Assembly: GCA_018263395.1 (NCBI GenBank)
Contig: JAANXF010000009.1
Location: 1 to 42,523, forward strand
DNA from: Methanonatronarchaeales archaeon
GTDB taxonomy: Archaea > Halobacteriota > Methanonatronarchaeia > JAANXF01
Length of the DNA stretch: 42,523 nucleotides
Direction: 5' to 3'
Part shown: positions 1 through 42,523 of the stretch, piece after piece
Numbering within the stretch: position 1 is the stretch's first letter
How the letters are laid out: each line of letters starts with the position of its first letter
Notes under the pieces: model-generated
What the model was told of the DNA's origin: nothing
Seen by the model: only the letters and a program-made list of their open reading frames with translations
Database searches by the model: none
Position numbers and translations under genes: made by a program

Positions 1-80
1 ATTCTTTTCTTCTTAATTTTGTTTACCAACTCTTTTTTAGAAATCCATTTTTTGGTTTCGGTGACGTAGTCTCTCGGCAT
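1..80 (-). CDS. Transposase N-terminus, partial (IS630-like)
   Basis: ATG lies at 80-78 on the minus strand and the frame runs off the left edge after 26 codons (begins MPRDYVTETKKWISKKEL, then a Lys-rich run). The Trp-Ile-Ser-Lys-Lys-Glu-Leu stretch followed by basic residues resembles the start of archaeal IS630-type transposases, where a helix-turn-helix follows. The catalytic DDE part is not in the window. The identical start occurs at 42444 on the plus strand. Confidence 0.55.
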   Translation of the reverse strand, partial: MPRDYVTETKKWISKKELVNKIKKKR

Positions 81-126
81 AAACCATCTTCAAGAGCAAA
101 CCATAAATAAGTTACGTCAATAACTA
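1..126 (-). mobile_element. Left partial copy of a TA-flanked, IS630-like transposon
   Basis: This is the exact reverse complement of 42398-42523. The outer element end, read inward on the minus strand, is TAGTTATTGACGTAACTTA, and it is followed outward by TA (127-128), as expected for a TA-targeting transposon. Only the transposase start is present; the rest lies outside the window. The end sequence resembles those of the three MITEs in this window, which points to one mobilisation system. The family assignment is inference from the TA target and the transposase start. Confidence 0.75.
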
Positions 127-153
127 TATACCTGTTCACGGGGTAATTCTCGG

Positions 154-1077
154 ATGGAACGCTGGCGACCGGTGAAACGGGCGACCCGGGAAAGAATGGC
201 CAGATCAAGGGCACTCCCCACCCGTAGCCCCCTGTTCGTCGCGCTGTCCGTTACCCTGTGCCTGATTTTACTGACAGGAGCCACTACAGCGGCCGTTACT
301 GCACCGGGCGAGGGAGACGGTGCGATCCTGAAATCGTCCGGTTACGAAAACTACTCGAAGCCCGACCGCGCCGAGGCGAGAGAGGTCAGGAGGGGACCGA
401 CCTGGGTCGACAGGCCCGGTCCCAACGGCACCCGGACACTTACGCTGCACACCGGTCCGGTGAACTACTTCAACGGCTCCGACTACGTCCCGATAGACCC
501 GAACGTCACGAAAGCCGGCAAGGGCAGGTACGGGGTGACGAAGGGGCAGTACAAGGCGCATTGGAACGATAGGGCGGAGCTGCGGGTCACCGACGGCGAA
601 CACTCCTTGACGTACAGGGAGAAGGGCGTGAACCACGGCGGGAAGAGCAGGAGGCCCGACCCGCCGGACAGGGCGAATGTCAAGGGGAACCGGATAAGCC
701 TACGAGCGGTTCTATCCCGACGTTGACTTGGAGTACAAATACTACCCGGATCTGCTGAAGCAGAACTACGTGCTCCAGACGCCGCCGCCCGGAAAGATCC
801 GGGACGAGTACATGGAGTTCAGGGGGGAGCTGAACACTCCGACGGCCTGGAGGTGTGGGTGGACGGCGAGCAGGTCGCGTCAGGAAGCGACATGGAGAGC
901 TTCTCTCCTGGGACACGTCGATGTACGACGACGGTCCTCACGTTATTCGGGTGGAGGTATGTGGGTGGTCGCGTGTACCCTACAGGCCGGTTCGATGTTG
1001 TGGCGCTCAGCACTCATACGGCGTCATCACCGTTCAGAAGCCGTTCCTCATCATCGCGCCGCTCAGAACCTGCGTAG
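154..1077 (+). pseudogene. Decayed secreted surface protein with Ig-like domain
   Basis: The first frame starts at ATG 154, or at ATG 196, which better fits a signal peptide: an Arg-rich start followed by a hydrophobic stretch ending ...LLTGATTAAV. The next part includes the TGPVNYFNGSDYVPID stretch typical of the N-terminal region of large secreted archaeal proteins. Homologous reading then moves between frames at about 697 (to YERFYPDVDLEYKYYP), about 838 (to SDGLEVWVDGEQV) and about 907 (to WDTSMYDDGPHVIRVEV, a bacterial Ig-like strand pattern), with perhaps one more shift after 960. At least three frameshifts make a functional product unlikely. The transposon end lies 26 bp upstream of ATG 154 and may have removed the promoter. 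The tail overlaps the convergent tiaS end. Sequencing error is a possible alternative for some of the shifts. Confidence 0.6.
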
Positions 1078-2265
1078 TGGTTTGGACAGGTGCCTCCTCG
1101 CCGAGGGCGGGACCTCGTGGAAACCTTCCTCGAGCTCCCTCTTAACTTTTAGCTCCGTCTTGGAGTCGGCACGGGTCCCGCAGCGCCTGCAGCGGTACCC
1201 CTGGTTCCGCCCCGCGCTCTCCATGGAGCGTCCGCAGCCGGGACAGGTCGGGTTCACGAGCTCGGACCTGTTCAGCGAGAGGACCTCGAGTCTCTCCAGG
1301 TTTACCGTGCCCCCGCCCGACTCCCTGTAGCTCCCGTAGACCGTCAGGCGGTCGCCCTCCCGGAGCCCCCTGACGACGTCACGGAAACCCTTCGTCGGTT
1401 CGTACGCCGCGCAGTCCACTGCCCCGCCGGGCCCCTCCAGGTTGAAGAAGACGTGACCGCCCTCTATCGTGCGGGGCGGCCCGGAAACGGTCCCGGTGAC
1501 GCGGTACGACCGGCGTGGTTTCAGCGAGCCCATGGAGCCGTTTACGACGTGGTCGTCAGTTCCCTGGTTGGTCCTGAAGACGCAGAACCCCTCTACGCTG
1601 TCGGTCTTAACCCGGCTCCACGCCTCCAGCACCGCCTCCTCCGAGTCGCCCCGGAGACCGAGCAGCACGGGGCAGGGAGTGGAGGGGACGCAGACCGGGG
1701 AGCCGTCGGGGTCCAGCGTGTCCCAGACCCCCTTCACGGCGGCGGCGTCGCGGATGGAGGCGTCATCGACCTCCCGCGCCCCATCCCGGTAGGCGAGGAG
1801 CTCGTACGTGGAGTCCCCGGGGCTCCAGGCGAGGGCGGCCGAGGCTCCGAGAAGCCCCCTTCCCCCGCCGAAGCTCTCCACCATCGAGGTGTTCCCTATG
1901 AGCGGAGCGACATCCTTCCTCTCCAGGACTGAGGTGACGCCCTTTCGGTAAAGCCCCTCTGCCCACTCCTCGTCCCGCGGGTCCTCCCTGCAGCCGACGA
2001 TTCCGGTGTCCGAGCCTGGCCGCCTCAGCCCCTCAATCACCGAGACGGTCTCCTCGAACGCCCCCTCCGCGTCCTCGACCCGGAGCCGGAGGGCGAGGGC
2101 GCCGTTCCCACGGGTCTTCCACGGAACCGTCGGGTTCAGCCGGACGAGGCTCGGGGGTTCCGGGGGGTCGCAATCCAGCTCCCTGAGTATGCGCCAGGCT
2201 GCGTGGGTCGTGCATCCCCCGTACGGGGAGTCGGTGTCGTCCAGCCCAAGGTGAAGCGTCTCCAA
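1063..2265 (-). CDS. tiaS: tRNA(Ile2) 2-agmatinylcytidine synthetase TiaS
   Basis: 400 aa, TTG start. TiaS attaches agmatine to C34 of tRNA-Ile(CAU) using ATP, so that the tRNA reads AUA; the enzyme is archaeal and essential. The N-terminus has the signature LGLDDTDSPYGGCTTHAAW. A central catalytic region is followed by an OB-fold-like stretch (about residues 255-330, VTGTVSGPPRTIEGGHVFF) and a C-terminal zinc ribbon (CPGCG...CRRCG at about 343-365). Length and domain order match the family. It is divergent from the PUA-protein gene across 71 bp; an AT-rich element at about 2292-2299 sits about 30 bases upstream of the start and could serve as its promoter. Confidence 0.93.
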   Translation of the reverse strand: METLHLGLDDTDSPYGGCTTHAAWRILRELDCDPPEPPSLVRLNPTVPWKTRGNGALALRLRVEDAEGAFEETVSVIEGLRRPGSDTGIVGCREDPRDEEWAEGLYRKGVTSVLERKDVAPLIGNTSMVESFGGGRGLLGASAALAWSPGDSTYELLAYRDGAREVDDASIRDAAAVKGVWDTLDPDGSPVCVPSTPCPVLLGLRGDSEEAVLEAWSRVKTDSVEGFCVFRTNQGTDDHVVNGSMGSLKPRRSYRVTGTVSGPPRTIEGGHVFFNLEGPGGAVDCAAYEPTKGFRDVVRGLREGDRLTVYGSYRESGGGTVNLERLEVLSLNRSELVNPTCPGCGRSMESAGRNQGYRCRRCGTRADSKTELKVKRELEEGFHEVPPSARRHLSKPLRRF

Positions 2266-2336
2266 CCTGTCCTACGTTCGCTCCGGCGGCCCTTAATTTC
2301 GACATCTCTTAGTGGCGCCGGCGACAACTCTTCCAC

Positions 2337-2807
2337 GTGAAGGTACTGAAGAGGCACCATCTCCGCGGTGACGGGGTGGCTGAGGCGAGGGAGGCGCTCG
2401 CCGCCTTCGGCGCGGAGCTGGATGGCGTCGTGGAGCTCGCCGAGACGGACTCCGGAGACGTCCTGCTGCTGAACGGAGAACCCGTCGCGTTCTACAGCGA
2501 CGACAGGCTGCTCCCGACTGTCCGCGGACTTATGAGGTGGGCTCCCGAGAGACGGAGGGTCACGGTGGACATGGGTGCGGTGAAGTTTATCTACAACGGG
2601 GCGGACGTGATGGCCCCCGGGGTTGTGGACGCGGACCCCTCAGTGGAGGAGGGAGACGCCGTTTTCGTGGACGAGGAGGCGCACCACAAGCCCCTCGCCG
2701 TCGGCGTGGCACTGGTAAGCGGCGAGGAAATGGTCTCCTCAGAGGTGGGCAGGGTCGTGGGGACGGTTCACCACGTCGGCGACGAGCTCTGGAACCTCCT
2801 TGACTGA
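2337..2807 (+). CDS. PUA-domain RNA-binding protein (COG2016-like)
   Basis: 156 aa, GTG start. The C-terminal half (about residues 75-150) has the PUA pattern: VDMGAVKFIYNGADVMAPGV, then EGDAVFVDEE, then a KPLAVGVALVSGEEM strand pair. The N-terminal half resembles the pre-PUA domain of the MCT-1/archaeal COG2016 family. Relatives bind structured RNA and are linked to ribosome or tRNA function; the exact target cannot be read from sequence. It is divergent from tiaS and 40 bp upstream of sepF in the same direction. Confidence 0.8.
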   Translation: MKVLKRHHLRGDGVAEAREALAAFGAELDGVVELAETDSGDVLLLNGEPVAFYSDDRLLPTVRGLMRWAPERRRVTVDMGAVKFIYNGADVMAPGVVDADPSVEEGDAVFVDEEAHHKPLAVGVALVSGEEMVSSEVGRVVGTVHHVGDELWNLLD

Positions 2808-2809
2808 AA

Positions 2810-2820
2810 AGAGATAAGTA
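2810..2820 (+). promoter_or_regulatory. Possible TATA element upstream of sepF
   Basis: The AT-rich stretch AGAGATAAGTA begins shortly after the stop of the PUA gene and lies about 28-38 bases before the sepF ATG. This is the spacing expected for a leaderless or near-leaderless archaeal promoter. It is seen by eye only. Confidence 0.3.
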
Positions 2821-2847
2821 CTGTACGGCGGAAATTTCGGCGGAGAA

Positions 2848-3225
2848 ATGGCTGAAGGCTTCCTTAGCAGTATATTTGGCCCGAAGAAACGGTCTTCCCT
2901 GCGGCTGGAGGACTACGTGGATCTCGACGAGGAGGAGAACAGCGACGGAGTGGGGAGCGGTCCTGCCGACCTCTACGTGAAGGTGGCGGAGCTCGGGGGT
3001 CTCAACGATGTGGCGAACATCAAGGAGGAGGTCTACAGCGGCAACGTCGTTCTCGTGGACGTCTCCCGGGTGGACGACGAGCTGTCCCTGGAGCGCTCCA
3101 TAAAGGAGCTTCGCCGGGTGGTATCCGACATAGATGGGGACATCGCGGCTATGGGGAACGATCAGGTGATAGTCACCCCAACGGTCATCAAGATAGATCG
3201 GGAGAAGATTCCTCCGGTGGAGTAG
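2848..3225 (+). CDS. sepF: Cell division protein SepF
   Basis: 125 aa, ATG start. SepF anchors FtsZ to the membrane in archaea that divide with FtsZ. The N-terminus (MAEGFLSSIFGPKK) is the short amphipathic membrane-binding helix. An acidic linker follows (residues about 22-40). The SepF core runs from about residue 41 (DLYVKVAEL) through VYSGNVVLVDVSRV and DIDGDIAAMGNDQVIVTP, matching the archaeal SepF dimer fold. No ftsZ is present in the window. The stop codon is followed at once by the TTG of the DUF2240 gene, so the two are probably translated together. Confidence 0.92.
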   Translation: MAEGFLSSIFGPKKRSSLRLEDYVDLDEEENSDGVGSGPADLYVKVAELGGLNDVANIKEEVYSGNVVLVDVSRVDDELSLERSIKELRRVVSDIDGDIAAMGNDQVIVTPTVIKIDREKIPPVE

Positions 3226-3690
3226 TTGACGGACCTCAGGCGCGCGGTAGCGAGGGCCTTTCAGGTGGAAAATGCGAGATCCCTCACCAGGGACGCCTGC
3301 AAAAAAACTCTGTCTCTGAAGCTCAACTGGTTCGAGCCGAGCGAGGCCGACCGGGTGATCGAACTCGCCCTGATGAGGGGCCTGCTGGAGGAGGACGGTG
3401 GAGAGCTTCGTCCCCTCTTCGACACCGGGGAGGCAGAGGTGCCTCTGGAGTTCTCGCCCGCCGTATCCCTCGACCGGGAGCGGGTCGAGGGCTCAGCGGA
3501 GAGGGCCATATCCGAGGTTGCCGGGGCCCTCGGGAAGGAGAAGAACGAGGTCGTGGCTGGCGCCAACTCGGTCCAGCACGAGCTGGGGAACGTCCTGTCC
3601 ATGGATGCAGCGGTCCTGGTCTACGCCCTAAGGAACGGGGTGAGGCTCGGGGACCTGGCGGGGGAATACGCAGAGGAGCTAAGGGCCTAA
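3226..3690 (+). CDS. DUF2240 family protein
   Basis: 154 aa, TTG start placed directly after the sepF TAG with no gap. It is recognised from the order of conserved parts: an N-terminal winged-helix-like region with LSLKLNWFEPSEADRVIELALMRGLLEE, a central acidic segment, and a C-terminal helical region (VVAGANSVQHELGNVLSMDAA). This family is known mainly from haloarchaea and has no established function. Zero spacing to sepF suggests translational coupling and perhaps a link to division. Its stop overlaps the convergent rfcS stop by 3-4 bases. Confidence 0.82.
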   Translation: MTDLRRAVARAFQVENARSLTRDACKKTLSLKLNWFEPSEADRVIELALMRGLLEEDGGELRPLFDTGEAEVPLEFSPAVSLDRERVEGSAERAISEVAGALGKEKNEVVAGANSVQHELGNVLSMDAAVLVYALRNGVRLGDLAGEYAEELRA

Positions 3691-4649
3691 GAGCCTGAGG
3701 AGTTCAGCGCCAGGTGGGCCAGGAGGCCCTCGAGCTGTATCCGCGGGTTAGCACCCTCTACTATGCGGAACTCCGCCTCGCCTATCCTGTCGACCAGCCT
3801 CGCCTTCTCCCTGTCCGGAATCGAGAGGTCGAACACGGTCCTGTGAAGCTGCCTCACCATGTCGTCTCCGGAGAGCCCTTCGTCTATGAGGAGCTCGTCC
3901 AGTAGGTCCCTTGCCCCCGAGAAGTCGCCCTTCAACGCGGAGACGAGGAGGTCCCGCGCCTTCTCCGGACGCGTGGCGGACACTACGCGGTAGACGTCGT
4001 CCTCTCCCACGTCGGGCCCCATCGCGGCGGCGCTCTGCAGCGCGGTGATGCCTCGGCGCAGGTCCCCGTTGGCCACGTACTCCAGGGCGTCGAGGGCCCC
4101 GTCTGAAACCGTCATGCCCTCTGCATCTGCTACCTCCGTAAGCCTCTCGCGGAGGTCGGCGTCCTGGATCGGCCTGAACCTGAAAACCGTGCAGCGTGAC
4201 TGGATGGGTTCGATTATCTTGGAGGAGTAGTTGCAGGAGAGGACGAAGCGGCAGGTCCCGGAGTACCTCTCCATGGTTCTGCGCAGGGCGGACTGGGCGT
4301 CGCTGGTCAGGGAGTCGGCCTCGTCGAGGAAGATAATCTTGAAGTCTGCCTCGCCCAGCGGAGCGGTCCTGGCGAAGTCCTTTATCTTGGTGCGGACCAC
4401 GTCGATTCCGCGCTCGTCAGACGCGTTGAGCTCCGAGAAGTTGCCGCCCCACTCCTCGCCGAAGAGCTCGCGTGAGAGGGCTATCGTGGTCGCGGTCTTG
4501 CCGACGCCCGGGGGGCCGGCGAAGAGCAGGTGCGGCACGTTTCCCTTCCTCACGTACGCCTTCAGCCGCTCTACGACACCGTCCTGGCCCACGATTTCGT
4601 CGAGGGAGCAGGGGCGGTACTTCTCGACCCAGAGGGAACTAATGGACAA
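3687..4649 (-). CDS. rfcS: Replication factor C small subunit
   Basis: 320 aa, TTG start. This AAA+ ATPase is the small subunit of the clamp loader that opens PCNA and loads it on primed DNA. It starts with the family hallmark LWVEKYRPCSLDEIVGQ. Walker A is GPPGVGKTA (about residues 45-53), the DEAD-type Walker B is IIFLDEADSL (about 104-113), sensor 1 is FVLSCNYSSKI, and the SRC arginine-finger motif is QSRC. Full length, no intein. The gene for the large subunit is not in the window. Confidence 0.96.
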   Translation of the reverse strand: MSISSLWVEKYRPCSLDEIVGQDGVVERLKAYVRKGNVPHLLFAGPPGVGKTATTIALSRELFGEEWGGNFSELNASDERGIDVVRTKIKDFARTAPLGEADFKIIFLDEADSLTSDAQSALRRTMERYSGTCRFVLSCNYSSKIIEPIQSRCTVFRFRPIQDADLRERLTEVADAEGMTVSDGALDALEYVANGDLRRGITALQSAAAMGPDVGEDDVYRVVSATRPEKARDLLVSALKGDFSGARDLLDELLIDEGLSGDDMVRQLHRTVFDLSIPDREKARLVDRIGEAEFRIVEGANPRIQLEGLLAHLALNSSGS

Positions 4650-4674
4650 TCCGGGTAGGAATCGGCTCCGTTCT

Positions 4675-4683
4675 GAATAAATC
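4675..4683 (-). promoter_or_regulatory. rfcS: TATA box for rfcS
   Basis: On the minus strand this reads GATTTATTC, 26-34 bases upstream of the rfcS TTG. The spacing implies a leaderless or very short-leader transcript. It is AT-rich in an otherwise GC-rich context. Confidence 0.45.
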
Positions 4684-4748
4684 TTCTCAAGAAGTACGGG
4701 CGGACCGGGAGGCCGCGGCTTCTTATTCCAGGGAGAACAAGTACCGGC

Positions 4749-5006
4749 ATGGACAGACGGACCCTGCGGATGATAAACGAGGACCTCGAGGCCACGGACT
4801 TCGCCTTCGTGGTGAGGAAAACGCCCGAGGGATTCACGACCACGCTACACGCCGAGAACGTACCGCCTATGGAGGCCGCCGTCGGCCTCCTGAACGGCGT
4901 GGAGAACCTGAAGAACAGCGCCCCGCCTATCTACTACCTGTTCCGCAAGATGCTTGAGGACACCGACGAGGTCGGACCCGGCGACTTCCTGCACGACGTG
5001 GACTGA
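4749..5006 (+). CDS. Small acidic protein of unknown function
   Basis: 85 aa, ATG start. No family was recognised. The sequence has strong third-position GC and acidic composition like its neighbours, so it looks truly coding. It is predicted to be soluble, mixed alpha/beta, with a Pro-Pro-Ile-Tyr-Tyr segment in the middle (about residues 58-63) and an acidic tail ending DFLHDVD. An AT-rich element (CTTCTTATTCC, about 4715-4725) lies about 28 bases upstream and fits a promoter. It is divergent from rfcS. Confidence 0.65.
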   Translation: MDRRTLRMINEDLEATDFAFVVRKTPEGFTTTLHAENVPPMEAAVGLLNGVENLKNSAPPIYYLFRKMLEDTDEVGPGDFLHDVD

Positions 5007-5031
5007 GGGGTGGCCGCCTCTATCCACAGTA

Positions 5032-5055
5032 ACTCCGCTTAAGACTCCGCTTAAG
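5032..5055. repeat. 12-bp tandem repeat, two copies
   Basis: ACTCCGCTTAAG occurs twice head to tail in the gap between the 85-aa gene and tRNA-Asn. It lies about 45 bp beyond the tRNA 3' end. No function is evident. Confidence 0.5.
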
Positions 5056-5100
5056 AAGGGTCCGGGAACGACGGTCTCGGGAGAACCCTATGCGATGTAG

Positions 5101-5173
5101 CGCCGCCTGGCGGACTCGAACCACCGGCTACGTGGTTAACAGCCACGCGCTCTACCAACTGAGCTAAGGCGGC
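5101..5173 (-). tRNA. tRNA-Asn (anticodon GTT)
   Basis: A full cloverleaf can be drawn on the minus strand. The acceptor stem GCCGCCT pairs with AGGCGGC, the D stem is GCTC/GAGC, and the anticodon stem CGTGG/CCACG encloses loop CTGTTAA with anticodon GTT. The T stem GGTGG/CCGCC has loop TTCGAGT. The discriminator base is G, as expected for archaeal tRNA-Asn. No CCA is encoded and no intron is present. Confidence 0.95.
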
Positions 5174-5260
5174 AACGTGTGTGGGAAAACCCCGGGAAGA
5201 GCCGAGGCGTCTCCGGCCTTCCTTCTACCCTTTTTCTAATAATCCTATCGAGGGAAACGC

Positions 5261-5542
5261 CTACAGGTCGTCCAGGATGTCGCATATCCCGGTCTCCAGC
5301 TCCCGGAGCCCCTGCCTGACGTCCTCCAGGTCGCCTCCGGATTGCTTAGCTCCCCGCTCGGATGGCTCCACGAACCCTTCCTTCTCGAGGACCCGGAGGG
5401 AGTAGCGAACCTTCGACTGCGTGAGACCGGTCTCCTCCGCCAGGCGCCGTATACCTATCGGCCCCTGGTCCCTGACGGTTCGAAGAACCTCCAGGTGCCT
5501 CCTGAGAAGCGACAGCTCCCCCTCCAGGCTCTCCGTCAGCAT
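5261..5542 (-). CDS. Winged-helix transcriptional regulator
   Basis: 93 aa, ATG start. A helix-turn-helix is clear in the middle (GIRRLAEETGLTQSKVRYSL, about residues 30-49), followed by a wing (RVLEKEGFVEPSERGAK) and a helical, acidic C-terminus likely used for dimerisation. This is a MarR/ArsR-like single-domain regulator; no ligand-binding domain or metal motif is visible. It is divergent from aroA with only 28 bp between the two start codons, so regulation of aroA or of itself is plausible but unproven. Confidence 0.75.
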   Translation of the reverse strand: MLTESLEGELSLLRRHLEVLRTVRDQGPIGIRRLAEETGLTQSKVRYSLRVLEKEGFVEPSERGAKQSGGDLEDVRQGLRELETGICDILDDL

Positions 5543-5570
5543 TAACCCTCTCTGGAGAAAAATTGGCCGC

Positions 5571-6842
5571 GTGGACGTAAAAGTATACCCGTCGGAGGTA
5601 TCGGGCGAGGTCGAGGCTCCGCCATCGAAGAGCTACAGCCACCGCGCAGTGCTGACCGCCGCCGCCTCCGGGGGCTCGTCGCGGATAGAGAACCTCCTTC
5701 TCTCGGACGACGTCGTGGCGTCGGTTGAGGCGACGAGGGCGCTGGGGGCCGCGGTGAGCATCGAGCCCGACGGGGGCTCCGCAGAGGTCGAGGGCTTCGG
5801 ATGCGAGCCCGAGACCCCCGAGAACGTCCTCGACCTGGGCAACTCCGGCACGACGCTCAGGCTCTGCGTCGGGCTGTGCGGACTCGTCGAGGGGGCAGCG
5901 GTACTCACCGGCGACGGGTCCCTGCGCTCACGGCCGAACGGCCCGCTGCTGGAGGCGATGAACGAGCTCGGTGCGGGGACGTTCTCCACCAGGGGAGACG
6001 GAACCGCCCCCGTCGTGGTCAGGGGCGGATTCAGGGGCGGCACGGCCGAGATGGACGGCTCCGTCTCCTCCCAGTTCTTCTCCTCCATCCTGCTGGCCGC
6101 CCAGTGCGGCGAGGAGCCGACGGTGCTGGGAGTCGATGGGGGCCTGAGGTCCCGGCCCTACGTGGAGATGACGATGGAGGTGCTCCGGGAGGCCGGGGGA
6201 ACCGTCGAGGCCCGGGAAGAGGGGTTCGTGGCGAGGCCATCGCACCTGACCGCCTTCGAGTTCACGGTGCCGGGGGACTACAGCTCGGCCTCCTATCCCC
6301 TGGCTCTCGGGGCGCTCTCGGGCGGCGTGGAGGTCCGGGGGCTGGGAGAGTCCGGCCAGGGGGACGCGGCGATCCTGGAGATCCTAGGGGAGATGGGGGC
6401 GTCCGTGGAGGCCCGGGGCTCCTCCGTGGCGGTGTCTCCCAGGGGGCTCAGCGGCGTGAAAGTGGACTGCGGCGACACGCCGGACCTCGTGCCCACACTG
6501 GCGGTGCTCGGCGCGCTCGCGGAGGGAACGACGGCGATAACCGGGGTGTCGCACCTGCGCTACAAGGAGACGGACAGGCTCGCCGCGATGGCCACCGAGC
6601 TGAAAAAGATGGGTGCAGAGGTCGAGGAGGGAGAGGAATTCCTTCGGATAGAGGGGGGGGACCTCGACGGGGCCGAGCTCGAGGGCCACGGGGACCACCG
6701 CGTCGTGATGGCACTGACGGTCGCCGCGCTGAGTGCCGGCTCCCCGTCGGTCATAAGGGGCGCTGAGTGCGTAGACGTCTCGTTCCCGGGTTTCTTCGAG
6801 GTACTGGAGGGGATGGGCGCGAGGATCGAGATGGCTGGTTAG
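5571..6842 (+). CDS. aroA: 3-phosphoshikimate 1-carboxyvinyltransferase (EPSP synthase)
   Basis: 423 aa, GTG start. It joins shikimate-3-phosphate and PEP to give EPSP, the sixth step of aromatic amino-acid synthesis. GTG at 5571 gives MDVKVYPSEVSGEVEAPPSK, which puts the substrate-binding SKSYSHR motif about 20 residues in, as in the family; in-frame codons further upstream overlap the divergent regulator. Other hallmarks are GNSGTTLRL (about 88-96), SVSSQFFSSILLAA, LRYKETDRL and GDHRVVMAL. Two pseudo-repeated domains and usual length. No other shikimate gene is in the window. Confidence 0.95.
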   Translation: MDVKVYPSEVSGEVEAPPSKSYSHRAVLTAAASGGSSRIENLLLSDDVVASVEATRALGAAVSIEPDGGSAEVEGFGCEPETPENVLDLGNSGTTLRLCVGLCGLVEGAAVLTGDGSLRSRPNGPLLEAMNELGAGTFSTRGDGTAPVVVRGGFRGGTAEMDGSVSSQFFSSILLAAQCGEEPTVLGVDGGLRSRPYVEMTMEVLREAGGTVEAREEGFVARPSHLTAFEFTVPGDYSSASYPLALGALSGGVEVRGLGESGQGDAAILEILGEMGASVEARGSSVAVSPRGLSGVKVDCGDTPDLVPTLAVLGALAEGTTAITGVSHLRYKETDRLAAMATELKKMGAEVEEGEEFLRIEGGDLDGAELEGHGDHRVVMALTVAALSAGSPSVIRGAECVDVSFPGFFEVLEGMGARIEMAG

Positions 6843-6858
6843 TCCACGGCGGCGGACA

Positions 6859-6866
6859 TTTTAAAT
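6859..6866 (+). promoter_or_regulatory. TATA box for the thioredoxin-like gene
   Basis: TTTTAAAT lies 25-32 bases upstream of ATG 6891. This fits a leaderless transcript and shows that the gene is transcribed separately from aroA. Confidence 0.5.
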
Positions 6867-6890
6867 GTGTCAGTTTCCAATCTCGTATAG

Positions 6891-7151
6891 ATGGCCCTAC
6901 TGGAATTCTACGGGGAGGAGTGCCCCCATTGCCGCAAGATGGAGAGCCTCGTCGAGAGGCTCGAGGAAGAGGAGGACGTGGAGTTCGAGAGGTTCGAGGT
7001 ATGGCACGACGAGGAAAACGCTCAGAAGCTCCGCGAGCTGGACCAGGACAGGTGCGGGGGGGTCCCGTTCTTCTACAACAAGGAGACCGAGGAGTTCATC
7101 TGCGGCGAGACGAGCTACGAGGACCTGAAGAAGTGGGCTGGTGTGGCATGA
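6891..7151 (+). CDS. Thioredoxin-like/glutaredoxin-like protein
   Basis: 86 aa, ATG start. Single thioredoxin-fold domain. The redox motif CPHC is at residues 11-14 after the first strand (LLEFYGEE), and the cis-proline strand is GGVPFFYNKETEE (about 59-71). The size and the short loop between them suggest a glutaredoxin-like or YbbN-type small thioredoxin. It probably reduces protein disulfides in the cytoplasm; the partner cannot be deduced from sequence. Confidence 0.85.
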   Translation: MALLEFYGEECPHCRKMESLVERLEEEEDVEFERFEVWHDEENAQKLRELDQDRCGGVPFFYNKETEEFICGETSYEDLKKWAGVA

Positions 7152-7460
7152 CCCTCCAACTTTCCCAGGCGAATACGTGTCTCCGGCACACACGTAAACG
7201 CTAAGGCGGGGCGCCAGAGTTGGCTGTGTTCAAATCCTTTGAGAATGGGCCCTCTCTATAGTGGTTATTGGAAGAGATAGGGAAATATCTTGGAGAAAGC
7301 TCTCCTTGACTCCGAAGTCGGAGGATAAAGGCCGTATCCACGGGGCCCAGGGCTGGCAACTTATCTAGAAAAATCGCTAAGCATCTTCAACAATCGCTAT
7401 GGTGTCCACCCCGACTCCGCTTATGCGCCTCAAAATGTTTAGCCCCGCACAACCCAATCA
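7152..7460. other. Intergenic stretch of about 310 bp without a recognised gene
   Basis: No convincing protein frame is present. A hairpin (TACGTGT 7174-7180 with ACACGTA 7190-7196) sits 23 bp after the thioredoxin-like stop and could end that transcript. A segment around 7226-7237 (TGTTCAAATCC) looks like a tRNA T-loop, but no cloverleaf can be built around it. TCTATAGTGGTTATTGG at 7255 resembles one MITE end weakly and has no partner. An AT-rich element, CAAAATGTTTA at 7430-7440, probably is the icd promoter. Confidence 0.5.
7174..7196 (+). terminator. Hairpin downstream of the thioredoxin-like gene
   Basis: A perfect 7-bp stem TACGTGT/ACACGTA encloses a 9-base loop, 23 bp downstream of the stop codon. 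There is no T-run after it, so its role as a terminator is inference. Confidence 0.3.
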
Positions 7461-8726
<1,266 letters not shown>

Positions 8727-8770
8727 CGGGCGACAGGTACTATTGGCCCAGATCCATACGTAGATATACG

Positions 8771-9511
8771 ATGGGGACGAAACAGGTCGAGATTGAGGAG
8801 AGAACCCTCGAACTCCTCGAATCCGAGGGGCACGAGGAGGAGACTATATCTGACACCATCGGGCGCCTCATCCCGGGATCCTCCTATAGAGACTTTGCTG
8901 GGGTCCTTGATGGGGAGGAAGTAGAGGGAGCCAAAGACAAAGATAAAAATAAAGATACGGCTGAAGAGACAGATGGCAGCGAGGGAAAGAAGGAGGTTAC
9001 TGCTGACGCAGAACCAATCTCGGCCACTTTCGAAACATTAACTGCTAGAGCTCAAGCTATTCCTGATCCAGTTCCAGAACTGGAAGGTCTTGAGCAAGAG
9101 ATTATCGACGAGATTGTGCCTAAAATTGAAGGGGGAGAATCTCTTGATGCAGATGATTCAAATAAGATTCTTCTGTTTTTCACCCTCTCACATGCAATTA
9201 TCGAACATCGGTCGACAAGACTCCTACACAGTAGCTTGATACACGAAGAGTTTCAGCACTCAAATGCAACATGGAACCTTCTTGGAGACAAACTCGGACA
9301 ATATCTTAGGCAAGAACTATTGCATAGATGTGGGGTTATCGGATCCGGCCTCTATGCTAAAGTTAATGAAGTTAGAAAGGCTCGTAATGATTTAGTACAC
9401 GATCCTCATGAGCGTATGGAGATGAATTCCTTAGACAAGAATGGGTTTGAGCGACTGGTCAGAGATACGGTTGAGGGTGTTAGAGAGTTAGACGATGTTC
9501 TAAAGGCGTAA
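8771..9511 (+). CDS. RHH-like N-terminus fused to a HEPN-like domain
   Basis: 246 aa, ATG start. Residues 1-35 (QVEIEERTLELLESEG...ISDTIGRLI) resemble the short ribbon-helix-helix/VapB-like antitoxin domains of haloarchaea (DUF7557-type). A low-complexity acidic/lysine linker follows (about 49-80). The C-terminal half is helical and contains VRKARNDLVHDP, giving R205-N206-x3-H210, the RX4-6H motif of HEPN ribonucleases or HEPN-like domains. Base composition is clearly lower in GC than the flanking icd and YedY-like genes, which suggests transfer. It could be a self-contained toxin-antitoxin fusion or an RNA-binding accessory protein. The domain calls are inference from motifs. Confidence 0.6.
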   Translation: MGTKQVEIEERTLELLESEGHEEETISDTIGRLIPGSSYRDFAGVLDGEEVEGAKDKDKNKDTAEETDGSEGKKEVTADAEPISATFETLTARAQAIPDPVPELEGLEQEIIDEIVPKIEGGESLDADDSNKILLFFTLSHAIIEHRSTRLLHSSLIHEEFQHSNATWNLLGDKLGQYLRQELLHRCGVIGSGLYAKVNEVRKARNDLVHDPHERMEMNSLDKNGFERLVRDTVEGVRELDDVLKA

Positions 9512-9578
9512 CAAATTAAGGATAAATGAGTGGTCTTGGTAGGCCTACTTTGGCACTGAGTTTTTTGAAGCTGCGCAC

Positions 9579-10139
9579 CTACGAGTACCTATCCTCCATC
9601 CACGGGTCCGCCGTGTCGGAGTATCCGCGCTTCTCCCAGTAGCCGAGCTCCTTCTCCGCGGTGAACGTGACGGAGGTGGCCCACTTGGCGGACTTGTACG
9701 CGTACTTGTGCGGCACGACGAGGCGAACCGGGCCGCCGTGCTTAGCGGATAGCGGCTCGCCCTCCATCTCGGTGGCGAACAGGACGTCGTCCCTCATCAG
9801 GTCCTCCAGCGGGGGGTCCGTGGTGTAACCATCGCCGCACCCTATCGTCGCGAAGTTGGCGGAATCGAGGCGCCCGGCCTCCTCGGCCACGGTTCGGAAC
9901 GGGACGCCGCGCCACTCGACGTCCAGCCTCGACCAGCCGGTGACGCAGTGGAAGTCCAGCGTCCGTTCCACGAGTCCGAAGTCCAGGAGCTCCTCCCAGG
10001 TCAGATCGAGTTCCTCCTCGACCGCGCCCTCGACCGCGAAGCGCCACTCCTCCCCGTCGAACTCGGGCACGCCGTCGTAGTGCAGGACCGGGAACCCCTC
10101 CGTGACGGACTGGCCGGGAGGGACGCGCTCCTCGCCCAT
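9579..10139 (-). CDS. Sulfite oxidase/YedY-like molybdopterin protein
   Basis: 186 aa. The ATG at 10139 (MGEERVPPGQSVTEGFPVLHYD) is chosen because earlier codons would run into dinB. This is a compact oxidoreductase molybdopterin-binding domain. The Mo-ligating cysteine is in LDFHCVTGWSRLDVEWRGV (about residue 66), with the cofactor-binding segments IGCGDGYTTDPPL and HGGPVRLVVPHKYAYKSAKW. No signal peptide or Tat motif is visible, so it is probably cytoplasmic. The substrate is unknown. It follows dinB on the same strand with 40 bp between. Confidence 0.88.
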   Translation of the reverse strand: MGEERVPPGQSVTEGFPVLHYDGVPEFDGEEWRFAVEGAVEEELDLTWEELLDFGLVERTLDFHCVTGWSRLDVEWRGVPFRTVAEEAGRLDSANFATIGCGDGYTTDPPLEDLMRDDVLFATEMEGEPLSAKHGGPVRLVVPHKYAYKSAKWATSVTFTAEKELGYWEKRGYSDTADPWMEDRYS

Positions 10140-10179
10140 GCTTCTAAGTGATGGTTCAGGGTACGTAAGCCTGTCGAAG

Positions 10180-11412
10180 TTACTTCTCTGAGGCGAACTC
10201 CTCAAGCCGTCTCTGCGGGTCTCGACCCGCCCGTCGCCGTTCGGTCCCGAAGGGGTCTCCATCGCCGCCCTCCCACTCGTCGAGGGAGGACTGGTCCCCG
10301 TCGGTGAAGCTGAGGCTGGAGACGCGGACGCCGAGCTTCCGCACCTCCGCGTCGCGGAACTCCCCCAGCAGGTCTAGCGCCACCTCCTCCAGGAGCTCCG
10401 GGTCGTCCACCGGTCCGGGCAGCGTCCTCTCCCGGGTCCTGACGTCGAACGGCGGCTCAACCACCTTGACGCCGACCGTCCTGTAGAGCGCTCCCCTCTC
10501 CCTCGCCCGCTGCGCCACGAGTCCGGCGAGGTCCTGGACCCTCTCCTCCTTCACGTCCGGGTCGTCGGTCGGCGGGCTGATCGACTTCTCCTTCGACAGG
10601 CTCTTCGGGTCCTCCGGGGGTGAGACCTCGCGCGGGTCGATGCCTCGGGTGCGGAGGTGCATCTCTCGTCCCCTGGAGCCGAAGGCAGCCGCGAGACTTT
10701 GCGGGTCGGCCGACGCGAGGTCGCCGGCGGTATCTATCCCCGTGTCCCGGAGCCGGTCGGCTGTGACGGGGCCGACGCCGTGTATCTCCTCAACGTCCAG
10801 GGGCGCGAAGAACTCCGCGACCTCTCCCGGCTCCACGACCACGAGGCCGTCGGGCTTCTCTAGGTCACTGGCGACCTTCGCCGCGCTCTTCGTCGGCGCC
10901 ACCCCGACGCTCGCCGTCAGGCCGATTTCGTCTTCGACTGCGGACTTCAGCCTCCGCGCGAACTCCCGCGGCTCGTCGCGGCTCCAGTCCACCGTCTCCG
11001 ACATGTCGAGATAGGCCTCGTCTATCGATACGGGTTCGAATACGTCCGCGAGCTCCCGGAGCAGCCCCCGCGCCTCCGCGCTCACCTTTTTGTAGAGAGC
11101 CATGTCCACGGGGCGGTAGTGACCGGCATCCTCCGGGCCCGGGGCCGACGGGTCGTCCGGGTCGGCGTCCTCCATTCGCGGAAGCAGCTCCAGCGCCCGC
11201 CCTATCGGCATTGCGGACCCGACGCCGAACTCCCGGGCCTCGTAGCTCGCGGTCGCCACCGCGCCCCACGGGTCCTCCGCGTCGTAACCCATGCCCACGA
11301 CGACGGGCTCGCCCCTCAGCCTGGGCTCCCGCAACCGCTCGCAGGCCGCGTAGAAGCAGTCCAGGTCGACGTGGACGACGACCCGGTCATCCCCCGATTC
11401 TGACAGCCGCAA
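10180..11412 (-). CDS. dinB: DNA polymerase IV (Y family)
   Basis: 410 aa, TTG start. A translesion polymerase that copies past damaged bases. Catalytic motifs are VVHVDLDCFYAACE (first Asp pair) and VFEPVSIDEAYLDMSE (Asp-Glu). The steric region YRPVDMALYKKVS follows the usual pattern, a helix-hairpin-helix (EIHGVGPVTADRLRDTGI) lies in the thumb, and the little-finger domain follows. The C-terminal tail (about 380-410) is acidic then basic and lacks a clear PCNA-binding box. The palm and fingers are complete and the length is slightly above the usual 350 aa. Confidence 0.95.
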   Translation of the reverse strand: MRLSESGDDRVVVHVDLDCFYAACERLREPRLRGEPVVVGMGYDAEDPWGAVATASYEAREFGVGSAMPIGRALELLPRMEDADPDDPSAPGPEDAGHYRPVDMALYKKVSAEARGLLRELADVFEPVSIDEAYLDMSETVDWSRDEPREFARRLKSAVEDEIGLTASVGVAPTKSAAKVASDLEKPDGLVVVEPGEVAEFFAPLDVEEIHGVGPVTADRLRDTGIDTAGDLASADPQSLAAAFGSRGREMHLRTRGIDPREVSPPEDPKSLSKEKSISPPTDDPDVKEERVQDLAGLVAQRARERGALYRTVGVKVVEPPFDVRTRERTLPGPVDDPELLEEVALDLLGEFRDAEVRKLGVRVSSLSFTDGDQSSLDEWEGGDGDPFGTERRRAGRDPQRRLEEFASEK

Positions 11413-11445
11413 CCCGCCTAGATTACTCCGCGGAGACGGTTAACT

Positions 11446-11540
11446 GGGGGAGGGGAGGTGGCCGAAATAGCCTGCGAAGGGACAGCCTGTAACCCTCTGG
11501 TGAGTCTCAACTGGTTCTTCGAATCGAAAGGCCCCTCCCC
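11446..11540. other. Long-range GC-rich inverted repeat, possible structured RNA
   Basis: GGGGAGGGG (11447-11455) is complementary to CCCCTCCCC (11532-11540), closing a 95-base stretch that also contains TTCGAAT. It lies in the gap upstream of dinB and before the 41-aa gene. The layout recalls a tRNA acceptor stem, but D, anticodon and T arms cannot be fitted. It could be an untranslated RNA, a decayed tRNA or chance. Confidence 0.25.
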
Positions 11541-11624
11541 TAAACGCCATCTCACTAAACAATACTTTCGGCCCACTCTCTCTGCGAAAACGGTGAACAC
11601 CCTTAAGAACACCTCTTAATCGAG

Positions 11625-11750
11625 ATGAAAACCGCCGCCAAACAGGTCCAGGGACGCCTCGCCTCCGAGGGCCCCCTCGTCTACACCGAGATCTGCCCCG
11701 ACGGCGAGGAGGCCGAGGTCATGGACTTCCGCTTCGTCAGCCGGGCATAG
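11625..11750 (+). CDS. Small protein of 41 aa, unknown function
   Basis: ATG at 11625, stop TAG at 11748. The product starts MKTAAKQVQGRLASEGP and ends FVSRA. Almost every codon ends in G or C, as in neighbouring real genes, and the segment fills the gap before endonuclease V in the same direction. A central ICPDGEEAEVMDF part has one Cys. No family was recognised; it could be a small standalone protein or a chance frame. An AT-rich stretch, CCTCTTAATCGAG, lies just before the start. Confidence 0.45.
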   Translation: MKTAAKQVQGRLASEGPLVYTEICPDGEEAEVMDFRFVSRA

Positions 11751-11786
11751 AAAGCCTCATGGAGCGCCGGCCCCTGTTTAGGGCCG

Positions 11787-12473
11787 ATGGAGCCCTCCCT
11801 ACCTGACCCGTCGACCTGGACGCACCTAACCAAGGAGGGCCTCTACCGGCTTCAGGAAGAGGTGGCGGAGCGGGCCACTTTCGACGACGAGGGCGGGGAC
11901 GTCGAACGCGTGGCCGGCGTAGACCAGGCATTCCCGGGCGACCTCGTCCTCTCCTGCGTCGTCTCCATGGAGGGCGAAGATGTGGTGGAGCGCTCGGCCG
12001 CAGAGGGCGAGACCCCGATGCCCTACGTCCCCGGCCTCCTCGTGTTCAGGGAGATGCCTACGGCGATGGCGGCCGTCGAGAGCCTAGACGACGAGCCGGA
12101 CGCCCTGCTGGTCGACGGCTCCGGCGCCATCCACCCCCGGTTCGCCGGCCTCGCGACGCACCTCGGCGTCGCGCTCGACCTGCCAACGGTGGGCGTCATC
12201 AAGAACCTGCTCTGCGGCGAGACCGAGGAGCCGACGGAGGTGGGGGAGGCGAACCCGGTCCTGTACGAGGGCCGTCTCGTCGGTTACTCGTTCCTGTCGA
12301 AGGAGCGGTGCAACCCGGTGTACGTCTCCCCTGGACACCGTTTCTCTCCGGAGGGCGCTCTGGACCTCGTCCGGGAGTGGCTCACGGGACACAAGCTCCC
12401 GGAGCCCATCTTTCTCGCGGACAGGTGCGTGGACGAGTACGGGGCCGGGAGCCGGCAGCCCCCGCCCGGCTAG
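11787..12473 (+). CDS. nfi: Endonuclease V (deoxyinosine-specific)
   Basis: 228 aa, ATG start. It nicks DNA, and in some relatives RNA, near deaminated adenine (inosine). The family hallmarks are all present: VAGVDQAF with the first metal-binding Asp (about residue 46), PMPYVPGLLVFREMP (the Tyr wedge and catalytic Glu, about 94-108), LLVDGSGAIHPRFAGLATHLGV (second Asp and His, about 123-144) and VGVIKNLLCGE. Full length. The stop overlaps the convergent ferritin-like gene by 4 bases. Confidence 0.94.
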   Translation: MEPSLPDPSTWTHLTKEGLYRLQEEVAERATFDDEGGDVERVAGVDQAFPGDLVLSCVVSMEGEDVVERSAAEGETPMPYVPGLLVFREMPTAMAAVESLDDEPDALLVDGSGAIHPRFAGLATHLGVALDLPTVGVIKNLLCGETEEPTEVGEANPVLYEGRLVGYSFLSKERCNPVYVSPGHRFSPEGALDLVREWLTGHKLPEPIFLADRCVDEYGAGSRQPPPG

Positions 12474-12976
12474 ATCAGGCGCGTATTCTCCCGGACGTCT
12501 CCTTCCAGCAGTGACTCGAGGGCCGCGGAGTGCTTCCGCTCGTGGTCGAGGACCCTCTCTCCAGCCCTCTCCAGCCTCTCCCGTACCTCGTTCGTCTCCA
12601 CCCCGTCGATGGATGCTTCCTCGAGGACGTCCAGGAGCTTGTCGTAGAACCCGACCATGCGGCGGTTCGTCTTCGACAGGGAGTCGAGGGCCTCGTCGAG
12701 CGGGATTTTCTCCTCGGACATGCTGTGCTCTGAGGCGTCCCGGTGGAGCGCCACGACCCCGACGTCCATCTCCAGGTCCTTCGCGATGTCGAGCAGGCAC
12801 GTAAGGTGTTTCTCCTCGTCGAACTTGATGTCGAGCATGGTCTCCTTCGTGTCTTCGAATCCCTCGCTGTCGAGGCCGTCGTACACGCGCCAGAAGTGCC
12901 TGCCCTCGGCGACCTCGAGCGCCATCGCCTGCCGTATGAGGCCCTCCAGGGTCTTCGCGTTCGATGCGTTGGACAT
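12470..12976 (-). CDS. Ferritin-like diiron protein
   Basis: 168 aa from ATG 12976; a GTG at 12985 would add three residues. It is a four-helix bundle by pattern, with Glu in helix 1 (LEVAEGRHFW) and two EXXH iron-ligand motifs, DEEKH and HERKH, spaced as in rubrerythrin/ferritin-like proteins. There is no rubredoxin or other cysteine domain, so it is not a full rubrerythrin. It may act in iron handling or peroxide reduction; the substrate is unknown. Confidence 0.7.
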   Translation of the reverse strand: MSNASNAKTLEGLIRQAMALEVAEGRHFWRVYDGLDSEGFEDTKETMLDIKFDEEKHLTCLLDIAKDLEMDVGVVALHRDASEHSMSEEKIPLDEALDSLSKTNRRMVGFYDKLLDVLEEASIDGVETNEVRERLERAGERVLDHERKHSAALESLLEGDVRENTRLI

Positions 12977-13085
12977 TTCTACCACTAATGTAAGGCGTCG
13001 CCCGGGCAGCCTTAGTCTTTTTCGTTCTGCACCCCTTAGATACAGAGGGTGCTCGTGGCGCTCCGCGCTGGAATTTTCTCGACCC

Positions 13086-13634
13086 TCAGTACTCGATTCC
13101 TTTCCGGGCCTCGACCCCCTCGTCGTAGGGGTGCTTCACCTTCTTCATCTGCGTCACGAGGTCGGCCGCCTCCTCGATCTCCGGTAGCCTCTCGTGGCTC
13201 CCGGTCAGGACGAGCTCCGTTTCCTGGGCCTTCCTTTCGATGAGGTCGAGCACATCTTCGCGTGATAGCAGCCCCATCGACACGGCGTACAGCACCTCGT
13301 CCAGTATCACCAGGTCGTGCTCCCCGGAGGACGCCGCCTCTCGGCCAGCCTCCAGCCCCTCCTTCGCGGCCTCCACGTGCTCCTCCCTGTTCTCCTCCCT
13401 GTTCTCCTCCATGACCCACCCCTCGGTGCCGAAGCGCTCGTACGTGAATCCGTCCAGCTCCTCGATGACCCGTATCTCGCCGGGGAGGTCGACCTTCTCG
13501 GTGCTACCCTTCACGAACTGGACCAGGTGGACGTCGAAGCCGCTGCCGACCGCCCTCACGCCGAGCCCCAACGCGGCCGTGGTCTTTCCCTTACCGTCGC
13601 CCCAGTAGACGTGGACGAGGCCGGTGGGCGCCAT
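13086..13634 (-). CDS. cobO: Cob(I)alamin adenosyltransferase (CobO/BtuR type)
   Basis: 182 aa, ATG start. It transfers the adenosyl group of ATP to cob(I)alamin, completing adenosylcobalamin. The P-loop GDGKGKTTAALGLGVRA is at about residues 12-28. LVQFVKG, LVILDEVLYAVSMGLL and LVLTGSHERLP (family GR-P segment with His in place of Arg) follow in order. The chain carries a small acidic insert, ENREENREEHVE, encoded by a 12-bp tandem DNA repeat near 13385-13410. Other cobalamin genes are absent here. It is divergent from polX. Confidence 0.93.
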   Translation of the reverse strand: MAPTGLVHVYWGDGKGKTTAALGLGVRAVGSGFDVHLVQFVKGSTEKVDLPGEIRVIEELDGFTYERFGTEGWVMEENREENREEHVEAAKEGLEAGREAASSGEHDLVILDEVLYAVSMGLLSREDVLDLIERKAQETELVLTGSHERLPEIEEAADLVTQMKKVKHPYDEGVEARKGIEY

Positions 13635-13690
13635 GGTCCCGAATCTGGCCCAGGGAGTTTAGCACCACCGATGCCCGCGGCTTTCGACGC

Positions 13691-13698
13691 CTTAAAGT
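13691..13698 (+). promoter_or_regulatory. polX: TATA box for polX
   Basis: CTTAAAGT lies 23-30 bases before ATG 13721, consistent with a leaderless transcript. Confidence 0.4.
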
Positions 13699-13720
13699 CC
13701 CTGAGCCGTATCTTCAAACC

Positions 13721-15433
13721 ATGAAGAACCGTCTGGTGGCGGAGAAGCTCAGGGAGCTCGGGGACCTGCTAGAGGCGCAGGACGTCGAGTGGAAGCCCCG
13801 CGCCTACCGCAGAGCCGCCGATACGGTGGAGTCCCTGGACGGGGACGTAGCGGACCTCGACGAGGAGGAGCTGATGGAGCTCCCCGGAATCGGGGAGTCC
13901 ATAGCGAAGAAAATCAGGGAGATCTCCGAGACGGGCCGGCTCTCCGCACTGGGGCGGCTGAAGGAGGAGCTCCCGGTGGCCATGGAGGAGCTCACTGTGG
14001 TGGAGGGAATCGGGCCCAGGACCGCTCGGAGGCTGTACGAGGGACTCGGCGTCAAGGACCTCGACGGGCTGGAGCGGGCCGCCAGCGAGGGGGATATACG
14101 GGAGCTGAGCGGGTTCGGAGAGAGGTCGGAGGAGAAGATACTGGAGGGCATCGCGTTCGCACGAAGGGCGAGGGAGAGGGAGCTGCTGGGAGTCGTGCTC
14201 CCCGTCGTCGCCCGCGAGATGGAGGAGGCCCTCGCCTCCCTGGAGGAGACGGGCGCCGTGGACGTCGCGGGCTCCATCAGGCGCCGCAGGGAGACAGTCG
14301 GGGACGTAGACCTGCTCGCGGTGTCGTCGGACCCTGTAGCAGTCATGGACGCCTTCGTCTCGACGGACGACGTTTCGGACGTGCTTCAGGAGGGGGAGAC
14401 GCGCTCCTCCGTGCGCCTCGACGACGGCCTGGAGGTCGACCTCCGAATCGTCGAGGAGGAGAGCTACGGCTCTGCCATGATGTACTTCACGGGCTCAAAG
14501 GAACACAACGTCGCGGTCAGGACCCACGCAATCGGCCTGGGCTACAAGCTGAACGAGTACGGCCTCTTCCGGGACGATGAACGGATCTCCGGCGGCACCG
14601 AGGAGGAGGTGTACGGGAAGCTGGATATGCAGTTCGTGCCGCCGGAGCTGAGGGAGGACCGCGGCGAGGTTGAGGCCGCTCTGGAGGGAGAGCTTCCAGA
14701 GCTGCTGGATTACGGGGGGACAAGAGGCGACCTCCACGTCCATACCGAGAGCAGCGACGGCTCAAACACGGCGCGCGAGATGGCGGAGGCCGCGGCCGAG
14801 CGCGGACTGGAGTACGTCTGCGTCTCGGACCACACCGGGGAGGTCGCCATAACGACGGGCCAGGACGCTGGGGCCCTCCTGAAGCAGAGGGAGGAGCTCC
14901 GGGAGCTGAACGACGAACTCGAGGGAATCGAGGTCCTCAGCGGCGTGGAGGTCGACGTCCTGAAGGACGGCTCGCTCGACGTCGAGGCGGAGACCCTGGA
15001 TCAGCTCGACTGCGTGACGGCCTCGGTTCACAGCGGGTTCGACATGGAGGAGGACCAGATGACGGACCGCATCGTTTCGGCGCTGCGGGACTACCCCGTC
15101 CACGTGCTGGGGCACCCGACGGGACGAAAGATTCGGAAGAGAAAGCCCTACGCCGTCGATCTCGGCAGGGTGTTCGAGGTCGCGCTGGAGGAGGACGTCG
15201 CGATGGAGGTGAACAGCTTCCCGGAGCGACTGGACCTCCGCGACGTGGACGTGAAGGAGGCCGTCGAGGTGGGCGTTAAGCTCGCGGTAAACACCGACGC
15301 TCACAGGACGGCCCACTTCCGGAACGCGGAGTTCGGCGAGGCCACGGCGAGGAGGGGCTGGGCCACGTCGGACGACGTGGTCAATGCCTGGCCGCTCGAC
15401 GAGCTGAGGAGGTGGCTCGGGAGGGAGAGGTAG
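13721..15433 (+). CDS. polX: Family X DNA polymerase with PHP domain
   Basis: 570 aa, ATG start. A gap-filling repair polymerase joined to a PHP phosphoesterase. The N-terminus has helix-hairpin-helix motifs (LMELPGIGESIAKKI, VVEGIGPRTARRLYEGL, LSGFGERSEEKI). The nucleotidyltransferase core has AGSIRRRRETVGDVDLLAV (first two catalytic Asp) and LEVDLRIV (third Asp), then FTGSKEHNVAVR. From about residue 335 the PHP domain follows with DLHVHTESSDGSNT, VCVSDHTG, LSGVEVDVL, VHVLGHPTGR and LAVNTDAH metal ligands. All active-site residues of both domains appear intact. This is the usual bacterial/archaeal PolX layout. Confidence 0.95.
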   Translation: MKNRLVAEKLRELGDLLEAQDVEWKPRAYRRAADTVESLDGDVADLDEEELMELPGIGESIAKKIREISETGRLSALGRLKEELPVAMEELTVVEGIGPRTARRLYEGLGVKDLDGLERAASEGDIRELSGFGERSEEKILEGIAFARRARERELLGVVLPVVAREMEEALASLEETGAVDVAGSIRRRRETVGDVDLLAVSSDPVAVMDAFVSTDDVSDVLQEGETRSSVRLDDGLEVDLRIVEEESYGSAMMYFTGSKEHNVAVRTHAIGLGYKLNEYGLFRDDERISGGTEEEVYGKLDMQFVPPELREDRGEVEAALEGELPELLDYGGTRGDLHVHTESSDGSNTAREMAEAAAERGLEYVCVSDHTGEVAITTGQDAGALLKQREELRELNDELEGIEVLSGVEVDVLKDGSLDVEAETLDQLDCVTASVHSGFDMEEDQMTDRIVSALRDYPVHVLGHPTGRKIRKRKPYAVDLGRVFEVALEEDVAMEVNSFPERLDLRDVDVKEAVEVGVKLAVNTDAHRTAHFRNAEFGEATARRGWATSDDVVNAWPLDELRRWLGRER

Positions 15434-15440
15434 CCGCCGG

Positions 15441-15710
15441 CTAGTACCTCACCTCGAAGCCTTTCAGCCCCTTCGGCTCCTCCCGCTCGACCTCTACGGT
15501 CTCCACGCGGGCCGCGGCGGAGCCGTCGCGGCACCACTTCAGCATCTCGTCAACTTTGGACCCTTCGCCCTCGAAGACGGCCTCCACTCGGCCGTCCGGG
15601 AGGTTCCTCACCCAGCCCGAGACGCCGAGCTCCCGGGCCCTCTCCCTCGTGCCGGCCCGGTAGAAGACCCCCTGGACCCTGCCTGAGACGAAGACGTGGG
15701 CTCGGTCCAC
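15441..15710 (-). CDS. acyP: Acylphosphatase
   Basis: 89 aa, ATG start. It hydrolyses the carboxyl-phosphate bond of acylphosphates. It shows VFVSGRVQGVFYRAGTR with the catalytic Arg (phosphate loop) and GWVRNLPDGRVEAVFEGE with the catalytic Asn. Normal length for the family. It is convergent with polX, 7 bp away. Confidence 0.95.
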   Translation of the reverse strand: MDRAHVFVSGRVQGVFYRAGTRERARELGVSGWVRNLPDGRVEAVFEGEGSKVDEMLKWCRDGSAAARVETVEVEREEPKGLKGFEVRY

Positions 15711-15805
15711 GTTTTCACGTCCCCGTGCCGGTTGAAAAAGCTGCCGCCCCGCCCAGATGGCCGTCGGCTTCTCGGGTTCCCCCTGCCCCCGTTACCCTGC
15801 TCCCC

Positions 15806-16861
15806 CTACGGAGAGCCGGAAGGGACCCAGCTGCAGCAGGGGTCAGGCGCCATGTAGCTACCGGTGACGCCGTAGGCCCTCGCACGGCACCCGAAGCAGC
15901 TCTCCCTGAACTCGCAGACTCCGCACTTGCCCTCGAGCAGCGAGGGGTCCCGTAGCTCGCGGAACAGCTCCGAGTCCCTGTACACGTCCATGAAGTGTTC
16001 GTCGCGGACGTTCCCGGCCTGCACCGGGAAGTATCCGCAGGGGTACACGTCTCCCCGGTGGTCCACGAAGGCGAAGCCGTAGCCGGCCATGCAGCCCCGT
16101 CCTCCTGCGGACGCCCCGGGCGACCCGGTACCCGCTCTGGCCCGGATGCGTCTGTACTGCGGACCGCAGGTTACCTTGACCCCCGCACCATCCCCCCCCG
16201 AGAGGGAGTTTACCCACCTGAGGACGCGCTCGTATCTGGTGGCCCCGAGCTCGTCCTTCACCTCTCCCCTGCCCGTCGGGACGAGCATGAAGACGTCCCA
16301 GGCAGCGGCCCCGAGCTCCCCGACCCTATCGTACATCGCGGGAAGGTCGTCCACGTTGCGCTTCGTGACCGTGGTGTTTATCTGGTACTCGAGGCCCGCG
16401 TCCCGGGCGTGCCCCAGGCCGGTTACGGCCGATTCGAAGGAGCCGGGGACCCCGCGGAAGTCGTCGTGCACCTCGGGTGTGGAGCCGTCTATACTCACCG
16501 ATATCCTCCTGACCCCCGCATCGAGGATTCTCTCCACGCTATCCGGAGTGAGCAGGGTTCCGTTGGGGGACATGACCACTCTGAGGCCCCTGCCGTCGGC
16601 GTAGGATGCCACGTCGTAGACGTCCTCCCTGAGCATGGGCTCCCCGCCCGTAATTATGAATATAGGGCTTGAGAACTCCGCTATCTGGTCCACCAGGTTT
16701 ATGACCTCCCTCCTACCGAGCTGGTCCGGGGCCCCCTCGGGCTGTGCCTCGGCCCTGCAGTGACGACACGCGAGGTTACAGGCCCTGGTGGATTCCCAGG
16801 CCACGAGAAGCGGGTGTTCGGCGGGGTCGACTGGGCGGTGGGGAGCCCCCGGACCCCTCAC
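15806..16861 (-). CDS. Radical SAM/SPASM protein, AhbD-like
   Basis: 351 aa, GTG start. The N-terminal radical SAM cluster motif is TRACNLACRHCRAEA (CxxxCxxC, about residues 31-37), followed by GGEPMLRED (SAM-binding). The C-terminal SPASM region binds a second Fe-S cluster: CMAGYGFAFVDHRGDVYPCG, then CGVCEFRESCFGCRARAYGVTG and DPCC near the end. This C-terminus matches the AhbC/AhbD/NirJ group, in which AhbD converts Fe-coproporphyrin to heme in archaea. No other heme gene is beside it, so a peptide-modifying SPASM role is an alternative. The stand-alone gene has about 190 bp of non-coding DNA upstream. Confidence 0.8.
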   Translation of the reverse strand: MRGPGAPHRPVDPAEHPLLVAWESTRACNLACRHCRAEAQPEGAPDQLGRREVINLVDQIAEFSSPIFIITGGEPMLREDVYDVASYADGRGLRVVMSPNGTLLTPDSVERILDAGVRRISVSIDGSTPEVHDDFRGVPGSFESAVTGLGHARDAGLEYQINTTVTKRNVDDLPAMYDRVGELGAAAWDVFMLVPTGRGEVKDELGATRYERVLRWVNSLSGGDGAGVKVTCGPQYRRIRARAGTGSPGASAGGRGCMAGYGFAFVDHRGDVYPCGYFPVQAGNVRDEHFMDVYRDSELFRELRDPSLLEGKCGVCEFRESCFGCRARAYGVTGSYMAPDPCCSWVPSGSP

Positions 16862-17047
16862 GTTTCCGGTCCTCCGCCGGGGCGTCCGACGGAGGCCCCG
16901 AAAACGGTTCCAGAGATCCGGGGAATCCGGTGCGGCGCCTCGTCCCGGGTGAAAGGTCCGTCTGCCCGATTTATCGAAGAGGAGGGGTTCCGCCGGCTGG
17001 ACCGACAGCGGGGGGCCGCACCGAGAGGACGTTCAGCGTACAAGGCT

Positions 17048-17356
17048 TCAGGAAAGCTCTGCCAGAACGGGCTTCAGCTCCTCTCCGACCGCGTCCAGCT
17101 CGACCGTCCTCCTGACGTCGTGCTCCACGCCCTCGGTCAGAGGCGAGCTTTCGAGCAGGTCCATGACCTCCTCCTCGTCCCGGGCCTCGAATACCTTGTA
17201 CGACGAGTGCTCCCCGGGGAATACGCCGCTATCCACGACCTTCCCCTCCTCCTGCAGCTCCTCGAAATAGCTCAAACTGTCCAGAAACGACTCCAGAAAC
17301 CCGCGGCTGAGCTCCCCGTTCTCCTTGCTCCTTCTCGTAATAACCAGAAACTTCAT
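17048..17356 (-). CDS. YciI/muconolactone isomerase-like small protein
   Basis: 102 aa. ATG 17356 (MKFLVITRRSKENG) is chosen over an upstream GTG because the beta strand begins at once there, as in the family. It is a dimeric ferredoxin-like alpha/beta protein by pattern, with a late FEARDEEEVMDLLESSPL segment typical of YciI/MIase proteins. No enzymatic function is established for such archaeal members. It is divergent from ilvD. Confidence 0.6.
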   Translation of the reverse strand: MKFLVITRRSKENGELSRGFLESFLDSLSYFEELQEEGKVVDSGVFPGEHSSYKVFEARDEEEVMDLLESSPLTEGVEHDVRRTVELDAVGEELKPVLAELS

Positions 17357-17514
17357 GGCGCCAAAATCCCTCCAAAAAACCATATATGTTGCGTGAAAGA
17401 GGGGTGCCTTCCCGGGGCGCCGTACCTCGAATAGAGACGATGCAAGGGAGCCAGTGCATCCCGGGCGGCAGCAGCACCCTCGTCGTGACCGTTTCGCGGA
17501 CGCACCGCGCCGGG

Positions 17515-17523
17515 TCTAAATAG
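17515..17523 (+). promoter_or_regulatory. ilvD: TATA box for ilvD
   Basis: TCTAAATAG lies 31-39 bases before ATG 17554, implying a leader of about 10 bases. No attenuator or leader peptide is seen. Confidence 0.45.
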
Positions 17524-17553
17524 TTAACAGGACACGACGAGAATTGGAACCCG

Positions 17554-19209
17554 ATGAGGAGCGACGAGGTCAAGAAGGGTCTGGAGAGGACGCCCCACCG
17601 GGCCCTGTGGAAAGCGACGGGGCTGGACGACGAGGACCTCGAGAGGCCCATCATCGGGGTCGCCAACGCGTGGAACGACATACTTCCGGGCCACGTACAC
17701 CTCGACAGGCTCGCGAAGCACGTCAGGGAGGGAGTACTCTCTGGGGGAGGTACGCCGGTGGAGTTCGGCGTAATGGGTATCTGTGACGGCATCGCGATGG
17801 GGCACGCCGGCATGAACTTCTCGCTGCCCTCACGTGAGCTCGTAGCCGACACGGTGGAGTCCATGACGCAGGCACACAGGCTCGACGGCCTGGTGCTCCT
17901 CGCCTCCTGCGACAAAATCCTCCCCGGCATGGTGATGGGCGCTCTGCGCGTCGAGGCACCGTCCATAGTGGTCACAGGGGGCCCGATGCTCCCGGGGCAG
18001 TGGGGCGAAAGGCAGACCACCCTCGTGTCGAGCTTCGAGGGAATCGGCGAGGTGAAGGCCGGCTCCCTCACCGAGGCCGAACTCGCGGAGATAGAGGAGG
18101 TCTCGTGCCCCGGCTGCGGCTCCTGCCAGGGGATGTACACCGCCAACACGATGGCCTCGCTGTTCGAGGGGATGGGGCTCTCCCTTCCCGGCTGTGCCAC
18201 GGCACCCGCGGTTTCCGCCGAGAGGGACCGCATCGCCAGGAGGAGCGGCCGCAGAATCGTGGAGCTCGTGGAGACCGGAGAAAACCTGCAGAGGTTCGTC
18301 ACGCGGAGTTCCCTCCTCAACGGCGTAAGGCTCGACATGGCGCTCGGAGGCTCCACGAACACCGCGCTGCACCTTCCGGCGATCGCGAACGAGGCGGGTG
18401 TGGAGCTGACGCTGGAGGACTTCGACCAAATCGGGCGAGAGGTTCCGCACCTCTGCGACATGTCGCCCGGGGGACAGTACGTCCTGCTGGACCTGGACCG
18501 CGCGGGAGGGGTGCAGGCGGTCATGTCGCGGATAAACGAGTTCCTGGACGACGCGCCGACGGTCTCCGGAACGGGCACCAGGGGTCTCGCGGAATCCGCG
18601 CGGGTCTCGGACCCGGAGGTAATCCGGGCCGTCCCGGACCCCGTGCACGGGACAGGGGGGATAGCCGTCCTGCGCGGAAACCTGGCCCCGAACGGCTCCG
18701 TCGTCAAGACGGGTGCGGTTCACGACGACATGCTGCGGCACGAGGGACCCGCCAGGGTGTTCGACTCCGAGGGGGAAGCGATGGACGCCATAATGGGGGG
18801 GGAAATTGTGGGGGGCGACGTGGTCGTCATACGCAACGAGGGTCCGAAGGGGGGACCCGGGATGCCGGAGATGCTGTCACCAACCAGCGCAATCGCCGGT
18901 ATGGGGCTGGAGCGCAGCGTGGCCCTCCTCACCGACGGGAGGTTCAGCGGGGGAACTAGGGGGCCCTGCGTTGGACACGTCTCTCCGGAGGCAGCCGCCG
19001 GGGGAGCAATCGGGCTCATAGAGGGCGGGGACGCCGTGAAAATAGACGTCCCGGAAAGGAGGCTTTCCGTGGACCTGTCCGAGGGAGAGCTCGAGGAGAG
19101 GCGTGCCCGGTGGAGCCCCCCGGACGAGGAGCTGTCCGGCTGGCTCGCCCGGTACGTACCCCAGGTAAGCGGCGCCGATGAGGGAGCCGTGCTGAGGCCC
19201 GAAGGTTAA
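17554..19209 (+). CDS. ilvD: Dihydroxy-acid dehydratase
   Basis: 551 aa, ATG start. An Fe-S dehydratase, third step of valine/isoleucine synthesis. Conserved parts are [50 protein letters not shown] (first cluster Cys), [18 protein letters not shown] (second and third Cys), [26 protein letters not shown] and [23 protein letters not shown]. Length is normal. No ilvB/ilvC nearby, so it is a solitary gene. Confidence 0.96.
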
Positions 19210-19234
19210 CCCTATCCCGGCTTAAACTCTCCAC

Positions 19235-20464
19235 ATGGTCCTCTCCCCCGCGGTCGAGATCTTCGTGGCACTCGGCATCGGTGCACTGGTGGGCATCGAG
19301 AGGGAGCGCAGCGAGCCGGACACCTTCGCCGGAAGCCGGACCCTTCCCCTGGTCGCCCTGTTCGGTGCGCTGGTTCAGGCGTTCTTTTCGGACGTGCTCC
19401 CCTTCGCCTTCGCGCTGCTGGTGGTACTCGTAACAGTGGCGTACGCGGGGAAGGCGTTTATCCACGGGGACATAGGGCTCACCACGGGGGTGGCCACCGT
19501 CCTTACCTTTCTTTACGGAGCCATGGCGACCCACTCAGAAACCGGCCTCACCTTGGCGGTCGTTTTCGGGACGCTTACCACGGCGATTCTGGCGTCGAAG
19601 AAACCCATACACTCCTTTGCCTCCCGGATAGGAAGGAGGGAGATGAGGGGCACCCTGAAGTTCCTCATAGTCGCGCTGGTGGTGTTGCCCCTCCTGCCCG
19701 ACCGGAGCCTGGACGTGCTCCTCGGCCTGAACCCCCGGTTCGTGTGGATGATGGTGGTTTTCGTTTCCGGAATAAGCTACTCTGCGTACCTGCTTACGCG
19801 GCTGCTGGGACCTGAGAGGGGCATCGGGCTCACCGGGGTGCTGGGGGGCCTCGTTTCGTCCACGGCCACATCCATGTCGATGGCGGAGAAGGCCCGTGAG
19901 GAGCCCCTGCTGACGAAGATATACGGCGTGTCGATAGTGATAGCCTCGCTGGCGATGCTTCCCCGGATCCTCATCGAGGTCCTCGTGGTCAACAGGGGCC
20001 TCCTCCTCTACGTCGGGCCACCGGTAACCGCGATGGCGGCAGTTGGTCTGTCGGCGGCGCTCCTCCTCTTCAAGAGGTACCGCTCGGCGGACGCCGTCGA
20101 CGTAGAACTGAAGAACCCCTTCAGGCTCAGGTCGGCCCTGCTCTTCGGAGCCTTCTTCGCCCTCATACTGCTGGTGTCGAGGGAGGGGAACACGATGTTC
20201 GGGGACGCCGGGATATACGCCACGGCGCTGCTTTCGGGTCTCGCCGACGTCGACGCCATCACGCTCTCCCTCAGCAGCCTGGCACTCGATGGACAGGTCT
20301 CCGCCCAGGCCGCCTCCACCGGCATCGTGCTGGCCGCGGTGACCAACACGCTCGTGAAGCTGGGCATAGCCTGGTTCCTGGGAACGTCGAGGCTCGGAAG
20401 GGCGGTTGCCCCCGCGATGCTGCTCGTGGTTGCGGCGGGTATCGGGACGGTTCTCCTCCTGTGA
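19235..20464 (+). CDS. MgtC/SapB-DUF4010 family membrane protein
   Basis: 409 aa, ATG start. A multi-pass membrane protein with roughly 11-12 hydrophobic helices. The first ~140 residues match the MgtC/SapB-like domain (FVALGIGALVGIERERSE, then GSRTLPLVALFGAL). The rest is DUF4010 (GLVSSTATSMSMAEKA, then TGIVLAAVTNTLVKLGIAW). Transport or channel activity is suspected for the family but not established. It follows ilvD by 25 bp and is convergent with the NIF3 gene. Confidence 0.88.
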   Translation: MVLSPAVEIFVALGIGALVGIERERSEPDTFAGSRTLPLVALFGALVQAFFSDVLPFAFALLVVLVTVAYAGKAFIHGDIGLTTGVATVLTFLYGAMATHSETGLTLAVVFGTLTTAILASKKPIHSFASRIGRREMRGTLKFLIVALVVLPLLPDRSLDVLLGLNPRFVWMMVVFVSGISYSAYLLTRLLGPERGIGLTGVLGGLVSSTATSMSMAEKAREEPLLTKIYGVSIVIASLAMLPRILIEVLVVNRGLLLYVGPPVTAMAAVGLSAALLLFKRYRSADAVDVELKNPFRLRSALLFGAFFALILLVSREGNTMFGDAGIYATALLSGLADVDAITLSLSSLALDGQVSAQAASTGIVLAAVTNTLVKLGIAWFLGTSRLGRAVAPAMLLVVAAGIGTVLLL

Positions 20465-21427
20465 TCAGGTCCTCTCGAAGCGCCGGAAGCCGCTGCACTC
20501 CACGACGTCCAGGTCGTCCTCATCGTTCGCCGCGTCGAGCAGCAGGTTCATGCCGAGCGCGTCGGACATGTCGTGGGCCGCGATGACCACGTTTACGTGG
20601 TTCTCCTCGGCCTTCTCCCTGTACTCCTCCTTCATGTGCATGCCCACCACGGTACCGATGTCCCTGTCGGCGAGGTGCTCGTAGACCTCCTTGGAGCCCG
20701 AGGTGCCCCCGGTCATGTCGACGAAGACCTTTCCCGCCCTCGCGTCCTCTGAACCCACGGTGACCTTGAGGCCGGTGTCCTGCTTCCTCGCCAGCCTGTA
20801 CTCCGGCTCCTCCTCCAGGACGTCGATTACGTCCTCCACCTTTTGGGGCCCTGCTTCGTCCATCCTGGACTGCAGGTGGGTCGCGACCTGGTTGTCGCTG
20901 GCGGTGTGGACACACATGAACGGTACGTCGAGGAGCCGCGCGGCGTCGACTGCCTGGAAGTGGTTCGCCGGGAGCACCCCGCGCTCCACCTCCCCCATCC
21001 TCTTCTTCATCAGCTTCTCCGCGACAGCGATGGGAACCCCCACGTCGTGAAGCAGGTCGGTCTGCAGGTCCATCACGTCGTAGAGTCTCGCGAGGGCCGA
21101 GCCCTCCGGGTGGTGTGCCACGACGGCGTCGATGCGCTCCCCCCGCTCCCTCAGACGGTCGGACAGCACCAGTTCCCCGACGCCTATGTCTATGCCTATG
21201 AGTACCCGCTCCACCTCAGTGTCGGGGTCGCCGTTCAGGATCCTGGTGTCGCTGTACGGGTTCCTCAGACTCTCCTCGTCGAAGTACTCCCTCTCGTCGT
21301 CGTCGAGCTCCTCGAATGCCTCCCCGGCCTCGTCCAGGGCCCTCTCCGCGGGTCCTCTCCCCCGGGGGTCGTTCTCTATACCCATCTCGACGAAGAACTC
21401 GTAGAGACCTTTCAGCGTGTAGGCCAT
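20465..21427 (-). CDS. NIF3-like protein (GTP cyclohydrolase I type 2/NIF3 family)
   Basis: 320 aa, ATG start. Metal-binding family with HHPEG (VVAHHPEGSAL, about 100-110) and the later MHMKEEYREKA and AAHD motifs that bind two metals. An acidic N-terminal extension of about 70 residues precedes the fold, longer than in bacterial YbgI. The biochemical role of NIF3 proteins is unsettled. It lies 39 bp downstream of the MgtE-type gene and is probably co-transcribed with it. Confidence 0.8.
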   Translation of the reverse strand: MAYTLKGLYEFFVEMGIENDPRGRGPAERALDEAGEAFEELDDDEREYFDEESLRNPYSDTRILNGDPDTEVERVLIGIDIGVGELVLSDRLRERGERIDAVVAHHPEGSALARLYDVMDLQTDLLHDVGVPIAVAEKLMKKRMGEVERGVLPANHFQAVDAARLLDVPFMCVHTASDNQVATHLQSRMDEAGPQKVEDVIDVLEEEPEYRLARKQDTGLKVTVGSEDARAGKVFVDMTGGTSGSKEVYEHLADRDIGTVVGMHMKEEYREKAEENHVNVVIAAHDMSDALGMNLLLDAANDEDDLDVVECSGFRRFERT

Positions 21428-21466
21428 CGCTCACAGATTTGGCGGCCGTCCTTAATTCGGTTGCCC

Positions 21467-22651
21467 CTATATCGCGTAGATGGCCGCCACGAGGAAGAGC
21501 ACCCCCACCACGTCGACCGCGCTGGTCACGAAGGGTATGGCGTAGTTGTCGGGGTCAAATCCCCTCCTGAAGGACAGCACTGAGACCAGGAAGGCGGTCA
21601 GGCAGATAGCCACCGTCGTCCCCGCTCCCGCCGCCAGGGAGATAGCGGTCATCTTCAGGAGGCCGGGGGACTGCAGGCCGGACGCGGACGCGACCAGGTG
21701 GGACAGGACCCCCACGAGGGGAAAGACGTAGAGGGCGAGCACGGCGGTCATCCTGAAATCGTCCACGGACCCCGCCGGATTCAGGGTCTCGTCGGTCAGG
21801 CCCGTGTGAAGGTTCGACGAGAGCCTCGACGAGAGTACACTCCCCAGTGCCCCCGCCTCCTCGAGGAAGGGAGGGATGAGTACCAGCAGGGCCGGGACGC
21901 CCACCAGGGCCTCCAGCCGGGCCTCGAGGGTCAGCCCCGCCAGCGCGTTTATCCCTCCGGCCAGGATCAGGGGAGGCGTGCTCTCCCTGACCACGTTCCT
22001 CGTGACGTCGAGGCCGCCGCGGTTCGCTGCCAGAAACGAGGCCACGGCTGCTGCGGTAAGCAGTGCGAGGGAGGCCTGAATCACTGTCTCCGTCACGGAG
22101 AGGTACATCACCGCGGCCAGGAACAGCGATGGAAGCGTAACGATGTCGCCTATAACCGTTACGAGGGGTGCGCTGGTGTTGTCGATGTCCAGGCCCCGCA
22201 CGAACCCGAGGTAGGATAGGGCGACCGTGGCAGCTATCAGCACCAGGCCGGAAACCACGCCGGCCACGAGGCTTATGATGACGAAGCCGCCGGCACCGAT
22301 CGAGTCCACGCCGAGCGCCGCCGAGACCCCGTACGCCAGGTAACCGAGCGCCACGCTTCCTATCACCGTGAGGAGGATCGACGCGTAGACGTTCTGGGCG
22401 AGGTGTCCCCTCCGGTTCAGGGACGTGGAGAAAACGCCCGTGTGCATCGCCGTGCCGAGGCGGCTTCCCATGGCGCCGAATATGTTTCCACGCATACCGA
22501 TGGCGGGAGGTATCAGCACCATCAGGCCGGGCACGAGGTGTAGGAGGCCCGTCATGTACCCCAGAATTAGCCCCGCCAGGAGCCCGGTGAACCCGGACAC
22601 GGTGAGGGCAAGGGAGGCCTCCCTGTAGCTCTTGGAGAAGCTGCCCGGCAT
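21467..22651 (-). CDS. Divalent cation transporter with two MgtE domains (SLC41-like)
   Basis: 394 aa, ATG start. Ten or so transmembrane helices made of two homologous halves. Each half has the MgtE pore signature: VPGLMVLIPPAIGMRGNIFGAMGSRLGTAMHTG in the first and ALLVLIPPFLEEAGALGSVLSSRLSSNLHTG in the second (both given in separate halves of the chain, around residues 40-72 and 238-268), followed by DIDNTSAPLVTVIGDIVT and DPDNYAIPFVTSAVDVVG. There are no cytosolic N or CBS domains, so the Mg2+ gating module of bacterial MgtE is missing. Likely imports or exports Mg2+ or a similar cation. Confidence 0.88.
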   Translation of the reverse strand: MPGSFSKSYREASLALTVSGFTGLLAGLILGYMTGLLHLVPGLMVLIPPAIGMRGNIFGAMGSRLGTAMHTGVFSTSLNRRGHLAQNVYASILLTVIGSVALGYLAYGVSAALGVDSIGAGGFVIISLVAGVVSGLVLIAATVALSYLGFVRGLDIDNTSAPLVTVIGDIVTLPSLFLAAVMYLSVTETVIQASLALLTAAAVASFLAANRGGLDVTRNVVRESTPPLILAGGINALAGLTLEARLEALVGVPALLVLIPPFLEEAGALGSVLSSRLSSNLHTGLTDETLNPAGSVDDFRMTAVLALYVFPLVGVLSHLVASASGLQSPGLLKMTAISLAAGAGTTVAICLTAFLVSVLSFRRGFDPDNYAIPFVTSAVDVVGVLFLVAAIYAI

Positions 22652-22731
22652 GGCCTTTCATCGGCAGGAGGCTTTTTAAGAGGTAGGGGGATTCAGGCCG
22701 GAGTTTTTACCCCACGGGTAGAGCTATATCC

Positions 22732-23409
22732 GTGCTTTCGGTAGTGCTAGTGGAGCCCCGGTTCGCCGGCAACGTCGGGTCCGTGGCGAGAGCCATGAAG
22801 AACTTCGGGCTTCGGGAACTCGTCCTCGTCGACCCGCCGGTGCTGGGTGGGGAGGCCAGGGCCCTCGCGGCGGGCGCAGGCGACGTCCTGAGGGAGGCCA
22901 GAGTGACGGACGTCTCCGCCCTTGACGGCTTCGACCTGCTCGTGGGTACGAGCGGCGTAAGGGCGGGCGGTGACAGGAATCCACTCAGGGTCCCGGCACA
23001 CAGCCCGCGGGAGCTAAGGGAGCTGCTGAAATCTGTGGATGGGAACGTGGGCCTGGCCCTGGGGAGGGAGGACAAGGGTCTGTACAGGGAGGAGCTGGAG
23101 AGGTGCGACGTCTTCGTCTCGATACCCACGTCGGAGGAGTACCCGGTCATGAACCTCTCCCACGCCGCGGCGGTGCTGCTCTACGAGCTCAGGGGCCTGG
23201 AGCACGGCGGAGTCGAGATGGCGGGCGGGGAGGAACTGGACGCTCTCTACCGAACGGTGGAGGACGTGGTCTCGTCGTCACGGCACCCCACGCACAAGAG
23301 GGAGCGGTCGTCGAGCATCCTGAAAGGCGTGTTCGGAAGGGCTGGCCTCACCGCCAGAGAGACCCACACACTTATAGGCCTGATTAAGGACCTCGGGGGA
23401 CGGGATTGA
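22732..23409 (+). CDS. trmJ: tRNA (Cm32/Um32) methyltransferase TrmJ-like (SPOUT family)
   Basis: 225 aa, GTG start. SPOUT-fold 2'-O-methyltransferase. Motif 1 is EPRFAGNVGSVARAMKNFG (about 8-26), motif 2 GLALGREDKGLYREEL, motif 3 SIPTSEEYPVMNLSHAAAVLLYEL, which form the SAM-binding knot. The C-terminal extension (about 170-225) is helical and basic. Archaeal TrmJ methylates C32 of tRNAs. It overlaps the following methyltransferase gene by 4 bases (ATTGAG, stop TGA with start TTG). Confidence 0.88.
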   Translation: MLSVVLVEPRFAGNVGSVARAMKNFGLRELVLVDPPVLGGEARALAAGAGDVLREARVTDVSALDGFDLLVGTSGVRAGGDRNPLRVPAHSPRELRELLKSVDGNVGLALGREDKGLYREELERCDVFVSIPTSEEYPVMNLSHAAAVLLYELRGLEHGGVEMAGGEELDALYRTVEDVVSSSRHPTHKRERSSSILKGVFGRAGLTARETHTLIGLIKDLGGRD

Positions 23410-24503
23410 GCGCGGCCGACCTGCTGAGAAGGAGGATAGAGGAGACCGGCCCCGTCAGCTTCAGGGACTTCATGGAGGAGGCCCTATACGGGGAGGAGGG
23501 ATACTACACCCGGGGAGGCGGACCTGGACGCGACTTCCGCACCGGGCCGGAGATGCATCCGGCCTTCGCCGAGGCCCTCGCGAACCTCTTCATCGACGCG
23601 GGCATCTCGACGGTAGTGGAGGTGGGCGCGGGTGCTGGCGCGTTCGCCGGGGGTGTGACCGAGGCCTACCGGGAGCGGGGCCGCGACCTGAGGTACGTCG
23701 CGGTCGACAGGAGCGGGGCGGCCAGGGAACGTCTGGAGGGCCTCCCAGGTGTACGGGTCGAGGGCTCCATGGAGGGCGTTAAGCCCTTCTCGGGCGTCCT
23801 GTTCTCCAACGAGCTGCTCGACGCGATTCCCGTGCACGTCGTGGAGGTGCGTGAGGGCCTGAAGGAGGTATACGTCGACTTCTACGGCGGCGAATTCGTC
23901 GAGGTTCTGAGGCGGGCGCCGCGAGAGGTCAGGGAGTACTTCGACTGGCTGGCCGTGGACCTGCCCGAGGGCTTCAGGACCGAGGTCAACCTCGGGGCGA
24001 ACTGGTGGCTGGAGGAAGTGGCCCCCGGACTCAGGAGGGGACTAATTCTCACCGTGGATTACGGCGGACCCTCGTACGAGCTCTACGCGCCACGTAGGCG
24101 GGGGGGCACCGTGATGTGCTTCAGGAGGGGCACGGCTCACGAGAACCCGTACGTCGACGTGGGGCGACAGGATATAACGTCCCGCGTCAACTTCACGGCG
24201 ATCGCCACGAGGGGCGAGGAGCTGGGTCTAGAGACCCTGGGCCTGTATCCTCAGGGGCCCTTTCTGCAGGTCGCGGGAATGGATGAAATCGTGGAGCGGG
24301 AGAGGTCCGGACGGACCCACCGCGACTTCCTGAGGTGGTTCGTCCCGGTGCGCAGGATGCTGATGCCTGGTGGCATGGGTGAGACCCACAGGGTGCTGGT
24401 GCAGACCAGGGACTGGTCCTTCGACGAATGGCTGGAGCCACTCGAGGAGTTCCGCGTACCCCTGACCGGCGGGGCGGAGACGGGGACACCCCCGTCCGGT
24501 TAG
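23406..24503 (+). CDS. MidA/NDUFAF7-like SAM-dependent methyltransferase (DUF185)
   Basis: 365 aa, TTG start overlapping the trmJ stop. The N-terminus has the family signature GPVSFRDFMEEALYGEEGYYT, then DFRTGPEMHPAFAEALA. The Rossmann SAM-binding loop is VVEVGAGAGAFAGGV (about 71-85), followed by GVLFSNELLDAIPVHVVE and LTVDYGGPSYELY. The mitochondrial relative dimethylates an arginine of the complex I subunit NDUFS2. The archaeal target is unknown; translational overlap with trmJ hints at a joint role. Confidence 0.85.
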   Translation: MSAADLLRRRIEETGPVSFRDFMEEALYGEEGYYTRGGGPGRDFRTGPEMHPAFAEALANLFIDAGISTVVEVGAGAGAFAGGVTEAYRERGRDLRYVAVDRSGAARERLEGLPGVRVEGSMEGVKPFSGVLFSNELLDAIPVHVVEVREGLKEVYVDFYGGEFVEVLRRAPREVREYFDWLAVDLPEGFRTEVNLGANWWLEEVAPGLRRGLILTVDYGGPSYELYAPRRRGGTVMCFRRGTAHENPYVDVGRQDITSRVNFTAIATRGEELGLETLGLYPQGPFLQVAGMDEIVERERSGRTHRDFLRWFVPVRRMLMPGGMGETHRVLVQTRDWSFDEWLEPLEEFRVPLTGGAETGTPPSG

Positions 24504-24581
24504 TCCTGCCGGCGTTGCTCCGTCGCGGCACGTACCCCGTCCGTAACTCCCCGAACCCCCCGGCGCTCTGACGCTCTTTTG

Positions 24582-24589
24582 AAAAAAAA
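24582..24589 (-). terminator. Poly-T terminator after the RNase P subunit gene
   Basis: Eight consecutive T residues on the minus strand begin 3 bases after the rnp4 stop. Archaeal RNA polymerase ends transcription at such T-tracts without a hairpin. Confidence 0.65.
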
Positions 24590-24592
24590 CTG

Positions 24593-24877
24593 TCAATCTA
24601 TGACGTACCTTCGCGTGTCCCCGCACCGGAGACACCTGGTCACCACCATTCCCCGTCTGACCCGGACGCGGGAGCTGCTGCCGGGGACCATGAATGAGTG
24701 GCACTTTCTGCAGACGGATCCCTTCCACCTAGGTGGCAGGTCGACTCGGTGCTTGAGCTTTATCCGCCACGCCAACTCGGCGTAGCGGTCCGCGAGGTCA
24801 GGGTCTTTTTCGTGGATCCTCATCGCCTCCTCGAAGAGACGCTCCATCTCCCCGCGAATCCTGTCGGCTCGGGACAA
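24593..24877 (-). CDS. rnp4: Ribonuclease P protein component 4 (Rpp21/Rpr2)
   Basis: 94 aa, ATG start. A small zinc-binding subunit of archaeal RNase P, which matures tRNA 5' ends. Two N-terminal helices (AMRIHEKDPDLADRYAELAW) are followed by the zinc ribbon CRKCHSFMVPGSS and RCLRCGDTRRY, giving four Cys ligands. Full length. It ends at a strong T-tract. Confidence 0.94.
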   Translation of the reverse strand: MSRADRIRGEMERLFEEAMRIHEKDPDLADRYAELAWRIKLKHRVDLPPRWKGSVCRKCHSFMVPGSSSRVRVRRGMVVTRCLRCGDTRRYVID

Positions 24878-25103
24878 ACCGGGACTCCTTCTACCCGTAG
24901 AGTTAACGGTTTTTCCCGACGCTGAGTGAAAACTGAAGCCGGAGCCCCGCGGGATAGAGGGGTGGAACCGTCACGAACTGGCCGGGCGATCGCGGTGGCG
25001 CCGAATAGCCGCGCGAAGCAGGACGTGACGCGACGTCGGGTGGACTCCGCTGACCGTACGGTGAAGCCTCTATGCTTTTTGGAACGCGGACCCAATTTCG
25101 ACC

Positions 25104-25484
25104 ATGTCCCGCAGAACGGCCAACGAGCTCAGCAGGGGCGCGTACGTAGAGGTCGAGGGCGAGCCCTGCGTGGTGCGGAGAGAGTCCACATCCATGCCGG
25201 GCAAGCACGGACACGCCAAGAAGAAGCTGGAGGTCGCGGGGCTCTTCGACGGCAGGAGGCGAACGCTGTCGCTGGGCGTCCACGACGAGGTCGAGGTGCC
25301 CGACGTCAGGCGGAACGACGCACAGGTGGTCTCGGTTCAGGGCGGCGTCGCGCAGCTAATGGACCTCGACAGCTACGAGACATTCGACGTTGAGACGGGT
25401 GACCTCGACCTGGAGAACGGCGACGAGGTGATGTACGTCGCCTCGGGTGACCGCCACAGGATATACGAACGCAGGGAGCGGTAA
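25104..25484 (+). CDS. eif5A: Translation factor aIF5A
   Basis: 126 aa, ATG start. It relieves ribosome stalling and carries hypusine. The modified lysine is K34 in STSMPGKHGHAKKKLEV. The N-terminal SH3-like and C-terminal OB (AQLMDLDSYETFDV) domains are complete. It is followed 40 bp later by rnhB in the same direction, a common archaeal neighbourhood. Confidence 0.97.
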   Translation: MSRRTANELSRGAYVEVEGEPCVVRRESTSMPGKHGHAKKKLEVAGLFDGRRRTLSLGVHDEVEVPDVRRNDAQVVSVQGGVAQLMDLDSYETFDVETGDLDLENGDEVMYVASGDRHRIYERRER

Positions 25485-25524
25485 ACCGGCAACCTTCTTG
25501 GAACGCTCGCCCCAGTAAACCACC

Positions 25525-26142
25525 ATGTTGCTCGCCGGTGCCGACGAGGCCGGAAAGGGACCGGTGATAGGCCCCCTCGTAGTCGCCGCAGTCTCGATGG
25601 AGCACGCCTCTGTCAGGGATACGTACAGGGACTCCAAGGAGGTTCGGAAGGGGGAGAGGAGGACCCTCGCGGAGGAGATAGTGGAGAAAGCGTCCACGGC
25701 CGTCGCGGTGAAGGGCCCCGGCGAGATAGACGACCGGGGAATAGACACAGTGCTCAGGGAGGGATACGTGGAGACCCTGTCCGCCCTCGACTTCGACGAG
25801 GCCTACGCAGACGCGGCGGATGTGAGGCCCGAGAGGTTCGGCCGTTTCCTGTCCGGGAGGATAGGTAGGGCGGTCGTCGCGGAGCACCGCGCCGACGAGA
25901 ACCACCGGATAGTCGGGGCCGCCTCCATCCTCGCGAAGGTGGAGCGGGACCGAAGGGTCGCCGAGCTGGCTGAGGGATACGGCGAAATCGGCTCTGGCTA
26001 TCCGTCGGATCCGAGGACCGTGAGCTTCCTGGAGGGCTACGTCGATGAGAACGGCCGCCTCCCGGACTGCTCGAGACGCAGCTGGGCAACCTCGAAGAGG
26101 CTGCTCGCCCGGAAGCAGCAGTCGGGGCTATCCGACCTCTAG
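25525..26142 (+). CDS. rnhB: Ribonuclease HII
   Basis: 205 aa, ATG start. It removes ribonucleotides and RNA primers from DNA hybrids. Conserved parts are LLAGADEAGKGPVIGPLVVAAV (catalytic Asp-Glu), YRDSKEVRKGERRTLAEEI, a mid-chain Asp (IDTVLREGY) and AASILAKVERDRRVAEL followed by GSGYPSDPRT (active-site Asp/Tyr region). Full length. The end overlaps the convergent ACT-domain gene by 4 bases. Confidence 0.95.
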   Translation: MLLAGADEAGKGPVIGPLVVAAVSMEHASVRDTYRDSKEVRKGERRTLAEEIVEKASTAVAVKGPGEIDDRGIDTVLREGYVETLSALDFDEAYADAADVRPERFGRFLSGRIGRAVVAEHRADENHRIVGAASILAKVERDRRVAELAEGYGEIGSGYPSDPRTVSFLEGYVDENGRLPDCSRRSWATSKRLLARKQQSGLSDL

Positions 26143-26759
26143 AAGAACTCCAGCGCCTCCGATGCCTCTCCGGCGTCCCGCCCCTCGACCACGAAAATCG
26201 TGTCCGTGTTGCAGGACATCATCTCCAGCACGTTTATGCCACGTACGGCGAGCCTCGACGCCATCTCCGCGACTACCCCCGGCTCCCTCTCGATATTCGC
26301 CGGCGAGGTCACGACGACCTCTGCCAGCCCGGACTCCCGGAACACCGGTGGCCTGTCCAGAGCCTCCTCGACAGTGTCCAGGTCGTCCTCGTGCGCGACT
26401 ATCGTCGTCTTTCGCTCCCCCTGAATTACGCGGAGCAGCTCCGGCTTCGAGACGCTCCTGGCGGTCCTGACGATGTCGCTTGCGACGGACAGCCCGGCCG
26501 TCACCGTAAGCACGCCGATGCCCTTCCTGACCGTCAACCTGCTTCCACCGAGCACCTCTCTGTCCGGTCCCTCCCCTCCCCCCGTCCTCCGCAGGGCGGA
26601 CACGACGGCGTCCTCCGACACCCCGCGGCCCAGCCGACGCTCCACCTCCGGCGCCAGGCTCCTCGCCAGCGCCCGGTAGCTCGCCACCCCCTCGCTCAGG
26701 GAGCGGAGCTGGTGCGGCCGCTCACGCAGAACCTCCCGCGTCACTCGCGCCACACTCAT
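26139..26759 (-). CDS. ACT-domain regulatory protein (haloarchaeal DUF7523-like)
   Basis: 206 aa, ATG start. The N-terminal ~80 residues form a basic helical or winged-helix region (RALARSLAPEVERRLGRGVSEDAVVSALRR). Two ACT-like units follow: one around KGIGVLTVTAGLSVASDIV and a second with REPGVVAEMASRLAVRGINVLEMMSCNTDTIFVV, typical of amino-acid or ligand sensing. It is similar to conserved haloarchaeal ACT proteins of unknown role. A strong TATA box lies 22-31 bases upstream of the start. Confidence 0.8.
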   Translation of the reverse strand: MSVARVTREVLRERPHQLRSLSEGVASYRALARSLAPEVERRLGRGVSEDAVVSALRRTGGGEGPDREVLGGSRLTVRKGIGVLTVTAGLSVASDIVRTARSVSKPELLRVIQGERKTTIVAHEDDLDTVEEALDRPPVFRESGLAEVVVTSPANIEREPGVVAEMASRLAVRGINVLEMMSCNTDTIFVVEGRDAGEASEALEFF

Positions 26760-26780
26760 CGGGACACAGATGTGTCGCGA

Positions 26781-26790
26781 GATATAAAAA
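26781..26790 (-). promoter_or_regulatory. Strong TATA box for the ACT-domain gene
   Basis: TTTTTATATC on the minus strand lies 22-31 bases upstream of the ATG at 26759 and predicts a leaderless transcript. It sits within 10 bp of the end of the chimeric gene that comes from the upstream side. Confidence 0.7.
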
Positions 26791-26794
26791 CTCT

Positions 26795-28412
26795 TTAGTC
26801 GAATTGGTCAAGTTTTTGATTTTTGTTTCGCGGTAGATGTATCTCGTCTGGAAACCAGAAATGGATTTTTTCTGAATCGAGAAATTCTTTTTTAGCCTTT
26901 TTAGTATCCATATTTTCAGCTTCCCCCATGATTTCTTTTACTTTCATTCTAGGGACCCTTTTTCTTTCAAGGTCTTTCGAATAGAAAGAAAATGCGTGCC
27001 TTATACAAATGTTTTGTCTCCGTACGTTCTTTCTAAATTGTCTAACCTTGGCATCAGTCCAACCTTTATGGATGTGATAGTCCTCCTCTGTTTGTCCCTT
27101 TTTATAGGCTCGCGGGTTATAGTTATCGTATGTCTGATTTAAGGGCCTATACCTACAATCAGCTATCTGGGTCCCAAAATCAAAACACGCAATTCTTTTC
27201 TCTTCCATCTCCCTAAATGGAATCTCCCAGTTGTAAATCATGAAAATGAAGATCTCTTTTGTACTGTATCCTGCATTTTTAAGTATCTCTACTTGCTCTT
27301 TTATCTGACTCTTTTGGTCGATTCCCCAGTCCCAGGCTATACGTGGATATCTAAATCCTGCCTTTTTAATTTTTTTCCCAAGTTGGGGTTTTTTTGTCAA
27401 TACTCTCCCATCAAACCCACTTTGTGCTTCGCACCAAAGAATGTCGCCTCTATCCTTAAGTTCTATTAGCTCATCTAAGAGATGCTCAATATGGGGGTTC
27501 ATCAACATATTGTTATCATAAATTACTAATTTTCTTTTGCCTGGGACTATATTGTCTTTGATCTCTGATATATTTTTAAATTCGGGATTGATTTTCCATA
27601 CTCCACAAAAGTCGCATTCTCTCTTACAGCCCCTTGAAGTATGGATTATCTGATAATCGAGTTTGCCATTTTTTTCTTCTATTAGGTGGTATGCTGGTTT
27701 ATACTGTTCAGCTGGTTGATGGGTGCCTATATGGACTTTATCTATACCAGGTATCGTTTTGCAGTCCTCAGGCATTAATGACGCATAGACCCCTCCAGCT
27801 GTGATCTCGGCGGTAGAGAATAATTCGTTATAATGTTCAACTGCTTCGACTACGGCAGGTTTCCAGTATGTAAATAGGGTTGTTACAAGTATCTTGTCCG
27901 GTAGATACCAGTCCTCATCACGCTCATTCGCAATTTCTTCTTTACTTTTTTTTCCTCGAACTAATTTAACTTTGTTTCCCTTTGACTCATCTTTAAGTTG
28001 TTCTAAGCTATCTATTTCGTCTAACATATTTTTCGTGATAAAATTTTCTGAATTTTTTTGGGACCCGATGATCATTTCAACGTCTTGCGTGCTAAGTTTT
28101 GGAGATACTATCATCTGCATTTTGCCATCGTTTTCAATTAGCCCTTTATAGTGATTGTCGTAACTTTCCTGAAAATTTATTTCAGCGATTCCTGTCCTGT
28201 CCCCGACGACGAGAGGAGGATTATCATCTTAAAGAAGTTTCGTCAAACACTATAATTCCCTTTGAAGCTACTCCTAAACTTGTTGAGGAAAAAAAGCCTG
28301 CTATTCTACGGTAATTTTTGGTTTCTTGAAGGGTTGGGATGTAAAATTCTTTTAAAATATTCGTAGATTCAGAAGAATAGCTTCTTCTTAGACCTAATTC
28401 TTTGAAGGACAT
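26795..28412 (-). pseudogene. Chimeric gene: PLD-type nuclease/helicase head joined to B12-binding radical SAM, interrupted by a MITE
   Basis: Reading from 28412 down, the head (MSFKELGLRRSYSSES, then RIAGFFSSTSLGVASKGI) is the N-terminus of PLD-like domain proteins that precede defence-type helicases. A 104-bp MITE then breaks the frame. Removing it with one TA joins ...SKGI to KGLIENDGKMQMIVSPKL, the next conserved PLD segment. After about 45 more residues the chain changes into a B12-binding radical SAM protein lacking its first ~60 residues (GNKVKLVRG, LPDKILVTTLFTYW, GGVYASLMPEDC). Cluster motif GCKRECDFC has C165, C169 and C172, counting from ATG 28120. The 441-aa frame from 28120 could still be translated. 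Very AT-rich compared with flanks, so recently acquired. Confidence 0.75.
28149..28252 (+). mobile_element. MITE copy 1 (104 bp, TA target duplication)
   Basis: Imperfect terminal inverted repeats TAGTGATTGTCGTAACTTTC and (reverse complement of the right end) TAGTGTTTGACGAAACTTC, flanked by TA at 28147-28148 and 28253-28254. It is identical over its full 104 bp to the copy at 37842-37945. An internal hairpin CTGAAA...TTTCAG is present. There is no coding capacity. It lies inside the PLD-helicase head. Confidence 0.93.
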
Positions 28413-28440
28413 TGATTAATAGCGATATGGTGGACGTATC

Positions 28441-28449
28441 CATAAATAC
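28441..28449 (-). promoter_or_regulatory. Putative BRE/TATA for the chimeric gene
   Basis: On the minus strand, GAAAAG followed by TATTTATGG lies about 30 bases upstream of the ATG at 28412. GAAAA-type BRE followed by TTTAT is the usual haloarchaeal promoter layout. Confidence 0.45.
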
Positions 28450-28587
28450 TTTTCATCGGATTTGTTTGGGGCTGAGGTGAGGTACTTAGAAAGATACTTT
28501 TCGACACATCCGTGTCACTATGCCCCGCTCAGACCCGTCCCGGTCACAGCCTTTTAGCCCCTGTGCGGAGAGTAATGGGCCGGTATA

Positions 28588-29652
28588 ATGCAGGCTGTCC
28601 TGGGGCTCGAAGACGGAACGATCGTCGAAGGAACAGGTATCGGCGTGGAGGGAGAGGCCCTTGGGGAGCTCGTTTTCGCCACGCCCTTCACCGGCTACAC
28701 CGAGTCGCTGACCGACCCATCCTACCTGGGACAGCTCCTCATGTTCTCGTACCCCCTCGTGGGGAACTACGGGGTCTCCGGGGACGTCTTCCAGAGCGAC
28801 TCCGTGAAGGCCGAGACCCTCGTAGCCCGCGAGGTGTGCGAGGACCCCAGCGGAGGCGACATGCCCCTTCATGAGCTGCTGGAGCGCGACGGCGTCCCCG
28901 GGATTCAGGGCGTCGACACCCGGGCCCTCACCGTCAGGACTCGGGAGAAGGGGGCGATGCGCGCCGCCCTCCTCGTCGGTGAGAGCGACGGCGATCGCGC
29001 CGTGCGGCTCGCGCGGAAGCAGCCCCCCATCACCGAGCTCGACCTGGTTCGAGAGGTCTCCACTCCCGGGGTCGTCCGGATAGAGGGCACCGGCCCCACC
29101 GTCGCGCTGCTCGACATGGGGACGAAGCGCTCCATCCCGAGGAACCTAAGCGCCCGGGGCTGCGACGTCGTCATCTATCCCCACGACACGCCGTACGACC
29201 GCATCGCTGCCGACGACCCGGATGCCCTCCTCATCAGCAACGGCCCGGGGGACCCGGCGCGCTGCACCGACGCCGTCGAGACGGCGTCCGACGCCGCCGG
29301 ACAGGTACCGCTCTTCGGAATCTGTTTCGGCCACCAGATAGTCTCGCTCGCGCTCGGCGGCGAAACCTACAAGCTCAAGTTCGGGCACCGCGGAGCCAAC
29401 CAGCCCGTGAAGCACCTGGACGACGGAAGGGTCAGGATAACGTCGCAGAACCACGGCTTCGCCGTCCGGGAGGAGGAGCTTCCGGGAGAACTCGAGATGA
29501 CGGCCAAAAACGTCAACGACGACACCGTCGAGGGCGTGAGGTCCGAATACCTCGGCGTCGAGACGGTGCAGTACCACCCCGAGGCGTACCCGGGTCCCCG
29601 CGACACCGAGTCCGAGTTCTTCGACGCCCTCGTGGAGAGGTGCGGCGAATGA
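28588..29652 (+). CDS. carA: Carbamoyl-phosphate synthase small subunit
   Basis: 354 aa, ATG start. This glutaminase subunit releases ammonia for CarB. The N-terminal domain has TPFTGYTESLTDPSYLGQ, and the class I amidotransferase domain has LFGICFGHQIVSLALGG (catalytic Cys) and VQYHPEAYPGP (catalytic His; Glu two residues on), with GHRGANQPV between. First gene of a carA-carB-argG operon; stop and next start overlap as ATGA. A TTTTAG element at about 28550 may be its promoter. Confidence 0.97.
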   Translation: MQAVLGLEDGTIVEGTGIGVEGEALGELVFATPFTGYTESLTDPSYLGQLLMFSYPLVGNYGVSGDVFQSDSVKAETLVAREVCEDPSGGDMPLHELLERDGVPGIQGVDTRALTVRTREKGAMRAALLVGESDGDRAVRLARKQPPITELDLVREVSTPGVVRIEGTGPTVALLDMGTKRSIPRNLSARGCDVVIYPHDTPYDRIAADDPDALLISNGPGDPARCTDAVETASDAAGQVPLFGICFGHQIVSLALGGETYKLKFGHRGANQPVKHLDDGRVRITSQNHGFAVREEELPGELEMTAKNVNDDTVEGVRSEYLGVETVQYHPEAYPGPRDTESEFFDALVERCGE

Positions 29653-32600
29653 GCGACCCCGGGAAGGTACTGCTCATCGGAAGCGGACCCATCCAGATAG
29701 GCCAGGCGGCCGAGTTCGACTACTCGGGATCCCAGGCCTGCCGCGCACTCCGCGAGGAGGGGGCAGAGGTCGTGCTCGTGAACAGCAACCCCGCCACCAT
29801 CATGACGGACCCCGACATGGCCGACAGGGTCTACGTCGAACCGATCACGCCCGGGGTGGTGGCCAAAATAATAGAGCGCGAGGGGCCGGACGGCGTCGCC
29901 GCGGGACTCGGTGGACAGACCGGGCTCAACGTGACGGCGGAGCTGGCCGAGATGGGGGTCCTGGAGGAGCACGGCGTCGAGGTGCTCGGCACACCGCTCG
30001 AAACCATATTCGTCACCGAGGACAGGCAGCTGTTCAAGGAGGCCATGGAGGATCTCGGGGAGCCGGTGTGCCGCAGCCACACAGTCGGTTCCGTCGAGGG
30101 AGCAGTCGAGGCCGCGGGAGAGCTCGGGTACCCCGTCATAGTGAGGCCCGCCTACACCCTCGGAGGCTACGGAGGCGGCTCCGCCGCGGACGAGGGGGAG
30201 CTGCGCGAAATCGCGTCCAGAGGCGTCAATCGCAGCCGCATCGACCAGGTCCTGGTGGAGGAGTCCGTCGAGGGCTGGAAGGAGCTGGAGTACGAGGTGA
30301 TGCGGGACTCGAACGACACCTGCCTCACCGTCGTCAACATGGAGAACCTCGACCCGATGGGGATACACACCGGGGAGTCCGTCGTCGTGGCGCCGAGCCA
30401 GACCCTCACCGACGCGGAGCACCAGAGGCTCCGCACCGCCGCCATCAGGATAATACGGGTCCTCGGCATCGAGGGGGGCTGCAACATACAGTTCGCACTC
30501 AGGGGGGGGGAGTACCGCGTCGTCGAGGTCAACCCGAGGGTCTCGCGCAGCTCCGCCCTCGCCTCCAAGGCCACCGGCTACCCGATCGCACGGATAGCCG
30601 CCAAGATCGCGATGGGTCAGACCCTTGACGAGATACCCAACGACATAACGGGACACACCAGGGCCAGCTTCGAACCCGCCGTCGACTACTGTGTCGTCAA
30701 GATTCCGCGCTGGCCATTCGACAAGTTCACCGGCGTGGACACCGGCCTCACCACTGCGATGAAGTCCACGGGCGAGGTGATGGCCATCGGCCGCACCTTC
30801 GAGGAGGCCCTGCTCAAGGCGGTCAGGGGCCTCGACGTCGGCGAGGATGGATTCCTGCCCAGGCGCCGGGACCAGTTCACCCTCGACGAGGCCAGGGAGA
30901 TAATCGAGAACCCGACCCACGAGCGACTCTTCGCAATATATGACGCCCTCGACCACGGCGTCACGGTCGACGAGATACACGAACTCTCCGGAATCGACCC
31001 CTGGTTCCTCCACAAGATAGACGGAATCCGCGGGACCTACCGCTCCGTAGATGACGGCGAAGTATCCCCCTCCGGGGCGAAGCTCGTCGGCGTAACCGAC
31101 GGGGAGCTATCGCGCCTCACCGGCTCGTCCCGCGAAGAGGTGTCGGACTCGGTGGAGCCCGCCGGGTTCAAGATGGTGGATACCTGTGCCGCCGAGTTCG
31201 AGGCCGAGACTCCGTACTTCTACTCCTCCCGCGAACCCGGTCGGGAGGGCGACCTCGGTGACACCGGCGTCGAGAAGGTCCTGATACTCGGCAGCGGACC
31301 CATACGTATCGGTCAGGGAATCGAGTTCGACTACTGCTGCACCCACGCCGTCCAGGCCATGCGGGAGGAGGGAATCGGGGCCCACATCGTCAACAACAAC
31401 CCTGAGACGGTCTCCACGGACTTCGACACCTCCGACAGGCTCTTCTTCGAACCGGTCACGCTGGAGGACGTCATGAACGTCGTGGAGCGGGAGCGACCCG
31501 ACGGCGTCATGGTGCAGTTCGGTGGCCAGACCAGCGTCAACCTCGCCCTCCCGCTGAAGAGGGAGCTGGAGAGACGCGGCCTCGAGACCGAGGTCCTCGG
31601 AACCCCGCCGGAGAAGATGGACGAGGCGGAGGACCGGGACCGCTTCGTAAAACTCCTGGAAAAGCTCGACGTCGCGTTCCCCGTCGGCGACGTCGCGAGG
31701 AGCCTCGACGAGGCCCTCGCGGCCGCCGAACGCATCGGGTACCCCCTGCTCGTCCGCCCCAGCTACGTGCTCGGCGGCCGCGCAATGGACGTGGTGTACG
31801 ACCGGGAGGACCTGACGCACTACGTGGAGGAGGCCATCAGGGTCTCCCCGGACCACCCCGTGCTGCTCGACCAGTTCCTGGAGGGGGCCGTGGAGCTCGA
31901 CGTCGACGCCGTGAGCGACGGAGAGGACGTCGTCATAGGCGCCGTCATGGAGCACGTGGAGGAGGCCGGTGTGCACAGCGGCGACTCCGCCTGCGTCACG
32001 TCCCCGATAAGCATCACGGACGAGACGCTGCGGGGGGCCAAGGAGATGGTGCGGCGCCTCGCCCTGGAGCTGGAGACCGTGGGCCTGATAAACGTCCAGC
32101 TGGCCGTGAAGGACGGCGAGGTGTACGTCCTGGAGGCCAATCCCCGCGCCTCCCGCACGGTCCCGTACGTATCCAAGGCCACCGGGGTACAGCTCGCGAA
32201 GGTCGCCGCCAAGGTGATGTGCGGCAGCTCCCTGCGGGAGCTCGGAGTGGAGGAGAGACGGCCCCGGCACTTCGCCGTGAAGGAGGTGGTGCTGCCCTTC
32301 GACAAGCTCCCCGGAGTCGACCCGGTCCTCGGCCCCGAGATGAAGTCCACCGGAGAGGTGATGGGGATCGACGCGGACTTCGGCAGGGCCTACTACAAGG
32401 CGGAGCTCGCAGCAGGCAACCCGATTCCGCTGGAGGGCACGGTGTTCCTCTCCGTCAGGGACGCCGACAAGGTCCACGCCGTCGAGGCGGCGGAGCGGTT
32501 CGACTCCCCCGACACCGGGTTCGTAGCGACGTCGGGAACCGCCCGTGCACTCGAGGAGGCCGGGCTCGATGCCCGTGTGGTGAAGAAGTTCAGCGAAGGC

Positions 32601-32840
32601 TCACCGAACGTCGTCGACCTGATGAGGAGGGGTGAAATCGACCTCGTGGTCAACACGCCGCGGTCCACCGGCCGGGCCAGGAAGGACGGGTACGAGATAA
32701 GGAGGGCCGCCGTCGACCTCGGGGTCCCCTACATCACGACCATGCAGGCCGCCGTGGCCGCCGCTTCGGCCGCCGAGTCCCTGAGGAGCGGCGACGTAAG
32801 CGTAAAATCACTTGAAGAGTATCTGGAGGGTGACACATGA
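29649..32840 (+). CDS. carB: Carbamoyl-phosphate synthase large subunit
   Basis: 1063 aa from the ATG at 29649, which overlaps the carA stop; a GTG nine bases earlier is a weaker choice. It makes carbamoyl phosphate for arginine and pyrimidines. Two homologous ATP-grasp halves are evident: VLLIGSGPIQIGQAAEFDYSGSQ at the start and VLILGSGPIRIGQGIEFDYCCTH near residue 545. Each has a GGQTGLN/GGQTSVN loop and an EVNPR/EANPR metal site. The C-terminal MGS-like allosteric domain follows (FVATSGTARALEEAGLDARVV). Full length, no split. Confidence 0.97.
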   Translation: MSDPGKVLLIGSGPIQIGQAAEFDYSGSQACRALREEGAEVVLVNSNPATIMTDPDMADRVYVEPITPGVVAKIIEREGPDGVAAGLGGQTGLNVTAELAEMGVLEEHGVEVLGTPLETIFVTEDRQLFKEAMEDLGEPVCRSHTVGSVEGAVEAAGELGYPVIVRPAYTLGGYGGGSAADEGELREIASRGVNRSRIDQVLVEESVEGWKELEYEVMRDSNDTCLTVVNMENLDPMGIHTGESVVVAPSQTLTDAEHQRLRTAAIRIIRVLGIEGGCNIQFALRGGEYRVVEVNPRVSRSSALASKATGYPIARIAAKIAMGQTLDEIPNDITGHTRASFEPAVDYCVVKIPRWPFDKFTGVDTGLTTAMKSTGEVMAIGRTFEEALLKAVRGLDVGEDGFLPRRRDQFTLDEAREIIENPTHERLFAIYDALDHGVTVDEIHELSGIDPWFLHKIDGIRGTYRSVDDGEVSPSGAKLVGVTDGELSRLTGSSREEVSDSVEPAGFKMVDTCAAEFEAETPYFYSSREPGREGDLGDTGVEKVLILGSGPIRIGQGIEFDYCCTHAVQAMREEGIGAHIVNNNPETVSTDFDTSDRLFFEPVTLEDVMNVVERERPDGVMVQFGGQTSVNLALPLKRELERRGLETEVLGTPPEKMDEAEDRDRFVKLLEKLDVAFPVGDVARSLDEALAAAERIGYPLLVRPSYVLGGRAMDVVYDREDLTHYVEEAIRVSPDHPVLLDQFLEGAVELDVDAVSDGEDVVIGAVMEHVEEAGVHSGDSACVTSPISITDETLRGAKEMVRRLALELETVGLINVQLAVKDGEVYVLEANPRASRTVPYVSKATGVQLAKVAAKVMCGSSLRELGVEERRPRHFAVKEVVLPFDKLPGVDPVLGPEMKSTGEVMGIDADFGRAYYKAELAAGNPIPLEGTVFLSVRDADKVHAVEAAERFDSPDTGFVATSGTARALEEAGLDARVVKKFSEGSPNVVDLMRRGEIDLVVNTPRSTGRARKDGYEIRRAAVDLGVPYITTMQAAVAAASAAESLRSGDVSVKSLEEYLEGDT

Positions 32841-33997
32841 AGGCGGTTCTGGCGTTCAGCGGGGGACTCGACACCTCGATATGCGTCCCGCTGCTCCGCG
32901 ACGACGAGGAGTACGGATACGACGAGGTCGTGACGGTGGCCGTCGACGTCGGACAGTCCGGGGAGGAGCTGGAGAAGGCCCGGAACAAGGCCGCCGACAT
33001 CGGCGTGGAGCACCACGAAGTCGACGCCGTCGAGGAGTTCGCCGAAAGGTTCCTCGCACCGCTCGTCAGGGCCAACGGGAGCTACGAGGGCTACGTCCTC
33101 GGAACCGCGGTCTCCCGCCCCATCATCGCCGAAAAAGTGGTCCAGGTCGCGCGGGAGACCGGCGCCTCGGCCCTGGTCCACGGCTGCACCGGCCGCGGCA
33201 ACGACCAGTTCCGCTTCGAGAACGTGTTCCGGGGACTCATGCCGGATGCCGAGGTCATCGCACCCATACGGGAGTACAGCCTCACCCGCGAGGAGGAGAT
33301 AGAGATGGCGGAGCACTACGGCGTCCACGTCGACGCCACGAGGGAGGAGCCCTGGTCCATCGACGAGAACCTCTGGAGCCGCTCCATCGAGGGCGGCCTC
33401 CTCGAGGACCCTGGCAACGAGCCGCCGGAATCCATCTTCGAGTGGACCGCCTCACCCGGGGACGCCCCGGAAGAACCCGAGACGGTCGAAATCACTTTCG
33501 AGGAGGGCGTACCCGTCGCGCTGAACGGCGACGAGAGGTCCCTGGTCGACATAATTCGGGAGCTCAACTACGTAGCCGGCGAGCACGGCGTCGGCCGCAC
33601 CGACATAGTGGAGGACCGCATCCTCGGCTTCAAGGCCCGCGAGAACTACGAACACCCCGCCGCCACCGTCCTCCTCGAGGCCCACTGCGACCTCGAACGA
33701 CTCACACTCACCCGGCGACAGCTCAAGCACAAGTCCACCGCCGAGGCGGAGTGGGCCGAACTCGCCTACCAGGGCCTAGTCCACGAACCCCTCTACGAGG
33801 ACCTGAACGCCCTCATCGGCTCCACGCAAAAAGCCGTCAACGGCACCGTGACGCTGAAGCTGCACAGGGGGACCGCCACCGTCACATCACGCGAGTCACC
33901 CGACTCCCTCCACAGAGACGACCTCGCCTCCTTCGAATCGGACGAGGACCAGAGCGGCGCGGAGGGCGCTGTACGGTTCCACGGGTTTCAGGGGTGA
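32837..33997 (+). CDS. argG: Argininosuccinate synthase
   Basis: 386 aa, ATG start, overlapping the carB stop by 4 bases. It joins citrulline and aspartate using ATP. Hallmarks are LAFSGGLDTSICVPLL (PP-loop), YEGYVLGTAVSRPIIAEKVV, HGCTGRGNDQFRFE, PIREYSLTREEEIE and TREEPWSIDENLWSRSIEGG. Translational coupling with carAB ties carbamoyl phosphate supply to arginine synthesis; argF and argH are not in the window. Confidence 0.97.
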   Translation: MKAVLAFSGGLDTSICVPLLRDDEEYGYDEVVTVAVDVGQSGEELEKARNKAADIGVEHHEVDAVEEFAERFLAPLVRANGSYEGYVLGTAVSRPIIAEKVVQVARETGASALVHGCTGRGNDQFRFENVFRGLMPDAEVIAPIREYSLTREEEIEMAEHYGVHVDATREEPWSIDENLWSRSIEGGLLEDPGNEPPESIFEWTASPGDAPEEPETVEITFEEGVPVALNGDERSLVDIIRELNYVAGEHGVGRTDIVEDRILGFKARENYEHPAATVLLEAHCDLERLTLTRRQLKHKSTAEAEWAELAYQGLVHEPLYEDLNALIGSTQKAVNGTVTLKLHRGTATVTSRESPDSLHRDDLASFESDEDQSGAEGAVRFHGFQG

Positions 33998-34038
33998 GGA
34001 GAGAGTGAGACGAAGGAGGCCTCGCCCGTCCTTCGACG

Positions 34039-34758
34039 TTAAATGCTGAGAATGGGCCAGTTCCTGCGGAGCCACTCCTTCCTGCTCTCGTAGTCCGGAA
34101 GGACCGCCCCGACGGTGTTCCAGAATGACTCAGTGTGCTCCCGCTCCCGCAGGTGCGCCAGCTCGTGGACCGCCACGTAGTCCTGTATCCTGATCGGGGC
34201 CATCACGAGCCGCCAGTTGAACGAGAAGCCGGTCTTGCCCACCGACCCCCACCTGCTCGTCAGGTCCTTCACCCTCACAGGGCCGGGGTCGACACCCAGT
34301 TTCCGGGAGTAGCTTTCCACGGTCTCGGTCAGGACAGCGTCGGCTCTCTCTCCGTACCAATCCCTGAAAAGCTCCCTTAGACCATTTTTCCTCTGCTCCT
34401 CGTCAAACGAATCCGGAACTCGGGCGAAGAATTTTCCATCACCAAATTCGAGCGCGGGCTCCCGTCCACCGAAATGGAGCTTGAGCCGGTACCACCGCCC
34501 CCTGTACGGAAACTTCTCGCCGCTGTAGAATTCCCTCTCGGGAGGAAAGGCGGCTACCTCCTGCTGCTCGTCGCGCTTTTCCAACAACCAGGACTTCTTG
34601 TCGTGAAGAATCTCCTTTACGTCGCTCTCGGAGACGTCGTCCGGGCACCGGACGGTGATTCGGTCCTCCGGTTCTAGGTAAATCCCGACGGTGGCCCTCT
34701 CAGGGGCGTCCTCGACGGTGTACCTGAACTCGACGCTTCCGATTCGGAGGGTTTTCAT
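34039..34758 (-). CDS. YgjP/DUF45 family zinc metallopeptidase
   Basis: 239 aa, ATG start that overlaps the true end of hsdR by 4 bases (ATGA). It has the zinc-binding motif YVAVHELAHLREREHTESFW (HExxH plus downstream His, about residues 195-214) and the family segment DLTSRWGSVGKTGFSFNWRLVMAP just before it. Such genes are frequent companions of type I restriction systems; their role is unknown, possibly processing or regulating the restriction subunit. Confidence 0.88.
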   Translation of the reverse strand: MKTLRIGSVEFRYTVEDAPERATVGIYLEPEDRITVRCPDDVSESDVKEILHDKKSWLLEKRDEQQEVAAFPPEREFYSGEKFPYRGRWYRLKLHFGGREPALEFGDGKFFARVPDSFDEEQRKNGLRELFRDWYGERADAVLTETVESYSRKLGVDPGPVRVKDLTSRWGSVGKTGFSFNWRLVMAPIRIQDYVAVHELAHLREREHTESFWNTVGAVLPDYESRKEWLRRNWPILSI

Positions 34759-37700
34759 TGGAAGTGGTACCTCGCTAATTTCACGAGTTCGTGCGAGATG
34801 CGATCCATCTGGTCGAAGGAGAGGCCGCTGAAGTTGTCCAGCAGGTACTCCTTCACCTCTTTCCGCATCTCCTTCTGAACCTTGACCTTCCGCTTTCAGT
34901 CCACGACACGTTTCTCCCGGAGCCGGCTGACGAGGTCCTGAGCCGCTTCGGTCAGTTCCTTGCCGCTATATGTCGTGCGCTCCTCTGCAACCATCAAGGC
35001 CTCTCTGTCGGAGGAGCCGGTCATAGCTTCCTCAAGAGAATGGTAGAATGAAAGCTCCGTCGTGTCGTTCAGCCTAAGGCTTTGGGCCTGTGCCTCCCGG
35101 TGGCGGACCGCGTGGATCAGGTCCCGGTACTCCTCGATTATCTCCCGTTCCTCCATCCGCTTCTGCCTGTACTCCTCGATAAGCCTCTCGAGTTTCTCCT
35201 GGAGAGAGTCGTAGAACGCCGGGTCTTCATCGTACCGGACACTGATTTCGTGTTTGAGAGCGTTCTTCATCTCGCTCGCCCGAGCCTCGTCGCTTTCCAG
35301 GTGGTCGAGCTCCTCTTCGAAGTCTTCCTCGTCCATGATGGAGACGGGATCTTCATTGAGGATCTCGATGTCGGTCGCCGATAGGTGGTCCTCGATGAGC
35401 TTCCGAACCTTCTTTCCGCACCCGGTGAGGTCCATGGACTCGTCCCGGTACCTGTTCTTGGCGTGGGCGTAGACCTCCCCGAGGAACTTGAGGTCATCTT
35501 TATAAGGATTGGCGGCGGGGTCCGGCATGACGATGTCCATGAGCTTGGAGAACCGCTTGAAGGCCGTGTTGAACTTCAGGCGTTTCTCCTCGTCTTCTAA
35601 CTGCGTCACGTACTCCTCGACGCTCCTCTCCCCGGCATCGGAAAAGAACGACAGGGCCTTTTTGTGGGCCGCTTCGAGCTCGGGCTTGACGTCCTCCACC
35701 TCGGTCATTGCGTTCCGGACGTCCTCCTCGCTGAACTGTCTCAGGGCTTCTTGCAGGTCGTCTGAGACGCCGTAGTAGTCGATGATGAGCCCGTTCTTCT
35801 TCCCCTCGAAGGGACGGTTGACCCGGGCGATGGATTGGAGCAGGTTGTGCTCCTTGAGCGGCTTGTCGAGGTACATCACCTGCGCGATGGGCGCGTCGTA
35901 ACCGGTGAGAAGCATGTCACATACTACGACGATCTTCAGCGGATCTGTCTCGTCCTTAAACCGGTCCTTGATGCTCTGCTGCTCCTGATCGGACAGGGCG
36001 TACTTCTTCAGCTCCGGCGGGTCGTTGTGGTCGGCGGAAACCAGAACTGCTGATTCCATGTCGCCCTGATACTGGCTCAGTTCGTCGAGTTTCTCCTTGT
36101 ACCGGACTGCGGCCCTGCGGCTCGGCGTCACGACGAAGGCCTTGAAGGGCTCCGGGACGGTCTCCTCGTAGTGGTTTACGATGTCGAGCGCAACTTTCTG
36201 TATCCGGCTTGGGGCCTGGGCGAGGTCCTTCTCGGAGGCGTACCTCTTCTTGATCTCCCGCTTCTCCTCCTCCGACTTGTCGCTGAAGATGCGGTCGAAG
36301 AGTTCGTCGATGTCCCTCTCTTCGAGGTGGATGTCGGCGAGGCGTCCCTGGTAGTAGATGGGGACGGTGTTCCCGTCCTCGACGGACTGGTCAATGGTGT
36401 AGGTGTCGATGTAGTTCCCGAAGGTATGGCGGATGTTGCGTCGCTCCTTCTCTATCGGGGTTCCGGTGAAGGCGACGTAGTAGGCGTTGGGGAGGGCGGT
36501 ACGCATGTTGTTGGCGAGCTTCTTGTACTGGGTCCGGTGGGCCTCGTCCACCATGACGAACACGTCCTCCCGCTCGGAGAGAACAGGGAAATCGTCCTCC
36601 TCAGAGCCCCAATCCCCCTCTTCATCCTCTTCCCCATCTCGCTCCTGGAACTTCTGTATCGTCGTGGTGAAGGTCTGGCCCGGCGGCCCGGAGAGCTTCT
36701 GCTTTAGGTCCTCGATGCTCTCCGCCCTCTTCGGGTTCGGGAACCGCACTGCTGAAAGGTGGCGCTTATCTGTCTGTCCAGTGTCTTCCTGTCCGTCACG
36801 ACGAGGAGGGTCGGCGTTTCCCTGAGGCTCCGGAGCTTGAGGCCCAGGAAGAGCATGGTCAGGGACTTCCCGGAGCCCTGGGTGTGCCACACGACGCCAC
36901 CGTCCGCCGGGCCCTGCTCCCGGTTCCTGATGCGATCCAGGGTCTTCTGGACGGCGCGGTACTGCTGGTAGTACGCCACCTTCTTCACCGTGCCCTGCCC
37001 CTCCTCCGCGAATACGGTGAAGTTCCGGAGGACGTCCAGCATCCGCTCCTTCTCGAAGAGGGAGTAGATGAGCACGTCCTGCGCCGTGACGCGGTCGAAC
37101 CCGAGCCGCTCCCGGAGCCGCTCGGACTCCTCCGGCTCCCTCTCCTCGTCGGGGTACCTCCACGCCTGATACCGGTTCCCCGGCGCCTTGACCGCTCCGG
37201 CGACGTTGTCCTCCAGCTAGGTCCCGGCCACGACGTAGTTGTACCTGAAGAGCTTCTCCGCCCCCTCCCTCTCGTGTCCCCTGGCGTTCTGGTAACGCAT
37301 GAGCTGGTTCAGGGCCACGCTCCTGGGCTCCAGGTGCTTACGCGGGTTCTTGCACTCGATGACGCCGAGCGGCACCCCGTTGACGAAGGCGACGACGTCG
37401 GGCCTGATGGTCTCCTGCGGGCCCCTCACCTCGTACTGGTTCAGGACGAGGAACTCGTTGTTCTCCGGGTCCTCGTAGTCGATGAACCTGACGGTCTGGT
37501 TCCGCTTCCCCCTGCCGAGGTCCTGCTCGACGGAGCCGTGGCTCACGAGCTTCCGGTGAATCTCCTGATTCGCCCTGACGGTGTTCGGCTCCGCGACCCT
37601 CACGATTTCGGAGACGGCCCTCTCCAGGTTGTTCCGGTTTATCCACGGGTTAAGCCGCTTCACCGCCACCCTCAACCGGTCCCGCAGAACCACCTGGCTC

Positions 37701-37831
37701 GCCGTCTCCCGGGTGTCCACGTCCCCGGACCCGGGCCGCGGCCGCTCCACGTCGTGCACGTCCCACCCCAGCGCCTCGAAGGCGTCCAGGGCGCGGCGCT
37801 CGACAAGCTCGTACTCGTTGGCAGAGGACAC
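34755..37831 (-). pseudogene. hsdR: Type I restriction endonuclease subunit HsdR, broken
   Basis: The N-terminal nuclease domain (from ATG 37831) has RPDVVAFVNGVPLGVIECKNP, with the D...ExK site. At 37219-37217 an in-frame TAG follows VVAGT, and the frame continues LEDNVAGAVKAPGNRYQ. Walker A is WHTQGSGKSLTM. Near 36748 one base is missing (ATFQQCG to FPNPKRAESIEDLKQKL in another frame). Then DEAH (MVDEAHRTQYKKLA), TGTPIEKER and later helicase motifs follow. A TGA at 34898-34896 after REKRVVD is again in frame with the C-terminal helices KRKVKVQKEMRKEVKEYLL ending at 34755. Total length, with one base restored, is 1025 codons. No hsdM or hsdS is present. Probably an inactivated restriction gene, unless sequencing errors account for all three. 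Confidence 0.85.
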
Positions 37832-37841
37832 TTCTAACCTA

Positions 37842-37945
37842 TAGTGATTGTCGTAACTTTCCTGAAAATTTATTTCAGCGATTCCTGTCCTGTCCCCGAC
37901 GACGAGAGGAGGATTATCATCTTAAAGAAGTTTCGTCAAACACTA
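37842..37945 (+). mobile_element. MITE copy 2 (104 bp, TA target duplication)
   Basis: Identical to copy 1 over 104 bp and in the same orientation. TA duplications are at 37840-37841 and 37946-37947. It starts 10 bp upstream of the hsdR start codon, so it has either displaced the hsdR promoter or supplies a new one. Confidence 0.95.
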
Positions 37946-38004
37946 TAATTAGAGCTTATCCTTAAAAGCCTCCTCGGACTTTCGGCCTCCTTTCCTCGCT
38001 TCTA

Positions 38005-38253
38005 TCAGCGATTCCGGTCAATCCACCTGCAGAACTCGTCGAAGTCTCTGGCACTGGCCTGTTTGGCGATGCCTCGAAGGGTTCCTGTCCTGAGGGACCT
38101 GTGCCTGGGAACGGTGACCGTTCTCTTCTCCGAGCCGTCCGGGTGCTCCCACTTGAGAGTGTAGTGGTCGCCCTTCACACGGTCGATCCAGAAGTTGCCC
38201 CTGTTTACGAGTACCCTGATGACGTCGTCCCCGGAGAAGTCCCGGGTCGTCAT
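38005..38253 (-). CDS. hicA: HicA mRNA interferase toxin
   Basis: 82 aa, ATG start. Double-stranded-RNA-binding-like fold that cuts mRNA in translation-dependent fashion. The catalytic His is H30 in VKGDHYTLKWEHP, and the C-terminal half has the family pattern TVTVPRHRSLRTGTLRGIAKQA. It is downstream of hicB by 1 base, same strand. Confidence 0.93.
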   Translation of the reverse strand: MTTRDFSGDDVIRVLVNRGNFWIDRVKGDHYTLKWEHPDGSEKRTVTVPRHRSLRTGTLRGIAKQASARDFDEFCRWIDRNR

Positions 38254-38254
38254 T

Positions 38255-38515
38255 CTACTTCAGCACCTCGGGAAGGTTTCCCCGTCTCCTCCGGCTGTTG
38301 GCCGGATCGATCCCGAGGTCTTCGAGCTCCTCGGCGGTGGGTTCTCGCCCCTCTCCGCCGTGTGCCTCGAGGGCTTCTTGAAGGTTCTCAACGGCCTCCT
38401 GGGGCGTGGCCCCCTGACTGACCACGTCGGTCTCCGTGTCGGCGGCGACCCACGTGTCGTCCTCCTTCCAAAGCCTGTAGGGCTTCTCCGCCCTTGGGGC
38501 CTTCAGCTCGGGCAT
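38255..38515 (-). CDS. hicB: HicB antitoxin
   Basis: 86 aa, ATG start. It has the partial RNase H-like fold of HicB: KPYRLWKEDDTWVAADTETDVVSQGATPQEAVENLQEALEAH is the usual core (about 11-52, catalytic residues not expected). It neutralises HicA and often represses the operon. The C-terminus is short and basic, with no clear HTH. Gene order here is antitoxin first. Confidence 0.9.
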   Translation of the reverse strand: MPELKAPRAEKPYRLWKEDDTWVAADTETDVVSQGATPQEAVENLQEALEAHGGEGREPTAEELEDLGIDPANSRRRRGNLPEVLK

Positions 38516-38596
38516 GCAGGTGAAGATACGGTTTCCCGGTTATTAATTCCCTCTGCTACAGGGATTCACGGTTGAGCCGTCCCCGTCTTCTGATAC

Positions 38597-39511
38597 TTAC
38601 GCCAGCGTCGCCTGATAATTCCCCGAAAAGTGCCTATCGAGGTCTTCCAAGTACTCCCCTAACTCCTCCGTGCTTCGGAACAGGTCTGCCCCCTTTCTCT
38701 CGATCTCCTTGGGAGAGCACTCCCCCACGCCGTCAGGTGCGTACATGAAAACCGGCCTCCCCTCTCTAAGCGCTATCTCTGCTTGGTGAACTGTTCCCCC
38801 ATCATGCCTCGACGCGACGACTATAACGGCCCTGGACACGCCTGAAGTTATACGGTTCCTCTCCAGGAACCTCCACCTGCCGAAGGCCGTGTCCCTGCTG
38901 ACCTCAGACAGCAGTGCACCGTGCTCCGTAATTCTCTCCGCCAGCCCCTCGTTGGACGACGGATAGACCTTCTCGATGTGTCCCGGGAGAGAGGCGACGG
39001 TGTAGCCACCGGCGTCCATAGCGCCCTCATGGGCTTTTTCGTCGATTCCCTTGGCGAGGCCGCTCACCACCAGAAAGCCTTTCTTCACCAGGAACTCTCC
39101 TACCTCGTACGCGAAATCCTTCCTATCTTCCGGCGAGCTCCGGCTTCCGACGACGGCCACTCCGTCCATCGAAACGGGATACTCACCACGCACGTAGAGG
39201 CCCAGTGGCGGGTCCTCTATCTTCGCCAAAAGTCCGGGGTACTCCTCGCCGTAGAACGGGGCGAACTTGACCCCCTTCTCACTAAGGCGGTCCAGCTCGG
39301 ATACGTACCAGTCCAGATCCAGACCCTGGAGTGCACCGACCAGCTTATCCACCACCTTCGGGTCGAAATCCATCTCCCCGACTTTTCGAATCACGTCCTC
39401 CACACCGTCATCCTGGGAGACCTGGAGATTCCTGAACAGGTCGAGATAAACCCGCTTCTTGAACTTCTTGGAATCGTTCATGGCGGCGAGGAGTACGTTC
39501 TTCGTGATCAT
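38597..39511 (-). CDS. dprA: DprA/Smf-like SLOG-fold protein
   Basis: 304 aa, ATG start. In bacteria DprA loads RecA on incoming single-stranded DNA. The Rossmann (SLOG) domain is clear: VAVVGSRSSPEDR (GSR at 122-124), LVVSGLAKGIDEKAHEGAM (150-168), ALLSEV, ERNRITSGVSRAVIVVAS (217-234) and HQAEIALREGRPVF. The N-terminus (1-115) is helical with the EYPGLLAKIEDPPLGLYVRG lead-in. No C-terminal winged helix is evident. It overlaps the upstream PRTase gene by 4 bases. Outside competence loci, SLOG proteins are often immune nucleotide sensors. Confidence 0.88.
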   Translation of the reverse strand: MITKNVLLAAMNDSKKFKKRVYLDLFRNLQVSQDDGVEDVIRKVGEMDFDPKVVDKLVGALQGLDLDWYVSELDRLSEKGVKFAPFYGEEYPGLLAKIEDPPLGLYVRGEYPVSMDGVAVVGSRSSPEDRKDFAYEVGEFLVKKGFLVVSGLAKGIDEKAHEGAMDAGGYTVASLPGHIEKVYPSSNEGLAERITEHGALLSEVSRDTAFGRWRFLERNRITSGVSRAVIVVASRHDGGTVHQAEIALREGRPVFMYAPDGVGECSPKEIERKGADLFRSTEELGEYLEDLDRHFSGNYQATLA

Positions 39512-40242
39512 CCCTCGTCCTCTCCCTCGGTCTCTTCTAGAATGCCGGCAAACTCGAAATGGCTCAGGCTCCCGTCCCTCCCAAGCACGAGACCTATCAC
39601 GGTACCAGCCCCTTTCTCCCTGAGAGCTTTTGCTGAATTGTACATCGTCGCTCCCGTTGTGTAGACATCGTCAATGACAATTACGTCCTCGCCATTTAGG
39701 TCTCTGGTGCACCGAATCTTATCTTCTACGTTCTCAATCCGGTCCCCTTTATCAGATAACTCTTTCTGGGAAGAGTAGTCCTCGCTCCTTTCAAGAATGG
39801 GTCGATATGGTAACTCGACATCTTGGGAGAGGATCTTCAGAAGCTCGTCCATCTGGTCCCGCTCTCCGTCTCCAGAGGGAGGCGCGACCATTAGCTCGTA
39901 GTTCTGAAGCTCTGGATACTTCTCAGCGATACAGTGCTCTAGTATCTCCGAAAGGCCCTCACCATACTCCGGGTTTCTCTTGAACTCTTTGATCTCTTTT
40001 GAAAGGTTATGCCCCCTGGACTTCTTGATGTAGATCGATGCAGCATAGACTTTCGAAAGATTGTATCCATCGACACGCGTATCCCCCTCGTAACAGGCAT
40101 AACAGAGCCCATGACCGGCGTACTCCTCCTGGATAGGATCGGCACACCGCTTGCAGAACGGCTCTTCCAGTAGCAGAAAGACCTCCCCGTCGCTCCTCTC
40201 AAAGACTTCGAATCGGTCTTTTACTGGTTTATAGGAGGTCAT
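39508..40242 (-). CDS. ComF-like phosphoribosyltransferase
   Basis: 244 aa, ATG start. An N-terminal zinc ribbon (C30, C33, C47, C50 in CKRCADP...CYACY) is followed by a type I phosphoribosyltransferase domain whose PRPP loop is VIVIDDVYTTGAT (187-199). This is the ComF domain plan. It is co-directional and overlapping (ATGA) with dprA. The product composition is lower in GC than core genes. The substrate base is unknown. In bacteria ComF helps DNA uptake; in this context a nucleotide-modifying defence role is equally possible. Confidence 0.85.
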   Translation of the reverse strand: MTSYKPVKDRFEVFERSDGEVFLLLEEPFCKRCADPIQEEYAGHGLCYACYEGDTRVDGYNLSKVYAASIYIKKSRGHNLSKEIKEFKRNPEYGEGLSEILEHCIAEKYPELQNYELMVAPPSGDGERDQMDELLKILSQDVELPYRPILERSEDYSSQKELSDKGDRIENVEDKIRCTRDLNGEDVIVIDDVYTTGATMYNSAKALREKGAGTVIGLVLGRDGSLSHFEFAGILEETEGEDEG

Positions 40243-40393
40243 TGGATACTTTTAATGCTTAAAATGGAGTATAAACCCCAACACGGGAGTTAGGTGAAAG
40301 TATCTCGCGTAGTATACACTATATCTCAGTGCCTAGAATACTTTCACTTGACTTATCGAATATACCTCTGGGGTCTAGGTCGATGCTTAAATA
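40243..40393. promoter_or_regulatory. Divergent promoter region with a 10-bp inverted repeat
   Basis: GTGAAAGTAT (40294-40303) and ATACTTTCAC (40338-40347) form a perfect inverted repeat with 34 bases between. TATA-like elements point both ways: GGTTTATAC on the minus strand (40268-40276, about 30 bases before the PRTase gene) and AATATACC on the plus strand (about 40359-40366, about 30 bases before the membrane-protein gene). The repeat may be an operator, or each arm may be a BRE/TATA of a second promoter pair. Confidence 0.5.
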
Positions 40394-41149
40394 ATGAATC
40401 CCCTAGACCGGGTCGGAGAGTGGATATTTTATAAGCTTGGCCTTGGGTCTGAGGAATTTATAGAAATAAGGGACGACTTCCTGTCTCTTTTTGAGACAGC
40501 TTTGGGTATCCCAGATATCGAAAAGAGAATGGCGTTTTCAATAAGCGAACTTCAAAAGGGAGCGACCAAGTGTTATTACTCAGCCCCTGACTATGATCCC
40601 CATGAATCTGTTTTTTCTATTTGGGACACCTTCCAGATATTACAATTTTTCTTAAAACTTCTAAGATTTCTCTTCCCGCTTTTATTGGTTGGTGCACTCG
40701 TCTCGGGATTCAGCCTTGGAGGAATGCCGTGGGCTGTGGGGCTTTTCGCTCCATTTGCCATCCTGACGCTGTTGTTCGAGGTCTATATCTACCATTTGAA
40801 GGCAGATACGTGGTTTTATCAACAGATGAACGACGAACTCAGAATATCGCCAAAAGAGATCAATAACACTCGGAGGAGAACGAAACTCGTCTCTTATTAC
40901 GTCTGGAACTGTGCTGCTTTACACGATCCAAAGATGATGCCCACACTGGGCTTTATGTACATCATCCAGCTTTTAAGCGACGGATTCTACAACAGGATTA
41001 TGGGAAACCTTGAAACGTATATCGAGGATTTATATGAAAAATCCCAGTCTGACAAATCGGTATTTATAGTGATTGTCATAACTTTCTTTATATGTTCTCT
41101 CAGCGATTCTGCCCTATCCCCGAAGACGAGAAGTAAATCTGAATATTAA
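40394..41149 (+). CDS. Two-helix membrane protein with MITE-derived C-terminus
   Basis: 251 aa as it stands, ATG start. Cytoplasmic N-terminal region (1-75), two transmembrane helices (about 78-105 and 108-133) and a ~105-residue C-terminal cytoplasmic domain (NNTRRRTKLVSYYVWNC, GFMYIIQLLSDGFYNRIMGN). No family was recognised. The last ~28 codons, after SQSDKSVF, come from the MITE at 41067. Removing it with one TA restores SVFSMYWGMLRGGRF and a stop near 41210. Low-GC gene, divergent from the PRTase-DprA pair, and possibly their membrane partner. Confidence 0.7.
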   Translation: MNPLDRVGEWIFYKLGLGSEEFIEIRDDFLSLFETALGIPDIEKRMAFSISELQKGATKCYYSAPDYDPHESVFSIWDTFQILQFFLKLLRFLFPLLLVGALVSGFSLGGMPWAVGLFAPFAILTLLFEVYIYHLKADTWFYQQMNDELRISPKEINNTRRRTKLVSYYVWNCAALHDPKMMPTLGFMYIIQLLSDGFYNRIMGNLETYIEDLYEKSQSDKSVFIVIVITFFICSLSDSALSPKTRSKSEY

Positions 41150-41169
41150 AGAAGTTTCGTCAACCACTA
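41067..41169 (+). mobile_element. MITE copy 3 (103 bp, diverged, TA target duplication)
   Basis: Begins TAGTGATTGTCATAACTTTC and ends GAAGTTTCGTCAACCACTA, flanked by TA at 41065-41066 and 41170-41171. Ends are close to those of copies 1 and 2, while the middle differs, so it is an older or separate lineage. It supplies the C-terminal codons of the membrane protein. Confidence 0.88.
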
Positions 41170-41205
41170 TAGTATGTACTGGGGTATGCTAAGGGGAGGA
41201 CGGTT

Positions 41206-42090
41206 CTAACTCTCCCCGTAGCTCCTCTCGATCAGCGGCTTCACCCGCTCCACGTCCCCCACGCTTCTCACCTCTACCTCCAGGTCGCCGGTGCCGTAGT
41301 GCCCGATGTTGCTCACGTCTCGGGCGAAGTCCGGCAACGGGTCCAGGGAGGCGGGGTCGACCTTGAGGTATATCAGGATCTTTGACGCACGGATCTCCAC
41401 ACAGGCGAAATTCCTCAGCCGCTTGTAGGCCGCGTAGTACTTCAGCTCCTTCTTCTGGACGTCGTCCCCGAGGGAGAGCATGAAGTCCTCGAGCTCGTGG
41501 AAAATCTCCTTGATCCGTTCATTAGAATCCTCGTAGTACTCCTGAAATGTCTTGGTGTGGGTCCGGGTCGTGGTTGTTTGCTCCGAGGCGCCTTCAACCG
41601 CGTTGATCAGTTCGAACAGGATGAACCCGTTCTCGTACATCTGGTACCGGATGAGTTCGATGTTCCGGTTCATCTGCTCTACGGCGTAGGAGTCGTACTT
41701 GGTGAAGTCCTCAGCGACGCAAAGGAGCCTCGGGGATGACCAATCGACCTCCGCATCGTCCCCATACTGATTCCTGACGAGGATCTCGAAGTCGCCCCTG
41801 TGGTCCATCAGCCAGTCGAAGTAGAACAGGCCCTGATTGATGATGTTCTCGTTCTTCTGCCGCTTGTACTCGATGATGACCGGGGAGTTGTTCTCGTCAA
41901 TTCCCAGGGTGTCGATACGACCACCGTGCTTCTTCCCGGTCGAGTGCTCGGTCTCCAGAAACCTGACCCCGAAGAACTCCTCAAGGTTGCTCTCAACGAG
42001 GGTCTGGATATTCTTCTCAAGATTCACCTGACGCTTACCAATCTCCTCGGCCACGCCATTATCCACGTCGAAGAGCCTAACGTCTGTCAT
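41206..42090 (-). CDS. DUF5655 protein with PD-(D/E)XK nuclease domain
   Basis: 294 aa, ATG start. The nuclease-like site is GGRIDTLGID plus PVIIEYKR (D60, E74, K76, counted from the ATG), as in the DUF91/NucS-like fold. The C-terminal part (about 180-294) matches DUF5655 (YYAAYKRLRNFACVEIRASKILIYLKVDP). Likely cuts or binds DNA; the target is unknown. Its start overlaps the end of the truncated upstream gene (ATGA), so they formed one operon. Confidence 0.8.
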   Translation of the reverse strand: MTDVRLFDVDNGVAEEIGKRQVNLEKNIQTLVESNLEEFFGVRFLETEHSTGKKHGGRIDTLGIDENNSPVIIEYKRQKNENIINQGLFYFDWLMDHRGDFEILVRNQYGDDAEVDWSSPRLLCVAEDFTKYDSYAVEQMNRNIELIRYQMYENGFILFELINAVEGASEQTTTTRTHTKTFQEYYEDSNERIKEIFHELEDFMLSLGDDVQKKELKYYAAYKRLRNFACVEIRASKILIYLKVDPASLDPLPDFARDVSNIGHYGTGDLEVEVRSVGDVERVKPLIERSYGES

Positions 42091-42394
42091 AAACCGGACC
42101 TCCTTATTTCTTCAAGTATCTGCTCTGAAGTAATTTCTTCACCACTCTCGCGTTCTATCTCTTTTCTGAATCCCTCTAGTTCGTCTTTGCTGAATAGGAG
42201 TTCAGGGTGTTCCTCTAAGTATTCCCGTGCCCAGGGTTGGATGTTGTACGCAAAAGCAAGTGCAGAATTGCCTATAGAAGACGTTCTTCCTATAATCCTA
42301 AGATGTTCTAGTTCGCTGACTGTCCCATTGTCGAGTGGGAGTTGTTGGGTTCTACTTCCCAGGTATCCCCGTAATATCTCCCTCTCTTCCGAAG
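42087..42394 (-). pseudogene. C-terminal remnant of a gene cut by the transposon (SieB-like?)
   Basis: An open frame enters from 42394 (ISSEEREILRGYLGSRT), continues with LPLDNGTVSELEHLRIIG and NSALAFAYNIQPWAREYL, and ends at TGA 42087-42089. The transposon end with its TA begins at 42396, so the N-terminus is missing. The SEELEHLRIIGRT/NIQPWAREYL pattern recalls the C-terminal part of superinfection-exclusion SieB-like membrane proteins; this is a tentative likeness. It is translationally coupled to the DUF5655 nuclease gene. Confidence 0.5.
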
Positions 42395-42397
42395 ATA

Positions 42398-42523
42398 TAG
42401 TTATTGACGTAACTTATTTATGGTTTGCTCTTGAAGATGGTTTATGCCGAGAGACTACGTCACCGAAACCAAAAAATGGATTTCTAAAAAAGAGTTGGTA
42501 AACAAAATTAAGAAGAAAAGAAT
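42398..42523 (+). mobile_element. Right partial copy of the same transposon
   Basis: Exact reverse complement of 1-126. Element end TAGTTATTGACGTAACTTA is preceded by TA (42396-42397). A TTATTTATGG element ahead of ATG 42444 could be the transposase promoter. The rest of the element lies outside the window. Confidence 0.75.
42444..42523 (+). CDS. Transposase N-terminus, partial (second copy)
   Basis: ATG at 42444; 26 codons then the right edge of the window. The sequence is identical to the product of 80-1 on the minus strand, with a WISKKELVNKIKKKR segment as in the start of IS630-type transposases. The catalytic domain is not visible. Confidence 0.55.
   Translation, partial: MPRDYVTETKKWISKKELVNKIKKKR

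Follow-up and report, generated by a model that had tools for sequence, protein, structure and literature searches.

A TA-flanked MITE splits a putative pbeA::radical-SAM chimera in a Methanonatronarchaeales archaeon

PbeABCD together with DndCDEA has been described as an archaeal antiviral system that is linked to phosphorothioation (Xiong 2019, PMC6459918), and its component PbeA has been interpreted as a fusion of an HKD nuclease with an SF2 helicase (PMC10853773). Here, a pbeA fragment is described that is found on a contig of a Methanonatronarchaeales archaeon, and the whole stretch of 42,523 nucleotides that was analyzed is called the window below. The fragment is encoded on the minus strand, it is interrupted by a MITE of 104 bp (28149-28252), and it is followed in frame by a gene for a B12-binding/radical-SAM (rSAM) protein. 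As judged from the sequence, the gene is a PbeA::radical-SAM chimera that was split by the MITE. The insertion of a MITE is in itself a known kind of event, and the chimera and the genomic association of the rSAM family are the parts to follow.

Excision of the element and identity of the restored frame

From its native ATG at 28412 the minus strand reads MSFKELGLRRSYSSESTNILKEFYIPTLQETKNYRRIAGFFSSTSLGVASKGI and enters the element, and the frame ends at a stop inside the MITE after 62 residues (28224-28412). The segment KGLIENDGKMQMIVSPKL picks up beyond the element in a different frame. The initial annotation had proposed that removal of the MITE restores the reading frame exactly, and this was confirmed. 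Removal of 106 bp, i.e., the element and one TA, resulted in a single open frame of 504 codons on the minus strand, in which MSFKELG...VASKGI continues into KGLIENDGKMQMIVSPKL, while no single open frame was obtained when 104 bp or 108 bp were deleted. The further proposal that the insertion site is defined to the base was correct for the excision product, whereas it did not apply to the element's register. Since TA also forms the ends of the MITE (TATAGTG...CACTATA), three choices of the boundaries, i.e., deletion of 28147-28252, 28148-28253 or 28149-28254, lead to the same product. The excision product is unique, whereas the element could be placed up to two bases differently. This ambiguity applies to the left TA copy at 28147-28148; the right copy is found at 28253-28254.

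Residues 2-103 of the joined protein matched positions 1-102 of the PADLOC profile for PbeA (PDLC02707, E=6e-30), and the match crossed the joint with equal lengths and without a gap. Based on the profile and on homologues, pbeA codons 1 to about 53 were assigned to 28255-28412 and codons about 54 to about 106 to 27986-28146, both on the minus strand. With a profile of six homologues, from which the window was excluded, the exact joint scored 132.6 bits, compared with 121.6-126.9 bits when the joint was lengthened or shortened by one or two residues, and with 74.2 and 44.3 bits for the two native halves alone. The generic PLD_Helicase family was tried as well and matched far more weakly than PbeA (1e-5), and Pfam yielded nothing credible for the joined N-terminus, the UDG inhibitor P56 being under the cut-off with an E value of 0.006.

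Uninterrupted copies were sought, and three archaeal homologues were found that read through the site, with 48% (G051), 38% (G012) and 42% (G041) identity. The homologues that share the N-terminus indeed go on with the KGLIENDGKMQMIVSPKL segment (e.g., ARGIKGLLKNNGKMKLIAG and ARGVTGLIRNDGKMRIIVSPK). All three loci contain other pbe genes, and two of the three contain dnd genes. The gene content is dndC, dndD, dndA, pbeA and pbeC in locus L058 and pbeA, pbeC, pbeD and a dndA-like gene in L059, while L057 carries pbeA and pbeC together with a small ORF. An empty site was not found in a close relative, the nearest genomes compared belonging only to the same class.

The initial annotation had also stated that the 441-aa frame starting at 28120 does not have a natural gene start. 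This was upheld, because the methionine at 28120 corresponds to PbeA residue 63 and is, thus, not the ancestral start. In addition, the joined sequence had been viewed as the natural continuation of the N-terminus of a PLD-type defence helicase. The continuation is real and the family is PbeA, but the 441-aa frame does not encode a helicase: from about residue 46 onward its product is a radical-SAM protein, and, therefore, removal of the MITE would not yield a working PbeA. The HKD/PLD catalytic region and the SF2 helicase domains are absent, and after about 106 residues the joined frame turns into radical SAM, which identifies the PbeA part as a fragment and not a functional PbeA. Neither PbeC nor DndC was detected in the assembly, which is 78% complete and was searched without a positive control, and no PbeA relatives were found in viral contigs.

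The MITE, its copies and a candidate mover

The element, to which no strand was assigned, has imperfect terminal inverted repeats of 21 nt (28146-28166 and 28235-28255, 86% complementary) and no coding capacity. Nine copies are present in the genome, mostly with unrelated flanks, five of which have an identity of 96-100% to the one in pbeA and four of 80%; two of the latter four carry extra internal sequence. Two further copies are contained in the window, one of the same MITE (37842-37945), which lies upstream of an hsdR gene with a broken reading frame, and one of the diverged 80% subfamily (41067-41169). Short and non-coding, with terminal inverted repeats, a duplicated TA and several copies at different places, the element has the features of a MITE. 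It was not found in 60 relatives, nor was its end pattern found in viral contigs. All copies start with TATAGTG, and all but one finish with CACTATA. The exception, at C15:6295, finishes with CACTATG and has its left flank in common with the copy at C15:59. The two respective regions of the genome (C15:1-167 and C15:6237-6402; G000, L060) thus hold MITE copies with identical left and different right flanks, one of them without the terminal TA, and the shared flank may be due to recombination or to an assembly effect.

Two of the other copies gave results that were analogous to those described above. Excision of the copy at C14:40378 (L007) together with one TA restored a metallophosphatase-like gene of 486 codons, and the same operation at C9:85679 (L008) restored an NTPase-like gene of 895 codons. 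Also in these cases the unexcised frames are interrupted by stops that lie within the element. In all three excision cases the frame was restored with exactly one TA kept, and the two additional genes independently support TA as the target, as the initial annotation had proposed for the interrupted pbeA. They also bear on the reading that the inverted-repeat element is a regulatory or RNA feature and not transposable. The element indeed folds better than shuffled sequences (z -3.45 as DNA), but it lacks a match in Rfam, its nine copies lie in mostly unrelated surroundings and, with one exception, are bounded by TA on both sides, and its excision restores three different genes. A regulatory or RNA feature is, therefore, extremely improbable. 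At the level of single bases, the element is a clear example of the disruption of an archaeal antiviral gene by a TA-targeting MITE, and two further excisions in this genome serve as replicates.

A second set of inverted-repeat ends, TATAGTTATTGACGTAACTT / TATAGTTATTGACATTACTC, is found at the termini of many contigs, and both termini of the window are among them. At 42396-42523 on the plus strand lies a left end that carries a related inverted repeat and in which a transposase frame begins; here, the contig ends inside the element. The left end of another copy is located at the opposite contig end (1-128, minus strand). The ends open and close a protein frame, which begins with MPRDYVTETKKWISKKELVNKIKKKR... 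and finishes with ...LQQFKQTIKKLFEKYSKRKTFAQSWIKKFWTQIIKE, and they probably belong to one IS630-type element. The tail of the frame showed a weak alignment (E 0.1-0.8) with the C-terminal end of IS630 transposases from haloarchaea; all eight matching records are haloarchaeal plasmids, and seven of them are annotated as IS630 there. A DNA search for the left end in plasmids yielded no match. The full transposase is absent from the assembly, and as its interior is missing, a DDE_3 transposase domain was accordingly not found in this genome. Such a loss of the interior is expected if many identical copies broke the assembly. The resident IS630-type element may be the one that moves the MITE in trans.

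The window contains additional putative defence genes. The gene for HsdR, a type I restriction subunit, is spread over several frames at 34896-37831 and is apparently a pseudogene; its first frame is preceded by a MITE copy at a distance of about 9 bp. A DprA-like gene and a phosphoribosyltransferase gene at 38597-40242 match the models for ShosA/ShosT (and PsyrA/PsyrT) and are likely to form a defence pair of the toxin-antitoxin type. The protein encoded at 41206-42090 matches the candidate defence family PDC-S18 (E=1.7e-136). Two small adjacent genes at 38005-38515 are HicA/HicB-like by eye, and they had no PADLOC match.

The joint between pbeA and the radical-SAM gene

Past the element the frame remains PbeA for about 50 codons and then encodes the rSAM protein (26795-27985, minus strand). 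The rSAM relatives matched the 441-aa frame only from residue 46-47 onward, and the rSAM part of the window starts at position 34 of the 419 positions of the family profile, while full-length homologues have the missing N-terminus. Thus, about 34 N-terminal residues of the rSAM protein are missing, and about 106 PbeA residues are found in their place. The CxxxCxxC motif is present as CKRECDFC, with cysteines that are invariant in the alignment, and the match to Pfam Radical_SAM has an E value of 2.4e-4, which is under the curated cut-off score.

Alternatively, the MITE could have interrupted a genuine, functional two-domain gene that comprises the N-terminus of PbeA and the radical-SAM part. 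The length of the open joined frame, the retained cysteine motif and an rSAM part without a stop are compatible with this view. However, the PbeA head was found in none of the rSAM relatives, the PbeA homologues run on into the helicase, and the rSAM part lacks its conserved N-terminal stretch. Hence, a genuine two-domain gene is considered unlikely. An even lower probability is assigned to an assembly artefact, in which two genes were wrongly joined in the metagenome assembly. The assembly is fragmented, and its contigs break at IS copies, but the joint lies inside the contig, it is in frame, the base composition is similar on either side, no long repeat is found at the joint, and the two kinds of genes share neighbourhoods elsewhere.

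The preferred reading is a chimera of fragments of two genes. The chimera is contained in an A+T-rich island (26795-28440) with 37% G+C, compared with 62% G+C in the window, which suggests that it was acquired. DrmB and DrmE were not found in this genome, and, thus, an origin of the island from a DISARM system is not demonstrated. A short repeat, TTCCCTTTGA, occurs once close to the MITE (28256-28265) and once close to the PbeA/rSAM joint (27976-27985); it was considered as a trace of recombination, but was judged to be chance, because both copies encode Ser-Lys-Gly.

One archaeal locus (L146, G333) contains on one strand and in this order pbeA, pbeC, an ORF of 139 aa, a gene for an ATPase of the GHKL type (assigned by eye) and an rSAM gene. 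This gene order makes an internal deletion in such an operon the likely origin of the chimera. The ancestral operon is deduced by analogy, because the rSAM protein of this locus comes from a more remote branch than that of the window (197 bits, profile positions 1-281), and the closest relatives are mostly found in DISARM operons. The following course of events is proposed. An A+T-rich antiviral operon of the pbeA-pbeC-...-rSAM kind was probably acquired horizontally. An internal deletion would then have removed the middle of the operon and fused the first about 106 pbeA codons in frame to the rSAM gene without its first about 34 codons. Possibly later, the MITE, putatively mobilized in trans by a TA-targeting transposase of the IS630 type, entered the PbeA part, and the net gain of 106 bp causes the frameshift and the stop after 62 residues. 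We regard this account as a whole as highly probable.

The radical-SAM family beside archaeal antiviral systems

The genomic neighbourhood of the rSAM family was analyzed at 25 loci, 23 of which are from the phylum (the other two are L025 and L026); they include, with the gene in the window, L133, L135, L137-L144, L146, L148, L150-L152, L155 and L157. DISARM or PbeAC genes were found beside the rSAM gene at 13 of the 25 loci, and several of the other 12 loci are cut off by contig ends. DISARM-type genes adjoin or are near the rSAM gene in ten cases (G155, G229, G342, G287, G256, G232, G086, G285, G079 and L026), and PbeA with PbeC is near in three cases (G333, G182 and G337). In four genomes (G155, G229, G342 and G285) the rSAM gene follows a DrmE-like gene at a distance of about 100 bp or less, and in G086 it abuts DrmA. 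As far as tested, PADLOC confirmed DrmA, DrmB and DrmC as neighbours in G155, G342 and G229. The protein of G229 matched DrmE weakly (1e-8), and the large genes of G155 and G342, which had no PADLOC match, are DrmE-like by homology to it. A methyltransferase was not evident beside these operons when the ORFs were read by eye; L026 carries two methyltransferases. At six loci (L148, L149, L151, L152, L155 and L157) a protein of about 475 aa with a zinc-ribbon-like N-terminus is encoded directly beside the rSAM gene.

The two rSAM proteins that were tested had no match among the PADLOC models, rSAM relatives were not found in viral contigs, and the literature searched contained no report of an association of the family with DISARM or PbeABCD. 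These neighbourhoods raise the possibility, to which we give an even chance, that a B12-type rSAM family, hitherto unrecognised, is a regular component of two types of archaeal antiviral systems. The family is found directly next to DrmE or DrmA in operons of the DISARM type, in which no adjacent methyltransferase is evident, and near pbeA-pbeC elsewhere. Its members could modify DNA, or a different target, in replacement of the DISARM methyltransferase. The association, deduced from gene order, is a lead and not a demonstrated function. If the rSAM protein should be a working component, DISARM and PbeAC systems may use a modification chemistry that has not yet been described for them.

Taken together, the locus resembles three known systems in part. 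Like TA-targeting MITEs moved by IS630, the element has terminal inverted repeats, a flanking TA, no ORF, near-identical copies and a longer related element in the genome. In this case, the repeats at the MITE ends (TATAGTGATTGTCGTAACTT / TATAGTGTTTGACGAAACTT) resemble those of the resident IS630-type element (18/20 and 15/20) without being identical to them. Compared with PbeA of DndCDEA-PbeABCD, the N-terminal about 106 residues align and are ungapped at the excised joint, whereas the HKD motif region, the helicase, PbeC and the Dnd genes are lacking in the window, which has only a fragment. Compared with the B12-binding/radical-SAM proteins beside DISARM-type and PbeAC-type genes, the copy of the window is 46% and 40% identical to two relatives and has the conserved CxxxCxxC motif, but it lacks the first about 34 residues and the operon partners. 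As in the locus with the one-strand gene order (L146), it is located downstream of pbeA on the same strand.
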